From: Billgrantia saliphila
GTDB lineage: Bacteria; Pseudomonadota; Gammaproteobacteria; Pseudomonadales; Halomonadaceae
Assembly: GCF_002930105.1 (NCBI RefSeq)
Contig: NZ_PJRN01000015.1
Coordinates: 1 to 64,000 of the forward strand
Direction: 5' to 3'
DNA length: 64,000 bases
Shown: one piece after another, positions 1 to 64,000 of the stretch
How positions within the stretch are numbered: the first letter of the stretch is position 1
Layout: each line of letters starts with the position of its first letter
The notes under the pieces: model-generated
What the model was told of the DNA's origin: nothing
Database searches by the model: none
Seen by the model: only the letters and a program-made list of their open reading frames with translations
Program-made: the position numbers and the translations under genes

Positions 1-2
1 AC

Positions 3-920
3 CTCGGCGCCGAGCCGCTGATCGAGGCGCTGGCGCAGCGCGCCCAGGTGGTGATCGCCGGACGAGTGGCCGATCCGGCGCTGGCGCTGGCGCCGCTGTG
101 TCACCATCACGGCTGGGCCAGGGACGACTGGGATCGCCTGGCCGCCGGTGCCCTGGCGGGCCATCTGATCGAGTGCGGTGCCCAGGTCACGGGTGGCTAC
201 TTCGCCGACCCGGGAGTGAAGGACGTGCCCGGCATGGCCGAGCTCGGCTACCCGTTGGTGGAGGTCGAGCGCGACGGACGTCTGGTCGTCACCAAGCCGG
301 TCGGCACCGGTGGGCTGGTGAATGAGCAGACGGTCAAGGAGCAGCTGCTCTACGAGATCCACGATCCTGCGGCCTATGTCACGCCCGACGTGGTCCTCGA
401 CCTGACCGGCGTGGAGATCCGCCAGATCGGCCGCGACCGGGTGGCCGTCAGCGGCGTGCGCGGCAAGCCCGCGCCCGAGCGACTCAAGACCACCATCAGC
501 TTCCTCGACGGTCACCAGGGCGAGGCGGAGATCTCCTATGCCGGGCCCAACGCGGCGGCGCGGGCGCAGCTCGCGCGCGACACCCTGCGTCAGCGCCTGG
601 CGCGACGCTGCCCGCCCGACCTGCGGTCGCGCTTCGATCTGATCGGTGTCTCCAGCGTGTTCGATGGCGACGAAGCAAGCTGGCGCGAGCCGTCTCGATC
701 CGCCGTCGAGGACGTGCGCCTGCGCCTGGCGGTGGAGCATGCTCGCCGCGAGGTGGTCGAGCTGGCAACCCAGGAGCTGCTGGCGCTCTACTGCTGCGGG
801 CCGGCGGGTGGCGGGGGGGTTCGGCGTCACCATGGACGCCGACTCAAGACGGCCTCCTTCCTGGTGCCGCGCGAACAGGTGACACCGACAGTCACGCTCT
901 ATCGGGGAGACGAAGCATGA
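3..920 (+). CDS. AtuA-family (DUF1446) acyl catabolic protein, 5' end outside window
   Basis: The frame is open from the left edge and stops at TGA 918-920, so about 305 C-terminal residues are visible. The family is recognised from the GTGGLVNEQTVKEQL stretch and the following YEIHDPAAYVTPDV run, which are typical of AtuA/DUF1446 proteins. AtuA is required for acyclic terpene (citronellol/geraniol) catabolism in Pseudomonas, but many homologues lie in other acyl-CoA operons, so the substrate here is open. The stop overlaps the next start as ATGA, indicating translational coupling to its small partner. The Gly-rich run near position 820 and the HHGRRLKTASFLVP tail are intact, so nothing suggests decay of the visible part. 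Confidence 0.85.
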   Translation, partial: LGAEPLIEALAQRAQVVIAGRVADPALALAPLCHHHGWARDDWDRLAAGALAGHLIECGAQVTGGYFADPGVKDVPGMAELGYPLVEVERDGRLVVTKPVGTGGLVNEQTVKEQLLYEIHDPAAYVTPDVVLDLTGVEIRQIGRDRVAVSGVRGKPAPERLKTTISFLDGHQGEAEISYAGPNAAARAQLARDTLRQRLARRCPPDLRSRFDLIGVSSVFDGDEASWREPSRSAVEDVRLRLAVEHARREVVELATQELLALYCCGPAGGGGVRRHHGRRLKTASFLVPREQVTPTVTLYRGDEA

Positions 921-1270
921 ACGGTGGCATACCGCTGCACCGCTACGCCCACGCCCGGGCGGGCGACAAGGGCGATCGGCTCAACCTGGCGGTGTTCGTG
1001 CACGAGGCGTGCCATTACCCCTGGCTGCTCGAACAGCTCAGCGAGGCGCGTGTCATGGCCCTGTTCCGCCATCGCGGCGTGTCCGCGGTGCGCCTCTATC
1101 CGATGCCCAAGCTGGGCGGGATGAACCTGGTGCTCGACGACGTGCTGCAAGGCGGGGTCAACGGCGCGCTGAACCTGGACGGTCACGGCAAGACCCTCTC
1201 GGCCCTGCTGCTGGCGCTGCCGGTCACCCCCCCTCCCGGCACCGCGCGAGCGAACGTGCAGCCCCGCTGA
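917..1270 (+). CDS. AtuA-like ferredoxin-fold small partner protein
   Basis: A 117-residue protein coupled to the AtuA-family gene by a 4 bp overlap. It has the signature of the small domain fused or adjacent to AtuA: HARAGDKGDRLNLAV near residues 12-26, then a hydrophobic middle and KLGGMNLVLDDVLQGG near 69-84. In many genomes the two parts are one polypeptide; here they are separate genes. The two proteins probably act as a complex in an acyl-CoA degradation route whose other genes lie to the left of the window. Family assignment is firm; the biochemical role is not established. Confidence 0.8.
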   Translation: MNGGIPLHRYAHARAGDKGDRLNLAVFVHEACHYPWLLEQLSEARVMALFRHRGVSAVRLYPMPKLGGMNLVLDDVLQGGVNGALNLDGHGKTLSALLLALPVTPPPGTARANVQPR

Positions 1271-1289
1271 CACACCCGCCGCCCCAGCG

Positions 1290-1620
1290 CCCAGACCTCA
1301 TCGAGGGCCCATTACCCTCGGCGAGCACCAGCAGGTCGGCGTCGCGGCCTGGCTCCAGGCGCCCTTTGGTGGAAAGCTTCACTTCGAACAGGCTGGCCAG
1401 CCGGCCCGGCGCGAGGCCGATGAAGCGGCGCAGGGCGGATCTCCACGAGGTCGTCGTAGAGCTCGAAGACGTAATTGACCAGATGGCACGGGCGTGCCGA
1501 TACGGCCAGGGAGACCGCAGGAAGAGCTTATTCGTCGAACCATTCGCTGAGGTAGAAGCTGTCGAAGAAACAGCAATAGGCCTCGAGCGATGGGTGAATG
1601 TGGGCGGCGGAATCGATCAT
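1290..1620 (-). pseudogene. Remnant of an amidohydrolase-superfamily gene
   Basis: No intact gene occupies 1271-1720. On the minus strand three short coding-like stretches lie in different frames. Bases 1620-1528 read as 30 residues starting MIDSAAHIHPSLEAYCCFF and ending at a stop. Bases near 1495-1435 read HLVNYVFELYDDLVEIRP. Bases near 1430-1310 read a C-terminal segment containing LSTKGRLEPGRDADLLVL. The last motif (KG-x-L-x-PG-x-DADL) is the usual C-terminal signature of amidohydrolases such as isoaspartyl dipeptidase or dihydroorotase. The frame changes and missing metal-binding core argue for a decayed fragment rather than a gene. The exact limits are estimates. Confidence 0.5.
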
Positions 1621-1681
1621 GGACGGGGTCCCGATGCGACACTTGGAGACTGGCTGTCGGGCAGGTCGGCCAGGCTGTCAA

Positions 1682-1707
1682 CCCTTCCCCGGCGTGCCGG
1701 GGAAGGG
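1682..1707 (-). terminator. Perfect hairpin after aotJ, probable terminator
   Basis: The arms CCCTTCCCCGG (1682-1692) and CCGGGGAAGGG (1697-1707) are perfectly complementary over 11 bp with a 4-base loop. The hairpin lies 13 bp past the aotJ stop on the minus strand. Only two T residues follow on the minus strand, so it may work as a 3' stabiliser as much as a classical rho-independent terminator. Confidence 0.6.
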
Positions 1708-1720
1708 AGAGCCGGTGAGC

Positions 1721-2485
1721 TTACTCTTCGAAATAACGCTTGTAGATCTCGTCGTAGGTGCCGTCTTCCTTCAGCGTGGCCAAGGCCTCGTTGAAGCGCT
1801 CGGCCAATGCCTCGTCACGCGGGCGGAAGGCGATGCCGAAACCGTCGCCGAAGTACTCCTTGGGCTCGGTGATCATCTCGCCCACGACCTTGTATTCCCG
1901 CTCATCGCTGTCGAGCAGGGTGGACTTGCCCACCGGGAAGTCGAGGAACACGATGTCCAGACGCTCGGCCTCCATGTCCAGCACCATGTCGTCGGCGGTG
2001 GAGTAGCGGCTGATGTCGGCCACGTCGCCGTAATGGTCGGTGACGTAGTTGTCCTGCAGGGTGCCACGCTGCACGCCGATGGTCATGCCGTCGAGGGCTT
2101 CGGTGCTGGGCTCGTCGATCTCGGTGTCCTCCGGGGCGAACCAGGCGGAAGGCGGCGTGATGTACGGATCGGAGAACAGCACGGTGGCGCGGCGCTCGTC
2201 GTTGATGGTCATCGACGACATGATGGCGTCGTACTTGCGCGACAGCAGGCCGGGGATGATGCCGTCCCACTCCTGTTCGATCCATTCGCAGGTCACGCCG
2301 ATCTCTTCGCACAGGGCATTGCCCAGTTCGATGTCGAAGCCGGTCAGCTCGCCTTCGGGCGTGCGGTACTCCATCGGCTCGTAGGGCACATCGACGCCGA
2401 AGCGCACGTGATCGTAATCGCGAGCCTGGGCGCTGCCGGCGGCCATGGCCAGGCCCAGCAGGGATACTGTCAGCAGTTTTTTCAT
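1721..2485 (-). CDS. aotJ: Basic amino-acid ABC transporter, periplasmic binding protein
   Basis: A 254-residue HisJ/ArgT/AotJ-type binding protein. It opens with a Sec signal peptide (MKKLLTVSLLGLAMAAGSAQA, cleavage near residue 21), followed by the family 3 solute-binding pattern FGVDVPYEPMEY, GFDIELGNALCEEIGVTCEW, and MSSMTINDERRATVLFSDPY. The last is the usual substrate-pocket stretch of lysine/arginine/ornithine binders. It is the last gene of the minus-strand aotPQMJ operon, 122 bp beyond aotM, with a strong hairpin in that gap. Association with astE favours arginine/ornithine as ligand; histidine or lysine is possible. Confidence 0.88.
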   Translation of the reverse strand: MKKLLTVSLLGLAMAAGSAQARDYDHVRFGVDVPYEPMEYRTPEGELTGFDIELGNALCEEIGVTCEWIEQEWDGIIPGLLSRKYDAIMSSMTINDERRATVLFSDPYITPPSAWFAPEDTEIDEPSTEALDGMTIGVQRGTLQDNYVTDHYGDVADISRYSTADDMVLDMEAERLDIVFLDFPVGKSTLLDSDEREYKVVGEMITEPKEYFGDGFGIAFRPRDEALAERFNEALATLKEDGTYDEIYKRYFEE

Positions 2486-2550
2486 CGTTCGTTTCCCTTT
2501 GTTGTCGTTCGTGCACCGATTGGGTGACGTCGCGCCTGAATTTAGCGCAG

Positions 2551-2581
2551 CCGCGCCGGGGCCGAAAGTCCCCAGGCGCGG
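2551..2581 (-). other. Stem-loop between aotM and aotJ
   Basis: CCGCGCC (2551-2557) pairs with GGCGCGG (2575-2581) and GGGG (2558-2561) with CCCC (2570-2573), leaving one bulged A and an 8-base loop. It lies in the 122 bp gap before the aotJ start. A T5 run (2582-2586) follows on the plus strand only. For the minus-strand operon mRNA it is therefore a 5' stem-loop without a U tract, consistent with processing or stabilisation of the binding-protein message rather than termination. Confidence 0.55.
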
Positions 2582-2607
2582 TTTTTCCAACGCCTGTTTG
2601 ACGTTGA

Positions 2608-3342
2608 TCAGTTGCCGCTGAGCGGCTTGAGGTGCGCCAGCAGCCGCTTCTCCAGGTAGCGGAACAGATAGAGAATAGCGAAGGTCAGGCAGAGATAGAT
2701 CGCCGCGGCAAAGATGAACGCTTCGAAAGGGGCATAGTAGCGTGCATAGACGAAGCGTGCCGCGCCGGTGATATCCATCAGTGTGACCACGCTGGCGATG
2801 GCACTGGCGTGCAGCATGAAGATCACCTCGTTGCCGTAGGCCGGCAGGGCGCGGCGGAAGGCGCTGGGCAGGATGATGCGTCGCATCGTCAGTGCCTGCG
2901 ACATGCCGTAGGCCCGTGCCGCCTCGATCTCGCCGCGCGAGGTGGCCTTGATCGCGCCATGGAAAATCTCGGTGGTATAGGCGGCGGTATTGAGCGTGAA
3001 GGCGATCAGTGCCGGATAGAACGCCTCCCTCAGGAGGGGCCACAGGAAGCTCTCCTGGATGCCGTCCACGAACACCACGCCGTAATAGATGATGTAGAGC
3101 TGGACCAGCAGCGGCGTGCCGCGAAACACGTAGGTGTAGAAGTAGACCGGCAGCTTGATCCAGCGATGCTTCGAGCCGCGCAGGATCGCCAGCGGTACCG
3201 CCAGAATCAGCCCGATCAGCAGCGACAGGAAGACCAGCTGGGTGGTAGTCACGAGCCCGTCCCAGTAGTAGGCCAGCGTCTGGGGCGTGAAGATGACGTT
3301 GCCTTCCAGCAGGCCGGCGAGCCATTGGTTCAGTTGTTCCAT
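2608..3342 (-). CDS. aotM: Basic amino-acid ABC transporter permease (HisM/AotM type)
   Basis: A 244-residue inner-membrane permease with about five hydrophobic segments. It carries the HisM-type landmarks FYTYVFRGTPLLVQLYIIYYG (near 67-87) and the cytoplasmic EAA loop GEIEAARAYGMSQALTMRRI, followed by ILPSAFRRALPAYGNEVIFM. It would pair with AotQ to form the membrane pore energised by AotP. Its start is 1 bp beyond the aotQ stop, so the two are tightly coupled. It is separated from aotJ by a hairpin-bearing gap. Confidence 0.88.
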   Translation of the reverse strand: MEQLNQWLAGLLEGNVIFTPQTLAYYWDGLVTTTQLVFLSLLIGLILAVPLAILRGSKHRWIKLPVYFYTYVFRGTPLLVQLYIIYYGVVFVDGIQESFLWPLLREAFYPALIAFTLNTAAYTTEIFHGAIKATSRGEIEAARAYGMSQALTMRRIILPSAFRRALPAYGNEVIFMLHASAIASVVTLMDITGAARFVYARYYAPFEAFIFAAAIYLCLTFAILYLFRYLEKRLLAHLKPLSGN

Positions 3343-3343
3343 C

Positions 3344-4045
3344 TCAGTGCTCCCCGAAGCCGACGTTGTAGCGCTTCTGCAGGCGGGCGAAGATCCACTC
3401 CGACACGCTGGCGATCAGCAGGTAGATGACCGCCACGGGAATCAGGAAAGTGAACGGCTCGTGGGTGGCACGAGAGGCCTCGGCGGCGACGCGCACCATG
3501 TCGGTGAGGCCGATCACCGAGACCAGCGCGGTGGTCTTGAGCAGCACCATCCAATTGTTGGACAGCCCCGGCAGCGCGTGGCGCATCATCAGCGGGAAGC
3601 GGATGCGGCGGAACACCAGCCACGAACCCATGCCGTAAGCCTTGGCCGCCTCGATCTGGCCATGGTCCACCGCCATGAAAGCGCCGCGGAAGGTCTCGCC
3701 CATGTAGGCGCCGAAGATGAAGCCGATGGTGATCACGCCGGCGACGAAGGCATTGAGGTCGATGTACCAGTCCACGCCGAACTGGTCGTAGAGCTTGTCG
3801 GTGAGCAGGTTGAGCCCCATCTGGCCGCCGAAGAACAGCAGCATCATCAGCACCAGGTCGGGAACACCGCGAATCAGCGTGGTGTAGAGCGTGGCCGTAC
3901 GATGCAGCAGCCAGCTGCGCGACATCTTGGCGCTGGCGGTCAGTAGGCCGAGCAGGACGGCCAGAATCAGCGACAGCACTGCCAACTGAATCGTGACCCC
4001 GGCGCCTTCCAGCAGGCGCGGGCCGTAGCCTTGTAGATCGAGCAT
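3344..4045 (-). CDS. aotQ: Basic amino-acid ABC transporter permease (HisQ/AotQ type)
   Basis: A 233-residue permease of the HisQ branch, recognised from TTLIRGVPDLVLMMLLFFGG in the first half and ETFRGAFMAVDHGQIEAAKA with FRRIRFPLMMRHALPGLSNNW in the second (the EAA loop that docks on the ATPase). It starts 10 bp after aotP on the minus strand and runs into aotM with a 1 bp gap. The HisQ-like and HisM-like permeases together define a heterodimeric polar amino-acid importer. Confidence 0.88.
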   Translation of the reverse strand: MLDLQGYGPRLLEGAGVTIQLAVLSLILAVLLGLLTASAKMSRSWLLHRTATLYTTLIRGVPDLVLMMLLFFGGQMGLNLLTDKLYDQFGVDWYIDLNAFVAGVITIGFIFGAYMGETFRGAFMAVDHGQIEAAKAYGMGSWLVFRRIRFPLMMRHALPGLSNNWMVLLKTTALVSVIGLTDMVRVAAEASRATHEPFTFLIPVAVIYLLIASVSEWIFARLQKRYNVGFGEH

Positions 4046-4055
4046 GAGAGTCCCC

Positions 4056-4826
4056 TCAGTACTTCGGCGCCAGGAACTGCTTGAGACGCGGCGAGGTGGG
4101 ATTGACCAGCACGTCCTGGGGCGGCCCCGCTTCCTCGACCACCCCCTGATGCAGGTAGATGACCTGGCTCGAGACGTCGCGGGCGAAGCCCATCTCGTGG
4201 GTCACCACGACCATGGTACGGCCCTCTTCGGCCAGGTCGCGCATGACCTTGAGCACGTCGCCCACGAGCTCCGGGTCGAGTGCCGAGGTGGGCTCGTCGA
4301 ACAGCATGACCTCGGGATCCATGGCCAGGGCGCGCGCGATGGCACCGCGCTGCTGCTGACCGCCCGACATCTGCGCGGGGTAGGCGTCGGCACGCTCGGT
4401 CAGGCCGACCCGCTCGAGCAGGGCGCGTGCTTTCTCGACCGCTTCCTTGCGCGGCACCCCGAGCACGTGGATCGGTGCCTCGATGATGTTCTCCAGCAGC
4501 GTCATGTGCGCCCAGAGATTGAAGCTCTGGAACACCATCGACAGCTTGGCGCGCATGTTGACGACCTGTTTCCAGTCGGCAGGCTCGCGTCCGTGTCGGG
4601 TCTGCTTGAAGCGGATCTCCTCGCCGTGAACGATCAGGTCGCCCTCGTCGGGCTGCTCGAGCAGGTTCATGCAGCGCAGGAACGTGCTCTTGCCGGAGCC
4701 GGAGGCTCCGATCAGGGTGATGACGTCGCCCTTCCGGGCTTGCAGCGACAGGCCCTTGAGGACTTCGGTATCGCCGAAGCGCTTCTTGATGTTGCGCACT
4801 TCGAGGGGTATCGGGGTATCGGCCAT
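4056..4826 (-). CDS. aotP: Basic amino-acid ABC transporter ATP-binding subunit
   Basis: A 256-residue HisP/AotP-type ATPase. The Walker A motif GASGSGKST is near residue 39, the Q-loop lies in [18 protein letters not shown], the signature is [15 protein letters not shown], Walker B is [12 protein letters not shown], and the switch His is in [12 protein letters not shown]. The [17 protein letters not shown] wording is characteristic of the histidine/arginine importer subgroup. It is the first gene of the operon. The 235 bp gap upstream holds an AT-rich stretch, a plausible -10 element (TAGAAT, complement of 4899-4904) and a 6+6 dyad at 4971-4986. Confidence 0.9.
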
Positions 4827-4970
4827 GAAACGGGCTCCAGATCGGGACGAGTCGCCGGGGCGACGGCCGGTTAAGCGGGCAGGCGCGAAAAAGGGGCGAT
4901 TCTAACAGGCCTTGACGCTTTGGGCAGGATGGTCCGGATACGGTTTCATTGGACGATGGTCGATGACGGG

Positions 4971-4986
4971 AATGCAAAAGTGCATT
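4971..4986. promoter_or_regulatory. Dyad upstream of aotP, candidate operator
   Basis: AATGCA (4971-4976) and TGCATT (4981-4986) form a perfect 6 bp inverted repeat with a 4 bp spacer. It lies about 145 bp upstream of the aotP start in the gap after astE. An arginine-responsive regulator would be expected here, but the dyad departs from the usual ARG box, so the cognate regulator is unknown. Confidence 0.3.
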
Positions 4987-5061
4987 TCTTTGCTCCTGGT
5001 TATTCTTGTCGAACAGCAGATATTGTTGGAAATAGGTTTCTTCGCAGTCGATATTCTTCAG

Positions 5062-6063
5062 TCAGTCTGGCGGCGACGTGGGCCGGGCCAGCAGGGCGGC
5101 ACGGGCGCCGAGCTCCACCGCGGCATTGGGAAAGATGACATGGAGCGGTTCGCCTTCTACGCAAAAGGCACCGGCTTCGCCGTCCTCGGCGAGCAGTGTG
5201 CCGTGCGCGAATTCGGAGAAGTTGGGAATGTCGTCGGCAAAGCAGAGGCGGAAGTCGTGCGACCGTCGCATCAGTTCGTGGGCGACGCGGAAGAATACCA
5301 TCCGTTCGGGAGCCGCCCCGGCGGGCTCGCGACCTTCGATCAGCGCATCGAACAGCTGTCCCATCGGGGCGAGCGGTGCCAGATCGTTATGGCCGAAGGG
5401 TAGGGCGCGGCCCAGTTCCAGCGTGAAGGCCTGGGCGCCATGATAATGCTTCGAGTAGTGCGAGAAGGTCCAGCTGTGACGGTGCTGGTGCAGCACCGCC
5501 TGGATGTCGGCGGCCGCCAGCCAGCGCCACTGCTCCGGCCGGGTGGGAGACTCGGCGAAGGGTTCGACCACGAAGCGGGGGAAGCGACTGTCGCGAATCG
5601 CCGTATGCAGGTCGTAGTGCAGCGGCTGGCGGTCGGCATGCCGCGCGAAGAAGCCATCCACCGCCGCCATCAGGGTGCGGGCGCGAGCAGGCTCCATGCC
5701 CGTTTCGTCCAGGTCGCGGCGGAACAGGCGGTTGAGGTTGGTGCCGACATAGCGCTCGCCGCGTCGGATCGCCTCGAGATTGCCCAGAATCACCAGCACG
5801 GGAGCGCCCAGCGTCAGCAGACCGGCCTCGAGCCGTGCCAGGCATTCCCCCACCAGTTCGATGGGCGCCGTTTCATTGCCATGGATGCCGATCGAGAGCA
5901 CGCAGGCCCGAGCGGCTTCGTTACAGGAGTCGGGCGTCAGTTCGAGAATGCCCGGGTCATGGAGGGAGAAGCGCCCGCCGGCGAGCCGACCCTCGCGTGC
6001 GGTGTCGGTATCTTCCAGACTGCGTTCGATCCATTCCGCCAGCATGGCCTGTGTCCTGGTCAT
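5062..6063 (-). CDS. astE: Succinylglutamate desuccinylase
   Basis: A 333-residue M14-type zinc hydrolase that releases glutamate and succinate from N-succinylglutamate, the last step of the arginine succinyltransferase pathway. The zinc site is visible as GIHGNETAP (His and Glu) and LHYDLHTAIRDS (His), with TLELGRALPFGHNDL carrying the catalytic Glu. IFPNAAVELGARAALL closes the protein as in other AstE. The ATG at 6063 is chosen; an in-frame GTG at 6102 would add 13 residues. It sits upstream of aotPQMJ in the same direction. The rest of the ast operon is not in the window. Confidence 0.85.
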   Translation of the reverse strand: MTRTQAMLAEWIERSLEDTDTAREGRLAGGRFSLHDPGILELTPDSCNEAARACVLSIGIHGNETAPIELVGECLARLEAGLLTLGAPVLVILGNLEAIRRGERYVGTNLNRLFRRDLDETGMEPARARTLMAAVDGFFARHADRQPLHYDLHTAIRDSRFPRFVVEPFAESPTRPEQWRWLAAADIQAVLHQHRHSWTFSHYSKHYHGAQAFTLELGRALPFGHNDLAPLAPMGQLFDALIEGREPAGAAPERMVFFRVAHELMRRSHDFRLCFADDIPNFSEFAHGTLLAEDGEAGAFCVEGEPLHVIFPNAAVELGARAALLARPTSPPD

Positions 6064-6282
6064 GTGAGTCCGGCCACCTTCCCGCCACGCAAGCGAGATC
6101 ACAAGCCCCGGCGTCGGGCTGGTGAAAGCTCAGGTGCGATATTGAAACTGGCCGTGGAGGGGGCTGACCGCCTCACGAGCGCAGCCAGGCTAGGCGAAAT
6201 CAGGTGCCGACCTTTGGCCAATGGGGGAGGAACCGGGCGAGGACTAAGCTGGCGCATGCCATCCGACGGCCAGGAGTCCGAC

Positions 6283-7170
<888 letters not shown>

Positions 7171-7285
7171 GATCGAATACATGCAACGAAAGGCTTCGCT
7201 TTTCTTCACGACGCCCCTTTCTATGCTGTAGGAAGCCCTCGGCCCAGGCCGGGTTGGCTACCTGCAACCACGAAAGGAGGTGAAG

Positions 7286-7882
7286 ATGACCAAGGTGCTC
7301 GTGCTCTATCACTCCATGTACGGCCACATCGACATCATGGCCAAGGCGGTGGCGGAGGGGGTCCGTCAGGTCGAGGGAGTCGAGGTCGACGTCAAGCGCG
7401 TGCCGGAGACCATGGATCCGGAGACCTTTTCCAAGGCCGGCGGCAAGACCTTCGATACCCCCGAGGCCAAGCCACAGGAGCTCGCCGACTACGATGCCGT
7501 GATCTTCGGCACGCCGACCCGCTACGGCAACATGACCGGCCAGATGCGCACCTTCCTCGATCAGACCGGCAGTCTGTGGGCCAAGGGGGCGTTGCGCGGC
7601 AAGGTGGGCAGTGTGTTCACCTCGACCGGTACCGGTGGCGGCAACGAGACTACCATTCTCACCTCCTGGACCACCCTGGCGCACCACGGCATGCTGATAC
7701 TGCCGATCGGCTATGGCCTGGAAGCGCAATTCGATATTTCAAGCGTGCAGGGCGGTTCGCCCTACGGCGCGGCGACGCTGGCCGGTCCCGACGGCTCGCG
7801 TCAGCCCACCGAGCACGAAAAGGAGCTGGCTCGTCTGCAGGGCCGGAGCGTGGCCGAGGTGGCGAAGAAGCTCGCCGTATGA
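7286..7882 (+). CDS. wrbA: NAD(P)H:quinone oxidoreductase, WrbA flavoprotein
   Basis: A 198-residue flavodoxin-like FMN enzyme that reduces quinones by two electrons and protects against redox cycling. The N-terminal [12 protein letters not shown] is the FMN phosphate loop, [22 protein letters not shown] and [13 protein letters not shown] are WrbA-specific, and the length equals the family norm. AGGAGG (7275-7280) five bases upstream fixes the ATG. It is monocistronic and ends before a strong terminator. Confidence 0.95.
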
Positions 7883-7973
7883 GGTAGGACTCGTGGACGT
7901 GGCCCTTTCCTGGGCTGTGCCGACAGCGGACAAACGAATGACAGAAGGCTGAAGCGAAGCAGATCCAATAAAG

Positions 7974-8000
7974 AAGGCGCGGCCGAAGCCGCGCCTTTTT
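7974..8000 (+). terminator. Rho-independent terminator after wrbA, usable from both sides
   Basis: GGCGCGGC (7976-7983) pairs with GCCGCGCC (7988-7995) around a CGAA loop and is followed by TTTTT (7996-8000). The opposite strand also ends in a T-rich run, so it can serve the convergent PRC-barrel gene as well. Confidence 0.9.
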
Positions 8001-8047
8001 ATCGAGCATGGCTAATGGAAGCCATGACCCAGACCTTGCGGTCCACC

Positions 8048-8851
8048 TTAGTTGCTTTGCATGGCTTCTTGCAGGGTCTGGTTATCGTCGATTTCCTCGT
8101 ACTGGTCGCTACCATAGTCGCCGGATTCGCCGCTGTCGCTGGACTGAACCACCAGTTCGCCCTCGTTGCGGATCTCGAGCTCGTCGACCGGGTAGCCCAT
8201 CTCGTCTTCGCCGAAGCCGAGGAAGCCGCCTTCGGAGATGACGACGTAGGCCTCGTTGCTCTCGGTGTCGCGAACCACGCGCTCGACTTCACCGATCTCT
8301 TCGTCATTCTCCTGGCTGTAGACGGTTTGCCCCTCAAGCTCGCTGACCTGCATGGTCATGACGTTATTGGCTTGTGAGGCCTGATCCTGAGAAGCCTGAT
8401 CTGAACTCTGCTCTTCGGAGTCCTGCTGCTCGTCGGGGCTGCGGATTTCCGCCTCGGCCTCTTCGGCCGGATCAACCTCGACATTGGGCTCACCCGTCTG
8501 TTCGACGGTGACGTCGGGCTCGGCTTGATCGACGGTGACGTTGGGGTCTTGCTGCTCGATGGTGACTTCAGGCGGATTCTGTTCGACGGTCACATCGGGC
8601 GGCTCTTGCTCGACCTGAACCTCGGCCGGTTCCTGATCGACGTTGATATCGGCGGGTTCTTCCTCGACCTGGATCTCGGCAGAACCGCTGCCTGACTGGT
8701 TATTCTGATTCTGAGCATTCTCCTCGCTCATCTGCTGCTGCTCGCTCAGGTGCTGCTGGGAATCTTCGTCCTGCGCATCCTGGGCAAGCAGCCCGTGACT
8801 CAGACCAGTGCTCAGTGCACCTACCGCAATGGCAATCGCTGTCCTTTTCAT
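8048..8851 (-). CDS. Secreted acidic repeat protein with C-terminal PRC-barrel domain
   Basis: A 267-residue exported protein. A signal peptide (MKRTAIAIAVGALSTGLSHG) is followed by a Gln/Glu/Asn-rich linker. About eight 9-residue repeats then span residues 60-131, with consensus V-x-V-[E/D]-Q-x-x-P-[D/E/N] (for example VQVEQEPPD, VTVEQNPPE). A Ser/Gln/Asp-rich spacer and a PRC-barrel domain (about 182-252, VYSQENDEEIGEVERVV to VDELEIRNEGELVV) complete it. The protein is very acidic, as expected for a halophile's periplasm. AGGAGG just upstream supports the ATG at 8851. Function unknown; PRC barrels often bind other proteins or RNA-processing partners, but exported forms are little studied. 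Confidence 0.8.
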   Translation of the reverse strand: MKRTAIAIAVGALSTGLSHGLLAQDAQDEDSQQHLSEQQQMSEENAQNQNNQSGSGSAEIQVEEEPADINVDQEPAEVQVEQEPPDVTVEQNPPEVTIEQQDPNVTVDQAEPDVTVEQTGEPNVEVDPAEEAEAEIRSPDEQQDSEEQSSDQASQDQASQANNVMTMQVSELEGQTVYSQENDEEIGEVERVVRDTESNEAYVVISEGGFLGFGEDEMGYPVDELEIRNEGELVVQSSDSGESGDYGSDQYEEIDDNQTLQEAMQSN

Positions 8852-9127
8852 GCCTTTCCTCCTTTCCTGGTTGGCATGCCTTGTGGGCTTGCATCTCAAA
8901 GGCTAGTCAACCTCGCGATGACGTCATCCCTTGGTAACCAAGAAAAACAAAAGAATAAGAAACATGACATAAGACGGTGGTTCATTGCCGGCTCTCGTCG
9001 GGCGTCGGATGCCCATGGCGGCGTGCGAAGGGCGCGACGGGATGTCCCGTCGCGGCACGCTGATGAAGATGGGGTAGGGAGGGCCTGGCCAAAGCGTCAT
9101 GCCATCGAGTCCACAGACCCATCGTAT

Positions 9128-10168
9128 TTATTTCCCGAGCCAGGCCCCACGAGTGGCGGTATAGAGCGTATAGATCGACTGGCTGGCGGTCATGAACAGG
9201 CGATTGCGCGCCCTCCCGGCGAAGCACACGTTGGAACAGACCTCCGGCAGCAGGACGCGGCCGAGCAATTCGCCCTGGGGAGAGAAGACCGCGACGCCAT
9301 CGATGCCTTCGCCTCCGGCGGCGCTCGACCAGATATTGCCGTCCTCGTCACAGGCCATGCCGTCGAAGATGGTGTCCTCACTGCTGACCACGACCTCCCG
9401 GTCGCTGATGCTGCGTCCCTCATCGCCCAGTGTCCAGCGAATGATGCGCGCCGGCTCGTCGGAGTGGGTCGGGGCGCTGTCGCTGACATAGATGCCCCGT
9501 CCGTCCGGTGTCAACACGATGCCATTGGGCTTGACGACCTCTTCGCTCAGGAGAATCGGCTCATCGAGGCCGTCATCGACGTAATAGATAGCCGTCTCCA
9601 GCTCCAGCTCACGCTCGCTGCCTTCGTAGTCGAAGTGAGCGCCGTAGCCGGGGTCGGTAAAGATGATGCCGCCGGAAGGCAGGGCGACCAGGTCGTTGGG
9701 CGCATTGAGCGGCTTGCCCTGGTAGCGCTCGGCCAGCACCGTGGTACTGCCATCCCATTCGTAGCGCAGCACTCGTGGCGGTGTGTGCTCGCAGGCCACC
9801 AGCCGACCCTGCGCATCGAAGGTATTGCCGTTGGAATAGCCGACTTCGTGCCGCAGCACGCTGACCTGCCCCGTGGCTTCGTCCCAGCGCATCTGGCGCG
9901 CGCGCGGGATGTCGCTGAACACGACGTAACGGCCCACGGCATTCCAGGCGGGACCTTCAGTCCACAGACCGCCGCTCCAGTGGCGCTCGAGCGGGGTATT
10001 GAAAATGGTGTAGTTCTCGAAGCGTGGGTCTTCGACCTTCCAGGCGTCGCTGGGATAGCGGGCAGGAGGCGAGGCTTGCGCCCCGCGATAGGCGAACAGT
10101 TGGGGAGTCGTTCCGATGGCGGCCAGGGCGGCCGTTGCCGAGAGAAACTGACGGCGTCCGAGTTTCAT
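9128..10168 (-). CDS. Tat-exported SMP-30/gluconolactonase-type hydrolase
   Basis: A 346-residue protein of the SMP-30/gluconolactonase/LRE family, a six-bladed beta-propeller that hydrolyses sugar lactones with a bound divalent metal. The N-terminus KLGRRQFLSATAALAAIG is a twin-arginine signal, so it folds before export. Propeller landmarks include EGPAWNAVGRYVVFSDIP, NGNTFDAQGRLVACEH, RPNDLVALPSGGI-like NAPNDLVALPSGGIIFTDP, and KPNGIVLTPDGRGIYVSDS with the metal-binding Asn/Asp. The start at 10168 is used because the Tat signal begins there. It is monocistronic. Substrate unknown; periplasmic aldonolactones are likely. Confidence 0.85.
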   Translation of the reverse strand: MKLGRRQFLSATAALAAIGTTPQLFAYRGAQASPPARYPSDAWKVEDPRFENYTIFNTPLERHWSGGLWTEGPAWNAVGRYVVFSDIPRARQMRWDEATGQVSVLRHEVGYSNGNTFDAQGRLVACEHTPPRVLRYEWDGSTTVLAERYQGKPLNAPNDLVALPSGGIIFTDPGYGAHFDYEGSERELELETAIYYVDDGLDEPILLSEEVVKPNGIVLTPDGRGIYVSDSAPTHSDEPARIIRWTLGDEGRSISDREVVVSSEDTIFDGMACDEDGNIWSSAAGGEGIDGVAVFSPQGELLGRVLLPEVCSNVCFAGRARNRLFMTASQSIYTLYTATRGAWLGK

Positions 10169-10649
10169 GGGTCTGTCCTGGTTGTTCTTCGGGTATTGGG
10201 AATGAGCGAGGCGAGCCGTGGCTGCCTCCCAAGAACAAATGTAGAAGCTAGATAGGCGAAAGTCAGACATTCAGCTTGCCGATGCGGCGAGACCGAATGA
10301 GAGACGGGTCGATCCGAGAGGGCGGCGTCACGCGGCCGAAGTCGCGAGGCCCCGCGGTCCCTCGATGGCGGGCAGTGTCGTGGGTGACCGACAGCATCGA
10401 GCGTAATGCGCTGTCCTCTTGCATCGTTCCCCAAGCTGTTCTGGTAAGAAAGTCCGTTGATTGGATGCCGATTTGCGAGCGACGGGATCGTCAAACTTTC
10501 CATCACTGGCAGCATGGTTGTTTCGTAATCGGGCAGCGTATTTTTTTCATCTTTAGAGGGATTAAAAAAACCCCAAGGCAACGCCTCGGGATCGATGTAA
10601 CAATATTGGCCTTTATGGTGCGATTTGTTAATCGGCGGAGGGGTGATCA
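10169..10649. other. 481 bp gap at the left edge of the four-gene cluster
   Basis: No convincing gene is present. The left half is GC-rich and includes the leader of the minus-strand lactonase gene. From about 10480 the sequence becomes AT-rich, with a T8 run near 10530, and a minus-strand terminator lies at 10564-10590. The change in composition marks the junction with the cluster that starts at 10650. Confidence 0.6.
10564..10590 (-). terminator. Orphan rho-independent terminator, minus strand
   Basis: Read on the minus strand, CCCGAGGC and GCCTTGGGG form a stem with one mismatch and a short loop, followed by a run of seven T (complement of A7 at 10564-10570). No minus-strand gene lies to its right before the plus-strand GNAT gene at 10650, so the terminator has no visible client. 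Confidence 0.7.
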
Positions 10650-11213
10650 ATGTCCGCTAACCGAAGTTCGAGGAGAAGTTGGAAGGCGCGAGTCTTGGCT
10701 CCACATGAGGTGGCGGAATATGTAGCGGATATTCGCCAACTCACTCGCGATGAGCAGGAACGCCAGGCGGGCGAATTGCTAAAGGGAATCGATCTCGATA
10801 ATTTTCTCGACAAGGTTCTGGCCAAAGCTGACTTTGCAGTACTGAACGTTGAGGGCAAGTGCTGCGGTTTCTGTGCCTTCTATACTTACGAACCTGCACT
10901 GGAGGCGGCATTCATCACTTTGTTCCTGGTAACGCCTGACGTTCGGCGAAGCGGCATGGCGCGCGGAGTGCTGGAAGTCGTGGCGGGGGCGGCGCTCCAG
11001 TATGGGTTTCGTTATCTGACGCTGCGAGTCCGTCAGGATAATATTCCGGCGATCCGCTTCTATCTAGGTCAGGGCTTCCGAATTGTAAGGCGACATGAAA
11101 GGGACATCGAAATGTCGCTCGAAATGACGGCCTTGGACGGAACTAATACAAGTAAGAATGACAAGAATGGTTCGGAAGTTAATGCGGAAATCAAGAAAAT
11201 AACGGAAATGTAG
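10650..11213 (+). CDS. GNAT-family N-acetyltransferase, first gene of cluster
   Basis: A 187-residue acyltransferase. The acetyl-CoA pyrophosphate loop is visible as LVTPDVRRSGMARGVLE (R-x-x-G-x-A), preceded by the strand AAFITLFLV and followed by LTLRVRQDNIPAIRFYLGQGF, a complete GNAT core from about residue 60 to 155. The 70-residue N-terminal part has no motif I recognise. GGAGGGG lies six bases before the ATG. Base composition is low for the window: I count 47% GC at 11101-11160 and 35% at 11161-11220. The next gene begins within 25 bp. The substrate is likely the amine produced or used by the downstream decarboxylase and ligase (inference). Confidence 0.8.
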   Translation: MSANRSSRRSWKARVLAPHEVAEYVADIRQLTRDEQERQAGELLKGIDLDNFLDKVLAKADFAVLNVEGKCCGFCAFYTYEPALEAAFITLFLVTPDVRRSGMARGVLEVVAGAALQYGFRYLTLRVRQDNIPAIRFYLGQGFRIVRRHERDIEMSLEMTALDGTNTSKNDKNGSEVNAEIKKITEM

Positions 11214-11236
11214 GTTGAATGGACGGAGGGAGGTTG

Positions 11237-12025
11237 ATGGATTTGTTCGCCAGTCTCGATGATTATGAGAAACAGATAAAGGAAAAGGGATGGGTTGTTT
11301 TCGAGGAGGTACTTTCTGCGAACTTTGTTAGCGAACTGAGAGAAGATTGCCTCAAGTGGATCGATATATGCAAGGGCTATCAGATTCGCAATGGGGTGAA
11401 CGCCGACGGTGACGGTACGGCCCATCATTGCCTTGGCGCAGGCGACAGCATTGATCGTTACGTTGATATGCACCTCTTCCATCCGTATATCTCACGTTAC
11501 TTCGGCGACGAGCCTTACATCTGCCATTCCCTGACGCCCATCGGTGGCTTTCCGGGGATGAGATCATATGTCCACAAGTTGCACCGGGATGTGCGCACCT
11601 TGATACCGGGCTACCCGCTGAAGCTGAACATGTTGGTTATGTGCGATGACTTCACGCCTCAGAACGGTACCCTGGTGTTGACGGGATCGCACAACCGCCC
11701 GGACAGGCCCAGCGACGAAGAATTCCAGCGCCTTCACGAGCGCATTGTGGGCCGGGCCGGATCGGTGGTGCTCTTCAACTCCACGTTGTGGCACAAGGGT
11801 GCCGATATTTCGGGCGACCGCGCCAGGGTGGCCTTGACGGTGGGATACGGGCGTGCCTACGTCAAACCGGCCATGGACTATGCCCGCATGCTCGGCGAGG
11901 AGTATGGAAAGACGCTCTCTCCGTTGACGCGTCAGGTGCTGGGGTACAACTCGCGAGTGCCCGTTAGCCTGGATGAGTGGTACCGACCGACCGAAGAGCG
12001 CCTCTACCATGCGGATCAGGGCTGA
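11237..12025 (+). CDS. PhyH-family Fe(II)/2-oxoglutarate dioxygenase
   Basis: A 262-residue double-stranded beta-helix oxygenase. The iron-binding triad is complete: H116-R-D118 (LHRDVR) and H186 (LWHKGAD). R197 (DRARVAL) is placed to bind the 2-oxoglutarate carboxylate. NGTLVLTGSHNRP is a typical PhyH loop. Homologues hydroxylate free or carrier-bound amino acids and acyl chains; ectoine hydroxylase belongs to the same family, but this protein lacks EctD's wording and there are no ect genes here. The ATG at 11237 follows GGAGGGAGG; an in-frame ATG at 11219 lacks a ribosome site. Its stop abuts the decarboxylase start. Confidence 0.82.
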   Translation: MDLFASLDDYEKQIKEKGWVVFEEVLSANFVSELREDCLKWIDICKGYQIRNGVNADGDGTAHHCLGAGDSIDRYVDMHLFHPYISRYFGDEPYICHSLTPIGGFPGMRSYVHKLHRDVRTLIPGYPLKLNMLVMCDDFTPQNGTLVLTGSHNRPDRPSDEEFQRLHERIVGRAGSVVLFNSTLWHKGADISGDRARVALTVGYGRAYVKPAMDYARMLGEEYGKTLSPLTRQVLGYNSRVPVSLDEWYRPTEERLYHADQG

Positions 12026-12026
12026 G

Positions 12027-13292
12027 ATGGCGTTCGACCATGCTTTTCTGAAAAGCGTATCCCAGCAGGTGGGGGGGGCCTTCTACGTCTTCGATGAGGC
12101 CATCTTTCGGAGCAACTATCTGAGACTTCGGGAGCGACTGCGAGCGCATTGGCCGGGCACCGACGTGGCTTATGCCATTAAGGCCAACTACATGCCGGCG
12201 ATCATCGATCTGCTGGCCGCCATGGAAGGCCATGCGGAGGTGGTCTCGCGCTTCGAGTACGACGTGGCCAGGCAGGCTCTGCCGGGAAAGCGGATCATCC
12301 TGAACGGCCCTATCAAGCGAGAAGCCGATTTGAGGCTCGCACTGGCAGCGGGGAGCCAGATCAACCTGGATTCCTTCCAGGAGATCGAGAGCCTCAAGCG
12401 GCTGTCCGGTGAGTTCGGGCGGCTGCGTGTAGGATTGAGGGTCTGCTTTCCGTCGCCTCACTTGACCAGCCGGTTCGGTTTCGAGGTCGACACGGGCGAG
12501 CTGGAGCGTGCGCTCGAGCAGCTTGAGAGCATCGATCGTGTCGAACTCGTGGCGCTGCACTGCCATGCCACCTGCAGGTCGCTCGGCGTCGAGGATCCCG
12601 TCAATCGAGTGCGTCAGCTATGCGATCTGGCTTCCGGCCTGCAGGCGGAACATCCCATCGAGACCCTCAATGTCGGCGGGGGGCTGCTGGGCGAAATGAC
12701 GACGTTCCTCAAAACGCAGTTCCCCTTTCCGGTACCGACCCTGAATGCCTATGCGGACGCCATCGGAGAAGCCTTCGTGCGTCATCGTCCGTCCGCCGTG
12801 ACGCGACTGGTGGTGGAGCCAGGGGTTTCGATGGTAGCCAATGCCATGTGCCTGGTAGCCAGGGTGATGGAGGTTCGCCAACGTCGTCATGGTTGGCAGG
12901 CATTGCTGGACACCAGCATCAACAGCGTCAATCCCACGCACTCCGGCATTCGGCCCGAGCTACATGCCGTGACTCCCCGTGTTCGGACATCGCGCCGCCG
13001 CCTCTTTCGGTTGGTAGGGCATACCTGCATGGAGCACGACGTCATCTGCGACGCACTGACCGCCGATCTCGAGGAGGGAGACTTTGTCGTCGTCGAGAAC
13101 CGTGGCGCTTATTCCCTCAATTACACCCCTCCGTTCATCGTGCCTGCTCCAGCGGTAATCAATCGCCAAGGTGACGTATTGAAGCGAGCGGACGACGCCA
13201 GACAAGTACTGGGAAGCTACAGCCAGACATATTCTGATGCGCTTAAGGATGGCCACAATGAATGTTCTTTTGACGTGTGCGGGAAGGCGTAA
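12027..13292 (+). CDS. Fold-type III PLP-dependent decarboxylase
   Basis: A 421-residue member of the diaminopimelate/ornithine decarboxylase group. The PLP lysine is K52 in VAYAIKANYMP. The Gly-rich phosphate loop is LNVGGGLLG, the barrel His lies in ALHCHATCRSLG, and the phosphate-binding Glu is in VEPGVSMVANA. The C-terminal domain supplies GHTCMEHDVICD (the Cys-Asp pair of the dimer active site) and the Tyr-rich RGAYSLNYTPPF. It is not a housekeeping lysA by context. Its start overlaps or abuts the PhyH stop (ATG 12027; ATG 12009 is an in-frame alternative), and it overlaps the next gene by 35 bp. The substrate is probably an amino acid or amino-acid adduct (inference). Confidence 0.82.
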   Translation: MAFDHAFLKSVSQQVGGAFYVFDEAIFRSNYLRLRERLRAHWPGTDVAYAIKANYMPAIIDLLAAMEGHAEVVSRFEYDVARQALPGKRIILNGPIKREADLRLALAAGSQINLDSFQEIESLKRLSGEFGRLRVGLRVCFPSPHLTSRFGFEVDTGELERALEQLESIDRVELVALHCHATCRSLGVEDPVNRVRQLCDLASGLQAEHPIETLNVGGGLLGEMTTFLKTQFPFPVPTLNAYADAIGEAFVRHRPSAVTRLVVEPGVSMVANAMCLVARVMEVRQRRHGWQALLDTSINSVNPTHSGIRPELHAVTPRVRTSRRRLFRLVGHTCMEHDVICDALTADLEEGDFVVVENRGAYSLNYTPPFIVPAPAVINRQGDVLKRADDARQVLGSYSQTYSDALKDGHNECSFDVCGKA

Positions 13293-14349
13293 TTACCTGA
13301 TTGCCTACTTCAGGGAGGCGCTTGGCGGATGCGGAAGACTGCTGGCTGCGGATTGCTGTGCCCATGCCGCGGCCCTTCAGGAAGCGGACGAGGGATTCAT
13401 TCTGCCGCCGGTGGCTTCATCGGAATACGTGGAACAGCTACTGGCACTCTGTGCTTCGCAAAACGTCAAGCTGGTGGTGCCGCTGAACGATCATGAGTTG
13501 CCCATCCTGGCCCAGGCGCGTGCGCGGTTTCAGGAGATCGAGGTGGAAGTGCTGGTCTCCTCGCCAGAGGTGATCGAGCTGTCCGCCGACAAACTGGCCA
13601 CGGTCAGGTTTGCCCTGTCGGCGGGCCTTCAGGCACCGCAGACGTTCGTGACGCTGGAGAGCGCGGTAAAGGCGCTGGAGCGAGAGGATATCGTCTTCCC
13701 CTTGATCGTGAAGCCTCGCTGGGGAACGGCCTCGCTGGGGATCGAATGGGTCTATGACAGTGAGACCCTCGAGCTGGCCTGGAGGCTGGCGAATCACCGT
13801 CTGCCGCGGCTTGGATTGCGTCACGGCACCTTCCCCGGCGAGGGGCTACTGATCCAGAGCGTGCTGCCCGGCCGAGAGTATGGGCTGGATGTGATCAATG
13901 ATCTGAACGGGAATTATCGCGCCACCTTCGTCAAGCGCAAGCTATCGATGCGGGCAGGCGAGACCGATCGTGCAATCACCGAAGCCAGGCCGGAGCTGGT
14001 CGATGTGGGAAAGCGTATCGGTGAGGCGCTCGGGCACAGGGGAAACCTGGATTGCGATATCTTCTACGACGGTGAACGAGTCTACTTGCTTGATCTCAAT
14101 CCGCGCTTCGGCGGCGGTTTTCCTTTCAGTGCCGAGGCGGGCGCCAACATGCTGTCCGCCTTGATTGCCTGGGTGCGCGGAGAGGAGCCTCCCCACGCTT
14201 GGGATGCCATTCGTGCCGGCATCACCAGCACGAAATGCGATCGTCTCGTTCGAGTGAACGGTTCGGAGAGTAGGGTAAGGGCCCAGGAAGCCAGAATGGC
14301 AGAGCCACGGCTGATGCCCTTGGTCGGTGTGGTCGGCCTCAATACCTAG
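13258..14349 (+). CDS. ATP-grasp ligase, carbamoyl-phosphate-synthase-like
   Basis: A 363-residue ATP-grasp enzyme. The N-terminal preATP-grasp domain is VLLTCAGRRNYLIAYFREAL to VKLVVPLNDHELPIL. The central lysine is in FPLIVKPRWGTASLGI, the purine loop near LLIQSVLPGREYGLDVI, and the metal ligands in GNLDCDIFYDGERVYLLDLNPRFGGGFPFS. Such proteins form amide or ester bonds through acyl-phosphates and are found in amino-acid ligase, PylC-like and polysaccharide decoration pathways. AAGG nine bases upstream favours this ATG, which lies inside the decarboxylase gene. It is the last cluster gene, convergent with the dehydrogenase gene on the other side. Confidence 0.82.
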   Translation: MNVLLTCAGRRNYLIAYFREALGGCGRLLAADCCAHAAALQEADEGFILPPVASSEYVEQLLALCASQNVKLVVPLNDHELPILAQARARFQEIEVEVLVSSPEVIELSADKLATVRFALSAGLQAPQTFVTLESAVKALEREDIVFPLIVKPRWGTASLGIEWVYDSETLELAWRLANHRLPRLGLRHGTFPGEGLLIQSVLPGREYGLDVINDLNGNYRATFVKRKLSMRAGETDRAITEARPELVDVGKRIGEALGHRGNLDCDIFYDGERVYLLDLNPRFGGGFPFSAEAGANMLSALIAWVRGEEPPHAWDAIRAGITSTKCDRLVRVNGSESRVRAQEARMAEPRLMPLVGVVGLNT

Positions 14350-14491
14350 CGCGTGTCCCGTTGCGCGAGACGCACCGAGGTCGCCCGCCGGATGGCGCCA
14401 GGGTGCAGTCGACGACACGAAGATGCCATCCGGGCCATCTCGCTTGTCCTCGGCAAGGAAGGCAAGCGAGAGGCTGGCGGCCGGGAGCGCG

Positions 14492-15565
14492 TCAGCCGGC
14501 GATGCGCTCGGCGATGGCGCGGCCCAGGCTCGCGGTACTGCCGGTGCCGCCGATGTCCGGGGTGAGCACGGTCTTGTCGCCCGCTTCGAGCACTGCCTCG
14601 AAGGCGGCAACGATGGCGTCGCCGGCTTCCTTGTGACCGAGGTGCTCGAGCATCATTGCGCCCGACCAGATCTGGCCGATGGGGTTGGCGATGCCCTTGC
14701 CCGCGATATCCGGCGCGCTGCCGTGGACCGGCTCGAACAGGCTGGGGAAGGTACCCGCGGGGTTGATGTTGGCCGAGGGCGCCACGCCGATGGTGCCGGT
14801 GCAGGCGGGGCCCAGGTCGGAGAGAATGTCGCCGAACAGGTTGCTCGCCACCACCACGTCGAACCAGTCGGGATGCATGACGAAGTTGGCGGTGAGAATG
14901 TCGATGTGGAACTTGTCGACGCTCACCTCGGGATAGTGGTTCGACATGTCCGCGACCCGTTCGTCCCACCACGGCATGGTGATGGCGATGCCGTTGGACT
15001 TGGTGGCCGAGGTGAGCTTGCGGCGAGGACGCGACTGGGCCAGGTCGAAGGCATAGGTGAGCACGCGATCGACCCCGGTGCGGGTCATCACCGTCTCCTG
15101 GATCACCACCTCGCGTTCGGTGCCCTCGAACATCTTGCCGCCGACGCTGGAGTACTCGCCCTCGGTGTTCTCGCGCACCACGTAGAAATCGATGTCGCCG
15201 GGGCGGCGATCGGCCAGGGGGCTTTTGATGCCGGGCAGCAGCTTGCACGGACGCAGGTTGACGTACTGGTCGAAGCGACGGCGGAACTGCAGCAGGGATC
15301 CCCACAGCGAGATATGGTCGGGTACCGTCTCCGGCCAGCCCACCGCGCCGTAGAAGATGGCGTCGAAGTCCTTGAGCTGCTCGAACCAGTCGTCCGGCAT
15401 CATCTGGCCGTGTTTCGCGTAGTACTCGCAGCAGGCGAAGTCGAAGTGCTCCAGGCTCAGGTCGATGTCGAAGCGCTTGGCGGCCGCCTCGAGTGCGCGC
15501 AGGCCTTCGGGCATCACCTCGTTGCCGATGCCGTCGCCGGGAATGATGGCGATACGATGGGTCAT
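14492..15565 (-). CDS. Tartrate dehydrogenase / D-malate dehydrogenase (decarboxylating) family
   Basis: A 357-residue NAD-dependent beta-decarboxylating dehydrogenase of the isopropylmalate/tartrate/D-malate group. It shows IAIIPGDGIGNEVMPEG, the substrate-binding VNLRPCKLLPGIKSPL and VVRENTEGEYSSVGG, and the metal-binding NLFGDILSDLGPACTGTIG. The VGWPETVPDHISLWGSLL stretch is typical of TtuC/DmlA rather than LeuB. It probably converts tartrate to oxaloglycolate or D-malate to pyruvate. It is the second gene of a minus-strand pair with the dehalogenase-like hydrolase 10 bp upstream, divergent from a LysR gene. Confidence 0.85.
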   Translation of the reverse strand: MTHRIAIIPGDGIGNEVMPEGLRALEAAAKRFDIDLSLEHFDFACCEYYAKHGQMMPDDWFEQLKDFDAIFYGAVGWPETVPDHISLWGSLLQFRRRFDQYVNLRPCKLLPGIKSPLADRRPGDIDFYVVRENTEGEYSSVGGKMFEGTEREVVIQETVMTRTGVDRVLTYAFDLAQSRPRRKLTSATKSNGIAITMPWWDERVADMSNHYPEVSVDKFHIDILTANFVMHPDWFDVVVASNLFGDILSDLGPACTGTIGVAPSANINPAGTFPSLFEPVHGSAPDIAGKGIANPIGQIWSGAMMLEHLGHKEAGDAIVAAFEAVLEAGDKTVLTPDIGGTGSTASLGRAIAERIAG

Positions 15566-15575
15566 GGTCTTCTCC

Positions 15576-16478
15576 TCAGGTGTTGGGGGACATGAAGCGG
15601 GTGATGCGCTCGAGCAGCGCCTCGGGAGCCTCCTCCGGAATGTAGTGACCGCAGGGCAACGCCTCGCCCTCGACCCGTTCGGCCACGGCGCGCCATTCGG
15701 CGAGCGGATCAAAGCAGCGTTCGATGATGCCGTGTTTGCCCCACAGCACACTGACGGGGCAGGCGATGCGGCGTCCCGCCTCGCGGTCGGCGCGGTCGTG
15801 CTCCAGGTCGATGCCGTTCGCGGCACGGTAGTCCTCGCACAGCGCATGGGCGGCGCCGGGCTGGGCCAGGCAGCGCTGGTACTCGGCGACGGCCGCCGGG
15901 TCGAAGGCGTCGAGCCTGGCGTGACGCCCACCCATGGTGCGGGTGATGTAGTCGGCGGGCGAGGCCTCGATCAAGGTCTCCGGCAGCGGTGCGGGCTGGA
16001 TCAGGAAGAACCAATGGAAGTAGGCGGTGGCGAAGGCGCGGTCGGTCTGCTCGTACATGGCCAGCGTGGGGGCGATGTCGAGCAGCATGAGCTTCTCTAC
16101 CGCTTGGGGGTGATCCATGACCAGGCGATGGGCGACCCGGGCGCCGCGGTCGTGGCCGCACAGGAAAAAACGCTCGAATCCCAGCTCGCGCATCACCGCG
16201 ACCTGGTCGGCGGCCATGGCCCGCTTGCTGTAGTTGGCGTGATCCGGCTCGCCGGGTAGCTTTGACGAGTCGCCGTAGCCGCGCAGGTCGGTGGCCACCA
16301 CGGTATACTGCCGCGAAAGCGGTGCGGCCAGGCGATGCCAGATCAGGTGGGTCTGGGGATGGCCGTGCAGCAGCAGCAAGGGTGGCCCCGAACCGCCGAT
16401 GCGGCCGTGGATGCGGATGTCACCATTGGCGATGTCGAACGTACGATAGTCCTCAAACACGGGTAATCCTCGAGTCAT
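15576..16478 (-). CDS. Haloacetate (fluoroacetate) dehalogenase-type alpha/beta hydrolase
   Basis: A 300-residue alpha/beta hydrolase. The nucleophile is an Asp, not Ser: D110 in LCGHDRGARVAH. The other key residues of fluoroacetate dehalogenases are present at matching positions: R111 and R114 (carboxylate binding), D134 (LLDIAP), H155-W156 (AYFHWFF, halide pocket), a Tyr at 217 (CEDYRAAN) and H278 (LPCGHYIP). HGHPQTHLIWHRLA and TDLRGYGDSSK complete the family pattern. It would hydrolyse C-F or C-Cl bonds of 2-haloacids to 2-hydroxyacids. The product glycolate could feed the glc locus in this window (inference). Epoxide hydrolase activity is the main alternative. Confidence 0.78.
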   Translation of the reverse strand: MTRGLPVFEDYRTFDIANGDIRIHGRIGGSGPPLLLLHGHPQTHLIWHRLAAPLSRQYTVVATDLRGYGDSSKLPGEPDHANYSKRAMAADQVAVMRELGFERFFLCGHDRGARVAHRLVMDHPQAVEKLMLLDIAPTLAMYEQTDRAFATAYFHWFFLIQPAPLPETLIEASPADYITRTMGGRHARLDAFDPAAVAEYQRCLAQPGAAHALCEDYRAANGIDLEHDRADREAGRRIACPVSVLWGKHGIIERCFDPLAEWRAVAERVEGEALPCGHYIPEEAPEALLERITRFMSPNT

Positions 16479-16562
16479 GCGCTGCCCCCAGTCTAGCCCT
16501 TCGTTTTGCGGGGATAATTGGGCTGAATGGAAAGATATTGTTGAATCAGGGTGGAGAATGTC

Positions 16563-17528
16563 TTGGCCCAGCTCGATGACCTGATCTTCTTCCAGCACCT
16601 GGCGCGGGCGGGGAGCCTCACTGGCACGGCCCGCGAGCTGGGACTGTCGCTGTCGGCAGTGAGCAAGCGGCTCAAGCAGCTCGAGGCGCGTCTGGGTGTA
16701 GAGCTGGCCAGCCGCACCACTCGACGTCTGAGCCTGACCGCCGAGGGAGAGCGCTATCTGGAGCGGGGTTCGGTGATCCTCGAGGAGCTTGCCGAACTGG
16801 AGGAGGCGCTTGGCGAGCAGCGCGCGGCGCTGTCGGGGCCGCTCAAGGTGAATGCCACCTTCGGCTTCGGCCGCCGTCACGTGGCGCCGCTGCTCTCCGC
16901 CTTCTGCGCCCGGCATCCCGGCCTCGAGGCGGTGCTCGAGCTTTCCAACTACCCGCTGAGCCTGGGCGAACAAGGGTACGACGTCGCCGTTCGGGTCGGC
17001 GAGCCGCCCGATTCGCGGCTGGTGGCCAGGTGCATCCTGGCCAACCGGCGTGTATTGTGCGCCGCACCCGCTTATGCCGCGCGCATGGCCCCGCTGGTCA
17101 CGCCCGCCGATCTCGTCGCTCATCCCTGCCTGGTACTGCGCGAGAACGACAGCGACTATGCCGTGTGGCGGTTCCAGCAATATGGCGATGTCGGTGCCGA
17201 GCAGGCGGTCAAGGTGGCCGGCCCTCTGGCCAGCAACGATGGCGAGGTGATCGTACGGCTGGCGCTCGAGGGGCACGGAATCGCGTTGCGCTCCTGGTGG
17301 GACGTACATGAGTTGCTGGAGCGCGGTGAGCTGGTGGAGCTGCTGCCGCAGTGGCGTGGCGTGCGAGCGGACTTCTACGCCGTCTATCAGCAACGGCGAC
17401 ATGTTCCGGCTCGCATCCGCGCTTTCGTTGCCTATCTTGAGCAAGAGATGCCTCGGCGGGTGACCCTGCCACATCGACCGGGACAAGATCAGGCCAAGAG
17501 GGCCACGAAAGGAGACAGGCGTCCTTGA
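16563..17528 (+). CDS. LysR-family regulator divergent from the dehydrogenase/dehalogenase pair
   Basis: A 321-residue LysR protein. The N-terminal helix-turn-helix is LARAGSLTGTARELGLSLSAVSKRLKQLEARLG, followed by the linker helix and a periplasmic-binding-like effector domain from about residue 90. The most plausible start is TTG 16563, preceded by GGTGGAG; a GTG at 16551 is in frame but lacks a ribosome site. The 72-84 bp divergent gap to the hydrolase gene is the natural operator site. It likely senses a dicarboxylate or the dehalogenase substrate. Its stop overlaps the next start (TTGA), an unusual coupling to a glycosyltransferase. Confidence 0.85.
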   Translation: MAQLDDLIFFQHLARAGSLTGTARELGLSLSAVSKRLKQLEARLGVELASRTTRRLSLTAEGERYLERGSVILEELAELEEALGEQRAALSGPLKVNATFGFGRRHVAPLLSAFCARHPGLEAVLELSNYPLSLGEQGYDVAVRVGEPPDSRLVARCILANRRVLCAAPAYAARMAPLVTPADLVAHPCLVLRENDSDYAVWRFQQYGDVGAEQAVKVAGPLASNDGEVIVRLALEGHGIALRSWWDVHELLERGELVELLPQWRGVRADFYAVYQQRRHVPARIRAFVAYLEQEMPRRVTLPHRPGQDQAKRATKGDRRP

Positions 17529-18850
17529 ACGTTCTCATGTTCACCAATACCTATGCGCCCATCGTGGGCGGGGTCAGCGAATCCGTACAGCGACTCAAGA
17601 CGCAGCTGCAGTTGGCGGGACATGACGTGCTGGTAGTGGCGCCTCGCCTCGAGGGGCAGCCACGCAATGAAGCCGACGTAGTGCGTGTCGTGGCGGTGCA
17701 GCATTTCAACGGCAGCGATTTCTCGCTACCGGTACCCATCCCAGGCCAATTGGTCGAGGCAGTCGAGGCGTTCGATCCCGACGTGGTGCATTCCCATCAT
17801 CCCTTCCTGCTGGGGGATACCGCGGCTCGGGTGGCCGACACCTACGGCCTGCCGCTGATCTTCACCCACCATACTCTCTACGAGCACTACACCCATTATG
17901 TGCCCGGCGACTCCACGATGATGCAGCGCTTCGCCAAGGCTCTGGCCACGGAGTACTCGCACATGTGCGACGAGGTAATCGCGCCCAGCGCGAGCATTCG
18001 CGATCTGCTGCTAGAGCGTGGCGCCAATGCCTCGATCTCGGTGGTGGCGAGTGGTGTCGATGTCGCACGCTTCGCCTCGGGAAACGGCAAGCTCTGGCGC
18101 GAGCGGCTTGGACTTCCCCATGACGCCTACGTCATCGGCCATCTGGGAAGGCTGGCGCGGGAGAAGAACCTGCTCTTCCTGGCCGAGTCGGTAGGGCTCG
18201 CACTCGAACGGCTGCCCGAGGCGCACTTCCTGGTGGTCGGCGACGGCGACGCCAGGGCGGCCATGCGCGAGATTGCCGAGCGGCGGGGCATCGCCGGGCG
18301 GGTGCATTTCACCGGCAACCTGCAGGGCCAGGCGCTGGTCGACGCCTATCACGCCATGGATGTCTTCGCCTTCGCTTCGCATAGCGAGACGCAGGGCATG
18401 GTGATTGCCGAGGCGATGGCCACGGGGCTTCCGGTGGTTGCCGTCGATGCGCCCGGTGTCAGGGAGATGATCGTCGATGAGCGCAACGGCCGCCTGCTGG
18501 CCGACGACGACGTCGAGGCCATGGCGCGGGCACTGGTGGCGCTGAGCGACGCCGAGCGGCGTCGGCCGATGGCGGCGTCGGCCCGCAGGATGGCCGAGAA
18601 CGTCGACGAGTCGCGCTGCGCCGAACGGTGCCTGGCCGTCTATCGACGCGCCATCGCCGTGGGCGGCCCCTACACCCATGCCGACGAGGGGGGATGGGAC
18701 CGCGTACGTGCCAGGCTCGGCGCCGAGTGGCGCATGCTGCGTCATCGCGGGCGGCTGCTCAAGCACATCGTTCAGGGAGAGTGGGATCAGGAGCGTCCGA
18801 CCTGGTGGCCGGGGCGGCGCGAGCGGGAGACGGAGCTGCCCCCCAAGTGA
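17525..18850 (+). CDS. GT4-family glycosyltransferase
   Basis: A 441-residue GT-B glycosyltransferase. The N-terminal domain starts VLMFTNTYAPIVGGVSESV and includes DVVHSHHPFLLGDTA and TYGLPLIFTHHTLYEHY, typical of diacylglycerol glucosyltransferase-like GT4 enzymes. The C-terminal nucleotide-sugar domain shows GHLGRLAREKNL, VVGDGDARAAM and FASHSETQGMVIAEAMATGLPVVA (the E-x7-E motif). A basic C-terminal tail (REREWRMLRHRGRLLKH-like) may contact the membrane. It begins with TTG at 17525, preceded by AAAGGAGA and overlapping the LysR stop. The acceptor is probably a membrane lipid or a cell-surface glycan. Confidence 0.85.
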   Translation: MNVLMFTNTYAPIVGGVSESVQRLKTQLQLAGHDVLVVAPRLEGQPRNEADVVRVVAVQHFNGSDFSLPVPIPGQLVEAVEAFDPDVVHSHHPFLLGDTAARVADTYGLPLIFTHHTLYEHYTHYVPGDSTMMQRFAKALATEYSHMCDEVIAPSASIRDLLLERGANASISVVASGVDVARFASGNGKLWRERLGLPHDAYVIGHLGRLAREKNLLFLAESVGLALERLPEAHFLVVGDGDARAAMREIAERRGIAGRVHFTGNLQGQALVDAYHAMDVFAFASHSETQGMVIAEAMATGLPVVAVDAPGVREMIVDERNGRLLADDDVEAMARALVALSDAERRRPMAASARRMAENVDESRCAERCLAVYRRAIAVGGPYTHADEGGWDRVRARLGAEWRMLRHRGRLLKHIVQGEWDQERPTWWPGRRERETELPPK

Positions 18851-18853
18851 GGC

Positions 18854-19537
18854 TCAGACCCGACGCTGCCGGCGCCGGTCGGCCCAGCGCTTGATACCGT
18901 AGAGCAGCGCGAGCCCGGCGACAATGCCGCCCGCCGCCCAGGCCAGCTCGTGGCGATCCTCGGCGGTCAGCAGCGTGCCGAGCTGGCTGCCGAGCAGGAT
19001 GATGCCGGCGAGCCCGGGGGTCAGGCCGATGATCGTCCCCAGCATGTAGTCGCGAAAACGGATATGGAAGGCGCCGGCCATCATATTGGTCAGCGTGAAG
19101 GGTGCCAACGGTAGCAGGCTGACCAGCGTCATGGTGCGAATGCCGCGACCGGCCAGATAGCGCGACAGGCCGTGAAGGCGGGTGCCGCCATGGCGCAGCA
19201 GCGCGTCGCGCCCCAGCCGGCGCCCCAGCCAGAAGGTGACGACCGAGCCGGCGAGGGTGCCGATGAAGGAGTAGATGAAGCCCCATACGGGACCGAACAA
19301 CAGGCCCGTGAGAACGACCAGTACGCTCAGCGGAAACATGGTCAGCGAAGCGACCAGATAGGCACTCACCACCACCGCGCCCGCCCAGGGCGTGTCGCGC
19401 CAGGCCAGCGAACCCTGCATCAACGCGAGCAGGGTATTGGCATCGAGCAGGTCGTTGGCCGCCAGCCACTGCCACAGCAGTCCCAGCGGTACGAGAACCG
19501 CGAGAGAGGCGAGGGCGAGCAGGACGGAGCGGGGCAT
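18854..19537 (-). CDS. TVP38/TMEM64 (DedA-superfamily) membrane protein
   Basis: A 227-residue integral membrane protein with about six hydrophobic segments. The VTT/SNARE-associated core is seen in VVLTGLLFGPVWGFIYSFIGTLAGS and LVSLLPLAPFTLTNMMAGA, with the re-entrant GTxxGxxPG-like turn as GTIIGLTPGLAGI. Family members are lipid scramblases or transporters. It is convergent with the glycosyltransferase gene, with 3 bp between the stops. The C-terminus is strongly basic. An 8+8 inverted repeat lies just upstream of its start. Confidence 0.85.
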   Translation of the reverse strand: MPRSVLLALASLAVLVPLGLLWQWLAANDLLDANTLLALMQGSLAWRDTPWAGAVVVSAYLVASLTMFPLSVLVVLTGLLFGPVWGFIYSFIGTLAGSVVTFWLGRRLGRDALLRHGGTRLHGLSRYLAGRGIRTMTLVSLLPLAPFTLTNMMAGAFHIRFRDYMLGTIIGLTPGLAGIILLGSQLGTLLTAEDRHELAWAAGGIVAGLALLYGIKRWADRRRQRRV

Positions 19538-19545
19538 CGAAGCGA

Positions 19546-19574
19546 CCTATGCTGGGGAGAGGCTACAGCATAGG
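19546..19574. repeat. Inverted repeat upstream of the TVP38 gene
   Basis: CCTATGCT (19546-19553) and AGCATAGG (19567-19574) are perfect inverted copies with a 13 bp spacer. It starts nine bases upstream of the TVP38-gene start and follows the LacI gene stop on the minus strand. It could be a weak terminator for lacI or an operator. Confidence 0.35.
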
Positions 19575-19616
19575 CGGGTCGCGCGAAGAGGCCAACCGGT
19601 TCGGCTCGCGTGGCGC

Positions 19617-20657
19617 TCAGGTGCTCTCGCCGATCAGCAGTTCGAAACCCACATCATGTTGGCGCCGCAGGACGCGCTTGCTCTCGAGGCGGCGGATCAC
19701 CTCTTCGGCGGCGAGCTGCCCCATGTGCTGTCGCGGCGAGCGGATCGTGGTCAGGCGTGGCGTGACGTGCTGGCCAAGGGGCAGGCCGTTGAAGCCGGCG
19801 ATGGCCATGTCGTCCGGCACGCTCAGCCCCCTTCGCTGGGCGTGCAGCAGCGCGCCGGTGGCCAGGTCGTCGTTGGCGAAGTGAATGGCGCTGATGCCCT
19901 CCCGGTGGGCCAGCGCGCACTCCAGTCCCTCGGCGCCGGCGTCCAGACTGCCGAGGGGGTCGAGCTCCAGCAGCGGCGCGTCGCATCCTGCCTGCTCGAG
20001 TACCTCGCGATGCCCGGCATAGCGCATTGCCGCGCGGTAATCGCCGCTCATCCGGGCGCCGACGAAGAGAACGCGGCGATGGCCTCGCTCGAGCAGATGC
20101 CGGGCCATGCAGCGTCCCGCCTCGGTATGGTCGAGCCCCACGTTAAGATCGAGCGCCTCGCCCAGCTCCATGACCTCCATGATCGGCTTGTCCCAGTTGG
20201 CCAGCAGGGTGCGGCAGGCCTCGCTGTGACGAAGGCCGGCGGTGACCAGCGCCGAGCAGGACCAGCCGAGGAAGGTGCGAATCAGCTGGTATTCGCGATC
20301 GATGTCGTAATCGGTATTGCCCAGCAGGATCTGGTAGCCCTGCGCCTCGAAGGTTTCCTGCAGCCCCTGGATCACCTCGATGAAGACGGTGTTGGCCAGC
20401 GACGGCACGATGACGGCGATGAAGCGCGAGCGGGCCGAGGCCAGGCTGCCGGCGGCCAGGTTGGGGACGTAGCCCAGGCGCTCCACGGCGGTGAGCACCC
20501 GGGCGCGAGTCTGCGCGTTGACCCGCTCGGGAGCGTTCAGCGCTCGCGAGGCGGTGATCGGCGACACGCCTGCGGCGTCCGCGACCTCCTTGAGGGTGGG
20601 CTGTTCCGAACCGCGGCGGCGTCTTGCTGGTGGGGCTTCATTAGACAATGGTCGCAT
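19617..20657 (-). CDS. LacI-family repressor of the four-carbon acid-sugar operon
   Basis: A 346-residue LacI/GntR-type repressor. The helix-turn-helix is TLKEVADAAGVSPITASRALN (about 21-41) with the hinge helix YVPNLAAGSLASARS. The effector domain runs from IAVIVPSLANTVF to IGE near the C-terminus, with VGLDHTEAGRCMARHLLERGHRRV and HFANDDLATGALL. It is divergent from ltnD across 133 bp that contain tandem palindromes of the GntR-box kind. The inducer is expected to be threonate, erythronate or a pathway intermediate (inference). Confidence 0.88.
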   Translation of the reverse strand: MRPLSNEAPPARRRRGSEQPTLKEVADAAGVSPITASRALNAPERVNAQTRARVLTAVERLGYVPNLAAGSLASARSRFIAVIVPSLANTVFIEVIQGLQETFEAQGYQILLGNTDYDIDREYQLIRTFLGWSCSALVTAGLRHSEACRTLLANWDKPIMEVMELGEALDLNVGLDHTEAGRCMARHLLERGHRRVLFVGARMSGDYRAAMRYAGHREVLEQAGCDAPLLELDPLGSLDAGAEGLECALAHREGISAIHFANDDLATGALLHAQRRGLSVPDDMAIAGFNGLPLGQHVTPRLTTIRSPRQHMGQLAAEEVIRRLESKRVLRRQHDVGFELLIGEST

Positions 20658-20702
20658 CCTCCGGGCGGTTCCTTGCTGCCGGCCATTCGATCATCTACAA
20701 CG

Positions 20703-20732
20703 ATGATAGCGCTAACATGATAGCGCTACCAT
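20703..20732. promoter_or_regulatory. Tandem LacI-type operators upstream of ltnD
   Basis: ATGATAGCGCTAACAT (20703-20718) and ATGATAGCGCTACCAT (20717-20732) are two near-palindromic 16-mers sharing their terminal AT. Each centres on TAGCGCTA flanked by ATG/CAT, the layout of the GntR/IdnR operator class bound by LacI-family proteins. They lie 45-75 bp from the lacI start and 58-88 bp upstream of the ltnD start. Confidence 0.75.
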
Positions 20733-20790
20733 GCGCGCTTTACACCTGGCACATGTCGCGACGAGGCCGCGCGAACCGAGGAGACCGACT

Positions 20791-21720
20791 GTGAGCGACA
20801 GCACGACAACACCCCGGGTGGGCGTCATCGGTCTGGGGGCGATGGGGCTGGGCACGGCGACGGCCCTGCACGAACGCGGCCTGCCGGTGGTCGGCTGCGA
20901 TATCGCCGAGTCGGCGTGCCGCGCCTTCGAACGTGTCGGTGGGCGCTGCGCGGGGTCTCCCGACGAGCTGGCGGCGGAATGCGACGTGGTGCTGACGATC
21001 GTGGTCAATGCCGAGCAGGTCGAGCGGGTGCTGTTCGGCGAAAGGGGCTTGGTGGACCGATTCAAGCCGGGCGGCTTATTGATCCAGTGCGCCACCGTGG
21101 CGCCGAGCCTGGCCAAGCGGCTCGCCGAGCGCCTGGCCGCGCACGGTATCGAGATGCTCGACGCCCCCATCAGCGGCGGAGCGGCCAAGGCGCGTTCGGG
21201 CAAGCTGTCGGTCATGGCCTCCGGCCGCGAGACGGCCTTCGCCAAGGCCGGGCCGGTGCTCGACGCCATGGCGGCCAGCGTCTACCGGCTGGGCGATGCG
21301 CCGGGTGTCGGCTCGAGCATGAAGCTGGTCAACCAGCTGCTCGCGGGCGTGCATATCGCCGCCGCGGCCGAAGCCATGGCGCTGGGGATTCGCATGGGGC
21401 TCGATCCGCAGACCGTCTTCGATGTCATCACCCACTCCGCCGGCAATTCCTGGATGTTCGAGAACCGAGTGCCGCACATCCTCGCCGGCGACTACACCCC
21501 GCTCTCGGCGGTGGACATCTTCGTCAAGGATCTCAACATCGTGCACGAGACCGGCCGCGAGCTGGCCATGACGACGCCGATCGCGGCCAGTGCCCTGCAG
21601 CAGTTCACCGCCGCCAAGGGCGCCGGTTTCGGCCGCGAGGACGACGCGGCGGTGATCAAGGTCTACCAGCGGCTTGGCGGCATCGCCTTGCCCGAAGCGG
21701 CCAATGACGGAGGCGTATGA
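20791..21720 (+). CDS. ltnD: L-threonate dehydrogenase
   Basis: A 309-residue beta-hydroxyacid dehydrogenase oxidising L-threonate to 2-oxo-tetronate. NAD binding is shown by GVIGLGAMGLGTATAL, the substrate loop by DAPISGGAAKARSGKLSVM, the catalytic lysine by MKLVNQLLAGVH, and the C-terminal domain by VDIFVKDLNIVHETG. The GTG at 20791, preceded by GAGGAGA, is chosen; the frame is open upstream into the operators. It is the first gene of the operon, and its stop overlaps otnK (ATGA). The flanking otnK-otnC-otnI set makes the threonate assignment more specific than the family alone would. Confidence 0.85.
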   Translation: MSDSTTTPRVGVIGLGAMGLGTATALHERGLPVVGCDIAESACRAFERVGGRCAGSPDELAAECDVVLTIVVNAEQVERVLFGERGLVDRFKPGGLLIQCATVAPSLAKRLAERLAAHGIEMLDAPISGGAAKARSGKLSVMASGRETAFAKAGPVLDAMAASVYRLGDAPGVGSSMKLVNQLLAGVHIAAAAEAMALGIRMGLDPQTVFDVITHSAGNSWMFENRVPHILAGDYTPLSAVDIFVKDLNIVHETGRELAMTTPIAASALQQFTAAKGAGFGREDDAAVIKVYQRLGGIALPEAANDGGV

Positions 21721-23045
21721 GCATGCCGATCATGCTGGGCGCCATCGCCGACGACTTCACCGGCGCGACGGATCTCGCCAACAACCTGGTACGAGGCGGC
21801 ATGCGCTGCGTGCAGTTGATCGGCGTGCCCGAGCGTCCCTTGGCGCAGCTGATCGAGGGCAGCGGCGACGTCGATGCCGTCGTCGTGGCGCTGAAGTCGC
21901 GCTCGTGCCCGGTCGACGAGGCGCTCCGCGACGCACTGCGAGCCCTCGAGTGGCTGTGCGCCGAGGGCGCCCGGCAATGCTTCTTCAAGTACTGCTCCAC
22001 CTTCGATTCCACCGAGCGCGGCAATATCGGGCCGGTCAGCGAGGCGCTGCTGGCTAGGCTCGAGGGGCGCGTCACGGTGATGGTTCCCGCTTTCCCGGTC
22101 AACGGCCGCACCGTCTACCAGGGCCACCTGTTCGTCGGCGACCGCCTGCTCAGCGAGAGCGGCATGCAGGATCACCCGCTGACGCCGATGCGAGACGCCG
22201 ATCTGGTGCGGGTGCTGGCGCGCCAGAGCGAGCACCCCGTCGGCCTGCTGGCCTGGCAGACGCTGGCCCGCGGCGCCCAGGCCGCGCGCTCGTGCCTCGA
22301 GAAGTTGGCCGGGCAGGGCGTGCGCCAGGTGGTCTGCGATACCTTGAGCGAAGCCGACCTGGCGACGCTCGCCGAAGCGGTGGTCGATCTGCCGCTGGTT
22401 ACCGGTGGCTCCGGCCTCGGCCAGGCGCTGCCGGCGCATTACCGCCGCCGTGGCTGGCTGGGGGAGGTGGCATCGCCCGGCGCCCTGGCGCCGGCCTCGG
22501 GTGGCGCCCTGGTGCTTGCCGGCAGTTGCTCGCGGGCGACGCTGGGCCAGGTCGATGCCTTCCTGGCGCGCCATCCCGGTTTCGCCCTCGACCCGATGGC
22601 CCTGGCCGAAGGGCCGGCGCATCGGGAGGAGGCATTGACCTTTGCCCGGCACCAACTGGCCAACGGCGGGCCGGCGCTGATCTATGCTTCGGCCGGCGCC
22701 GAACGCCTGCGGCGGGTCCAGCAGGCCCTCGGCAGGGAGCGCGCGGGCGAACTGGTGGAGCAAGCGCTGGGCCACCTGGCCCGTGTCCTGGTCGCCGAAG
22801 GCGTGGGGCGGCTGGTGGTCGCGGGGGGCGAGAGCGCCGGTGCGGTGGTGTCGGCACTCGGCCTGCAGGCGCTGCGCATCGGCGAGCAGATCGACCCCGG
22901 TGTGCCCTGGACCCAGGCCACCGTCGTGGGGCGCGAAACACCCCTTTCGCTGGCGCTGAAGTCGGGCAACTTCGGGCGCGAGGACTTCTTCCTGCGCGCC
23001 TTCGAGACGCTGCCGACGACCGGCGGCGAAGGAGGAAGGGCATGA
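21717..23045 (+). CDS. otnK: 3-oxo-tetronate 4-kinase
   Basis: A 442-residue four-carbon acid-sugar kinase (DUF1537). The N-terminal domain starts GAIADDFTGATDLANNLVRGG and includes FFKYCSTFDSTERGNIGPV, the hallmark substrate-binding stretch. The C-terminal nucleotide-binding domain shows LVLAGSCSRATLGQV, RLVVAGGESAGAVV and ALKSGNFGREDFFLRA. It phosphorylates 3-oxo-tetronate before decarboxylation by OtnC. It overlaps ltnD and otnC by 4 bp on each side (ATGA), so the three are translated together. Confidence 0.9.
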   Translation: MSMPIMLGAIADDFTGATDLANNLVRGGMRCVQLIGVPERPLAQLIEGSGDVDAVVVALKSRSCPVDEALRDALRALEWLCAEGARQCFFKYCSTFDSTERGNIGPVSEALLARLEGRVTVMVPAFPVNGRTVYQGHLFVGDRLLSESGMQDHPLTPMRDADLVRVLARQSEHPVGLLAWQTLARGAQAARSCLEKLAGQGVRQVVCDTLSEADLATLAEAVVDLPLVTGGSGLGQALPAHYRRRGWLGEVASPGALAPASGGALVLAGSCSRATLGQVDAFLARHPGFALDPMALAEGPAHREEALTFARHQLANGGPALIYASAGAERLRRVQQALGRERAGELVEQALGHLARVLVAEGVGRLVVAGGESAGAVVSALGLQALRIGEQIDPGVPWTQATVVGRETPLSLALKSGNFGREDFFLRAFETLPTTGGEGGRA

Positions 23046-23689
23046 GCACCGCCGACCGCAACCGCCTGCGCGAGCGGATCGCCACGCTGGGCAGGTCGCT
23101 GTTCGACCGCGGCCTGACGATGGGCTCGAGCGGCAACATCAGCGTGCGCCTGGAGGATGGTGGCTGGCTGATGACGCCGACCAATGCCTGCCTGGGGCGG
23201 CTGGATCCGGCGCGCATATCGCAGCTCGACCGCGACGGACGCCTGCTCGACGGCGACGCCCCGACCAAGGAGAGCTTCCTGCACCGGGCGATGTACGACG
23301 AGCGGCCGCAGTCGGGGGCCATCGTGCATCTGCATTCGACCCATTCGGTGGTGGTCTCCTGCCTCCCAGACGTCGACCCCCGCGACTGCATTCCGCCGCT
23401 CACCGCCTACTACGTGATGCGCGTGGGCCGGCTGCCGCTGGTGCCCTATCACGTACCGGGCGACCCGGCACTGGGCGACGCCGTGCGCGGGCTGGCCGGC
23501 CGCCACAGTGCCGTGCTGCTGGCCAACCACGGACCGGTGGTGGCGGGAAGGGATCTGGATGCGGCGGTCTACGCCACCGAGGAGCTCGAGGAGACGGCAC
23601 GGCTACACCTGCTGCTGCGCGGACACGATCCGCGCGTATTGACGCCTGAGCAGGTCGCCGAACTCGAGGCGCGCTTCCCGCGCGATTGA
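23042..23689 (+). CDS. otnC: 3-oxo-tetronate 4-phosphate decarboxylase (class II aldolase fold)
   Basis: A 215-residue class II aldolase/adducin protein that decarboxylates 3-oxo-tetronate 4-phosphate to dihydroxyacetone phosphate. The substrate loop is [11 protein letters not shown], the catalytic acid sits in [13 protein letters not shown]-like [17 protein letters not shown], and the zinc ligands are the two His of IVHLHSTHS plus the His of [11 protein letters not shown]. Its length is the family norm. It overlaps otnK and is followed 22 bp later by otnI. Confidence 0.88.
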
Positions 23690-23711
23690 CACGAAACGAC
23701 GAGACACATCG

Positions 23712-24506
23712 ATGATTCGACTGGCTGCCAATCTCTCCATGCTATTCACCGAGCACGCCTTCCTCGACCGTATCAAGGCGGCTGCCGAGGCGGGCTTTCG
23801 CGGTGTGGAATACCTGTTCCCCTACGCCCACGACCCGCAGGTGCTGGCAGCAGCGCTGCGCGCGGCCGGCGTCGAGCAGGTGCTGTTCAACCTGCCGCCC
23901 GGCGACTGGGACGCCGGCGAGCGCGGCCTGGCCAGCCTGCCCGGGCGCGAGGCCGAGTTTCGCGACAGCGTGATCGAGGCGTTGCGCTACGCCGAGGCGC
24001 TGGGGTGCCCGCGCGTGCACGCCATGGCCGGGCGGCTGCCGGTGGACGCCGACGCCAAGACGCGCGCCGCCCATCATGCCACCTATGTGGCCAACCTGCG
24101 CTTTGCCGCCGCCGAGGCGGCCAAGGTGGGACGCCAGGTGCTGATCGAGCCGATCAACACCCGCGACATGCCGGGATATTTTCTCGCGCGCCAGGTCCAG
24201 GCCATGGCGGTGCTCGAGGAGGTGGGCGCCAGCAACCTGCGCCTGCAGCTGGATCTGTACCACTGCCAGGTCACGGAGGGCGACCTGATTCGCCATCTGG
24301 AGCGCCAGTTCGCCGCCGTCGCCCATGTGCAGGTCGCCGGCGTGCCGGAGCGCTGCGAGCCGGACGTCGGCGAAGTGCACTATCCAGCGCTGTTCGAACG
24401 CCTCGAGCGGCTTGGCTACGAGGGATGGGTCGGTTGCGAGTATCGCCCCGCCGGCTCCACTCGGGTGGGCCTGGGCTGGGGGCGGCGCTACGGCCTGCGC
24501 CCCTGA
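23712..24506 (+). CDS. otnI: 2-oxo-tetronate isomerase
   Basis: A 264-residue TIM-barrel isomerase of the hydroxypyruvate isomerase family, here expected to convert 2-oxo-tetronate to 3-oxo-tetronate. The metal and catalytic residues are visible as [15 protein letters not shown] (Glu), LQLDLYHCQ (Asp/His) and [18 protein letters not shown] (His and Glu). [18 protein letters not shown] is the typical N-terminus. Its place between otnC and denD gives the specific assignment. Confidence 0.88.
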
Positions 24507-24563
24507 AGTCCGGCAACGCGAACGGTGACACGACGAACAACAACGACAGCGGGACGAAACGCC

Positions 24564-25544
24564 ATGCATATCCTCATCACCGGCGCCGCCGGTTTTCTCG
24601 GCCAGCGCCTCGTCGCTCGCCTGCTCGAACGCGGTGAGCTGCAAGGGCATGCCATTCAGCGCCTGACCCTCATCGACCAGATCGAGCCCCCTTCGTCCGA
24701 CAGCGACACGGTCGAGATCTATCGACACGCAGTGGATATCGCCGAACCCGGCGCGCTGGGCGACGTGCTCGATGCGCGTCCGCATGTCATCTATCACCTG
24801 GCCGCCGTGGTCAGCTCGGCCGCCGAGGCCGACCTGGACCTGGGCATGGAGGTGAACTTCGATGCCACCTGCGAGCTGCTCGAGGGCTGCCGGACGCGAG
24901 GCTTGACCACGACCCGCCTGGTAATGGCCAGCTCGGTGGCGGCCTACGGCGGCGACCTGCCCGCGGTGCTCGATGACATGACCGCGCTGCAGCCGCAGAA
25001 CTCCTACGGCACCCAGAAGGCCATGTGCGAACTGCTGATCAACGACTACAGTCGCCGCGGCCTGATCGACGGCTGCGTGCTGCGCCTGCCCACCATCATC
25101 GTACGCCCGGGGCGCCCCAACGCCGCCGCCTCGAGCTTTGCCTCAAGCATTCTGCGGGAGCCGCTGAACGGCGAGGACGCCATCTGCCCGGTGGCCACCG
25201 ACCTGGCAATGTTCGTGATGTCTCCGGCACGGGTGATCGAGGCCCTGGTGCACGGCGCCGAGGTACCGGGGGAGGCGCTGGCGCCGTTTCGCGCCTTCAT
25301 GCTGCCCGGCATCACGGTCACCGTGGCGGAGATGCTCGAAGCCCTGCGCCAGGTCGCCGGCGAACAGGCCCTGGCGCGGGTCCGTCACGAGCGCGACCCG
25401 CGTATCGAAGCCATCGTCGCCAGCTGGCCCGCGCGCTTCGACATCCGACGCGCCCGGGAACTGGGCTTCGCCGGCGATCGCAGCCTCGACGAGATCGTCG
25501 CTGCCTTCCTGGCGGAGAACGCACCCGCTCGAACCGGAGCATGA
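24564..25544 (+). CDS. denD: D-erythronate dehydrogenase
   Basis: A 326-residue extended short-chain dehydrogenase. The nucleotide-binding motif is LITGAAGFLGQRLVARLL, and the active-site pair is YGTQKAMCE (Tyr-x3-Lys) with Ser in MASSVAAYGG. In characterised four-carbon acid-sugar pathways DenD oxidises D-erythronate to 2-oxo-tetronate, feeding the same OtnI-OtnK-OtnC route as LtnD. The ATG at 24564 is chosen from the start of the Rossmann strand. Having both denD and ltnD in one operon implies use of both C4 acids. Confidence 0.85.
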   Translation: MHILITGAAGFLGQRLVARLLERGELQGHAIQRLTLIDQIEPPSSDSDTVEIYRHAVDIAEPGALGDVLDARPHVIYHLAAVVSSAAEADLDLGMEVNFDATCELLEGCRTRGLTTTRLVMASSVAAYGGDLPAVLDDMTALQPQNSYGTQKAMCELLINDYSRRGLIDGCVLRLPTIIVRPGRPNAAASSFASSILREPLNGEDAICPVATDLAMFVMSPARVIEALVHGAEVPGEALAPFRAFMLPGITVTVAEMLEALRQVAGEQALARVRHERDPRIEAIVASWPARFDIRRARELGFAGDRSLDEIVAAFLAENAPARTGA

Positions 25545-25609
25545 CGCCGCGGCGGCCCCACGCCGTCCGGCCCACCCCAAGGGGTTTCACAACAAGAGAG
25601 GTAATAACA

Positions 25610-26614
25610 ATGAAGACTCACGCACGCCACACTCTCTGCGCCACCATCGGGGGCCTTTCCACCCTGGCGCTCTCCATCATGGCGGCCAACGTCCAGGCGG
25701 CCCAGGAGGTCAGCCTCGGCCACACACTGTCCTCTTCCTCCCACTACGCCGTGGGGGCGAAGGCCTTCAAGGAGACGCTCGAAAAACTCAGCGACGGCGC
25801 CTTCACGGTTACCGAGCACCCGTCCGGGGCGCTGGGCGGCGAGCGGGAGATGATCGAGGGGCTGCAGATCGGCACCGTGGACATCGTCATCACTTCCACC
25901 GGGCCGCTCGGCAACTTCGTGCCCGAGACCTACGTGCTCGACCTGCCGTTCCTGTTCGAGAACTACGACCAGGCGCGCTGCGTGCTGGACAGCGAGCTCG
26001 GCGACGAGTTGCTGGAGAAGATGGCCGACCACGACCTGGCCGGCCTGGCCTGGTCGGAGAACGGCTTTCGCCACCTGACCAATAACGAGCGCGCGGTGAC
26101 CAGTCCCGACGATGCCGAAGGGCTGCGGGTGCGCACCATGGAAAACGAGGTGCATCAGGAAGCGTTCCGCCAACTGGGCGCGCGACCCACGCCGATGGCG
26201 TTTCCGGAGCTGTTCACCGCGTTGCAGCAGGGCACCGTGGATGGCCAGGAGAATCCCATCACGGTGATCGTCGCCACCAATTTCTGGGAGGTACAGGATC
26301 ACCTTTCGTTGACCGGCCACGTCTACTCGCCGGCCGTGGTGCTGGGCTCGCCGCTCCTGCTCGATGGGCTGAGCGACGAGGAGCGCGAATGGTTCCGCGA
26401 AGCCGCCCGTGCCTCGGCCGAGGCCACTCGGGCTGAAGTGTCGCGACTGGAAGAGGAGGGCGTGGCGCTACTGGAGGAGCGTGGCATGACGGTTCAGACC
26501 GATATCGACATCGCTCCCTTCCAGGAGGCCGTCGAGCCGGCCTACCAGATCTTCACCGACCAGCATGGCAGCGAGATGCTGGAGCGTATACAGGAGAAGG
26601 CCGGCAGCTGCTGA
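25610..26614 (+). CDS. TRAP transporter solute-binding protein (DctP), tetronate locus
   Basis: A 334-residue periplasmic receptor. The signal peptide runs to about residue 32 (LSIMAANVQAAQ). The mature protein starts EVSLGHTLSSSSHYAVGAK, typical of sugar-acid DctP proteins. The carboxylate-binding Arg is in EGLRVRTMENEVHQEAF, and MAFPELFTALQQGTVDGQENP is the family signature. It closes the metabolic genes and begins the transporter part of the operon. Threonate or erythronate is the likely ligand by context. A stem-loop starts at its stop codon. Confidence 0.88.
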   Translation: MKTHARHTLCATIGGLSTLALSIMAANVQAAQEVSLGHTLSSSSHYAVGAKAFKETLEKLSDGAFTVTEHPSGALGGEREMIEGLQIGTVDIVITSTGPLGNFVPETYVLDLPFLFENYDQARCVLDSELGDELLEKMADHDLAGLAWSENGFRHLTNNERAVTSPDDAEGLRVRTMENEVHQEAFRQLGARPTPMAFPELFTALQQGTVDGQENPITVIVATNFWEVQDHLSLTGHVYSPAVVLGSPLLLDGLSDEEREWFREAARASAEATRAEVSRLEEEGVALLEERGMTVQTDIDIAPFQEAVEPAYQIFTDQHGSEMLERIQEKAGSC

Positions 26615-26645
26615 GGAAACGCTGACGCTCTGTTCAGTGCTTCCT
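26614..26645 (+). repeat. Stem-loop at dctP stop codon, short copy of a shared repeat
   Basis: AGGAAACGCTGA (26614-26625) pairs with TCAGTGCTTCCT (26634-26645): ten Watson-Crick pairs, one G-U and one A-C, with an 8-base loop. The arm begins with the last base of the dctP TGA. The 17-mer GCTGAGGAAACGCTGAC around it (26610-26626) recurs exactly at 40404-40420 after another binding-protein gene. No U tract follows, so it looks like a 3' stabiliser or processing element rather than a terminator. Confidence 0.65.
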
Positions 26646-26708
26646 GAGGGAAGTTTCCAAACCGTGCCCCGGCCTATGCCGGGGCACACCGGCAGGAATC
26701 GTGCGCCC

Positions 26709-27308
26709 ATGGTGGACCTGTTTCTTCGTTTCGAGCGCCAGTTGACGCGCCTGGCCCTGGCCCTCGCCGTGATCATGCTGGTGGTTTCGGTCACGCTCAG
26801 CTTCTACCAGGTGCTCACGCGCTTCGTGTTCAACGCGCCCTCCACCTGGTCGGAGGTGGCCGCACGCACGGCGATGATCTGGTGCGTGTTCATGGCCGCG
26901 GCCGCGACCTTCCGCGGGGGTTACATGATGGCCGTCGAGGTGATCTACAAGCTCGTACCGCAACGCTTGGTGCTGCTTCTCGAGCTGGCCATCGTGGCGT
27001 GCTGCCTGGCGGTGCTGACGGTGTTGATCCACTTCGGCCTGCAGATGACCCTGCGGGTCGCGAACCAGACCATGTCGGGCATGAACATCTCCATGTCCTA
27101 CGCCTACGCGGCAATTCCCGTCGGCGCCGGCTTCGCCATCGTCGCGGTCCTCGCCCGCCTGCTGGCGCAGATCACCGGGCGCGAGCCGGTGGGGCCGGAG
27201 GCGAGCGAGGTCGGCACAGAGGCCGAGATACCGCAGAGCCCGCCGATGCGTCGCGAGCTCCAGGACGACTCGAACGCGAGCGCCGAACCGGGGGAGACGC
27301 GGCCATGA
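26709..27308 (+). CDS. TRAP transporter small permease (DctQ)
   Basis: A 199-residue membrane protein with four predicted helices. The DctQ pattern is FLRFERQLTRLALALAVIM, FYQVLTRFVFNAPSTWSEVAARTAMIW, and a GGYMMAVE loop, with FGLQMTLRVANQTMSGMNISM between helices 3 and 4. A hydrophilic tail of about 45 residues follows the last helix. It begins 94 bp after dctP, beyond the stem-loop, and overlaps dctM by 4 bp. Confidence 0.87.
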   Translation: MVDLFLRFERQLTRLALALAVIMLVVSVTLSFYQVLTRFVFNAPSTWSEVAARTAMIWCVFMAAAATFRGGYMMAVEVIYKLVPQRLVLLLELAIVACCLAVLTVLIHFGLQMTLRVANQTMSGMNISMSYAYAAIPVGAGFAIVAVLARLLAQITGREPVGPEASEVGTEAEIPQSPPMRRELQDDSNASAEPGETRP

Positions 27309-28579
27309 ATCTCGTCATCGGCCTGTCGCTGATCATCCTCTTCGCCTTCGGCGTGCCGATCGCCGTCTCGATCATGCTGGCGTCGATCATCGGCATTGAG
27401 TTCTTCTCACGGCTGCCGCTGCTGCTGGTACCGCAGCAGATGTTCATCGGCATCGACAAGTTTCCGCTGATGGCGATTCCTTTCTTCATCCTCGCCGGCA
27501 ACCTGATGGCGGCAGGGGGCATTTCGCAGCGCCTGGTGGATCTCGCCAAGTCGATCGTCGGCGGCGTCCAGGGCGGGTTGGCGATGACCTGCGTGCTGAC
27601 CTGCATGATGTTCGCCGCGGTTTCGGGCTCGAGCGTGGCCACAACCTTCGCCATCGGCGCCATCCTGATCCCGGCAATGGTACGCCATGGCTATCCCAAG
27701 CCGCTGGCGGCCTCGATCCAGGCCACCTCGGCGGAGCTCGGCGTGCTGATACCGCCGTCGATTCCGTTGATCCTGTTCGGCGTCAGCACCGACACCTCCA
27801 TCGGCCAGCTGTTCCTGGCCGGCGTCGGGCCGGGGCTGTTGATCGGCATCGCGCTGATCGCCTTCCTCTACCTGTTCTGCAAGCTGCGCGGCTATGGCCT
27901 AGAAGATCACAAGGACAGCACCGGCTTCATGGTCTCGTTCCGGCGCGCCTGGGCCGCCCTGCTGATGCCCGTCGTGGTCATCGGCGGTATCTACGGCGGG
28001 GTGTTCACCCCGACCGAAGCGTCGGCCGTCGCCGTGTTCTATGCGCTGGTGGTGGGTGGGCTCTACTATCGCGAACTGAAGGCAGCCGACCTGTGGCCGA
28101 TCCTGCGCCAGAGCGTGGTCTCCACGGCCGCGGTGATGCTGATCATCGCCGCCGCCTCGCTGTTCAGCTTCCTGATCAGTCGTACCGGGCTGCCGGGCCA
28201 GATCGCCGGCTGGGTCACCGAGGTCTTCGACGCTCCGATGTCCTTCCTGCTGGCGGTCAACGCTCTGCTGCTGGTCGTCGGCATGTTCATCGAGACCTCG
28301 GCGGCCATCCTGGTGCTGGCCCCGATTCTGACGCCGATCGCCATTCAGTTCGGCGTCCATCCGGTGCATTTCGGCCTGATCATGGTAGTCAACCTGGCGC
28401 TGGGCATGATCACGCCGCCGCTGGGGGTCAACCTGTTCGCCGCCTGCGCGGTGGCACGCATCTCCATCGACCAGATGCTGCCCTGGCTGCTGCGCTTCGT
28501 GCTTGTGGTGCTGGCTTGCCTGATGGCCATCACCTACATGCCGTGGATATCGATGGGACTGGTCGATCTGCTGTATTGA
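27305..28579 (+). CDS. TRAP transporter large permease (DctM)
   Basis: A 424-residue protein with about twelve helices, the ion-coupled channel of the TRAP system. Landmarks are IPFFILAGNLMAAGGISQRLVD, VSGSSVATTFAIGAILIPAM, LGVLIPPSIPLILFG and GMITPPLGVNLFAA. It is the last transporter gene; a LysR gene follows 28 bp later. Na+-coupled import of C4 sugar acids is the likely task (context inference). Confidence 0.92.
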   Translation: MNLVIGLSLIILFAFGVPIAVSIMLASIIGIEFFSRLPLLLVPQQMFIGIDKFPLMAIPFFILAGNLMAAGGISQRLVDLAKSIVGGVQGGLAMTCVLTCMMFAAVSGSSVATTFAIGAILIPAMVRHGYPKPLAASIQATSAELGVLIPPSIPLILFGVSTDTSIGQLFLAGVGPGLLIGIALIAFLYLFCKLRGYGLEDHKDSTGFMVSFRRAWAALLMPVVVIGGIYGGVFTPTEASAVAVFYALVVGGLYYRELKAADLWPILRQSVVSTAAVMLIIAAASLFSFLISRTGLPGQIAGWVTEVFDAPMSFLLAVNALLLVVGMFIETSAAILVLAPILTPIAIQFGVHPVHFGLIMVVNLALGMITPPLGVNLFAACAVARISIDQMLPWLLRFVLVVLACLMAITYMPWISMGLVDLLY

Positions 28580-28607
28580 AGATGCTGGACTCTAATAAGG
28601 AATGGCG

Positions 28608-29522
28608 ATGCAATGGCGTGCCCTGCGTTACTTCGATACCGTGGCCCGTTGCCGGTCGCTGCGCCAGGCGGCTACGGTGCTGCATATCGCGCCGACGGCG
28701 ATCAGCCGTCAGATCGACCTGCTGGAGCACCACCTCGGGACGCCATTGATCGAGCGTGGCCCGGACGGCATCCGTCTCACGGCGGCCGGCGAGCTGCTGG
28801 CCGCCCAGGCGCGGCGGACCCTGCGTGATTTCGAGCGGGTCGAAGCGCATATCGCCGACCTGCAGGGGCTCAGGACGGGACGGGTCAGCATCCAGGCGGC
28901 CGAGGGCATCGTGTCCGGATTGCTGGTCCCGGCGTTGACGAGCCTGAGTCGCGAACATCCCCGGCTATGCTTCGACATCTCGATTGCCAGTGCCGGCCGG
29001 GTCATCGAGGCGTTGCGCCGTGGCGACGCCGATATCGGCCTAGCCTTCTTCCTGCCACAGCGGGACGACATCGTCAGCGTGGCGAGCGCGGAGCTGACCC
29101 ACCATGCGGTCATGGCCCCCTGCCATCCCCTGGCATCAGCCGAGTCGTTGTCGCTGGCGGATATCGCCGGCCATGCCCTGGCTCTGCCGGACGACTCCTT
29201 CGGAGTGCGCCAGGCGCTCGATCGCGCGGCCCGGGAGCAGGGGGTGCGCCTGGCACCCAATTTTCATACCTCCTCGCTGGAAACCCAGAAGTCGCTGGCC
29301 ATGGCCGGCGGGGCCATTCTGGTGCTGCCGCGCATGGCCGTGGCGCGAGAGTGCGACGCCGGACAGCTGCGCGCCGTGCCGCTGAAGCAGACCGAACTGG
29401 CGGGGGCGAGGGTCGACCTGTGCCTCTATCGGCACCGTCAGCGCAGCTTCGCCATGGAGGCGTGCCTGTCACTCCTCGCCAATGCCCTGGAAAACTTGTC
29501 CGGTGAGCGGGAAGAGACTTGA
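28608..29522 (+). CDS. LysR-family regulator
   Basis: A 304-residue LysR protein. The helix-turn-helix is CRSLRQAATVLHIAPTAISRQIDLLEHHLG near residues 16-45, followed by an effector domain from about 92 (RVSIQAAEGIVSGLLVPAL) to the end. AAGGA six bases upstream favours ATG 28608 over 28602. It is co-directional between the tetronate TRAP genes and the amidase cluster. Which one it controls is uncertain; position immediately before the amidase favours the latter. Confidence 0.82.
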   Translation: MQWRALRYFDTVARCRSLRQAATVLHIAPTAISRQIDLLEHHLGTPLIERGPDGIRLTAAGELLAAQARRTLRDFERVEAHIADLQGLRTGRVSIQAAEGIVSGLLVPALTSLSREHPRLCFDISIASAGRVIEALRRGDADIGLAFFLPQRDDIVSVASAELTHHAVMAPCHPLASAESLSLADIAGHALALPDDSFGVRQALDRAAREQGVRLAPNFHTSSLETQKSLAMAGGAILVLPRMAVARECDAGQLRAVPLKQTELAGARVDLCLYRHRQRSFAMEACLSLLANALENLSGEREET

Positions 29523-29652
29523 ACCGGACCTGAGGTTACAACCCGCGCGGGGCGCGCACAAAAAGTGGACGCCCTGACGCCTGGATTGATGTGGCCAGGC
29601 GCACCGGGTCGCACCATGCTGAGGAATACCAACAACAAGACCGAGTGATGCC

Positions 29653-31044
29653 ATGAACGATGGCTTGACGCTGACGGCGACGGAGTTGCTCGAAGCCTAC
29701 CGTCGCAAGCGATTGTCACCGAGTGAGTATGTCGAGGCGCTGACGCGCCATATCGGACAATGGGAACCGGCGCTGAATGCGCTCTATGCCTATGATCCCG
29801 AGGGCCTCGCCCGGGCGGCCGAGGCCGCCACCGCGCGCTGGGCTCGCGGCGAGCCGCGAGGAGCCCTGGACGGCGTGCCGGTGACGCTCAAGGAGCTGAT
29901 CGCGACCCGCGGCCTGCCGGTGCCTCATGGCACCCTCGCCGGCGAGCACCCGCCGGCCATAGAGGACGCCCCGCCAGCGGCCCGCCTGGCCGAGGCAGGC
30001 GCCTTGCGGGTGGCCAAGACCACCTGTCCGGACTACGGGATGCTGTCGTCCGGGCGCTCCTCCTTCCACGGCCTGACCCGCAACCCCTGGAACCTGGAAT
30101 GGAATCCCGGCGGGTCGAGCTCCGGTGCGGCGGCGGCAGCCGCCGCAGGGTACGGCCCGCTGCACCTGGGTACCGACATCGGCGGCTCGATCCGTCTGCC
30201 GGCGGCCTGGTGCGGCATCGTCGGCTTCAAACCGACCCTCGGGCGGATTCCCATCGACCCCTACTATGTCGGCCGCTGCGCCGGCCCGATGACGCGCAGC
30301 GTGGCGGATGCCGCCTTGATGATGACGACCCTGGCACGCACCGACCGTCGCGATGCCATGCGTCTGCCGCCCGAGACCATTGACTGGCAGGACCTCGCCA
30401 TCGAGGTGCGGGGCCTGCGCCTGGGCGTGATGCTCGAGGCGGGCTGCGGCCTGCCGCTGGACGACGAGATCCGGGCTGCGGTCGAAGCCGCCGCGCGGGC
30501 CTTCGAGACCGCCGGTGCCACTTTGGTGCCACTGGGCCCGGTACTGACCCGCGAGATGCTCGATGGACTGGATCGGTTCTGGCAAGCCCGGCAGTGGAGC
30601 GAGCTGGAGCTGCTGAGCGCCGACGAGCGCGCCCGAGTGCTGCCCGAGATCGTGGCCTGGGCGGAGAGCGGAGCGCGACTCACCGGCGTCGAAGTCGTGC
30701 GCGGGTTCCAGCAGACCCTGGCCATGCGCCGGGCGACCGAGGCGATCTTCGATGAGGTCGACGCGCTGATCTCGCCAACGACGCCGAACCTGGCCTTTCC
30801 CGCCGATTGGCCCTCGCCGACCAACGATCCTCGGCGTCCCTTCGAGCATATCGCCTACACCGTGCCGTGGAACATGGGCGAGCAGCCGGCCATTTCGCTG
30901 AATGCCGGCTTCAGTCGCGTCGGGATGCCGATCGGGCTGCAGATCGTCGCGCCGCGCTTCGAAGACCATCGGGTACTGAAACTGGCCGGGGCGTTCGAGA
31001 CGTGGCGAGGCCCGATGACCTCCTGGCCATTGCCGCCGAGGTGA
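29653..31044 (+). CDS. Amidase-signature hydrolase
   Basis: A 463-residue amidase-signature enzyme. The Ser-cisSer-Lys triad is visible: Lys in VPVTLKELIATRG, cis-Ser in NPGGSSSGAAAAAA, and nucleophile Ser in GTDIGGSIRLPAAW. The C-terminal QPAISLNAGFSRVGMPIGLQIV is the family's closing pattern. It is cytoplasmic and hydrolyses an amide to acid and ammonia or amine. Together with the following symporter, aldehyde dehydrogenase and hydroxyacid dehydrogenase it suggests uptake and stepwise degradation of an amide or amino-acid derivative (inference). Confidence 0.85.
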   Translation: MNDGLTLTATELLEAYRRKRLSPSEYVEALTRHIGQWEPALNALYAYDPEGLARAAEAATARWARGEPRGALDGVPVTLKELIATRGLPVPHGTLAGEHPPAIEDAPPAARLAEAGALRVAKTTCPDYGMLSSGRSSFHGLTRNPWNLEWNPGGSSSGAAAAAAAGYGPLHLGTDIGGSIRLPAAWCGIVGFKPTLGRIPIDPYYVGRCAGPMTRSVADAALMMTTLARTDRRDAMRLPPETIDWQDLAIEVRGLRLGVMLEAGCGLPLDDEIRAAVEAAARAFETAGATLVPLGPVLTREMLDGLDRFWQARQWSELELLSADERARVLPEIVAWAESGARLTGVEVVRGFQQTLAMRRATEAIFDEVDALISPTTPNLAFPADWPSPTNDPRRPFEHIAYTVPWNMGEQPAISLNAGFSRVGMPIGLQIVAPRFEDHRVLKLAGAFETWRGPMTSWPLPPR

Positions 31045-31097
31045 GGGTCGCTCGATGGTCTCGTAAAACAACTTTGATCACGTCTGCGGAGTGACTC

Positions 31098-31328
31098 ATG
31101 CGCCGTCCCATCGTATTGCCGACCAGCTGGAAGGGCTGGATCGTATCGAGTGGTTTCCTGCTGGTCATCGTGGCAGGAGTCTGGCCGATGATCGGCTGGG
31201 TCAATCGTGCCACCTTGGTGTTCGGCGTCCCGGCCCTGGTGGCCTGGAGTTATCTCATCATCTTCTCCTGCTGCGCGATCATGGTGCTCGGCAACCGGCT
31301 GGTGGGGGAGGACGAGAGCGATGACTAG
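31098..31328 (+). CDS. Small membrane subunit of an SSS symporter (DUF3311-like)
   Basis: A 76-residue protein with two hydrophobic helices (about 14-34 and 43-64). GGAG lies seven bases before the ATG. It overlaps the start of the SSS symporter gene by 8 bp, the arrangement seen for small partner subunits of sodium/solute symporters such as those of the pantothenate and acetate families. Function as an accessory subunit is inferred from size, topology and position. Confidence 0.65.
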   Translation: MRRPIVLPTSWKGWIVSSGFLLVIVAGVWPMIGWVNRATLVFGVPALVAWSYLIIFSCCAIMVLGNRLVGEDESDD

Positions 31329-32817
31329 CTGGCTGCCGCTGCTGATTACCCTGGCGTACGTGGCGGTCGCCATCGGCATCGGCCTGCACGCCCGGGCGGG
31401 GCGACGCATGGACAGTCTGGAGGAGTGGGGGGTGGCGGGACGCAGCATGGGGCCGGTAACGCTCTACCTGCTGATCGCCGCCGGTAGCGTCAGCGCCTAT
31501 ACCTTCATGGGGGCTCCCGGCTGGGCCTACTCCAAGGGCGTGCCGGTGTTCTACGTGGCAATCTATCTGGCATATCTGGCGCTGGTCGCCTGGTATTTCG
31601 GACCCAAAGTGTGGGCCTTCGGCGAGAAGTTCGGTCATGTGACCCAGGCCAGCGCCATCGCGGATCGTTACCAGAGCCCGGCACTGGGCGCCCTGGCCGC
31701 GCTGGTGATGTCGGTGGGATCGCTGGCCTATGCCGTGCTCCAGACCATCGGTTCAGCCTACATCCTCTTCGTGATGAGCGGCGGAGCCATTCCCGTCTGG
31801 GGCGGCGTGCTGCTGGTGCTGAGCTGCATCGCGCTCTATCTGTTCGTCAGCGGGCAGCGCGCCATCGGCAGGACCAATGCCTTTCAGGGCGTACTGATGC
31901 TCGGCGTCGCCTGGGCAGTGGGTCTGTGGGCAGCCCGGGTGGCAACGGGCGAGTGGGGCTTCGCCGGTGTGTTCGCGCGGCTGCAGCACGAGCACGCCGC
32001 GTACCTGACCCTGCCCGGCGCGGGCGGGGACATGAGCTTCAGCTTCTGGACCACCTCTATCATCGTCTCGATGCTGTCGTTCATGCCGCCGGTGTGGACC
32101 CAGTGGATGAGCGCTTCGTCGGCCCGCACCATACGACGCAGTGCGACCTGGCTGCCCACCTACTACGTGGTGATTCTGCCCATGGTCGTGGTGGGTTTCA
32201 TCGGCATCTTTTCGTTACCCGAACTGGCCCGTGTCGACACGGTGGCGCTGGAATACGCCATGCAGCACATGCCCTCGCTCCTGGTCGGGCTGCTGGGGGC
32301 GGGAACCCTGGCCGCGTCGATGTCTTCCTGCGAACCCTTCATCCATTCCGTGGCCCTGACCTACAGCAAGGATGTGCTGCAACCGGCCTTCAAGCTGTCC
32401 GAGGCGCGTGCCGGAGTGCTGGCGCGCTGGCTGATCTTCCCTCTGATGGCCTTGATCATCGCGCCGCTGGCCATTGCCGAGCCGGGCAACCTGGTGATGA
32501 TTCTGCTGATCGGCCTGGGGTTCGCCTCCCAGGTGCTGCCGGCCTTCATCGGCATGTTCTTCTGGCCACGTGCGTCTGGCTGGGGTGTCGCCGCGGGCAT
32601 CCTGGTCGGTTTCGTCGTGACCGTAGCCCTCACCACGCTCTGGCCGCATCCGCTGGGCATCCATGCCGGCTTCTGGGGACTGATGATCAACCTGCCGGTC
32701 TTCATCCTGGTGTCACTGCTGACCGCCCCCGTTGCCGCTGACGTCACCGAGCGCTTCTTCCGTATCGCCGCGCCCTGGCACTACCGCCGACAGACACCGG
32801 CCCTGTCGCTCCCGTGA
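31321..32817 (+). CDS. Sodium/solute symporter (SSS family)
   Basis: A 498-residue integral membrane protein with about 12-13 helices. SSS hallmarks include LEEWGVAGRSMGPVTLYLLIAAGSVSAYTFMG near the N-terminus and RTNAFQGVLM (the G-R-x-x-x-Q motif). SMLSFMPPVWTQWMSASSART and GAGTLAASMSSCEPFIHSVALTYSKDV carry the sodium-2 site serines. It takes up the substrate of the surrounding catabolic genes; carboxylates or amino-acid-like compounds are likely. It is coupled to the small subunit upstream and followed 39 bp later by the aldehyde dehydrogenase. Confidence 0.88.
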   Translation: MTSWLPLLITLAYVAVAIGIGLHARAGRRMDSLEEWGVAGRSMGPVTLYLLIAAGSVSAYTFMGAPGWAYSKGVPVFYVAIYLAYLALVAWYFGPKVWAFGEKFGHVTQASAIADRYQSPALGALAALVMSVGSLAYAVLQTIGSAYILFVMSGGAIPVWGGVLLVLSCIALYLFVSGQRAIGRTNAFQGVLMLGVAWAVGLWAARVATGEWGFAGVFARLQHEHAAYLTLPGAGGDMSFSFWTTSIIVSMLSFMPPVWTQWMSASSARTIRRSATWLPTYYVVILPMVVVGFIGIFSLPELARVDTVALEYAMQHMPSLLVGLLGAGTLAASMSSCEPFIHSVALTYSKDVLQPAFKLSEARAGVLARWLIFPLMALIIAPLAIAEPGNLVMILLIGLGFASQVLPAFIGMFFWPRASGWGVAAGILVGFVVTVALTTLWPHPLGIHAGFWGLMINLPVFILVSLLTAPVAADVTERFFRIAAPWHYRRQTPALSLP

Positions 32818-32856
32818 CTCGACCGACACCAACCGCTTGACGAGGACATGCGCATC

Positions 32857-34323
32857 ATGAGCCATCACGCACTGCCCGCCACTCCCCCCGCCGGCGCCCT
32901 GATCGGCGGCGAATGGGTACCGACCCAGGCATTGATCGAAGTAGAGACGCCCTCCAGCGGCGCCGCCATCGCGCAAATCGCCCGCTGCCAAGACGAAGAA
33001 GTGAGGGTGGCGGTGGATGCCGCCCGCCGTGCCTTCGGCGGAAGCCTGGGGGACTGGTCGCGCTGGGGTGCCAGGCGACGCGGCGAATGGCTGCTCGCCT
33101 TCGCCGAGGTCATCGACGCCGATCGCGACACCCTGGCGGCCCTGGAGTGTGCCGATACCGGCAAGCCGATGACCCAGGCGCGCGGCGATATCGCGGCCTG
33201 CGCCCGCTATTTTCGCTTCTACGGCGGTGGCGCCGACAAGCTGCACGGCGAGACGATTCCCTTCGACGATGGCTTCGCCGTGCTGACCCTGCGCGAGCCC
33301 TTCGGCGTATGCGCCCAGATCATTCCCTGGAACTATCCGGCACAGATATTTGGCCGCTGCGTGGCCGCGGCGCTCGCCGCCGGTAATACGGTGGTACTCA
33401 AGCCCGCCGAGGATGCCTGCCTGAGCGTGCTGCGCCTGGCCCAGCTGGCCCAGGAGCATGGCTTGCCGCCGGGCGCGCTGAACGTGCTGCCGGGGCTCGG
33501 CAGCGAAGCGGGGGCAGCGCTGGCGGCGCACCCCGGCATCGATCATCTTTCGTTCACCGGCTCCCCCGAGACCGGCACCCGCGTGAACCGGGCCGCGGCG
33601 GGGCATCACGTGCCGGTGACCCTGGAACTTGGCGGCAAGTCGCCGCAAATCGTCTTTGCCGACGCCGACCAGGACGCGGCGCTGGAGGCGGTGGTGCGCG
33701 GCATCGTGCAGAACGCGGGGCAGACCTGCTCGGCCGGCAGTCGACTGCTACTAGAGGCGAGCTGCGCCGAAGCGGCCCTGGGGGCGTTGATCGAGCGCTT
33801 CTCGGCGCTGCGCTGCGATGCGGGCGAGGCGGACGCCGACTGCGGCCCGCTGATCAACGCACGCCAGAAGGCCAAGCTCGAGGCGCGTCTCGACGCCGCC
33901 ATGGCCGATGGCATTCGGGTCGCGGCCAGGGCACGGCTGGCCGAAACCGCGCCGTCCGGCGGTCATTTCGTGGTACCGCAGATCCTCACCGACATTCCGG
34001 CCGGCCACGACGTGCTGCGCGAGGAGCTGTTCGGTCCGGTGCTGGCGTTGCAGGTCTTCCGCGATGAGGCCGAGGCCCTGCGCCTGGCCAATGCCACCGA
34101 CTTCGGTCTGTGCGCCGGGGTCTGGACCCGCGACGGGGGGCGCCAACTGCGCCTGGCCAAGGGCATCCGCAGCGGCCAGGTGTTCGTCAACAACTACGGC
34201 GCGGGCGGCGGCATCGAGCTGCCATTCGGCGGGGTGGGGCGGTCGGGGCACGGCCGTGAGAAAGGCTTCGAGGGGCTGCGCAGCTACACCCGCTTGAAGA
34301 CGGTAGCCATCAAGCATGGATAA
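32857..34323 (+). CDS. NAD(P)-dependent aldehyde dehydrogenase
   Basis: A 488-residue ALDH. The oxyanion Asn is in IIPWNYPAQIF, NAD binding in VLKPAEDACLSVL and FTGSPETG, the general base Glu in VTLELGGKSPQIVF, and the catalytic Cys in NAGQTCSAGSRL. LPFGGVGRSGHGREKGFEGL closes the C-terminus. It groups with betaine-aldehyde/gamma-guanidinobutyraldehyde-type enzymes by wording. ATG 32848 and ATG 32857 are both in frame; the GAGG at 32842-32845 is closer to proper spacing for 32857. It overlaps nothing and precedes a hydroxyacid dehydrogenase by 16 bp. Confidence 0.88.
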   Translation: MSHHALPATPPAGALIGGEWVPTQALIEVETPSSGAAIAQIARCQDEEVRVAVDAARRAFGGSLGDWSRWGARRRGEWLLAFAEVIDADRDTLAALECADTGKPMTQARGDIAACARYFRFYGGGADKLHGETIPFDDGFAVLTLREPFGVCAQIIPWNYPAQIFGRCVAAALAAGNTVVLKPAEDACLSVLRLAQLAQEHGLPPGALNVLPGLGSEAGAALAAHPGIDHLSFTGSPETGTRVNRAAAGHHVPVTLELGGKSPQIVFADADQDAALEAVVRGIVQNAGQTCSAGSRLLLEASCAEAALGALIERFSALRCDAGEADADCGPLINARQKAKLEARLDAAMADGIRVAARARLAETAPSGGHFVVPQILTDIPAGHDVLREELFGPVLALQVFRDEAEALRLANATDFGLCAGVWTRDGGRQLRLAKGIRSGQVFVNNYGAGGGIELPFGGVGRSGHGREKGFEGLRSYTRLKTVAIKHG

Positions 34324-34339
34324 GTCAGGGGAGAGAGGC

Positions 34340-35233
34340 ATGGACTCGATGTCTGAGCGTCGGTGGCGCATCGGCCTGGTCGGAGTGGGGCTGATGGGCC
34401 ACGGAATCGCCGCCAACCTGCTGCGTGGCGGGCATTCGCTATGCTTTCTGGAACATCCCGGGAACCAGCCGGTGGACGATCTGCTGGCTGCGGGGGCCGA
34501 ACCCCGAAGCAGTGCCCGCGAGGTGGCCGCCGAGGCCGAGGCGGTGATCCTCTGCGTCACCGGCTCGCCCCAGGTGGAGGCAGTGCTGTTCGAGCCCGGC
34601 GGGGTGCTCGAGGGGCTGATGCCCGGGACCGTGGTGATCGACTGCTCCACGGCGCTGCCGAGCTCCACCGAGCGCGTGGCCGAACGCGTGGCGGCAGCGG
34701 GCGGTCGCTTCCTGGACGCGGCCATGACGCGCACGCCCAAGGAGGCCGAGGCGGGGCGATTGAACCTGATCGTCGGCGCGCCGCAGGCGCTGTTCGAGGA
34801 GCTGCGCCCGCTGCTTGCGTGCTTCGCCGAGAACATCGCCCACGCCGGGCCGGTGGGGGCGGGACATACCCTGAAACTCTTGCACAACTTCGTCTCGCTG
34901 GGCTTCACCGCGGTGCTGGCCGAGGCCGCGGCGGCTTCGCGCCGGGCCGGCATCGACGATGCCGCCTTCCTCGACGTGCTGGGCAAGGGCGGCGGCGGTG
35001 GTGTGATCCTGGAGCGCCTGCGTCCCTTCATCGAATCCGGTGATTCAGCGGGGTTTCGCTTCAGCGTGGCCAACGCGCTCAAGGACATCGGCTACTACCG
35101 CACCATGACTGAGGATCTCGCCGCCGAGCATGGCGTGGCGGAGGCGGTGTTGGCGCTCTATCGCCAGGCCAGCGATGCCGGCCATGCCGAACGCCCGGTG
35201 CCGGAACTGGTCAGCCTGCTGGAAAGGGACTGA
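34340..35233 (+). CDS. 3-hydroxyisobutyrate-dehydrogenase-type NAD(P) oxidoreductase
   Basis: A 297-residue beta-hydroxyacid dehydrogenase. It shows IGLVGVGLMGHGIAANLLRGG (NAD site), FLDAAMTRTPKEAEAGRLNLI (substrate loop with Thr-Arg-Thr replacing the usual PVSGG) and the catalytic Lys in HTLKLLHNFVSLG. The altered substrate loop suggests a substrate other than 3-hydroxyisobutyrate or threonate. GGGGAGAGAGGC precedes the ATG at 34340. It is the last gene of the amidase-SSS-ALDH group and ends 10 bp from the convergent mtfA. Confidence 0.82.
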   Translation: MDSMSERRWRIGLVGVGLMGHGIAANLLRGGHSLCFLEHPGNQPVDDLLAAGAEPRSSAREVAAEAEAVILCVTGSPQVEAVLFEPGGVLEGLMPGTVVIDCSTALPSSTERVAERVAAAGGRFLDAAMTRTPKEAEAGRLNLIVGAPQALFEELRPLLACFAENIAHAGPVGAGHTLKLLHNFVSLGFTAVLAEAAAASRRAGIDDAAFLDVLGKGGGGGVILERLRPFIESGDSAGFRFSVANALKDIGYYRTMTEDLAAEHGVAEAVLALYRQASDAGHAERPVPELVSLLERD

Positions 35234-35242
35234 GCCGCGGCG

Positions 35243-36061
35243 CTACGCTTCGTCGGGTTGGCCGGTCAGGGGCAGGCGGTCAAGCGTTGCCTGGCGGAAG
35301 TAGCGCTCGAGTAGGGCATAGAGTGCGGGGTAGGCGCCGCAGAGCTCATCGGGGGCGGTGAAGAAGTACTCGCAGCAGACGGCGAAGCATTCCCCGGGAT
35401 GGGTGGCGGCGTAGTCGTCGATGGGCGGTGTCTCGCCGCGAGCGAGGTGCGCCTGGAGATCGTCCCACACGGCGGTGAATACGCGATGCCAGGCCTTCGG
35501 GTCGATGTCTCGCGGCAGCGGCGGGAAGCCGTCGACGTCCAGCGAGTTGCCCATGTCGAGCTTGTGGGCGAGCTCGTGGATCACCACGTTGAAGCCGCAG
35601 AAGTCGCCGCTCTCCATCAGGTCGGGGAAGGCCACCACCACCGGTCCCTGATGCGAGGTCTCGCCGGCACGCTCGTCGACGTAAGCGTGAATCACGCCGT
35701 ACTCGTCCATCTCCTCGACCTGCCTCTGGAAGGCGTCGGGCAGGATCAGTACCTCGTGGAAACCACTGAAGGCTTCGAGGTGCTCGTCCTCCGACCAGCC
35801 CAGTGTCAGCAGGCAGGCCTGGCCCGCCAGGGCCAGTCGGGCCGGCTCGTCGAACGGCGTGTTCGCGGCGAGGTCGGGATGCAGGCTCAGGCGCTTGGCA
35901 TGCAGGAAGCGCCAGGCGCGCCGCCCCAGCCGTTCGGCCTCGTCGTCGTCGAGCCACTGCAGCAGCGGCAGGCGCGCGCGGGCCTCGGCCCAGGCCTCGG
36001 CGGGAAACGGGTGACGGGCCTCGAAGCGCTCGGCCCGCCAGCGGCGCAGGCGATCGAACAT
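35243..36061 (-). CDS. mtfA: Zinc peptidase MtfA
   Basis: A 272-residue M90 metallopeptidase. The zinc motif is NVVIHELAHKLDMGNSLD (HExxH) with a third ligand Glu in FAVCCEYFFTAPDEL about 60 residues later. In E. coli MtfA binds the Mlc repressor and so modulates glucose PTS expression. The length matches the family. It is the distal gene of a minus-strand pair, 4 bp after the GNAT-nitrilase gene, an association with no obvious metabolic logic. Confidence 0.9.
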   Translation of the reverse strand: MFDRLRRWRAERFEARHPFPAEAWAEARARLPLLQWLDDDEAERLGRRAWRFLHAKRLSLHPDLAANTPFDEPARLALAGQACLLTLGWSEDEHLEAFSGFHEVLILPDAFQRQVEEMDEYGVIHAYVDERAGETSHQGPVVVAFPDLMESGDFCGFNVVIHELAHKLDMGNSLDVDGFPPLPRDIDPKAWHRVFTAVWDDLQAHLARGETPPIDDYAATHPGECFAVCCEYFFTAPDELCGAYPALYALLERYFRQATLDRLPLTGQPDEA

Positions 36062-36065
36062 GGCC

Positions 36066-37634
36066 TCAGGTCTCTTCCTGCTTGGCGCCGGACTTCCACG
36101 ACCAATCGCGCCAGCGTAGATCGAACAGATCCTTGCGTCGGTCCTTGAGGTTGGTCACCGAGCCCTCGGCGCGCACCACGGTGAGTCGGGTCAGGTCGAG
36201 GTCGGAGAAGATCACCATTTCGGTGTTGGGCGTGGTCTCGGCGAGCACCGCGTCGTGGGGGAAGGCGAAGTCCGAGGGCGAGAACACCGCCGACTGGGCG
36301 TACTGGATGTCCAGGTTGCGGATCGAGGGCACGTTGCCCACGCTGCCGCACAGCACCACGTAGCATTCGTTCTCGATCGCCCGCGCCTGGGAGCAGTGGC
36401 GAACCCGCAGGTAGCCGTTCTTGGTGTCGGTCCAGAACGGCACGAAGAGGATATCCATGTCCTGGTCGGCGAGCAGCCGGCCGAGCTCGGGGAATTCGAC
36501 GTCGTAGCAGATCAGGATGCCGATGCGCCCGGCGTCGGTGTCGAATACGCGCAGCTCGTCGCCGCCCTCGATCACCCACTCGCGGCGCTCCTGGGGGGTG
36601 ATGTGCAGCTTCGACTGTTTTTCGACATGTCCGTCGCGGTGGCACAGGTAGCTGACGTTGTAGAGCCGGTCCTCCTCGCCCACCTCGATCATGGAGCCGG
36701 CGATGATGTTGATGTTGTATGACACCGCCATGCGCGACATCTCGGTCTTGAACAGCTCGGTGAAGCCGGCCAGGTAACGTATGGCGGCGAGCTGGTCCTG
36801 CTGCGTGGCGCGATCCTGCAATCCCATCAGCGGCGCGTTGAACAGCTCCGGGAAGACGGCGAAGTCGCTCTGGTAACTGGAGATGGCGTCGACGAAGTAC
36901 TCCACCTGCTGCAGCACCGATTCCATCGAGGCGCACTCGCGCATCTGCCACTGGACGGCGCCGACCCGCACCTGGGTGGGACGATTCTCGAGCACGCGCT
37001 CGGCGGGCTCGAAGAGGATGTTGTTCCACTCCAGCAGGGTGGCGAAGCCCTGCGACTTTTCGTCTTCGGGCAGGTATTTGCGCAGCAGGCGCTTGACCTG
37101 GAAGTCATTGGCGAGCTGGAAGGAGAGGATCGGGTCGTGGATCTCCTTGCGGGCCACCCGGTCGATGTATTCGGCGGGGCTGAGATCCGGGTGCTCGTGG
37201 TAGTTGGGGATGCGCCCGCCGGCGAGGATCGCCCGCAAGTTCATCGAACGGCACAGCTCCTTGCGCGCCTCGTAGAGACGCCGGCCCAGGCGGTAGCCGC
37301 GGTAGTCAGGGTGGATCAGCACGTCCAGCCCGTACATGGCGTCGCCTTCGGGATCGTTGAGGATGATGTCGCGATTGCCGACCAGGTCATCGTACTTGTG
37401 CGGGTTGGAGAACTCGTCGTAGTCGACCCGCACGGTCAGCGCCACGCCCACCAGCTTGCCGTCGTCCTCGATGGCGATCTGGCCATCGGGAAACTCCTGG
37501 ATCAGCCGGTCGATGGTGTGCTGGGGCCAGGCACCGCCGATGTCGTCGTAGACGGCGTCCATCAGCGCCTTCAGCTGAGGGTAGTCGTCCTGCGTCAGGT
37601 TGCGCAGGTTGAGGTGCAGGTCGTCTAGGGACAT
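36066..37634 (-). CDS. GNAT-nitrilase fusion (carbon-nitrogen hydrolase)
   Basis: A 522-residue two-domain protein. Residues 1-215 form a GNAT acyltransferase: LDVLIHPDYRGYRLGRRLYEARKEL carries the acetyl-CoA loop R-G-x-R-L-G. Residues 228-510 form a nitrilase-superfamily amidase with the Glu-Lys-Cys triad in FAVFPELFNAP, KQSKLHITPQERREW and ILICYDVEFPE. The domain pair is known in bacteria but its substrate is not established. Bases 37632-37634 are chosen as start; an earlier in-frame ATG at 37676 lacks a ribosome site. It is first in an operon with mtfA. Confidence 0.88.
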   Translation of the reverse strand: MSLDDLHLNLRNLTQDDYPQLKALMDAVYDDIGGAWPQHTIDRLIQEFPDGQIAIEDDGKLVGVALTVRVDYDEFSNPHKYDDLVGNRDIILNDPEGDAMYGLDVLIHPDYRGYRLGRRLYEARKELCRSMNLRAILAGGRIPNYHEHPDLSPAEYIDRVARKEIHDPILSFQLANDFQVKRLLRKYLPEDEKSQGFATLLEWNNILFEPAERVLENRPTQVRVGAVQWQMRECASMESVLQQVEYFVDAISSYQSDFAVFPELFNAPLMGLQDRATQQDQLAAIRYLAGFTELFKTEMSRMAVSYNINIIAGSMIEVGEEDRLYNVSYLCHRDGHVEKQSKLHITPQERREWVIEGGDELRVFDTDAGRIGILICYDVEFPELGRLLADQDMDILFVPFWTDTKNGYLRVRHCSQARAIENECYVVLCGSVGNVPSIRNLDIQYAQSAVFSPSDFAFPHDAVLAETTPNTEMVIFSDLDLTRLTVVRAEGSVTNLKDRRKDLFDLRWRDWSWKSGAKQEET

Positions 37635-37799
37635 TGCGCTGGGTTCCTGCTCAGGGTGGAAGGCGCATTCTACCATGGCGCGTGCGCCGGCCCGACCGTA
37701 GCCGGACGGTAGCCTCGTGTCACCGCTCTGTCACCGAAACGCTTCACCATGGCCGCAAAACGACGCAGAAGCGGCTACGCTGAGTTTCGGGGAGAGTCG

Positions 37800-39104
37800 A
37801 TGACAGCCATGCCACGCCTTGACGGGCAACGCGGACGCAGCATGAATACAGACAACAACAATCCGGACAGCAATCCGCTCGACACGCCGCACGCCGATTC
37901 CGACACGCGACAGCGCATCCGGCTGGATGGCGTCAGCAAGCGTTGGGGTGCGGCCGCGGCGGTAGACGGCATCAGTTTCGACGTGTCGCCTGGCGAATTC
38001 GTCATCCTGCTCGGCCCTTCGGGCTGCGGCAAGTCGACCACGCTGCGCATGATCGCCGGGCTCGAGCGGGCCAGTGCGGGGCGCATCCACATCGGCGAGC
38101 GTGATGTCACGTACCTGCCGCCCGGCGACCGGGGCATCAGCATGGTGTTCCAGTCCTATGCGCTGTTCCCTCACCTGAGCGTGGCCGACAATATCGTCTT
38201 CGGCCTGCGCAGCCGCAGGGTGCCCCAGGCGGAGCGCAGCGAGCGACTGGCCCGGGTCGCGGAGCTGGTCGATCTCACCGCTTATCTCGAACGCAAGCCG
38301 GCCCAGCTATCGGGCGGCCAGCGCCAGCGGGTCGCTCTGGCCCGGGCGATCGTCTCCGAGCACCCCATCTGTCTGATGGACGAGCCGCTCTCCAACCTCG
38401 ACGCGCGGCTGCGCGGCGAGATGCGACGCGAGATCAAGGCGCTGCAGCGGCGCCTCGACATGACCGTGATCTACGTCACCCACGATCAGGTCGAGGCGAT
38501 GAGCATGGGCGACCGGGTGATCCTGATGCAGGACGGTCGCATCGTCCAGGACGGGACCCCGAGCGAACTCTACGAGCGACCGGCTAGCGCCTTCGCAGCC
38601 AGCTTCATCGGCAGTCCGGCGATGAACCTGGTGGCACTGTCCGCCGCCGCCGACGGTGCGGTGATCGACGGCGAACCGCACTGCAGCGTGGCGCCCCACG
38701 AGGCCAAGGGTCACTGGCTCGGGGTGCGGCCCGAGGACATTCATCTGCTGCCGGCCGATGCGCCGGGCGTGCCGGCCGAGATGCTCGATGCCGAGTACCT
38801 CGGTGCCGACAGCATCGTGCGGCTCCGGGTCGGCCGACAGGAGCTGCGGGCGCGGCTCGACGGGCGCCCCCGGCTCGAGCCGGGTCAGGCGTGTCGCCTG
38901 CAGTGGGCGCGCGGCGCCGCGCACTTCTTCTCCGCCGACCCGGAGGGCCAGCGCCTGCCGATCGTCGGCCACGACCTCGGTGCACCGCCCGGTCGGCGTC
39001 GCTTCGCGCCAGCTCCCCCGGGGCCGGCTTCCGCCATTCAAGCCAATGGGGCTCCGGCCTCTTCCAGCCACGTGGGTAACGACTCTCCAGGAGTGAACCG
39101 ATGA
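37800..39104 (+). CDS. Sugar/polyol ABC transporter ATPase (UgpC/MalK type)
   Basis: A 434-residue ATPase with C-terminal TOBE regulatory domain. The Walker A motif is GPSGCGKSTT, the Q-loop is in SMVFQSYALFPHLSV, the signature is QLSGGQRQRVALARAI, Walker B is CLMDEPLSNLD, and the switch is VTHDQVEAMSM. The TOBE part starts near residue 280 (GVRPEDIHLLPAD). The start at 37800 follows GGGGAG by six bases; a second ATG at 37842 begins a 30-residue polar lead-in that is not part of the ATPase fold. The last ~45 residues are Pro/Ala-rich and atypical. It overlaps the binding-protein gene (ATGA). Confidence 0.85.
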   Translation: MTAMPRLDGQRGRSMNTDNNNPDSNPLDTPHADSDTRQRIRLDGVSKRWGAAAAVDGISFDVSPGEFVILLGPSGCGKSTTLRMIAGLERASAGRIHIGERDVTYLPPGDRGISMVFQSYALFPHLSVADNIVFGLRSRRVPQAERSERLARVAELVDLTAYLERKPAQLSGGQRQRVALARAIVSEHPICLMDEPLSNLDARLRGEMRREIKALQRRLDMTVIYVTHDQVEAMSMGDRVILMQDGRIVQDGTPSELYERPASAFAASFIGSPAMNLVALSAAADGAVIDGEPHCSVAPHEAKGHWLGVRPEDIHLLPADAPGVPAEMLDAEYLGADSIVRLRVGRQELRARLDGRPRLEPGQACRLQWARGAAHFFSADPEGQRLPIVGHDLGAPPGRRRFAPAPPGPASAIQANGAPASSSHVGNDSPGVNR

Positions 39105-40408
39105 ACGCGCGACTCTCTTCCAAGACGAGCAAGCTCAAGATGAGCGGGCTGGCGGCCGCGGGACTGCTTGCCGCCGGCTCGCTGTCGGCCCAGGCGCAGA
39201 CCGAGCTGACCATGTACTATCCCGTGGCGGTGGGAGGGGCCCTGACCGACGTGATCGACGGCCTGGTGGAGGAGTTCGAGAGCGAGCATCCGGACATTTC
39301 GGTGAACGCCATCTACGCCGGCAACTACGACGACACCCGGGTGCGGGCCATGTCGGCCATCGAGGCCGACGACGCGCCTCAGCTCTCCGTGCTGTTCTCC
39401 ATCGACCTGTTCGATCTGCTCGAGCAGGACGCCATCCTCGCTTTCGACGAGGTGGTCGAGACCGACGAGGAGCGCGAGTGGCTCGACAGCTTCTACCCGG
39501 GGCTGATGGAGAACGGCCAGATCGACGGCCAGACCTACGGCATCCCCTTCCAGCGCTCGACCATCGTGCTCTACTGGAACAAGGACGCCTTCGAGGCCGC
39601 CGGGCTCGACCCGGAGACGCCGCCCGAAACCTGGGAGGAGATGGCCGAGATGGGGGCCGCGATACGCGAGGCCAGCGGGGGCGAGCAGTGGGGCGTGATG
39701 GTGCCCTCTACCGGCTACCCCTACTGGATGTTCCAGGCCTTCGCCTTCCAGAACGGCCACCGCCTGATGAACGAGGAGGGCACCGAGGTCTACTTCGACG
39801 ACCCCGCCGCCATCGAGGCGCTGGAGTACTGGGTGGCGCTGGCCCAGGAGCACGAGGCGATGCCCGACGGCACCATCGAGTGGGGCACGCTGCGCCAGAA
39901 CTTCCTCGAGCAGTCCACCGCCATGATGTGGCACAGCACCGGTAACCTCACCGCGGTGCGCAACGAGGCCTCCTTCGACTTCGGCGTGGCCATGCTGCCG
40001 ATGAAGGAGCAGCGCGGCAGCCCCACCGGCGGCGGCAACTTCTACCTCTTCAAGGAAAGCAGCGAGGAGGAGCAGCGTGCTGCCATGACCTTCATTCGCT
40101 GGATGACCGCTCCCGAGCGTGCCGCTGCCTGGTCGATCGAGACCGGCTACATGGGCGTGAGCCCCGCCGCCTACGAGACCGAGGCGCTGCGTGACTATGT
40201 CGAGGAGTTCCCGCCGGCGGCCGTGGCCCGCGACCAGCTCGAGCACGCCACCGCGGAGCTGGCCACCTACCAGGGCGGGCGTGTGCGCCGCGCGCTGGAC
40301 AATGCCGTGCAGGCGGCATTGACCGGCCAGATGAGCCCGGAGGAGGCGCTCAAGCAGGCCCAGGCGGAGGCCGATGCGGCGCTGCGTCGCTACGCACGCT
40401 CCCGCTGA
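39101..40408 (+). CDS. Extracellular solute-binding protein, CUT1 family (UgpB-like)
   Basis: A 435-residue family 1 binding protein. It has a signal peptide (to about residue 32, SLSAQAQ) and a mature start TELTMYYPVAVGGALTDVIDGLVEEF. YGIPFQRSTIVLYWNKDAFEAAGLD and WSIETGYMGVSPAA are typical of UgpB-type glycerol-3-phosphate or maltose-class binders. The gene order ATPase, binding protein, permease, permease is intact apart from a 456 bp structured gap after this gene. Ligand not determinable from sequence; glycerol-phosphate or a polyol is plausible. Confidence 0.85.
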   Translation: MNARLSSKTSKLKMSGLAAAGLLAAGSLSAQAQTELTMYYPVAVGGALTDVIDGLVEEFESEHPDISVNAIYAGNYDDTRVRAMSAIEADDAPQLSVLFSIDLFDLLEQDAILAFDEVVETDEEREWLDSFYPGLMENGQIDGQTYGIPFQRSTIVLYWNKDAFEAAGLDPETPPETWEEMAEMGAAIREASGGEQWGVMVPSTGYPYWMFQAFAFQNGHRLMNEEGTEVYFDDPAAIEALEYWVALAQEHEAMPDGTIEWGTLRQNFLEQSTAMMWHSTGNLTAVRNEASFDFGVAMLPMKEQRGSPTGGGNFYLFKESSEEEQRAAMTFIRWMTAPERAAAWSIETGYMGVSPAAYETEALRDYVEEFPPAAVARDQLEHATAELATYQGGRVRRALDNAVQAALTGQMSPEEALKQAQAEADAALRRYARSR

Positions 40409-40631
40409 GGAAACGCTGACAAATGGCTACGCGAGCGAATCGCTGCGTTGCGCGGTGCCGAAGCGTCGGACCGTCGGAATCCTCACCTATACCCCATAGG
40501 CTCGGGTTGACTCGCAGCCTTCGGCTTCTCGCCCCTTCGGGGCCAGCCTACGGCTGTTTGTCGCTTCGCTCGGTTCCGTGCTCCTTGCGTCTTGCGCTTC
40601 ATCTCGCTCGCCTATTTGTGCAGCGCTTCCT
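40408..40631 (+). repeat. Long copy of the binding-protein-junction repeat
   Basis: The element starts with AGGAAACGCTGA (40408-40419) at the stop codon of the binding-protein gene and ends with CAGCGCTTCCT (40621-40631), the inverted copy of the left arm with one mismatch. Inside are several short hairpins, for example GCCCC-TTCG-GGGC near 40535. The same left 17-mer and an equivalent right arm bound the 32 bp element after dctP at 26614-26645. No credible gene lies inside; the open frames here show no protein-like composition. Confidence 0.6.
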
Positions 40632-40680
40632 TTCGTGGACCCAACAAATAGAGGCCGTGGGGCGCCGGGGCAAGGCAGAA

Positions 40681-40823
40681 GAGGAGGTCATTTGCCAGGG
40701 GTGAGGAGCACTGCTCCGAACGGGCTGGCCATGGATGGCCAGCACCGGCCCTGCAAGCGGAGCAGGATGCGTGAGCGCCGCAGGCAAATGTTGCGTCCAG
40801 GGAGGGATTCACAGCGCCTCCTC
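40681..40823 (+). repeat. Nested palindromic intergenic element
   Basis: Three inverted repeats share one centre: GAGGAGG (40681-40687) with CCTCCTC (40817-40823); CATTTGCC (40689-40696) with GGCAAATG (40783-40790); and GCTGGCCAT (40724-40732) with ATGGCCAGC (40735-40743), each perfect. The innermost arms are only 2 bases apart. This layout folds into a long branched hairpin in RNA. It fills the space before the first permease gene and is followed by GGTAAGGAT, the ribosome site at 40857-40863. Confidence 0.6.
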
Positions 40824-40864
40824 GTAGGCCTTGCCACCGGAACAGCCCCGCTACGGGTAAGGAT

Positions 40865-41752
40865 ATGCTGATACACAACGCCGACCGGCGCATACAAATC
40901 TACGGCGCGCTGCTACTGCTGCCGGCGGCGGTGCTGCTCGGCACCTTCGCCTACCTGCCCACCGTGGCGACGCTGATAAACAGCCTGTTCCTGCCCGGTT
41001 TTCGCGGCGAGCCGCCGGCGTTCGTCGGGTTCGAGAACTATGCCGTGCTGATCGGGGATGCCACCTTCTGGAAGGTGGCGCGCAACAACCTGCTCTACGC
41101 GCTGGGCACCATCCCCACCTCCATCGCCCTGGCGCTGGGGATGGCGCTGTTTGTCAACGCCCGCCTGCCGGGGCGCGGCTTCGTGCGCATGGCCTACTTC
41201 ACCCCCACGATCCTGCCGATGATCGCCGCGGCCAACGTGTGGATGTTCTTCTACGCTCCGCAGATCGGCCTGTTCAACAAGCTGCTCGGTGCGCTGGGGC
41301 TCTCGGGAGTCAACTGGCTGGGCGACCCCGGGGTGGCGCTCGGCTCGGTGATAATGATGACCGTGTGGAAGGAGGCGGGCTTCTTCATGATCTTCTACCT
41401 GGCGGCGCTGCAGAGCATCCCGCCGGAGCTGAAGGAGGCCTCGGATCTGGAAGGCACTAGCCGCTGGAGTTTCTTCTGGCGGGTGACGTTCCCGTTGCTG
41501 ATGCCGACCACGCTGTTCGTGCTGATCAATGCGTTGATCAATTCGGTACGCGTGGTCGATCATCTCTTCATCCTGACCAAGGGTGGGCCCAACAACGCCA
41601 CCAATCTGCTGCTCTACTACGTCTACGAGAATGCCTTCTCGTTCTTCGACCGCACCTACGCCGCCACCATCACCGTGGTGATCCTGCTGGTGCTGGCGGT
41701 AGTGGCCACGCTCAAGTTCACCGTGCTCGACCGCAGGACGCACTATCAATGA
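40865..41752 (+). CDS. Sugar/polyol ABC transporter permease (UgpA/MalF type)
   Basis: A 295-residue membrane permease with six predicted helices. The EAA docking loop is visible as ELKEASDLEGTSRWSFFWRVTFPLL (Glu-Ala-x3-Gly spacing preserved), and GGPNNATNLLLYYVYENAF is typical of CUT1 first permeases. It pairs with the second permease 28 bp downstream. It is separated from the binding-protein gene by structured repeats, which may set the stoichiometry of binding protein to permease. Confidence 0.88.
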   Translation: MLIHNADRRIQIYGALLLLPAAVLLGTFAYLPTVATLINSLFLPGFRGEPPAFVGFENYAVLIGDATFWKVARNNLLYALGTIPTSIALALGMALFVNARLPGRGFVRMAYFTPTILPMIAAANVWMFFYAPQIGLFNKLLGALGLSGVNWLGDPGVALGSVIMMTVWKEAGFFMIFYLAALQSIPPELKEASDLEGTSRWSFFWRVTFPLLMPTTLFVLINALINSVRVVDHLFILTKGGPNNATNLLLYYVYENAFSFFDRTYAATITVVILLVLAVVATLKFTVLDRRTHYQ

Positions 41753-41780
41753 AGACACGAGTCAACAAGGGCACGAAACC

Positions 41781-42632
41781 ATGAACCAGGCTCACAGTCT
41801 CTCTGCCGCTGCCGCCAAGCGGTTCGTGATCCGGGTGCCGAGCCTCGAGACCACGGCCGCCTGGCTGCTGGCCATCGTCTGGATCTTTCCGCTGCTCTAT
41901 GCGATATGGGCCGCCTTCCATCCGTCGGCCTATATGGTGCGCTTCGACCTGCTTGCCCCGCTGACGCTGGAGAACTTCGCCAATGCCTGGGCCCAGGCGC
42001 CGTTTGCCCGCTATTACGTCAATACCTTCCTGCTGGTCACCGGCGTGGTGCTGGCGCAGTTCGTGGTCTGCACCCTGGCGGGGTTCGCCTTCGCCCGCTT
42101 TCCCATCCCCGGCAAGGATTTCCTGTTCATGCTGGTGCTGATCCAGCTGTTCGTCTTTCCCGAGGTGCTGATCGTCGAGAACTACCGCATCGCCAGTGGG
42201 CTGGGGCTGGTCGACACCATTACCGGCATCGGGCTGCCCTACGTCGCTAGCGCCTTCGGCATCTTCCTGCTGCGCCAGACCTTCAAGACCATCCCGCGCG
42301 AGCTGGAGGATGCGGCGCGGGTGGAAGGCTGCGGGTGGATGGCGATCCTGCTCAAGGTCTACGTGCCGCTGGCCAAGCCCACCTACCTGGCCTACGGCCT
42401 GGTCTCGATCAGCCACCACTGGAACAACTTCCTGTGGCCGCTGGTGGTGACCAACTCGGTGGAGAGCCGCCCGCTCACCGTGGGGCTCGGCATCTTCTCG
42501 GCGCCGGAAACCGGCGTCAACTGGGCCACGGTAAGTGCCGCCACGCTGCTCAGCATCGCCCCGCTGCTGGTCGCCTTTCTGCTGTTCCAGCGTCAGTTCG
42601 TGCAGTCGTTTCTCAGGGCGGGGATTCGTTGA
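41781..42632 (+). CDS. Sugar/polyol ABC transporter permease (UgpE/MalG type)
   Basis: A 283-residue membrane permease with six predicted helices. The EAA loop is IPRELEDAARVEGCGWMAILLKVYVPL, and PFARYYVNTFLLVTGVVLAQF and FHPSAYMVRFDLL are typical of the MalG/UgpE branch. SHHWNNFLWPLVVTNS is the conserved helix-5 wording. It ends the CUT1 operon. The next gene encodes an unrelated redox protein. Confidence 0.88.
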   Translation: MNQAHSLSAAAAKRFVIRVPSLETTAAWLLAIVWIFPLLYAIWAAFHPSAYMVRFDLLAPLTLENFANAWAQAPFARYYVNTFLLVTGVVLAQFVVCTLAGFAFARFPIPGKDFLFMLVLIQLFVFPEVLIVENYRIASGLGLVDTITGIGLPYVASAFGIFLLRQTFKTIPRELEDAARVEGCGWMAILLKVYVPLAKPTYLAYGLVSISHHWNNFLWPLVVTNSVESRPLTVGLGIFSAPETGVNWATVSAATLLSIAPLLVAFLLFQRQFVQSFLRAGIR

Positions 42633-42687
42633 TTGCGCCACTCCATGACTACACTCGGCATGAGTCCATCAGCAACGGAGGAGTGTC

Positions 42688-43458
42688 ATGAGTCAGGGAC
42701 GCACAGCCGAGAGTGGCAAGACAGCCCAGCTCTACCGCATGGTCATGGAGGAACACCTATGCCCCTTCGGCTTGAAGAGCAAGGATCTGCTGGAGCGCAA
42801 GGGGTTCGATGTCGAGGATCATCATTTGACCACGCGGCAGGAGACGGAAGCCTTCATGAATGAACATGGGGTGGAGACGACGCCCCAGGCCTTCATCGAT
42901 GGCCGGCGTATCGGCGGTTACGACGAGTTGCGCGAGTATTTCGGGCTAGATTCGCCGGGCGAGGATGAGACCACCTACCAGCCGGTGATCGCCCTGTTTG
43001 CCACGGCGCTGCTGATGGGGTTCGCCGTGAGCTGGACCGCGACCGGTTCCTTGCTGAGCCCGCGGATGCCGGAGTACTTCGTGGCCATCGCGATGGCGCT
43101 GCTGGGGTTGCAGAAGCTCAAGGACGTGGAGAGCTTCAGTACCATGTTCCTCAATTACGATCTGCTGGCCCAGCGTCAGGTGCGCTATGGCTACGTCTAT
43201 CCCTACGCCGAGACTCTGGCGGGCATCCTGATGCTGGCGGGCGCCCTGGTCTGGCTGGCCGCACCCGTGGCGCTGTTCATCGGCACGGTGGGCGCTGTCT
43301 CGGTGTTCAAGGCGGTCTATATCGACAAACGGGAACTCAAGTGTGCCTGCGTGGGCGGGGACAGTAATGTGCCGCTGGGTTTCGTCTCGCTGACCGAGAA
43401 CCTGATCATGGTTGGCATGGGCATCTGGATGCCGTTGCGCATGTATCTCTTGTCATGA
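42688..43458 (+). CDS. Glutaredoxin-MauE fusion membrane protein
   Basis: A 256-residue fusion. Residues 13-88 are a glutaredoxin-like domain with a CPFG active site (C25) instead of the usual CPYC/CGFS, and TTPQAFIDGRRIGGYDEL containing the cis-Pro and glutathione loop. Residues 97-255 form a four-helix MauE/DoxX-like membrane domain ending in ELKCACVGG (C219, C221). MauE helps form disulfides in methylamine dehydrogenase; the fusion suggests electron transfer between cytoplasmic thiols and a membrane Cys pair. It is monocistronic and convergent with the cyclase gene. Confidence 0.8.
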   Translation: MSQGRTAESGKTAQLYRMVMEEHLCPFGLKSKDLLERKGFDVEDHHLTTRQETEAFMNEHGVETTPQAFIDGRRIGGYDELREYFGLDSPGEDETTYQPVIALFATALLMGFAVSWTATGSLLSPRMPEYFVAIAMALLGLQKLKDVESFSTMFLNYDLLAQRQVRYGYVYPYAETLAGILMLAGALVWLAAPVALFIGTVGAVSVFKAVYIDKRELKCACVGGDSNVPLGFVSLTENLIMVGMGIWMPLRMYLLS

Positions 43459-43548
43459 CCGTGCCGCCACCTTCCGCCGCGTGACGGAACGCTATGTCCA
43501 CGCCATGACCCGGCGAAGTCGTCACGGGACGGAGCACGAACCTCGGTC

Positions 43549-44754
43549 CTAAACAGTTAGCGGGTCATCTCGCAACGGGGCCAACACGCTGCGGTTGCGC
43601 CCTTCCCGCTTGGCCTGGTAGAGCGCCGCGTCGGCGAGCGTCAGCAGCATGGCGGGAGCCAAGGTCACGTGGGGACGCAGGGCGGCCGCCCCGATGCTCA
43701 CGGTAATCACGCCCGAGCCTGCCTGGGGAATGGCGAGCGCCTCGATGCCGCGTCGGATGCGCTCGGCGGCGTGCAGGGCCGAAGCGGCCGACGTGTTAGG
43801 CAGCAACACGACGAACTCTTCACCGCCATAGCGCACCACCAGATCGACTTCCTGACGGACATAGTTCTGCATCTCCAGGGCAACCTGACGCAGGCAGGCG
43901 TCGCCCTGCAGGTGACCATAATGGTCGTTGTAGTTCTTGAAGCGGTCGATATCGATGACCAGCATGCCCAGCATGGTGTTCTCGGTGAGTGCCTCCTGCC
44001 AGCGATGCTCGAGCACGGCATCGAAATGGCGTCGGTTGGCGACGCCGGTCAAGGGGTCGGTGATCGATATCTTGGCCAGGGCCTGGTTGTCCTTCAGGGC
44101 GGCACTGTTCCTGAGTTGTTCACGTAACAACAGCAGGTAGGACTGCCGCTCACTGACTTCCATGCGGTAATTGGCCAACAGCGTGAAGACGGCGCTGGAA
44201 ATGAACACGACAAAGGCATAGAGCTTTATCTCGGCTTCCATGGGCGCGTAATGGTAGACGAACAGCGTCATGATGATGCCGCTGATCAATGACGAAGCCA
44301 CGGCGTGAAAGAAGCGCAGCGTGAAGACGATGTTGCCCATCACCAGGATCAGACCGAACGAGAAGGTATCGAGGAACGAATAGGTCGACTTCGACAGGAA
44401 GAAGATGAGGTTCGACAGCAACATTCCCACCACGATGGTGCTGGTCATGACCGCTTCGCGCATGGCCGGTGACAGCCCGCGCCTTACGAAGTAGAGCGCG
44501 GTGATGCCGAAGGGGGTCATCATGCCGAAGCGAATCCAGGCCGCCATCTGCAGCGACTCAGGTCGGAAGGCGTAGTCGTTGATCAAATAGAGATCGTAGA
44601 TGACGAGGGCCACGATGCCGGCCAGATACAAGTGGCGGCTGCGGAGCTCCGAGGTATCGGATTCGAAGCGAGCCTCGACGATCGGGCTGAAACGCAAACC
44701 GTACCGGCGTCTGGCGAGGTCGGATTCCACGGCTTTCAGCAGGGTGTCGCTCAC
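43549..44754 (-). CDS. Membrane-bound diguanylate cyclase (GGDEF)
   Basis: A 401-residue protein that makes cyclic di-GMP from GTP. About six transmembrane helices (residues 45-205) precede a short coiled linker (SERQSYLLLLREQLRNSAALK) and a GGDEF domain: DPLTGVANRRHFD, VIDIDRFKNYNDHYGH, active site RYGGEEF, and AKREGRNR. The I-site RxxD is not evident before GGEEF (residues RQEVD). No known sensory fold is seen in the membrane part. GTG 44754 with GAGGGGG upstream is preferred; ATG 44814 lacks a ribosome site. A large palindrome lies upstream. Confidence 0.87.
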   Translation of the reverse strand: MSDTLLKAVESDLARRRYGLRFSPIVEARFESDTSELRSRHLYLAGIVALVIYDLYLINDYAFRPESLQMAAWIRFGMMTPFGITALYFVRRGLSPAMREAVMTSTIVVGMLLSNLIFFLSKSTYSFLDTFSFGLILVMGNIVFTLRFFHAVASSLISGIIMTLFVYHYAPMEAEIKLYAFVVFISSAVFTLLANYRMEVSERQSYLLLLREQLRNSAALKDNQALAKISITDPLTGVANRRHFDAVLEHRWQEALTENTMLGMLVIDIDRFKNYNDHYGHLQGDACLRQVALEMQNYVRQEVDLVVRYGGEEFVVLLPNTSAASALHAAERIRRGIEALAIPQAGSGVITVSIGAAALRPHVTLAPAMLLTLADAALYQAKREGRNRSVLAPLRDDPLTV

Positions 44755-44827
44755 GCCATTCGCCCCCTCGCGCCATCTTTTACACGCTACTCTACCGAGG
44801 ACTATCGACCGCATGACGACAAACTTT

Positions 44828-44855
44828 AGTTCATTTAACTTGAGTTAAATGAACT
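44828..44855. promoter_or_regulatory. 28-base palindrome between the chaC end and the cyclase gene
   Basis: AGTTCATTTAACT (44828-44840) and AGTTAAATGAACT (44843-44855) are perfect inverted 13-mers with two central bases. It is AT-rich in a GC-rich region. It lies 74-101 bp upstream of the cyclase GTG start and overlaps the last codons of chaC. No T tract follows on the minus strand, so an operator for a dimeric regulator is more likely than a terminator. Confidence 0.55.
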
Positions 44856-45406
44856 GCGACTCGCTCGGCCAGCGCGGCGACGTGCGGATCATCGGCCCCC
44901 AGGTTCTCCAGGGCCACGGCCAGATTGAAAAGATAGTCGCGGTTGGGACCGCTCGGGCCGCAAGCGGCAGCGATCTGGTGTGCCATGGCATCGAGCGGAG
45001 CGTCGCCGAGAAAGGCGGCATTGTCCTCGGTGGCCAGGTAGATCAACCCCTCGGCGTGGCTGCCGTCCGGAAAGTGCAGGGTCGCGAGCTCGCGCAGGTA
45101 GCCGTTCTTCTCGCGAATATCCAACTGTTTCAGGATCTCGGCATCGATGCGATAGGCCATGCCCTGGCAGATGGTATCAGGTGACTCGACCAGCGTGACC
45201 ACGCGTCCCGGTGCCTCCGGCGTGCCGCGATGATCGTGCGAGCCCTGCCAGAAGCGCCGCGCCCAGCCTTCGACATGGGCGGGGCGGCGTTCGTGGTAGT
45301 CGAACTCGGCCTTCCAGATCAGCGAGCCATAGCCGAACAGCCATATCGTCTCGTCGGGATCGAAGAAGATCCGTTCGCGATTGAGGTGCGTGGTGTCGTG
45401 GGTCAT
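44831..45406 (-). CDS. chaC: Gamma-glutamylcyclotransferase (ChaC-type)
   Basis: A 191-residue enzyme that cleaves glutathione to 5-oxoproline and Cys-Gly. The substrate loop is WLFGYGSLIWKAEFDY, the catalytic Glu is in IREKNGYLREL, and GWARRFWQGSHDHRGTPEAPGRVVTL is the ChaC core. The length is normal. Its start overlaps the EamA gene stop by 4 bp, so it is the second gene of a minus-strand pair. Its final codons lie within a 28-base palindrome. Confidence 0.92.
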   Translation of the reverse strand: MTHDTTHLNRERIFFDPDETIWLFGYGSLIWKAEFDYHERRPAHVEGWARRFWQGSHDHRGTPEAPGRVVTLVESPDTICQGMAYRIDAEILKQLDIREKNGYLRELATLHFPDGSHAEGLIYLATEDNAAFLGDAPLDAMAHQIAAACGPSGPNRDYLFNLAVALENLGADDPHVAALAERVAVHLTQVK

Positions 45407-46302
45407 GACGGACTCGGTGTCTTGCGTAGCAGGGGTTGGGTCAGGGTCTGGGCCATGATCACGCCGGCGAGCACCAGCAGTCCGCCGACCAGGTGGAACA
45501 GGGCGATGCGCTCACCGAGGAAGAGCATGGCGATCAGGGCGCTGAACAGCGGCATCAGGTTAATGAAGATGCTGGCCTGACTGGCGCCGATCTGGCGGAT
45601 GGCGCGCATCCACAGGAAGGTCGTCACGATCGAGGCGGGGATGCCGGCGTAGAGGATCAGCCAAACGTTTTGATCGTCGACCGGGGTCATCGGCCCCAGC
45701 AGGTAAGGGGGTAGCAGGAACAGCACGGCGAACACCACCTGGGCGTAGAGCACCACCCAAGGCGGCAGGCCCAGCGGCCAGCGCTTGAGCATCACGCCAT
45801 AAAGCGCGTAGCAGGTAGCGGCCACCACCATCAGCAGATCGCCAAGGGCCACCTGAAGATCCAGCAGCGCGAGCGGGTCGCCCCGTCCCAGCAGCACCAG
45901 CACCCCGAACAGCGCGAGTAGGCCGCCGAGCGTGCCGCCGCGGCTGGGCGCCTCACGCAGGATCAAGGCGCTGAGCAGTACCGTCAGCAATGGCACCATG
46001 GCCGCCAGAATGCCCATGTTGGTGGCCGTGGTGGTCTCGGCGGCCACGTAGGCAAGCCCTTGCCAGAGCCCCATGCCGAGCAGCCCCAGTACGGCCAGCT
46101 TGGGCCATTCGCGGCGTAGCGTCTGGCGGTGGCGCCAGGCGGCTGGCAGTACGAAAGGGGTCAGCACGGCCAACGCCAGTACCCAGCGCAAGAAAGCGAT
46201 GCTGCTGGGGGCGATCGTTCCCACGGTGAGCTGGTTGATGGTCATGTTGCCCGACCAGATCAGCACGGCTCCCAGGGGCGGCAAGAAGTAGAGCAGCGAC
46301 AT
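45403..46302 (-). CDS. EamA/DMT-family transporter
   Basis: A 299-residue ten-helix membrane protein with two EamA repeats (about 5-135 and 150-288). Typical wording is FLPPLGAVLIWSGNMTINQL, AYVAAETTTATNMGILAAMVPLLTVLLSALILRE, and FINLMPLFSALIAMLFLGERI. These proteins export amino acids or metabolites. GAGG six bases upstream supports the ATG at 46302. It is translationally coupled to chaC, which may link export with glutathione turnover (inference). Confidence 0.88.
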   Translation of the reverse strand: MSLLYFLPPLGAVLIWSGNMTINQLTVGTIAPSSIAFLRWVLALAVLTPFVLPAAWRHRQTLRREWPKLAVLGLLGMGLWQGLAYVAAETTTATNMGILAAMVPLLTVLLSALILREAPSRGGTLGGLLALFGVLVLLGRGDPLALLDLQVALGDLLMVVAATCYALYGVMLKRWPLGLPPWVVLYAQVVFAVLFLLPPYLLGPMTPVDDQNVWLILYAGIPASIVTTFLWMRAIRQIGASQASIFINLMPLFSALIAMLFLGERIALFHLVGGLLVLAGVIMAQTLTQPLLRKTPSPS

Positions 46303-46323
46303 GGCGACCTCATAAGCACGAAG

Positions 46324-46346
46324 AAGCCCCGCTGGCATCGGGGCTT
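46324..46346 (-). terminator. Leader hairpin upstream of the EamA gene
   Basis: AAGCCCCG (46324-46331) and CGGGGCTT (46339-46346) form a perfect 8 bp stem with a 7-base loop, followed on the minus strand by CTTCGTGCTT. It lies 22 bp upstream of the EamA start on the same strand. It may be an attenuator, or the end of a short leader transcript. Confidence 0.4.
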
Positions 46347-46520
46347 GCAAAGGCTACATGATATCGAGCCGCTGCGGCGCTGCAAACGATAAGGAGACTA
46401 ACGGAAGCCGCGAAAGCGGTTTTTGCCCGCGAAGCCTGCCGGTGCGCGATTCACGCCTATGCTGATAGGCGACCGAACGATTCTGTCAGGCAGACACGAT
46501 GTAAGTGCCGAGGTGACGCC

Positions 46521-46925
46521 ATGGAAGTACGACACTACGGATGGATGCTGTGTGCCGCTCTGGTGCTGGCCGGCTGCGATAACGAGGAGCCGGATGCGGC
46601 GCCGAATGACGAGCCGGCGCTCCAGGATGCCGTTGCGTATGTGGGACGCTGGGCCGCCGAGCCGGCCTGGTGTGCGCGGGGCGGCGAAGAGCGAGCGATC
46701 ATTCTCTCCCCATCGCGCTTCGAGGGGTACGAAAACATCTGCGAGATGGAAGCGACGCAGGAGTCCGAGGACGAGTGGACGGCGCAGCTCGAATGCTCGG
46801 GTGAAGGGACGGAGAGCAGCGAGCGGATTCGTCTGCAGCTCGAAGATCATGAGGCGATGACGCTGACCTGGCTCGACCGCGACGATGCCCAGGTGTCGCT
46901 CATGCGCTGTCCCCTGGACGAATGA
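46521..46925 (+). CDS. Hypothetical lipoprotein
   Basis: A 134-residue protein with a lipoprotein signal peptide: a short basic N-terminus, a hydrophobic core (GWMLCAALVLAGC) and lipobox LAGC with Cys at residue 19. Asp after the lipid Cys (+2) would favour inner-membrane retention under the E. coli rule. The mature part is acidic and contains paired Cys (PAWCARGGEERAI, NICEME, LECSGEG, LMRCPLDE), probably disulfides. I do not recognise the family. It is monocistronic and convergent with the zinc-finger gene. Confidence 0.7.
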   Translation: MEVRHYGWMLCAALVLAGCDNEEPDAAPNDEPALQDAVAYVGRWAAEPAWCARGGEERAIILSPSRFEGYENICEMEATQESEDEWTAQLECSGEGTESSERIRLQLEDHEAMTLTWLDRDDAQVSLMRCPLDE

Positions 46926-46953
46926 TGGAGAGACAGCCGTGTCGGCAGGACGG

Positions 46954-47220
46954 TCAGCGCAGTTGGCTGTCCTTGCTGCCACGCCGGTTGTAGCCGCTGT
47001 AGGCCGTGCGCTGCTCGTCGCGCTCGCTCTGGCAGGCGACGCACAAGCGCACGCCGGGCATGGCCTCGCGACGCGCCTGGGGAATCGGTTCGCCGCACTC
47101 CTCGCAGTGCGTCAGGCTCTCGCCCCGGGGCAACTCGCTGCGCGCCCGCTGCAGTGCATCCTCGACGGTGCTGTCGATCTGCTCTTGCACCGCCCCGTCT
47201 CTCGACCAGCCACCCGCCAT
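46954..47220 (-). CDS. DksA/TraR-type zinc-finger protein (YbiI-like)
   Basis: An 88-residue protein with a four-cysteine zinc finger: CEECGEPIPQARREAMPGVRLCVACQ (first pair near 39 and 42, second near 60 and 63). Length and the MPGVRLC wording match YbiI-like members of the DksA/TraR family, which lack the long DksA coiled coil. The role is unproven; relatives bind the RNA polymerase secondary channel. Ends convergent with the lipoprotein gene. Confidence 0.85.
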   Translation of the reverse strand: MAGGWSRDGAVQEQIDSTVEDALQRARSELPRGESLTHCEECGEPIPQARREAMPGVRLCVACQSERDEQRTAYSGYNRRGSKDSQLR

Positions 47221-47304
47221 GATTCCCTCCTGCGGCGCCCCTGGCGCCGGTTGTCCCGCCGATTCCTCAAGTTTGGGAGACGAAACCGGGACGCGCCAGC
47301 AAGA

Positions 47305-47324
47305 GGCCCCACCGAGGTGGGGCC
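47305..47324 (-). terminator. Hairpin after betT
   Basis: GGCCCCAC (47305-47312) pairs perfectly with GTGGGGCC (47317-47324) around a CGAG loop, 35 bp beyond the betT stop on the minus strand. The following minus-strand sequence is only moderately T-rich, so terminator strength is uncertain. Confidence 0.5.
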
Positions 47325-47358
47325 ATCCTGGTGAATGGACCGGCGCCGCTGCCGAGAA

Positions 47359-49428
47359 TCAACGTGCGGGTTGGGCCTCGGGAAGGACGTTGTCCTCCAC
47401 GACACTGCCCGCCACGGCATGGCCCGGAATGGTCGCCAGGGTGCCCTCCTCGCTGGCCTGGGCCAGGAAGCGTAGATGGCGCTGGTACTCGTTGAGTACG
47501 TCATGCACGACTTGGAGACGCGTGTAGCCGTTGAGATCCTGGCCCAGACCGCCTTCGGCGAGATGAACATCGAGGCGCAGGTAATAGTCGTCATCCGCAG
47601 GCAGGAAACTCGGAGGCTGCAGTCGTGTGGGCTGGATGCCATAGATGAAGCTGGGGGCGCCGTCGAAATCGACCTGCAGGGTAGGGAAGAGCAGTTGAGT
47701 GCCGTCGACCTGCTGTTCGGTGACGGTGGCATGCTGGCCTCGTCGGGTCAGCTCCTCGGCCAGCTCGACGAGTGCCGGGCGAATGGCGTGGCGCAACGTG
47801 GCCTCGGCGCCATTCCGGGTAGTGGCGTCCAGGGTACGGTCGAGGCGCTCGCGCCAGTCGCTGCTGGCCACGCCGTTGACTGTCACCTGATGGCGGGCAT
47901 CGGCCTTGCCGGTCTCGACCTTCAAAGAGCGGTACATGCCGAACATGGTCAGGAAGATGATGGCCGAAAATGGCAGGGCGGTGATTACCACAGCGCTCTG
48001 CAGGGTGCGCAGACCGCCGGCCATCAATAGCGCCAGGGTGATAAGGCCGATGATGGCGGACCAGAAGATTCGCAGCCGGGCGGGGGCATCGTGGTTCACG
48101 TCGCGCAGCACGTAGGTGAAATTGGACAGCACCAAGGCGCCCGAATCGGCCGAGGTGACGAAGAAGACGATGCTCAGCACCAACACGACAGTGGCGGTGA
48201 CGCCGACCAGGGGCAGCTGCTCGAGGAAGGTGTAGATGGTGGCCGGCGGTTGGTTCAGGGCTTGCTCGCCGAGCACCACCAGGCCCTGATCGACCATGTC
48301 GATGCCGCTGTTGCCGAACACGGACATCATCACCATCACGAAGATCAACGGGATGAACAGGGCACCGGCGACGAATTCGCGGATGGTGCGTCCGCGGGAG
48401 ATGCGGGCCAGGAACAGACCGACGAACGGCGCCCAGGCGATCCACCAGCCCCAGAAGAACACCGTCCAGCCGCTGAACCAGCCTTGCGCCTCGGGCGCAT
48501 AGGCATAGGTGTCGAAGCTTTTGCCGGCAAGCGCGACCAGATAGTCGCCGGTATTCATGATCAGGGCATTGAGCAGCTTGAGCGTATCGCCCTGGAGCAG
48601 CACGAACAGCACGAGGCCGGCGACCAGTAACAGGTTGAGTTCCGATAGCCGACGGATGCCACGCTTGACGCCACTCACCACCGACAGGGTGGCCAGGGTC
48701 ACCACCAGCAGGATCAGCATGACCTGGGCGGGTAGCCCCTCCGGTATGCCGAACAGGTAGGTCAGCCCGTAATTCATCTGCATCACGCCGATCCCCAGCG
48801 CGGTAGCGATGCCGAACACAGTAGCGAGCACGGCCGTTATGTCCACGGCATCGCCGATGGGGCCGTAGATGCGCTTGCCCAGCAGCGGATAGAGCGTCGA
48901 GCGAATCGCCAGCGGTAGCCGGTGGCGGTAGCTGAAATAGGCCAGGGCCATGCCCATCAGCACATACAGCCCCCAGCCGGAAATGCCCCAGTGCATGAAG
49001 GTCTGCACGATGGCCGCGCGCTGGGCCTCGGCAGTGCCGCCTTCGCCGAGTGGCGGATTCAGGTAGTGCGTCAGCGGTTCGGAAACCACGAAGAACAGGA
49101 TGGCACCGCCAAGCCCGGCGGCGAACAGCATGGCCGACCACGACAGCAGCGTGAACTCCGGGCGCGAATGATCGGGACCCAGGCGGATCTTGCCGAATCG
49201 CGAGAAGCCGATCATGACCACGAAGACCAGGTAGGCGACGACCGCCAGCATGTAGTACCAGCCGAAGGTATTGCCGATCCAGTCCAGACCGGCATTGAAG
49301 AATGCCGTGGCGTGATCGGTGAAGGCGATGGCATAGATCAAAAAGATCAAGATACCAGCCACCGAGCCGTGGAAGACGGCCGAGTTGAGCCGGTTGCTCG
49401 ACTCGGGGGCGGGATATGGATGTGTCAT
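47359..49428 (-). CDS. betT: BCCT choline/betaine transporter with long C-terminal domain (BetT-type)
   Basis: A 689-residue BCCT carrier. Twelve helices span about residues 15-510, with the family signature FFWGWWIAWAPFVGLFLARISRGRT and VTSADSGALVLSNFTYVL. A C-terminal cytoplasmic domain of about 170 residues follows; such extensions in BetT set osmotic control. The ATG at 49428 has GAGG upstream. Its location beside choline-sulfatase and a LysR gene supports choline or choline-O-sulfate uptake for osmoprotection. Confidence 0.88.
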   Translation of the reverse strand: MTHPYPAPESSNRLNSAVFHGSVAGILIFLIYAIAFTDHATAFFNAGLDWIGNTFGWYYMLAVVAYLVFVVMIGFSRFGKIRLGPDHSRPEFTLLSWSAMLFAAGLGGAILFFVVSEPLTHYLNPPLGEGGTAEAQRAAIVQTFMHWGISGWGLYVLMGMALAYFSYRHRLPLAIRSTLYPLLGKRIYGPIGDAVDITAVLATVFGIATALGIGVMQMNYGLTYLFGIPEGLPAQVMLILLVVTLATLSVVSGVKRGIRRLSELNLLLVAGLVLFVLLQGDTLKLLNALIMNTGDYLVALAGKSFDTYAYAPEAQGWFSGWTVFFWGWWIAWAPFVGLFLARISRGRTIREFVAGALFIPLIFVMVMMSVFGNSGIDMVDQGLVVLGEQALNQPPATIYTFLEQLPLVGVTATVVLVLSIVFFVTSADSGALVLSNFTYVLRDVNHDAPARLRIFWSAIIGLITLALLMAGGLRTLQSAVVITALPFSAIIFLTMFGMYRSLKVETGKADARHQVTVNGVASSDWRERLDRTLDATTRNGAEATLRHAIRPALVELAEELTRRGQHATVTEQQVDGTQLLFPTLQVDFDGAPSFIYGIQPTRLQPPSFLPADDDYYLRLDVHLAEGGLGQDLNGYTRLQVVHDVLNEYQRHLRFLAQASEEGTLATIPGHAVAGSVVEDNVLPEAQPAR

Positions 49429-49629
49429 GGGGAGAACCTCTCGTATTGTTATTGCTATCGGTTTCGTGGTGTCGAGCACTTTCCTTGTCGTTCTTGACAG
49501 GGCCGGCGCGCTGTCGGAGCGCCGGCCCTGCCTGGCCTGGGCCAGGTGCGTTGCGTCCCGCTCGCCACATGCGGGAAATAGCGAACGGCAAACCGTCAGA
49601 GTGATCGCCGAGTGGCGTCACGATCCAGG

Positions 49630-51156
49630 CTATGCGCCCGAGACCACCGGGAAGCGCGCGCGCCGCTCGAGATCGTCCAGGTCGATGTTGTTGCGCATGT
49701 ACTGGGTGCTGGCATCGAACATCGGCTGGTGATCCCAGGCCGTGACCTTACCCTGCTTGAGCGCCCGCGATACCAGCTTGCGGCGTCGCTGGCTGGCGAT
49801 CACCTCGTCGTGCATCCGCCCGTAGTCCCAGCGGCTGGCGACTTCGTCGCGGAACTGCTTGCACAGATCGAGATGGGCGGGGTCCTCGGCCAGGTTGTTG
49901 AGTTCCAGCGGGTCGGCCTCGAGGTCGTACAGCTGGTCGGGGTCGGGCGCGGTGTGTACGAACTTGTAGCGGCCGCGGCGGATCATCAGCAGCGGGGCGA
50001 TGGCACCTTCGCCGAGGTATTCGCCGATCACCTCGTCATGGCCGCCATTGCCGGTCAGGTGTGGCAACAGGCTGCGACCGTCGATAGGCACGGCGTATTC
50101 CGGCGCCTCGCCGTGATGGGCAAGCTCGGCAAAGGTCGGTAGCAGGTCCATGGTCGACACCGACTCGCGTACCCGACCCGGGGAGAAGCGGTCGGGAGCG
50201 TGGATGATCATCGGTACGCGAGCCGAACCCTCGAACCAGCTCATCTTGTACCAGAGCCCGCGCTCGCCGAGCATGTCGCCGTGGTCGCCCGAGAATACGA
50301 TGATGGTGTCTTCGTCGAGACCGGCTTCTTCCAGAGTCTTCAGCACGGCGCCGATCTGGTCGTCGACGTAGCTGAGCGCCCCGTAGTAGGCATGGCGCGC
50401 GTTGCGGATCTGCTCGTCGCTGACGGTATCCTCGTCGAGCTGATAGACGTGACGCAGGCGCTTGGAGTGCGGATCCATCAGTTCGCGCGAGTAGGGCACG
50501 CGCGGCATGTCGATGGCGTCGTGGTCGTAGCGGTCCCAGTACTCCTGCGCGATGGTATAGGGATCGTGCGGGTGGGTCAGGGACACGGTGAGGCAGAAGG
50601 GGCGCTGCTCGCCGTTGCGCGCATAGTCGTAGAGGAAACGCTTGGCGCGAAAGGTGACCTCGTCGTCAAAGTCGATCTGGTTGGAGCGGACACAGGGGCC
50701 GGCCTGAATCACCGATGACATGTTGTGGTAGTAGCTCGGCCGGGTGTCGAAATTCTCCCAATCGACGAACCAGCCGTAGTCGGCCGGGTAGATATCGGTG
50801 GTCAGGCGCTCCTCGAAGCCGTGCAACTGGTCCGGCCCGCAGAAGTGCATCTTGCCCGACAGGGCGGTGTAGTAGCCGGCATCGCGCAGGTAGTGGGCGA
50901 AGGTTGGTATGTCGGCGGCGAACTCGGCGGCGTTGTCGTAGCCACCGATGCGCGAAGGCAGCTGGCCGGCCATCAGCGTGAAGCGTGACGGCGCGCAAAG
51001 CGGGCTGTTGCAGTAGGCTGAATCGAAGACCACCCCTTCGGCGGCCAGGCGCGACAGGTGCGGCGTCTTGACCAGCGGGTGGCCGTAGAAGGGCAGCGCC
51101 GACGCCGTCATCTGATCGGCCATCAGGAATAGAATATTGGGTTGCTTGCGGGTCAT
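49630..51156 (-). CDS. betC: Choline-sulfatase
   Basis: A 508-residue type I sulfatase that hydrolyses choline-O-sulfate to choline and sulfate. The formylglycine motif is SPLCAPSRFTLMAG, where the Cys is oxidised by a maturase. Metal ligands lie in ILFLMADQMTASALP (N-terminal Asp) and VFSGDHGDMLGERGLWYK. The C-terminal DDLERRARFP is characteristic of BetC. It lies 201 bp upstream of betT on the same strand and is divergent from a LysR gene, the usual choline-sulfate utilisation arrangement. No betA or betB is in the window. Confidence 0.92.
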   Translation of the reverse strand: MTRKQPNILFLMADQMTASALPFYGHPLVKTPHLSRLAAEGVVFDSAYCNSPLCAPSRFTLMAGQLPSRIGGYDNAAEFAADIPTFAHYLRDAGYYTALSGKMHFCGPDQLHGFEERLTTDIYPADYGWFVDWENFDTRPSYYHNMSSVIQAGPCVRSNQIDFDDEVTFRAKRFLYDYARNGEQRPFCLTVSLTHPHDPYTIAQEYWDRYDHDAIDMPRVPYSRELMDPHSKRLRHVYQLDEDTVSDEQIRNARHAYYGALSYVDDQIGAVLKTLEEAGLDEDTIIVFSGDHGDMLGERGLWYKMSWFEGSARVPMIIHAPDRFSPGRVRESVSTMDLLPTFAELAHHGEAPEYAVPIDGRSLLPHLTGNGGHDEVIGEYLGEGAIAPLLMIRRGRYKFVHTAPDPDQLYDLEADPLELNNLAEDPAHLDLCKQFRDEVASRWDYGRMHDEVIASQRRRKLVSRALKQGKVTAWDHQPMFDASTQYMRNNIDLDDLERRARFPVVSGA

Positions 51157-51279
51157 GGGGCCTCTCTCTTGCTTGTCGCTGGGCGCTGGGATTGCATATT
51201 CGGGCGAGCTGCGATAGCTCTCCTCACAGTCTCTCTGCTAATTTGAGGGCCTGTAAACTCGCTAAATTTTTATGGGAGG

Positions 51280-51296
51280 CATTAGTTTATCTAATG
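51280..51296. promoter_or_regulatory. Dyad over the LysR start codon in the betC divergent region
   Basis: CATTAG (51280-51285) and CTAATG (51291-51296) form a perfect inverted repeat with a 5 bp spacer. The right arm contains the ATG of the LysR gene. ATTAG-N5-CTAAT fits the general T-N11-A layout of LysR sites, so autoregulation by blocking is possible. Confidence 0.5.
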
Positions 51297-52211
51297 TCGT
51301 GGATAGCTAAGTCGGCGTCGCCCAACGGCCTGCGGGTATTCGAGGCGGCCGCTAGGCACCTGAGCTTCACCGCCGCGGCACGTGAGCTGCGCTCGACCCA
51401 GTCGGCCGTCAGCCAGCAGATTCGCGCCCTCGAAGAGCAGCTCGACCTGCCGCTCTTCGAGCGCATCTACCGGGGCGTGAAGCTGACCGAAGCGGGGCAT
51501 GCATTGTTTGTCAGCGTGCAGGAGGGTTTCGCGACCATCGATCGCACCATCGAACGGCTCCAGCACAAGCATCGCCATCCGCACGTGAACATCCTGACCG
51601 ACTTCTCGTTCGCCGCTTACTGGCTGATGCCGCGGCTGCCGCGTTTCCGTGAGCGCTATCCGCATGTCGACGTGCGTATCGTCACCAATCAGGGCGTGCT
51701 CGACTGGCGCACCCAAGAGGTCGACGTAGCGATCGTGTTCTGCGACGAGCGCATTCTCGCCGGTGGCGTTCCTCTGCTGTTCCGTGAAGACGTCTTTCCA
51801 GTGTGCAGCCCGGGATTCCTGCAGCAGCACGGGCCGATCACGGATCTCCAGGCACTCAGCCGGGCACCGCTACTGACGCTGACCGCCGACCAGGGCCAGC
51901 GATGGCTGGACTGGCCGAGCTACTTCGAACAGCTGGGTGGAATGGCCTATCCCGAATCGTCGGAGTTGACCTTCAACAACTACACCCTGCTGATCCAGGC
52001 GGCGATCGCTGGGCAGGGCATCGGGATGGGCTGGCGTGGCCTGGTCGACGACATGCTGGAGAGCGGCATGCTGGTCGGCCTGCACGACCTGCGCTTATGT
52101 TCGTCGCGGGGCTATGGAGTGATCGATGCACGACCGGACTCTTCCGGCGAAGCCAAGCGGGTGTTGCAGGAGTGGGTAATGGAATGCGCGACACCGGAGC
52201 AAGATACGTGA
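51294..52211 (+). CDS. LysR-family choline-sulfate utilisation regulator
   Basis: A 305-residue LysR protein close to the GcvA-like branch. The helix-turn-helix is HLSFTAAARELRSTQSAVSQQIRALEEQL (about 22-50), and the effector domain starts near NILTDFSFAAYWLMPRLPRF. It is divergent from betC across 137 bp, the position of the known choline-sulfate regulators. The ATG at 51294 aligns with the family; GGGAGG lies 14 bases upstream, so translation may be weak. A dyad overlaps this start. Confidence 0.85.
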   Translation: MSWIAKSASPNGLRVFEAAARHLSFTAAARELRSTQSAVSQQIRALEEQLDLPLFERIYRGVKLTEAGHALFVSVQEGFATIDRTIERLQHKHRHPHVNILTDFSFAAYWLMPRLPRFRERYPHVDVRIVTNQGVLDWRTQEVDVAIVFCDERILAGGVPLLFREDVFPVCSPGFLQQHGPITDLQALSRAPLLTLTADQGQRWLDWPSYFEQLGGMAYPESSELTFNNYTLLIQAAIAGQGIGMGWRGLVDDMLESGMLVGLHDLRLCSSRGYGVIDARPDSSGEAKRVLQEWVMECATPEQDT

Positions 52212-52267
52212 GAAAGCCGGCAGGAGGATATGCCGGGCGCAGTGAACGTACGCCCGGCACGGACACA

Positions 52268-52519
52268 CTAGACGCCGAGAATCTCCTTGGCCTTGTTCAG
52301 GGCCTCTACCGACTGGTCGTGATTGCCGTCGCTGTGATGCTGCTCCCCCTGCTCGCGCAGGTCGCGCACTTGGGAAAGCTCGTCCTCGCTGAGTTGGGAA
52401 ACCTTCTCCTCGTTCTCCAGCGCTTCGTCGACGTCGGACATCAATGATGGACACATATGCGCCCAGGCGGGCGCGATGAAGGCCATCAGTACCAATGCGG
52501 CAAAGAGTTTCTTGATCAT
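52268..52519 (-). CDS. Small exported helical protein, unknown function
   Basis: An 83-residue protein with a clear signal peptide (MIKKLFAALVLMAFIAPAWA, cleavage near residue 20). The mature 63 residues are strongly acidic and predicted helical (EALENEEKVSQLSEDELSQVRDLREQGEQ), with one Cys and several His (HMCPSL, HHSDGNH). It resembles small periplasmic proteins with tandem helices, but I do not recognise the family. It lies on the opposite strand to its flanking LysR and BCCT genes. Confidence 0.65.
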   Translation of the reverse strand: MIKKLFAALVLMAFIAPAWAHMCPSLMSDVDEALENEEKVSQLSEDELSQVRDLREQGEQHHSDGNHDQSVEALNKAKEILGV

Positions 52520-52808
52520 GGTGGGTTCCTCACGTGGGGCGCAGCCCCGTCAGCGCTCTCCCGGGCCGGCCCTGATGAATGCACTAGTCTCAGGCGCCTC
52601 GCCATTGTCTGCACGGCCGTGAAGGGGCAGTGACGCGCAGGGCAACGGTCTGGCGCTGACAGTATAGATGCCGTTGGCGGTTCACACCGAAACGACAGCG
52701 TCCCGGCAGGTGTGAGCCGGCGGGGCGCCAGTGGAACGTACAGCTTGACTCATATAAGCTGGTTGGAATTCTAAGTCATTATTTATATTAGAAAAGAGGG
52801 AGTGGCTC

Positions 52809-54449
52809 ATGAGTGACCCGACTGACCCGGAGTCGCATTACGCGACTAGCGACATGCAAACGGACTACACCGTTGGTCAGGACAATATCGAAGGGCGGCT
52901 GGGGCCCATCGGTTTCGATATACACAACCGGGTCTTCGTCGTATCGGCTCTCGCTTCAGTGGTTTTCATTGTTCTGACCCTGCTGTTTCCGGAGCGGGCG
53001 GGGAGCGTCTTTCAGTCCATTGTCGGCTTCGCTACCGGGACGCTGGACTGGTATTTCATGCTGTTGGTGGATTTCTTCATCCTGTTCTGTATCGCGCTCG
53101 TCGTCCTGCCCTATGGCTCGGTCAGGCTGGGCGGACCCGATGCCCGCCCGGAGCACAGCTACCTGTCCTGGTTTGCGATGCTGTTCACCGCTGGCATCGG
53201 TATCGGGTTGCTGTTCTTCAGCGTGCTGGAGCCGGTCTATCATGCCAACGTCTCCTTGCCGCTGGGCATCCCTTCTCCTTTCGGGGCCGATGGTGAACTG
53301 AACCCGGAGGCCATTCCGGAGGCTAGCGCTCTGGGCCTTGCCGGCACCTTTCTCCATTGGGGCATTCATGGGTGGGCCGTCTATGTGGTCATGGCATTGG
53401 CGCTAGCCCTCTTTACCTATAACAAGGGGTTGCCGTTCTCCATTCGTTCGACGTTTTTCCCGATCCTGGGCGAGCGCGTCTGGGGCTGGTGGGGGCACGT
53501 GATCGATATTCTGGCGGTGTTCTCCACTCTGTTCGGGCTGGCCACGGCACTCGGGCTCGGGGCACAGCAGGCCAATGCGGGGATGAATTTCGTCTTTGGC
53601 CTGGAGGTCAGTACCACCGCTCAGGTTATCGTCATCCTCTTGGTGACGGCGGTGGCGCTGGTATCGGTCTGGCGCGGGCTCGAGGGTGGCGTGAAGAAGC
53701 TCTCCGAGATCAACATGATCGTGGCCGTGCTGTTCTTCTTTTTCGTGCTGTTCGCGGGCCCGACCCTGGTGGCGCTGAACGGGTTCTGGACGGGGCTTGC
53801 GACCTACGTGAAGGAGTTCGTCGCGCTGTCGGCACCCTTTGGTCGTGAAGATGACGCCTACCGGCAGGCATGGACGATCTTCTACTGGGCCTGGTGGGTC
53901 AGTTGGGCACCGTTCGTCGGCATGTTCATCGCCCGGGTGTCGCGGGGGCGCACGGTTCGTGAATTCGTCATCTGCGTGCTGTTGATTCCCAGCCTGTTCA
54001 TCTTCATCTGGATGGGCGTCTTCGGCGGCATCGCTCTCGAGCAGCTTTATGCCGACCCCGACAACAGCCTGGTCAAGGATTACGTGATCGATAACTACAA
54101 TCCCGAACTGTCGCTGTTCGGCATGCTTAATGAGCTGCCGTTGACCGGCTTGATGTCGTCCATCGGCATCGTGCTGGCGCTGGTATTCTTCGTCACCTCG
54201 TCGGATTCCGGTTCCCTGGTGATCGACACCATCACGGCCGGCGGCAAGATCGACGCGCCCCGGCCGCAGCGGATGTTCTGGGCAACCGTGGAGGGATTGG
54301 TCGCCATCGTGCTGCTTCTTGGCGGCGGCCTGGCGGCGCTGCAGGCCGGGGTGACGGCGACGGCGATTCCGTTCTCCATCGTGATGCTGTTGATGTGCTA
54401 CTCCATCATCAAGGCGCTGAACGGCGAGCTGCGCCGTAAGCTGCCCTGA
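52809..54449 (+). CDS. BCCT-family osmolyte transporter (short form)
   Basis: A 546-residue BCCT carrier with twelve predicted helices and no long C-terminal extension. Signature stretches are IFYWAWWVSWAPFVGMFIARVSRGRT and FFVTSSDSGSLVIDTITAGG. The polar ~40-residue N-terminus is acidic. It probably imports glycine betaine, ectoine or carnitine-like compounds. GAGGGAG precedes the ATG. The AT-rich segment 52740-52800 upstream contains TTGACT (52744-52749) as a possible -35 element. Confidence 0.9.
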   Translation: MSDPTDPESHYATSDMQTDYTVGQDNIEGRLGPIGFDIHNRVFVVSALASVVFIVLTLLFPERAGSVFQSIVGFATGTLDWYFMLLVDFFILFCIALVVLPYGSVRLGGPDARPEHSYLSWFAMLFTAGIGIGLLFFSVLEPVYHANVSLPLGIPSPFGADGELNPEAIPEASALGLAGTFLHWGIHGWAVYVVMALALALFTYNKGLPFSIRSTFFPILGERVWGWWGHVIDILAVFSTLFGLATALGLGAQQANAGMNFVFGLEVSTTAQVIVILLVTAVALVSVWRGLEGGVKKLSEINMIVAVLFFFFVLFAGPTLVALNGFWTGLATYVKEFVALSAPFGREDDAYRQAWTIFYWAWWVSWAPFVGMFIARVSRGRTVREFVICVLLIPSLFIFIWMGVFGGIALEQLYADPDNSLVKDYVIDNYNPELSLFGMLNELPLTGLMSSIGIVLALVFFVTSSDSGSLVIDTITAGGKIDAPRPQRMFWATVEGLVAIVLLLGGGLAALQAGVTATAIPFSIVMLLMCYSIIKALNGELRRKLP

Positions 54450-54576
54450 GTGTCGCTGGCTGCATCGGAGCCGTGAACTGGCGGAGAACGGTCGGGGCTT
54501 CCCCTGACTGAATACGGTCAGCGCAATACGCCCTGCGGTTGACCAGCAGGGCGCTTGCCCGGCAGGGCGGAGGAGA

Positions 54577-54978
54577 TCAGCCGAGGGCGGCGATACCGGC
54601 GCGGGCGATCTGCACGTCCTGGTCGGGCTTGACGCCCGACACCCCGACGGTACCCGCGACTTCGCTGTCGACCAGCACCGGTACCCCCCCGGATAGCAGG
54701 CCCTGCAAGGGGGCCGAGAGGAAGGCGTTGCGGCCGCCGTTGATCATCTCTTCGAAGACCTGAGTCTCCTTGCGGCCGAGTGCGGCGCTGCGCGCTTTCT
54801 GCGTGGCGACGTCCGGCGTCATCGGGGCCGCCCCATCGAGGCGGCGCAGGCCGAGCAGGTGGCCGCCGTCGTCGGCCACGGCGATGGTCACCGCCCAGCC
54901 GTTGGCCTCGGCTTCCTGCTGGGCGGCATCGAGAATGGCATTTACATCGGTCAGGGTGAGTACGGGCTTGGTTTTCAT
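54577..54978 (-). CDS. glcG: GlcG/HbpS-family protein of the glycolate locus
   Basis: A 133-residue GlcG/HbpS-type protein. The fold core is WAVTIAVADDGGHLLGLRRLDGA (about 28-50) and LSGGVPVLVDSEVAGTVGVSGVKPDQD (about 95-121). The role of GlcG in glycolate use is not known, although relatives bind haem. AAGGAGAG lies just upstream. Between this gene and glcF stands a heptamer array that ends 22 bp before the ATG, so array length sets the glcF-glcG spacing. Confidence 0.85.
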   Translation of the reverse strand: MKTKPVLTLTDVNAILDAAQQEAEANGWAVTIAVADDGGHLLGLRRLDGAAPMTPDVATQKARSAALGRKETQVFEEMINGGRNAFLSAPLQGLLSGGVPVLVDSEVAGTVGVSGVKPDQDVQIARAGIAALG

Positions 54979-55000
54979 GCAGCTCTCCTTGTTTAGTATT

Positions 55001-55102
55001 GGGCTACGGGCTACGGGCTACGGGCTACGGGCTACGGGCTACGGGCTACGGGCTACGGGCTACGGGCTACGGGCTACGGGCTACGGGCTACGGGCTACGG
55101 GC
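55001..55102. repeat. Heptamer tandem array, 14 copies of GGGCTAC
   Basis: Fourteen exact copies of GGGCTAC (GTAGCCC on the gene strand) run from 55001 to 55098, followed by a partial GGGC. The glcF stop codon (TAG, complement of 55095-55097) is formed by the first copy. The array fills nearly all of the glcF-glcG gap. Its perfect regularity implies recent slippage, so copy number is likely to vary between strains. Confidence 0.97.
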
Positions 55103-56366
55103 CGCTCGCAGCACGAACCTCGCTGCTCGTGACGGGTTTCAAAGCCTCGTCGACGATCTCGATCCAGTGTCTTACGGGTGTACGCCCCGCGCCGTTGAGA
55201 TGGGTCTGGCAACCGATGTTGGCGGTGACGATCGTCTCGGGGTTGCCGGCTTCCAGGTTGTTGAGCTTGTTGTCGCGCAGCTGCGTGGCGAGCTCCGGCT
55301 GGGTGATCGAGTAGGTGCCCGCCGAACCACAGCAGAGGTGGGCATCGGCCACCGGGGTCAGGGTGAAGCCGAGCTTGACCAGCATACCCTCCACCGCGCC
55401 GCCGAGCCTCTGGGCGTGCTGCAGGGTGCAGGGGCAATGGAAAGCCAGCCGGCGGCCGGCGTCGATCTCGAGCCCTTTCAGGTCCTCGTCGCGTAGCACC
55501 TCGACCAGATCCTTGGCCAGTTCGCTCACACGCTTCGCTTGCTCGGTATAGGCCGGATCGTCCGCGAGGATTTCGGCGTACTCCTTGACGAAGGCGCCGC
55601 AGCCGCTGGCCGTTTGCACGATCGCCTCGGCCCCGGCCTCGACGTGCGGCCACCAGGCGTCGATGTTGGCCCGCGCCCGGGCGCGGCCGTCGTCCTGGGC
55701 GTTGAGGTGGAAGTCGATGGCGCCGCAGCAGCCGGCTTCGGCCACCGGTGTGAGGCCGATGCCCAGGCGGTCGAGCACCCGCGCCGTGGCGGCGTTGGTA
55801 TTGGGCGAGAGTCCCGGCTGCACGCAGCCTTCGAGGATCAGCATCTGCCGTTCGTGACGTTTGTAATCGGGGCGCGCACCGGCATCCACCGGCGCGGGCG
55901 GCAGCTTGTCCTTGAGCTTGCCGGGTACCAGCGGGCGGAAGGTCTGGCCCAGCTTGAGCAGTGCCTGGAAGCGCTTGGGCTCAACCAGTGCCTTGCGCAG
56001 GGCGTAGCGCTGGGCGCGGTCGGCGGCGCTGCGTGGCACGCGGCGCTCGATCTCGGCGCGGCCGATGTCGAGCAGCTTGTGATACTCCACGCCCGACGGG
56101 CAGGTGGTTTCGCAGTTGCGGCAGGTCAGGCAGCGGTCCAGGTGCAGGCGGGTCTGTGCGGTGACGTTCTCGTTGTCATCCGGATTCTCCAGCATCTGCT
56201 TCATCAGGTAGATGCGCCCGCGGGGGCCGTCCCGCTCGTCGCCCAGCAGCTGGTAGGTGGGGCAGGTGGCGTTGCAGAAGCCGCAGTGCACGCAGCTGCG
56301 CAGGACGCGGTCGGCCTCCTGGATGTGCGGCTGCTTGAGGGCTTCCTCGGTGAAGTGCGTCTGCAT
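55095..56366 (-). CDS. glcF: Glycolate oxidase iron-sulfur subunit
   Basis: A 423-residue protein with two 4Fe-4S motifs: CVHCGFCNATCP (near 25) and CLTCRNCETTCPSG (near 79). Two CCG domains follow (AEAGCCGAIDFHL and AHLCCGSAGTYSI). It passes electrons from GlcD/GlcE to quinones. The order glcD-glcE-glcF-glcG on the minus strand is canonical. The ATG at 56366 has AGGA upstream. The C-terminal residues ASGP are followed directly by the heptamer array, which supplies the stop. Confidence 0.95.
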   Translation of the reverse strand: MQTHFTEEALKQPHIQEADRVLRSCVHCGFCNATCPTYQLLGDERDGPRGRIYLMKQMLENPDDNENVTAQTRLHLDRCLTCRNCETTCPSGVEYHKLLDIGRAEIERRVPRSAADRAQRYALRKALVEPKRFQALLKLGQTFRPLVPGKLKDKLPPAPVDAGARPDYKRHERQMLILEGCVQPGLSPNTNAATARVLDRLGIGLTPVAEAGCCGAIDFHLNAQDDGRARARANIDAWWPHVEAGAEAIVQTASGCGAFVKEYAEILADDPAYTEQAKRVSELAKDLVEVLRDEDLKGLEIDAGRRLAFHCPCTLQHAQRLGGAVEGMLVKLGFTLTPVADAHLCCGSAGTYSITQPELATQLRDNKLNNLEAGNPETIVTANIGCQTHLNGAGRTPVRHWIEIVDEALKPVTSSEVRAASGP

Positions 56367-56385
56367 GTTAGAAATCCTGTGCGTC

Positions 56386-57477
56386 TCAGAACGCCGCGTA
56401 GAGTCGGCCGCGGTTGAATATTCCCTTGGGGTCGAGCTGGGCCTTGAGGTTGCGGTGATACTTCGTGACCACCTCGGGCAGCGGCGTGAAGGGCTCGATG
56501 GCGGCCGGGCGGGGGCCGTAGCAGGTGGCGTGGCCGCCGGCGGCCTGGCAGGCCTGGCGCACGGTCTCGGCATTCAGTTCGGTGCGCAGCCAGCGCTGGG
56601 CACCGGCCCAGTCGTGAATCATCAGACTCTCATCGACATCGGGCAGGTCCAGCGTCGGCGCGCGGTGGGGCAGCGAGAGTCGCCACAGCGGCGCCTCTCC
56701 CTCGCTGAAGAAGGCCAGGCGCTGGTCACGCAGGGCGCTCCAGAAGGCATTGTCGAGCTCGTCGCCACCGATGCGAGCGCGGGTGGCGGCCACCGAGCTG
56801 GGGCCGCCTTCCAGGCGCAGATGCAGGGCTCCGTCGAGCCATGCCGCGGCGCTGATCGGCAGCGGCTCGCGGCCCCACTCGACCAGACGCAGGCGGGCCT
56901 CGTCGAGTGGCAGCGACAAGCGCAGGCTGCGGGTCGCGCCGGGAGTCGGCAGCACCTTGAACGAAACCTCGGTGATCAGCCCCAGGGTGCCCTGGGCGCC
57001 CACCATCAGCCGCGACAGGTCGTAGCCGGCCACGTTCTTCATCACCTCGCCGCCGAAGCGCTGCTCGATGCCCTCGTGGTTGATCACCCGTGTGCCGAGC
57101 ACGAAGTCGCGCACGCTGCCGGCCCAGGGGCGCCGCGGGCCGGAGAGGCCGGTGGCGACCATGCCGCCCACGGTGCTCGCCTCGCCATAGCGCGGCGGCT
57201 CGAAGGGCAGCATCTGGCCATGCTCGGCGAGCGCCGCCTCAAGCTCGGCCAGCGGCGTGCCGGCGCGTACCGAGACCACCAGCTCCACCGGGTCGTAGAA
57301 GGTGATGCCGCGATGCTCGCGGACGGAGAGCACGCTGCCTTCCACCTCGCGGCCGTAGAAGCCGCGCGTGTCGCCGCCGGCGATGCGCAGCGGCGTGGCG
57401 TCGGCGCTGGCCTGGCGGACGCGCTCGGCCAGGGCCGCGCCGGCATCCTGCTCGTGGGGAGTCGTTGCGTTTGTCAT
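56386..57477 (-). CDS. glcE: Glycolate oxidase FAD-binding subunit
   Basis: A 363-residue FAD-binding type 4 (PCMH) protein. The FAD loop is PYRGEASTVGG-like FEPPRYGEASTVGGMVATGLSG, with KNVAGYDLSRLMVGAQGTLGLITEV as the second flavin segment. The C-terminal FNRGRLYAAF is the usual GlcE end. It lies 11 bp after glcD and 19 bp before glcF. It forms the membrane-associated GlcDEF complex oxidising glycolate to glyoxylate. Confidence 0.93.
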   Translation of the reverse strand: MTNATTPHEQDAGAALAERVRQASADATPLRIAGGDTRGFYGREVEGSVLSVREHRGITFYDPVELVVSVRAGTPLAELEAALAEHGQMLPFEPPRYGEASTVGGMVATGLSGPRRPWAGSVRDFVLGTRVINHEGIEQRFGGEVMKNVAGYDLSRLMVGAQGTLGLITEVSFKVLPTPGATRSLRLSLPLDEARLRLVEWGREPLPISAAAWLDGALHLRLEGGPSSVAATRARIGGDELDNAFWSALRDQRLAFFSEGEAPLWRLSLPHRAPTLDLPDVDESLMIHDWAGAQRWLRTELNAETVRQACQAAGGHATCYGPRPAAIEPFTPLPEVVTKYHRNLKAQLDPKGIFNRGRLYAAF

Positions 57478-57488
57478 GGTCGCTCCGT

Positions 57489-58976
57489 TCAGCCCTGCTG
57501 TGCGGTGTCGGCGGCCGCGCTCTTGATGGTGCGGAATTCCGAACAGCGCGCCGGGGTGGGGATGTTCTTGCCAGGGTTGAGCAGGTCGCGGGGATCGAAG
57601 GCGGCCTTGGCGGCGCGGAAGGTGGCCAGCTCGTCGGGGCGGAACTGAGCGCACATCTGGTTGATTTTCTCGCGGCCGACGCCGTGCTCACCGGTAATGG
57701 TGCCGCCGACCCGAACGCACAGCTCGAGGATCTCGCCGCCTAGCGCCTCGGCCACGGCCAGCTCGCCCTCGCGGTTGGCGTCGAACAGGATCAGCGGGTG
57801 CATGTTGCCGTCGCCGGCGTGGAATACGTTGGCCACGCGCAGGCCATAGCGCTGTGACAGCTCGGCGATGCCCTTGAGCACACGGGCCAGCTCGCGGCGC
57901 GGGATGGTGCCGTCCATGCAGTAGTAGTCGGGCGACATGCGCCCCACCGCGGGAAAGGCGTTCTTGCGCCCGGCCCAGAACTTGGCGCGCTCGGCGTCGT
58001 CGCGAGCCTGCTGGATGCCGGTGGCACCGGCCTTCTCGAGCACGCGCCGCACGGTCTCGCAGTCATCGTCGACGTCGGCCTCGACGCCGTCGAGTTCGCA
58101 CAGCAGGATCGCTTCGGCTTCCACCGGGTAGCCGGCGCCGATGAAATCCTCGGCGGCGACGATGGCGAGCTTGTCCATCATCTCCAGCCCGCCGGGGATG
58201 ATGCCGGCCTCGATGATGGCGCCCACCGCGTTGCCGGCCTTCTCCACGTCGTCGAAGCTCGCCATCAGCACCTTGGCAACCTCGGGCTTGGGCAGCAGCT
58301 TGACGGTGATCTCGGTGACCACGCCGAGCATGCCCTCGGAGCCGTTGAACAGCGCCAGCAGGTCGAAGCCGGGGGCGTCCAGCGCGTCGCTGCCCAGCGT
58401 CATGCGCTCGCCCTCGATGGTCAGCACCTCCACCTTGACCACGTTGTGCACGGTGAGACCGTACTTCAGGCAGTGCACGCCGCCGGCGTTCTCGGCCACG
58501 TTGCCGCCGATCGAGCAGGCGATCTGCGACGAGGGATCCGGCGCGTAGTAGAGACCGTAGGGCGAGGCTGCCTCGGAAATCGCCAGATTGCGCACGCCGG
58601 GCTCGACCCGGGCGATGCGCGCCTCGGGATCGATTTCGAGAATGCGCGAGAAGCGCGACATCACCAGCAGCACGCCGTGGGTGAGCGGCAGCGCACCGGC
58701 GGAGAGTCCGGTGCCGGCACCGCGGGTCACCACCGGCACGCCGAGGCGATGGCACTCCTTGAGCAGCCGTTCGACCTGCGCCATCGAGTCGGGCAGCGCG
58801 ACCAGCAGCGGCAGGGTGCGGTAGACCGAAAGGCCGTCACACTCGAAGGGACGCATATCCTCTTCGCGGTGCAGCAGGGTCAAGTCGGGGATGGCCTGGC
58901 GGAGCGTGTCGCGGATGGCAGCCTTGTCCAGCTTCGGTACTGGGCCGTCGAGTCGTTCGTCGTAGAGAATGTCCAT
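57489..58976 (-). CDS. glcD: Glycolate oxidase catalytic subunit
   Basis: A 495-residue FAD-linked oxidase. The flavin-binding stretch is PVVTRGAGTGLSAGALPLTHG, with SSQIACSIGGNVAENAGGVHCLKYG as the second segment. The C-terminal domain has VFHAGDGNMHPLILFD and GGTITGEHGVGREK (metal and substrate residues). It is first in the glcDEFG operon, divergent from glcC across 201 bp that contain a FadR-type operator. Glycolate made from haloacetate would feed this enzyme (inference). Confidence 0.95.
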   Translation of the reverse strand: MDILYDERLDGPVPKLDKAAIRDTLRQAIPDLTLLHREEDMRPFECDGLSVYRTLPLLVALPDSMAQVERLLKECHRLGVPVVTRGAGTGLSAGALPLTHGVLLVMSRFSRILEIDPEARIARVEPGVRNLAISEAASPYGLYYAPDPSSQIACSIGGNVAENAGGVHCLKYGLTVHNVVKVEVLTIEGERMTLGSDALDAPGFDLLALFNGSEGMLGVVTEITVKLLPKPEVAKVLMASFDDVEKAGNAVGAIIEAGIIPGGLEMMDKLAIVAAEDFIGAGYPVEAEAILLCELDGVEADVDDDCETVRRVLEKAGATGIQQARDDAERAKFWAGRKNAFPAVGRMSPDYYCMDGTIPRRELARVLKGIAELSQRYGLRVANVFHAGDGNMHPLILFDANREGELAVAEALGGEILELCVRVGGTITGEHGVGREKINQMCAQFRPDELATFRAAKAAFDPRDLLNPGKNIPTPARCSEFRTIKSAAADTAQQG

Positions 58977-59063
58977 GAAACGCCTCGTGGGTGTCGTGGC
59001 GGCAAGGGAGTCTATTGGCTGCCAATCTGCGCGACCTTCGGTTCGTTGTCCAGCCTTTGGTAC

Positions 59064-59078
59064 ACTGGTATGACCAGT
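59064..59078. promoter_or_regulatory. GlcC operator in the glcD-glcC gap
   Basis: ACTGGT (59064-59069) and ACCAGT (59073-59078) are perfect inverted arms with spacer ATG. The inner 11 bases TGGTATGACCA match the FadR-subfamily consensus TNGTNNNACNA at every fixed position. It lies 88 bp upstream of glcD and 100 bp upstream of glcC. Confidence 0.8.
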
Positions 59079-59177
59079 TTGATGAGTGATTATGGAAAAT
59101 ATTTTCAAGTTACATCATGGGCCGCTCGAGGCCACCGGGTCAATCCGATTCGGCCGACCGATGCCCAGGAGACGTCA

Positions 59178-59948
59178 ATGGCGCGTGAGGAACTGACATT
59201 GCCGGCCCGTACGCCCGATTCGGTCGCGGCCAACCTCGAGCAACTCATTCTCGACGGCGTGTTCCGCCCGGGACAGCTGCTGCCTTCCGAGCGACGCCTG
59301 TGCGAGCGCCTCGGCGTTTCGCGGACTTCATTGCGCGAGGGCCTGCGGGTGCTACGCAGCAAAGGCATCATCGTCACCCGGCAGGGGCAGGGCTCGGTGG
59401 TGGCGGCACTGGTGCCGGGGCGCGACGATAGCCCGCTGATGCACCTGTTTCGCGACCACCCACGGACCCTGTTCGATCTGCTCGAGGTGCGCTCACTGCT
59501 CGAGGGCGAGTCGGCCAGGCTGGCCGCAGAGCGCGCCACGCCGGCCGACCGCGTGCTTATTCAGCGTCGTTACGAAGCCATGGCCGAGTACGTCGAGCGA
59601 GTCGAGATCGATGTGGAGCAGCTGGCGCACCTCGATCACGCCTTTCACCTGGCGATCTGCCAGGCTTCGCACAACCCGGTGCTGGTCCACACGCTGCAAT
59701 CGCTGACCGATCTGCTGCTGCGCTCGGTGTTCGCCTCGGTGAAAAACCTCTATCACCGCGAGGCGCCGCGCCGGATGATCAACCGGCAACATGCGCGACT
59801 GTATCGGGCCGTGATGGAGGGCAGGCCGCAGGTCGCACGGCGTGCGGCGGTGGAGCACCTTACCGGTATCGGCGAGCAGTTGCGCGAGATCGAGGCGGAG
59901 GATCAGCGCCTCGAGCGCTCGGCGATGCGGCTCGGAGTATGGGAATAG
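59178..59948 (+). CDS. glcC: FadR-family glycolate-responsive regulator
   Basis: A 256-residue GntR/FadR regulator. The winged helix is DGVFRPGQLLPSERRLCERLGVSRTSLREGLRVL (about 24-57). An FCD effector domain follows with metal-site residues in LAHLDHAFHLAICQAS and RQHARLYRAVMEG. Position divergent from glcDEF identifies it as GlcC, an activator responding to glycolate. AGGAGA precedes the ATG. The stop lies 3 bp from the convergent GntR gene. Confidence 0.88.
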   Translation: MAREELTLPARTPDSVAANLEQLILDGVFRPGQLLPSERRLCERLGVSRTSLREGLRVLRSKGIIVTRQGQGSVVAALVPGRDDSPLMHLFRDHPRTLFDLLEVRSLLEGESARLAAERATPADRVLIQRRYEAMAEYVERVEIDVEQLAHLDHAFHLAICQASHNPVLVHTLQSLTDLLLRSVFASVKNLYHREAPRRMINRQHARLYRAVMEGRPQVARRAAVEHLTGIGEQLREIEAEDQRLERSAMRLGVWE

Positions 59949-59951
59949 ACG

Positions 59952-60635
59952 TCAGGCGTTGACCGCATTGAGCGCGTGTTCATCCTCGATCACGCCGGCG
60001 AGCGAGGCGACTTCGAGTTTATTGCAAAGGTGATCGCGGAGTATCTGCCCCAATCGTTTACCATCTCGCGCCTCGAGGGCAATGATCATGTGCTCGTGGT
60101 CCTGCACGGCCCTGCGCCAATAGTCGTCGGTCATCTTCTTCGAGTAGCGGACCCGCTTTACGCGTTGACTGAGGTTGCTGTACATCTCCTGCAGTACCTC
60201 GTTTGCCGAGGCGGCCAGGATCCCCTCATGGATCTTCTGGTTGACCTGGAAGTAGTCCGGCAGGTTGCGGTCGCGGTAGTGCCGGAGCATCTCGTCATGC
60301 AGCGCACGAATGGCCTTGATGCCCTCGTCGCTGATGTTCTGGCAGGCGAGTTCGCCGGACAACCCCTCGAGAGCCCCCATTAGATCGTAGGTATCCTTCA
60401 CCATCTTCAGCGTCAGGCGCATGACCCTGGCCCCGCGATTGGGCAGCAGCTCGATCAGGCCCTCGGAGGCGAGAACCTTCAGCGCTTCCCGTAGCGGCGT
60501 ACGGGACACTCCGAAGCGCTCGCAGAGCTGCTTTTCCGATATGCGCTCTCCCGGTGCGAGATCTCCCTGCTCGATGAGTTCCCGGACGCGGTCGGCCACT
60601 TCCAGATAAAGGCTGCGATGCTGGATTTTGCTCAT
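59952..60635 (-). CDS. GntR-family (FCD) regulator of the HbpS-TRAP locus
   Basis: A 227-residue GntR protein. The winged helix is LAPGERISEKQLCERFGVSRTPLREALKVL (about 25-54), followed by an all-helical FCD domain with NQKIHEGILAAS and VQDHEHMIIALEARD (metal-binding His). AGGAA nine bases upstream supports ATG 60635; ATG 60656 is in frame upstream. It is divergent from the HbpS-like gene. A 15-mer palindromic site occurs in its upstream region and again before the TRAP genes, so it probably represses both. Confidence 0.87.
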   Translation of the reverse strand: MSKIQHRSLYLEVADRVRELIEQGDLAPGERISEKQLCERFGVSRTPLREALKVLASEGLIELLPNRGARVMRLTLKMVKDTYDLMGALEGLSGELACQNISDEGIKAIRALHDEMLRHYRDRNLPDYFQVNQKIHEGILAASANEVLQEMYSNLSQRVKRVRYSKKMTDDYWRRAVQDHEHMIIALEARDGKRLGQILRDHLCNKLEVASLAGVIEDEHALNAVNA

Positions 60636-60750
60636 GGCATGAATTCCTAGAGGCAATAGCGTCCCGATGGTTCCGGCCGGCGTTCCCGCCGCGTCGCCGG
60701 GCCTTGATTCATCTCGGCGGAAACGGGTCCGACTGGCATTCTTTCACAGA

Positions 60751-60783
60751 AGATATTATGAATTCAAAATTCAACTAATATCT
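60751..60783. promoter_or_regulatory. GntR operator 1, upstream of the HbpS-like gene
   Basis: TGAATTCAAAATTCA (60759-60773) is a near-palindrome flanked by perfect 8 bp arms AGATATTA (60751-60758) and TAATATCT (60776-60783). It lies 29 bp from the HbpS-gene start and 116 bp from the regulator start. Its exact reverse complement recurs at 61329-61343. Confidence 0.75.
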
Positions 60784-60811
60784 ACTACCTGCCCATAATA
60801 AGGAGTCTCCC

Positions 60812-61273
60812 ATGGCCGGCAAAGTCTTCCGCAGTCAGTTTCAGCTTGGTCGTTCCCAGGCCAGAGCCATCCTCGACGGGGCTTTCGCCAAGGCGCGCGA
60901 TGCCTCGATGGAGCCTCTTACCGTGGTGGTGATCGACGGTGGCGGTCACGTTGTCGCCGCCGAGCGCGAGGACGGCTGTGCACCGCTGCGCTTCCCCGTG
61001 GCTCAGGGCAAGGCCTTCGCCGCCCTGGGCAATGGCGCCTCGAGCGGCGTGGTCGGGGCCCGCAATACGGAGCGACCGGCCTTCCTCGCCAGCGTAGCTG
61101 CCGTCTCGAATGGCCGCTTCGTTCCGGTCCCGGGAGGCGTGCTGATCCTCGACGGTGAATCCCGTGTCATCGGCGCCGTGGGCGCCAGCGGCGCATCCTC
61201 GGCTGAGGATGAGACCGCCGCTATCGCCGGTATCGAGGCGGCGGGACTGACCTGGGGGTTGGAGCCCACTTGA
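60812..61273 (+). CDS. HbpS/GlcG-family protein paired with TRAP genes
   Basis: A 153-residue GlcG/HbpS-family protein. The core is LTVVVIDGGGHVVAAEREDG (about 36-55) and VPVPGGVLILDGESRVIGAVGASG (about 107-130). No signal peptide is seen, so it is probably cytoplasmic. AAGGAG precedes the ATG. The gene lies directly between the GntR regulator and a TRAP operon, like the GlcG gene beside glcF. Such proteins accompany several hydroxyacid pathways, but their reaction is unknown. Confidence 0.82.
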   Translation: MAGKVFRSQFQLGRSQARAILDGAFAKARDASMEPLTVVVIDGGGHVVAAEREDGCAPLRFPVAQGKAFAALGNGASSGVVGARNTERPAFLASVAAVSNGRFVPVPGGVLILDGESRVIGAVGASGASSAEDETAAIAGIEAAGLTWGLEPT

Positions 61274-61328
61274 GCCGGCGAAGTCAGCGGTCGCAACGAT
61301 TGATCGACCAAAGTTTAATACCGAATAA

Positions 61329-61343
61329 TGAATTTTGAATTCA
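61329..61343. promoter_or_regulatory. GntR operator 2, upstream of the second TRAP operon
   Basis: TGAATTTTGAATTCA at 61329-61343 is the exact reverse complement of the site at 60759-60773. It lies 172 bp upstream of the dctP start, in the 241 bp gap after the HbpS-like gene. The recurrence ties this operon to the same regulator. Confidence 0.75.
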
Positions 61344-61514
61344 AATTGAATTGATGACGGTCGGACCCACCGAGCCGTTGGATGGCCGAGGATGCTCGGG
61401 CCGTCGGGATATCTCCCGCGGCCCTGCAGGAGCCGCCATGGCCAGGAGACTGCCCTCGAAAGAATGTCACGTCCGGGCAGCACGCCTACAACAACAAGTC
61501 AGCTGGAGTATCCG

Positions 61515-62501
61515 ATGAAGATGATCAAAACGGCATTCGTGACCACCGCCCTGGCGCTGAGCCTTACGCCAGGGCTTGGTATGGCCCAAACCGAATTGCA
61601 GTTCGGTCACGTGGGAAATCCCGGTTCGCTGTTCGATGCTTCCGCCAATGAGTTCGCCGAGCGGGCCAATGAGCGTCTAGGCGATGACTACAGGGTGGAG
61701 GTCTACGGATCGAGCCAGCTCGGTGGCGACGATTCCATGATGCAGAAGCTCAAGCTCGGCCAGCTCACCTTCACCTTGCCTTCCACCGTGATGTCCTCGG
61801 TGGTCGATGAATTTGGCCTGTTCGAGATGCCCTACCTGATCAAGGATCGGGAGCACATGAAGCGGGTCATCGACGAGGTCATCGAATCCGATCTCTATCC
61901 GCTGGTGGAGGAGGAGGGCTACAAGATTCTCGCCGTGTGGGAGAACGGTTTCCGTCAGATCACCAACAACGAGCGGCCCATCCAGACGCCCGAGGACCTG
62001 GAGGGCCTGAAGCTGCGTACGCCGAAGGGCGCCTGGCGGGTACGCATGTTCGAGGAGTACGGCGCCAACCCCTCCCCCATGGCGCTCTCGGAGGTCTTCA
62101 CGGCGCTGCAGACCGGCACCATGGACGGCCAGGAGAATCCTCTGGTGCAGATCCACTCCCAGAAGTTTCAGGAAGTCCAGGACTACCTGTCCATGACCAA
62201 CCACGTCTACACGCCCGCGTACGTGGTGGTTTCCAAGCGCCATTGGGAGGATCTTCCGGAAGACGTTCGCAATATCCTCGAGGAGACTGCCCAGGAGGTC
62301 CAGGACTTCGTCTACGAGACCGCCGCCAGGCAGGATGAGGAGCTCCTCGGCGAGATGGAGGCGGCCGGCATGGAGATCAACGAGGCCGACCAGCAGGCCT
62401 TCATCGACGCCAGTGGCCCCATCTACGAGCGCTTCGACGAGGAAGTGGAAGGCGGCGGCGACCTGGTCGACCGCGTCCTGGCACTCGGTGAGGACGACTG
62501 A
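61515..62501 (+). CDS. TRAP transporter solute-binding protein (DctP), second locus
   Basis: A 328-residue periplasmic receptor. The signal peptide is MKMIKTAFVTTALALSLTPG to about residue 25 (GMAQ). The mature protein starts TELQFGHVGNPGSLFDASANEF. The carboxylate Arg is in EGLKLRTPKGAWRVRMF, and MALSEVFTALQTGTMDGQENP is the family signature. GGAG eight bases upstream supports ATG 61515. The ligand is unknown; hydroxyacids are likely given the neighbouring glc genes. A hairpin separates it from dctQ. Confidence 0.9.
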   Translation: MKMIKTAFVTTALALSLTPGLGMAQTELQFGHVGNPGSLFDASANEFAERANERLGDDYRVEVYGSSQLGGDDSMMQKLKLGQLTFTLPSTVMSSVVDEFGLFEMPYLIKDREHMKRVIDEVIESDLYPLVEEEGYKILAVWENGFRQITNNERPIQTPEDLEGLKLRTPKGAWRVRMFEEYGANPSPMALSEVFTALQTGTMDGQENPLVQIHSQKFQEVQDYLSMTNHVYTPAYVVVSKRHWEDLPEDVRNILEETAQEVQDFVYETAARQDEELLGEMEAAGMEINEADQQAFIDASGPIYERFDEEVEGGGDLVDRVLALGEDD

Positions 62502-62523
62502 ACCTCACTGAGTGAATGCACGG

Positions 62524-62541
62524 CCGCCCCATTCGGGGCGG
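62524..62541 (+). terminator. Hairpin between dctP and dctQ, second TRAP operon
   Basis: CCGCCCC (62524-62530) pairs with GGGGCGG (62535-62541) around ATTC and is followed by TTCTT. It lies in the 69 bp gap. It probably acts as a partial terminator or 3' stabiliser that keeps binding-protein mRNA above permease mRNA. Confidence 0.6.
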
Positions 62542-62570
62542 TTCTTCCCCTGCTCGACGGAGTGGCTTTC

Positions 62571-63089
62571 ATGTCCCTCGTGAAACTGCGATCCGGCTTC
62601 GAGTGGCTGCTCGAAGTCATCACCATGCTGTTGGTGGTTTCCCTGACAGTGGTCGTGCTGCTTGGCGTCACCTTCCGCTTCAGCGGCAACTCCCTGGGGT
62701 GGTACGACGAGGTTGCCGCCGTGATGCTGGCCTGGGTGACCTATTACGGCGCCGCTCTCGCTGCCCTCAAGCGCGCCCATATCAGCGTCCCGGGTTTCGT
62801 CTACTCGCAACCCCGTGCCGTGCGCATGGCGCTGGTGGCGCTGGGTGAAGCCATCATCATCGCCTTCTTCGTGCTGCTCGCCGTTTATGGCGTCTACGTC
62901 ATCGGTGTCCTCAGCGGCTCGACCCTGGTCAGCGTACCGATTCCGATCGCCGTCACCCAGTCGACCATTCCGATCGGTGCGGCACTCTATGTCATCGCCG
63001 AGCTGCTCAATCTCCCGGCCATCCTGCGTGAGGCCTGGGAAGGCAAGCGGCCACCCTCGGAGCAGGACATCGCGGAGGAGTTGCAATGA
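62571..63089 (+). CDS. TRAP transporter small permease (DctQ), second locus
   Basis: A 172-residue four-helix membrane protein. The DctQ pattern is FEWLLEVITMLLVVSLTVVVLLGVTFRF, with SLGWYDEVAAVMLAWVTYYGAALA and KRAHISVPGF. ACGGAG eight bases upstream supports ATG 62571 over an in-frame GTG at 62562. It overlaps dctM by 4 bp. Confidence 0.88.
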   Translation: MSLVKLRSGFEWLLEVITMLLVVSLTVVVLLGVTFRFSGNSLGWYDEVAAVMLAWVTYYGAALAALKRAHISVPGFVYSQPRAVRMALVALGEAIIIAFFVLLAVYGVYVIGVLSGSTLVSVPIPIAVTQSTIPIGAALYVIAELLNLPAILREAWEGKRPPSEQDIAEELQ

Positions 63090-64000
63090 CGACGGCACTG
63101 ATCCTGCTGGCCGGGCTGGCCATGATCTTCATCAATATCCCCATCGCCGTAGCCCTGGGCGCGATATCCATCGTTGCCATGCTGTGGATTCAGGGCACCA
63201 ACAGCCTGCTCGGCTTCCCGTTGGTGATGTTCGAGGGCTCGACCAAATTCCCGTTGATCGCCATCCCGCTATTCATCCTGGCCGGCGCCATCATGAACAC
63301 CGGAGGTATCTCTCGACGGCTGATCGACTTCGCTTCAGCGCTGCTCGGTTTCATCCGCGGCGGGCTGGCCATGGTTAACGTCGGCACCTCGCTGTTCTTC
63401 GCCGAGATCTCCGGATCTGCCGTGGCCGACGTGGCCGCCCTCGGTTCCATTCTGATGCCGGAGATGAAGCGCAAGGGCTATCCGGCCCCGTTCGCCGCCG
63501 CTATTACCTCCTCTTCGGCTTCGCTGGCGATCATCATCCCGCCTTCCATTCCCATGATCCTGTATGCCGCCATGGCCGATACCTCGGTGGTGCAGCTGTT
63601 CGTCGCCGGTATCGTGCCGGGCCTGGTCGGCGGGGTCTTGATGATGGTGCTCGCCTGGTACTTCGCGGTCCGCTACAACTGGCCCGTGGAGCATACTTTC
63701 CAATTGAAGCGAGTGTGGACCACCTTCAAGGCGGCGGGTCTGGCCTTCGTGTTGCCGCTGGTCATCCTTGGCGGGATCTTCGGCGGCTTCATGACCGCTA
63801 CCGAAGGGGCGGCCCTGGCGGTGCTGGCTGCGCTGCTGATCAGCTTCCGCTACGGCGAGCTGCGGTGGGCGAAGCTGCGCGCAGCCATGGTCGAAGGCGG
63901 CGTGCAGACCGCCGTGGTGATGCTGCTGGTGGCGAGCTCGGCTCTGCTCGGGGATTTCCTCACCCGCGCCCAGCTGCCGCAGATGCTGGCGATGATGATC
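63086..64000 (+). CDS. TRAP transporter large permease (DctM), 3' end outside window
   Basis: The first 305 residues of a DctM protein are present and the frame runs off the right edge. Landmarks are FINIPIAVALGAISIVAML, FPLIAIPLFILAGAIMNTGGISRRLID, EISGSAVADVAALGSILMP and SSASLAIIIPPSIPMILYA, which belong to the twelve-helix TRAP channel. It is coupled to dctQ by ATGA. Further catabolic genes of this locus should lie to the right. Confidence 0.92.
   Translation, partial: MTTALILLAGLAMIFINIPIAVALGAISIVAMLWIQGTNSLLGFPLVMFEGSTKFPLIAIPLFILAGAIMNTGGISRRLIDFASALLGFIRGGLAMVNVGTSLFFAEISGSAVADVAALGSILMPEMKRKGYPAPFAAAITSSSASLAIIIPPSIPMILYAAMADTSVVQLFVAGIVPGLVGGVLMMVLAWYFAVRYNWPVEHTFQLKRVWTTFKAAGLAFVLPLVILGGIFGGFMTATEGAALAVLAALLISFRYGELRWAKLRAAMVEGGVQTAVVMLLVASSALLGDFLTRAQLPQMLAMMI

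Follow-up and report, generated by a model that had tools for sequence, protein, structure and literature searches.

A four-gene cassette of Billgrantia saliphila is probably a portable unit for surface-glycan decoration

We analyzed a four-gene cassette in a window of 64,000 nucleotides (the whole stretch of DNA studied here) from Billgrantia saliphila, and concluded that it is probably a portable surface-glycan decoration unit. Because most of its relatives lie among glycan machinery, the cassette probably loads a sugar of the cell coat with a trimmed amino acid, a kind of decoration on whose enzymes there has been little work. A more specific version can be put forward only tentatively: the decarboxylase may act on an amino acid linked to a nucleotide sugar and, together with the ATP-grasp enzyme, install a decarboxylated omega-amino acyl amide, and the free-standing cassette may move between genomes and re-tailor the existing amino-dideoxy sugar of its host.

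The four genes lie head to tail on the plus strand at 10650–14349 (Table 1). All are intact, and their proteins all exceed the Pfam gathering cut-offs. Our coordinates confirmed the spacing given in the first-pass annotation (23 bp, an abutting start and a 35 bp overlap), with 23 bp between GNAT and PhyH, 1 bp between PhyH and the decarboxylase, and 35 bp shared by the decarboxylase and the ATP-grasp gene. The claim that the active sites are intact was also borne out. The R-R-S-G-M-A loop of GNAT is directly visible in the sequence. The PhyH triad H116/D118/H186 (H122/D124/H192 when counted from 11219) was invariant in 20 aligned sequences including the window copy. Catalytic Lys K52 of the decarboxylase (K58 when counted from 12009), Cys340 and Asp344 were invariant in 15 aligned sequences, and the metal ligands D265, D267, N281 and R283 of the ATP-grasp protein in 15 of 15, the window copy being included in both alignments. 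The PhyH frame opens at 11219, and the start at 11237 was picked because GGAGGG lies upstream of it. The decarboxylase frame likewise starts upstream of 12027, and the searches used the start at 12009. PADLOC models for anti-phage defence matched none of the four cassette proteins.

Table 1. Features of the cassette and of the stretch around it, in window coordinates.
Feature	Position	Strand	Evidence
GNAT N-acetyltransferase	10650..11213	+	PF00583 45.5 bits (cut-off 20.7); RRSGMA acetyl-CoA loop; equivalent position in relatives; GC 0.52
PhyH-type Fe(II)/2-oxoglutarate dioxygenase	11237..12025	+	PF05721 42.7 bits (cut-off 22); invariant H/D/H triad; AlphaFold model
PLP fold-III decarboxylase with C-M-E-H-D loop	12027..13292	+	PF02784 76.1 bits (cut-off 23.4); PF00278; PDB match 7kh2; loop motif scan; model with pLDDT 83
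PylC-like ATP-grasp ligase (PRK12767 group 3)	13258..14349	+	PF21360 95.6 bits (cut-off 27); NF009404; invariant metal ligands
Stretch missing in relative L114: SMP-30/gluconolactonase-like gene and four-gene cassette	8900..14491		Similar flanks in L114

The gene order recurs in other genomes, so the cassette is not a chance arrangement. We compared 22 loci carrying this decarboxylase (the window and 21 others) with 20 hand-picked control stretches. GNAT, PhyH, decarboxylase and ATP-grasp were contiguous in 11 of the 22 loci, mostly in Halomonas-like bacteria, which supports the earlier proposal of one pathway unit whose families co-occur in order elsewhere. The decarboxylase and the ATP-grasp gene are the constant core: they occurred together in 22/22 loci (the ATP-grasp gene being broken in L042) and directly adjoined each other in 20. 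PhyH and GNAT, lost in some of these loci, are optional add-ons. Beside PhyH stands either GNAT or a formyltransferase in the decarboxylase loci compared; in some relatives the formyltransferase adjoins PhyH and GNAT was not found.

Surface-glycan markers, which include RmlA/RmlB, sugar aminotransferase, Und-P sugar transferase, Wzy and Wzz, were counted around each locus. At least two lay alongside 16 of the 22 decarboxylase loci (all 16 among the 21 non-window loci) versus 0/20 controls, and at least one was found at 18/22 versus 2/20; the 22 loci are not independent, because several sit at the same chromosomal glycan site (by leuS) and two come from a single species. Contiguous operons were found in Halomonas sp. 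LBP4 (L054; RmlB-RmlA-DegT-GNAT-PhyH-PLP-ATPgrasp) and in Idiomarina (L061; RmlB-RmlA-DegT-PLP-ATPgrasp). The dTDP-type aminotransferases matched DesI best (223–270 bits, below the NCBIfam cut-off of 650). Among more distant homologues, three of four adjoin an Und-P sugar transferase. Apart from the window, cassettes with no glycan marker were L028, L031 and L032, while L027 has a single opposite-strand match of formyltransferase type (a doubtful marker) and L057 has WbqC alone. An apparent ABC sugar-transporter set, judged by eye, lies downstream at L028 and was not seen at the other free-standing copies.

The copy in the window appears to belong to the glycan-locus group and to have been displaced, because it shares a clade with glycan-locus copies, its GC content is low (0.52 in GNAT), and the site is empty in a relative. 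No glycan marker was found beside it within the 17 kb examined. Its decarboxylase belongs to a clade of five (100/98), in which the other four members have 2–4 glycan markers, and free-standing copies are scattered over the decarboxylase tree in several separate positions. At the empty site of L114, WrbA is followed by a PRC-type gene and, about 150 bp further on, by tartrate dehydrogenase. The SMP-30/gluconolactonase-like gene (9128–10270, minus strand) lies in the stretch absent there.

The PhyH protein belongs to its family by PF05721 and the H-x-D...H triad, and its AlphaFold model (pLDDT 79) matches 2OG oxygenases in fold. It is of the subtype that accompanies the decarboxylase/ATP-grasp pair (68–81% identity). 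The ATP-grasp protein exceeded the cut-off of NF009404 (PylC-like ATP-grasp, PRK12767 group 3; 415.6 bits versus 316). It has no characterised close relative, and its nearest PDB entry, 2pn1, is named only as carbamoylphosphate synthase large subunit. We propose that it catalyzes the amide-forming step, and that GNAT caps an amine of the product.

Plausible acceptor genes exist elsewhere in this genome. At locus C11, an Und-P sugar transferase, a second ATP-grasp gene, a sugar aminotransferase and a sugar dehydratase lie together. The aminotransferase shares 67–72% identity with the aminotransferases that adjoin the cassette in five loci. Its best NCBIfam match was PseC (209.6 bits, cut-off 423.5) and that of the dehydratase was PseB (174.7 bits, cut-off 407.75). 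The labels PglE-, PglF- and PglC-like are our own; as all matches are below cut-off, NCBIfam does not settle the subfamily names, and the position of the amine on the sugar is only putative. No RmlA-strength gene was found in the genome (best 88.9 bits; 268 for the RmlA of a relative), so a dTDP-linked acceptor is improbable in this strain.

In the proposed mechanism, the ATP-grasp enzyme would convert the carboxyl of an amino acid to an acyl phosphate and join it to the free amine of a nucleotide-linked amino-dideoxy sugar, probably of the dTDP-Qui4N type in some relatives and of the UDP-QuiNAc4N type in the branch of the window. The PLP decarboxylase would then remove the alpha-carboxyl of the conjugate to give an omega-amino acyl amide, which would be beta-alanyl- or GABA-like if the link were formed by the side chain of Asp or Glu. 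PhyH would hydroxylate and GNAT would N-acetylate the attached group. The sugar would enter O-antigen or exopolysaccharide via a glycosyl or Und-P-sugar transferase whose gene lies elsewhere, with the displaced copy acting in trans. The order may differ from that of the first-pass annotation, with ligation first and decarboxylation on the conjugate.

The decarboxylase could be read as a second lysA or a polyamine decarboxylase among unrelated neighbours, which we consider extremely unlikely. Its best NCBIfam match is lysA (TIGR01048), but the score of 138.4 bits is far under the cut-off of 297.9. A separate, true lysA elsewhere in the genome scored 502 bits. According to the first-pass annotation, the one-pathway reading would have been broken if the cassette gene were the sole lysA of the strain, which it is not. 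The loop C340-M341-E342-H343-D344 and EPGV (V273) stand in place of the C-E-T-G-D and EPGR of that LysA, and an ATP-grasp gene, intact or broken, accompanies every copy. The lysA identity was therefore rejected. In the loop scan, CM was present in 22/22 loci and H in 20/22 (CMEND in L048, CMETD in L061). By fold, FigC, BtrK and DAPDC tied at Z 34–35, with Foldseek placing DAPDC first. By sequence, the closest PDB entry is N-citrylornithine decarboxylase, and M355 and H357, which follow the catalytic Cys of FigC, are present here. A siderophore-type conjugate, made as in rhizoferrin synthesis (FslC/FigC), is nevertheless very improbable: NF041039 (FslC) gave 120.4 bits, far under the cut-off of 500, and the citrate-binding Arg387 of FigC (PMC7857480) aligns with Tyr372 in an N-Y-T-P stretch (Phe in L061). 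By eye, no NIS synthetase was recognised in the gene lists, in contrast to which the neighbours of an FslC-like homologue (L148) resemble MFS transporters.

Alternatively, the decarboxylase might free an amine from an amino acid for modification by PhyH and GNAT, and the ATP-grasp enzyme might then amidate a uronic acid carboxyl in the same glycans. In O-antigens, uronic acids amidated with 2-aminopropane-1,3-diol or with amino acids have been described (PMC10609480), and UDP-sugar-dehydrogenase-type genes lie nearby in L025, L042, L058 and L059 (1/20 controls). However, this route is unlikely: in L054, L061 and L058/L059, sugar aminotransferases, which are amine suppliers, are among the nearest neighbours; the second ATP-grasp gene at C11 sits between the Und-P sugar transferase and the sugar aminotransferase; and the decarboxylase does not have, next to its catalytic Cys, the Glu of DAPDC, its loop resembling that of the conjugate-acting FigC. 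Quite unlikely, too, is a small soluble product, the hydroxylated, acetylated amide that was first suggested as an intracellular solute or signal. It would suit the window, L028, L031 and L032, and L027 with its one doubtful marker, all of which have the four genes in order; conjugates can be small, as in siderophores, and the transporter-like set at L028 would fit. Yet the suggestion is not well supported, given the glycan genes beside 16 of the 21 other loci, the scatter of free-standing copies over the tree and the grouping of the window copy with glycan-locus copies. Nor was a recurrent transporter, carrier or regulator noticed beside free-standing copies in rough gene lists viewed by eye.

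Our literature searches, like the first-pass annotation, found no characterised pathway with this four-enzyme set. The conjugate-acting clade 2 of fold-III decarboxylases includes FigC, SbnH, AcsE, MccE and BtrK. According to PMC7857480, the FigC clade holds several decarboxylases of conjugated amino acids, along with DAPDC and D-ODC, whose substrates are free amino acids; the substrate of FigC/FslC is an amino acid already joined to something. The cassette decarboxylase shares with FigC/FslC fold III, the catalytic Lys and Cys, and the C-M-x-H-D loop, but identity in structure alignments is 22–24%, the citrate-binding Arg is missing, the partner is an ATP-grasp enzyme rather than an NIS synthetase, and the context is mostly glycan, not siderophore. 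In the butirosin pathway, BtrJ is an ATP-grasp enzyme. The cassette resembles BtrJ/BtrK in pairing such an enzyme with a fold-III decarboxylase, as BtrK is (PMC7857480). However, it adds PhyH and GNAT. Its ATP-grasp protein is of the PRK12767 group. The gaps and overlap leave no room inside the operon for an acyl carrier protein as in BtrI/BtrJ/BtrK, in line with the earlier note of its absence. PylC (3-methylornithine-lysine ligase) has the N-terminal PylC-like domain and ATP-grasp fold in common with our protein, which scored 26 bits versus a cut-off of 248. The UDP-bacillosamine route consists of PglF, PglE, PglD and PglC. Both C11 and Onishia have a dehydratase, an aminotransferase and an Und-P sugar transferase of this general type around an ATP-grasp gene, which at C11 stands in place of the acetyltransferase (none seen among the listed frames).

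The proposed product is of an already known kind, the N-aminoacylated O-antigen sugars. Qui4N in O-antigens bears N-acetyl-aspartyl, -glycyl and -allothreonyl groups, and the title of one cited work names an aspart-4-yl (side-chain) link; examples are Shigella dysenteriae 7 (N-acetylglycyl), Providencia stuartii O33 (N-acetyl-aspart-4-yl) and Vibrio cholerae O43 (N-acetylallothreonyl) (PMC10609480). These share with the proposed product a 4-amino-6-deoxy sugar whose amine carries an N-acetylated amino acid, whereas a decarboxylated amino acid and this gene set are not described in the part of PMC10609480 considered here. That part covers structures rather than the enzymes making such decorations, and describes the amino-acid substituents of O-antigen and capsule sugars as diverse and potentially of immunological importance.

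The cassette offers a concrete candidate pair of enzymes for a route that combines N-aminoacylation with decarboxylation. The glycan model would explain why acetyl- and formyltransferase genes substitute for each other, and would correct the names diaminopimelate decarboxylase and carbamoyl-phosphate-synthase-like protein, which obscure what the proteins do. Should the proposed order hold, the "ligate first, decarboxylate after" logic would extend from siderophores, microcin C and butirosin to surface sugars.

In the window of Billgrantia saliphila, four plus-strand genes were confirmed at 10650-14349, where the first-pass annotation had described a four-gene cluster. Start codons were picked with the help of the preceding sequence and of related genes, and they give gaps of 23 bp and 1 bp followed by an overlap of 35 bp, the spacing reported previously. 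All four proteins exceeded their Pfam cut-offs in a profile search, and the catalytic residues named for the PhyH protein, the decarboxylase and the ATP-grasp ligase were invariant across the aligned relatives. The GC content of the window is 0.652, compared with 0.52-0.61 in the cassette genes, and both neighbours of the cassette are ordinary genes. Promoter and terminator scans were at or below chance and were not used as evidence; around the hairpin listed in the table, the terminator count was not above that of shuffled sequences.

Coordinates of the cassette genes, their neighbours and related loci
Feature	Position	Strand	GC	Remark
Acidic repetitive protein	window 8048-8899			PRC-barrel and DUF6470 matches; adjoins the insertion
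SMP-30/gluconolactonase-like gene	window 9128-10270	opposite to cassette		upstream neighbour
Terminator-like hairpin with T-run	window 10569-10593	minus		just upstream of cassette, facing leftwards
GNAT acetyltransferase	window, start 10650	plus	0.52	cassette
PhyH-type Fe(II)/2-oxoglutarate dioxygenase	window, start 11237	plus	0.57	cassette
Fold-III PLP decarboxylase	window, start 12027	plus	0.60	cassette
PylC-like ATP-grasp ligase	window, start 13258; cassette end 14349	plus	0.61	cassette
Tartrate dehydrogenase	window 14495-15571	opposite to cassette		downstream neighbour
Third fold-III decarboxylase	L003:1501-2490			own genome, contig C21
Second PylC-like ATP-grasp	L087:9029-11207			own genome, contig C11
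Decaying cassette	L042:8735-10676			Halomonas urmiana
PhyH gene row	L005:2776-10850			Cupriavidus metallidurans CH34 megaplasmid
Distant decarboxylase set	L146:5005-10551
Distant decarboxylase set	L149:7755-11308

PhyH relatives (E 1e-20) were found in 19 of the family's 250 genomes, the own one counted, and the surroundings of all 18 other loci were retrieved (11-18.5 kb each). When the decarboxylase alignment was used for a degenerate scan of 84,980 GTDB species genomes, 20 loci were recovered; as the scan needed exact matches to its patterns, this is a lower bound. Of these loci, 18 belonged to Halomonas and close genera, one to Wenzhouxiangella and one to Idiomarina. Merging both sets and removing duplicates, identified from the length of the contig and the position on it, left 22 decarboxylase loci, the window counted. 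Outside the family such genes are rare: with the own genome counted throughout, PhyH occurred in 5 of 369 class genomes (E 1e-30), and the decarboxylase (E 1e-60) in 4 of 369 genomes at class level and 2 of 398 at phylum level.

The order GNAT-PhyH-decarboxylase-ATP-grasp was contiguous in half of the loci (11/22: the window, L025, L027-L033, L054 and L057, where the order counts a second GNAT from a separate in-house gene listing), and L026 has the same order but with a sugar transferase inserted. This recurrence supports the earlier proposal that the four genes serve one pathway. The decarboxylase and ATP-grasp genes co-occurred in all 22 loci and were directly adjacent and intact in 20; one gene separates them in L035, and the ATP-grasp gene is broken in L042. 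Neither GNAT nor PhyH was present in L058, L059 and L061, and in L039 and L042 a PhyH of the ordered-set type was reduced to a C-terminal piece. Thus, the decarboxylase and ATP-grasp genes form the core, and PhyH and GNAT are optional. PhyH identity to the window copy was 68-81% in the ordered sets and 54-58% beside a formyltransferase. In Halomonas urmiana (L042; also L043) the cassette is decaying: the decarboxylase is intact, the ATP-grasp gene is reduced to fragments, and GNAT residues 9-112 abut the C-terminal PhyH piece.

We searched about 11-18 kb around each locus with 17 surface-glycan proteins (tblastn, E 1e-8). These markers were named by Pfam (Wzy, Und-P sugar transferase, formyltransferase, RmlA, DegT aminotransferase, WbqC, ABC transporter, NDP-sugar epimerase/dehydratase), by NCBIfam (RmlB, further DegT proteins) or by eye from the sequence (Wzz, PglF-like, glycosyltransferases, Wzx, UDP-sugar dehydrogenase). 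At least two markers were found in 16 of the 22 decarboxylase loci versus 0 of 20 control stretches, and at least one in 18 versus 2, a comparison that favours the test set in that the markers were picked from genes first met in these neighbourhoods and from the strain's own glycan loci. The controls were hand-picked offsets, 19 of them on PhyH-bearing contigs and the remaining one on the strain's own C11, with none from the genomes of L048, L054, L057, L058, L059 and L061. The loci are also not independent, many lying at one chromosomal site, next to genes named by eye as holA-lptE-leuS, and two coming from one species; the contrast is large, and a p-value would mislead. On this contrast, the earlier suggestion that the product is a small solute or signal is less likely. 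Genes at L028 that look like transporters by eye left this balance unchanged.

Neighbouring ORFs came from an in-house caller, with rough starts and ends and small genes missed, and several were named by eye. The most telling pointers to glycans are three operons: RmlB-RmlA-DegT-GNAT-PhyH-decarboxylase-ATP-grasp in Halomonas sp. LBP4, RmlB-RmlA-DegT-decarboxylase-ATP-grasp in Idiomarina piscisalsi, and Und-P transferase-decarboxylase-ATP-grasp-DegT, with a PglF-like gene nearby, in Onishia taeanensis. In Franzmannia pantelleriensis, as in Halomonas sp. LBP4, sugar genes for the putative acceptor adjoin the cassette, and H. stenophila CECT 7744 and H. icarae also carry it. A formyltransferase adjoins PhyH in L035, L038, L041 and L048, where no GNAT of the cassette type was found; L036 and L039 carry both. 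The marker count also took in eight of the nine PhyH loci that have no decarboxylase (L069 was left out): at least two markers were present at L034, L037, L040, L004, L005, L070 and L071, and none at L068.

Further gene sets were seen at some of these loci. At L070 and L071, the PhyH relative, with DegT and WbqC matches, lies near flagellin-like (by eye) and TPR-protein genes, possibly a flagellin glycosylation locus. The row in L005 consists of a TPR-type gene, DegT, WbqC, PhyH, a methyltransferase-like gene and an ATPgrasp_Ter protein, and looks like a glycan island. Four more distant decarboxylase homologues were fetched; three adjoin an Und-P sugar transferase and one resembles the FslC siderophore locus. 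A further recurring set, seen in L146 and L149, may serve the synthesis of a different glycan substituent: there such a homologue accompanies an Und-P sugar transferase together with genes that by eye resemble a branched-chain-type aminotransferase and an aldolase.

Both the decarboxylase tree (5 rows, 100/98) and the ATP-grasp tree (4 rows, 95/94) place the window copy among copies from glycan loci. Copies with fewer than two markers are scattered: the window, the L027/L028/L031 group, L032 and L057 (WbqC only). A search for tartrate dehydrogenase at E 1e-80 hit 24 of 38 close genomes, counting that of the strain itself. The 23 others hold 27 loci (a second paralogue in some), and at none of these was any cassette gene or the SMP-30 gene found within flanks of up to 1.5 kb. 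In L114, WrbA, a PRC-type gene (45% identical) and tartrate dehydrogenase follow one another, the last two about 150 bp apart versus 5.6 kb in the window; WrbA adjoins tartrate dehydrogenase in L119, L124, L128 and L130. The window cassette is displaced and was probably acquired horizontally.

As to the route, insertion by transposon ends or at a tRNA site was rejected: among the short repeats listed, no long one flanks the cassette (longest inverted pair 24 nt, 88%), and the 64-kb window contains no tRNA. A plasmid- or phage-borne decarboxylase was rejected, with no matches at E 1e-30 and 1e-20, as was a defence island, with no match in the defence-system search.

Among proteins of solved structure, the decarboxylase is closest in sequence to N-citrylornithine decarboxylase, with which it shares C-M-x-H-D; LysA has C-E-x-x-D. 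A lysA or polyamine enzyme was rejected. In PMC7857480, FigC M355 is described as replacing the residue that binds the substrate side-chain amine, H357 as a predicted contact with the attached citryl group, and Arg387 as pairing with citrate in docking. The cassette enzyme has Tyr at the Arg387 position, and therefore the attached group would differ. According to the same paper, the clade 2 enzymes FigC, SbnH, AcsE, MccE and BtrK use amino acids in conjugated form, and the clade also includes DAPDC and D-ODC, which act on free ones. The predicted structure (pLDDT 83) matches DAPDC, FigC and BtrK alike (Z 34-35) and Foldseek ranks DAPDC first, so the fold does not decide the substrate type; fold searches with the decarboxylase and PhyH models confirmed the folds and nothing beyond. 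The third fold-III decarboxylase of the own genome most resembles exosortase-associated enzymes, with 225 bits against a cut-off of 478.

By analogy, the ATP-grasp ligase would first join an amino acid, and the decarboxylase would then act on the conjugate. Loss of the alpha-carboxyl from an Asp or Glu side-chain amide would yield a beta-alanyl or GABA amide, whose amine GNAT or formyltransferase would cap and whose group PhyH would hydroxylate. Excerpts of PMC10609480 report Qui4N in O-antigens bearing N-acetylated glycyl (S. dysenteriae), aspartyl (Providencia) and allothreonyl (V. cholerae O43) groups, the Providencia link being aspart-4-yl according to one title cited there. Excerpts of PMC3210612 report acylated bacillosamine as well as N-acetylalanyl-Qui4N from Pseudoalteromonas, and describe an O-antigen of Idiomarina with a free Qui4N amine.

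The own genome has glycan-type genes on contigs C2, C11 and C46, with whose products the displaced cassette might work in trans. The holA-lptE-leuS site, which carries the cassette in many relatives, lies on C11 and is accompanied there by a PglC-like transferase, a second ATP-grasp, a PglE-like aminotransferase, a PglF-like dehydratase and an extra DUF218 gene. These Pgl-type names are labels by general resemblance, the best NCBIfam matches being PseC (aminotransferase) and PseB (dehydratase), both below cut-off. The aminotransferase shares 67-72% identity with its counterparts adjoining the cassette in L025, L039, L048, L058 and L059. From this gene set and identity, a nucleotide-amino sugar is plausibly made, and it is probably UDP-linked; a dTDP sugar is unlikely, since the own genome lacks an RmlA of typical strength (best NTP_transferase match 88.9 bits). 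The second ATP-grasp (383.8 bits, PRK12767 group 4, just below the cut-off of 390) lies between the transferase and the aminotransferase, and no PglD-like acetyltransferase was seen at C11 among the listed open frames of at least 120 aa. ATP-grasp proteins may replace PglD more widely.

No publication describing the four-gene set was found in a search with subscription journals mostly outside its range, and none joining ATP-grasp with Qui4N O-antigen aminoacylation or treating DhiD. Among the matches listed, the bacillosamine/PglC polysaccharide literature made no mention of ATP-grasp; judged by title or start of abstract, nothing informative linked WbqC with O-antigen, and, judged by title, no Halomonas LPS study on O-chains was found. 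The most probable function of this displaced, probably horizontally acquired cassette is the decoration of an amino-dideoxy sugar of a surface glycan.
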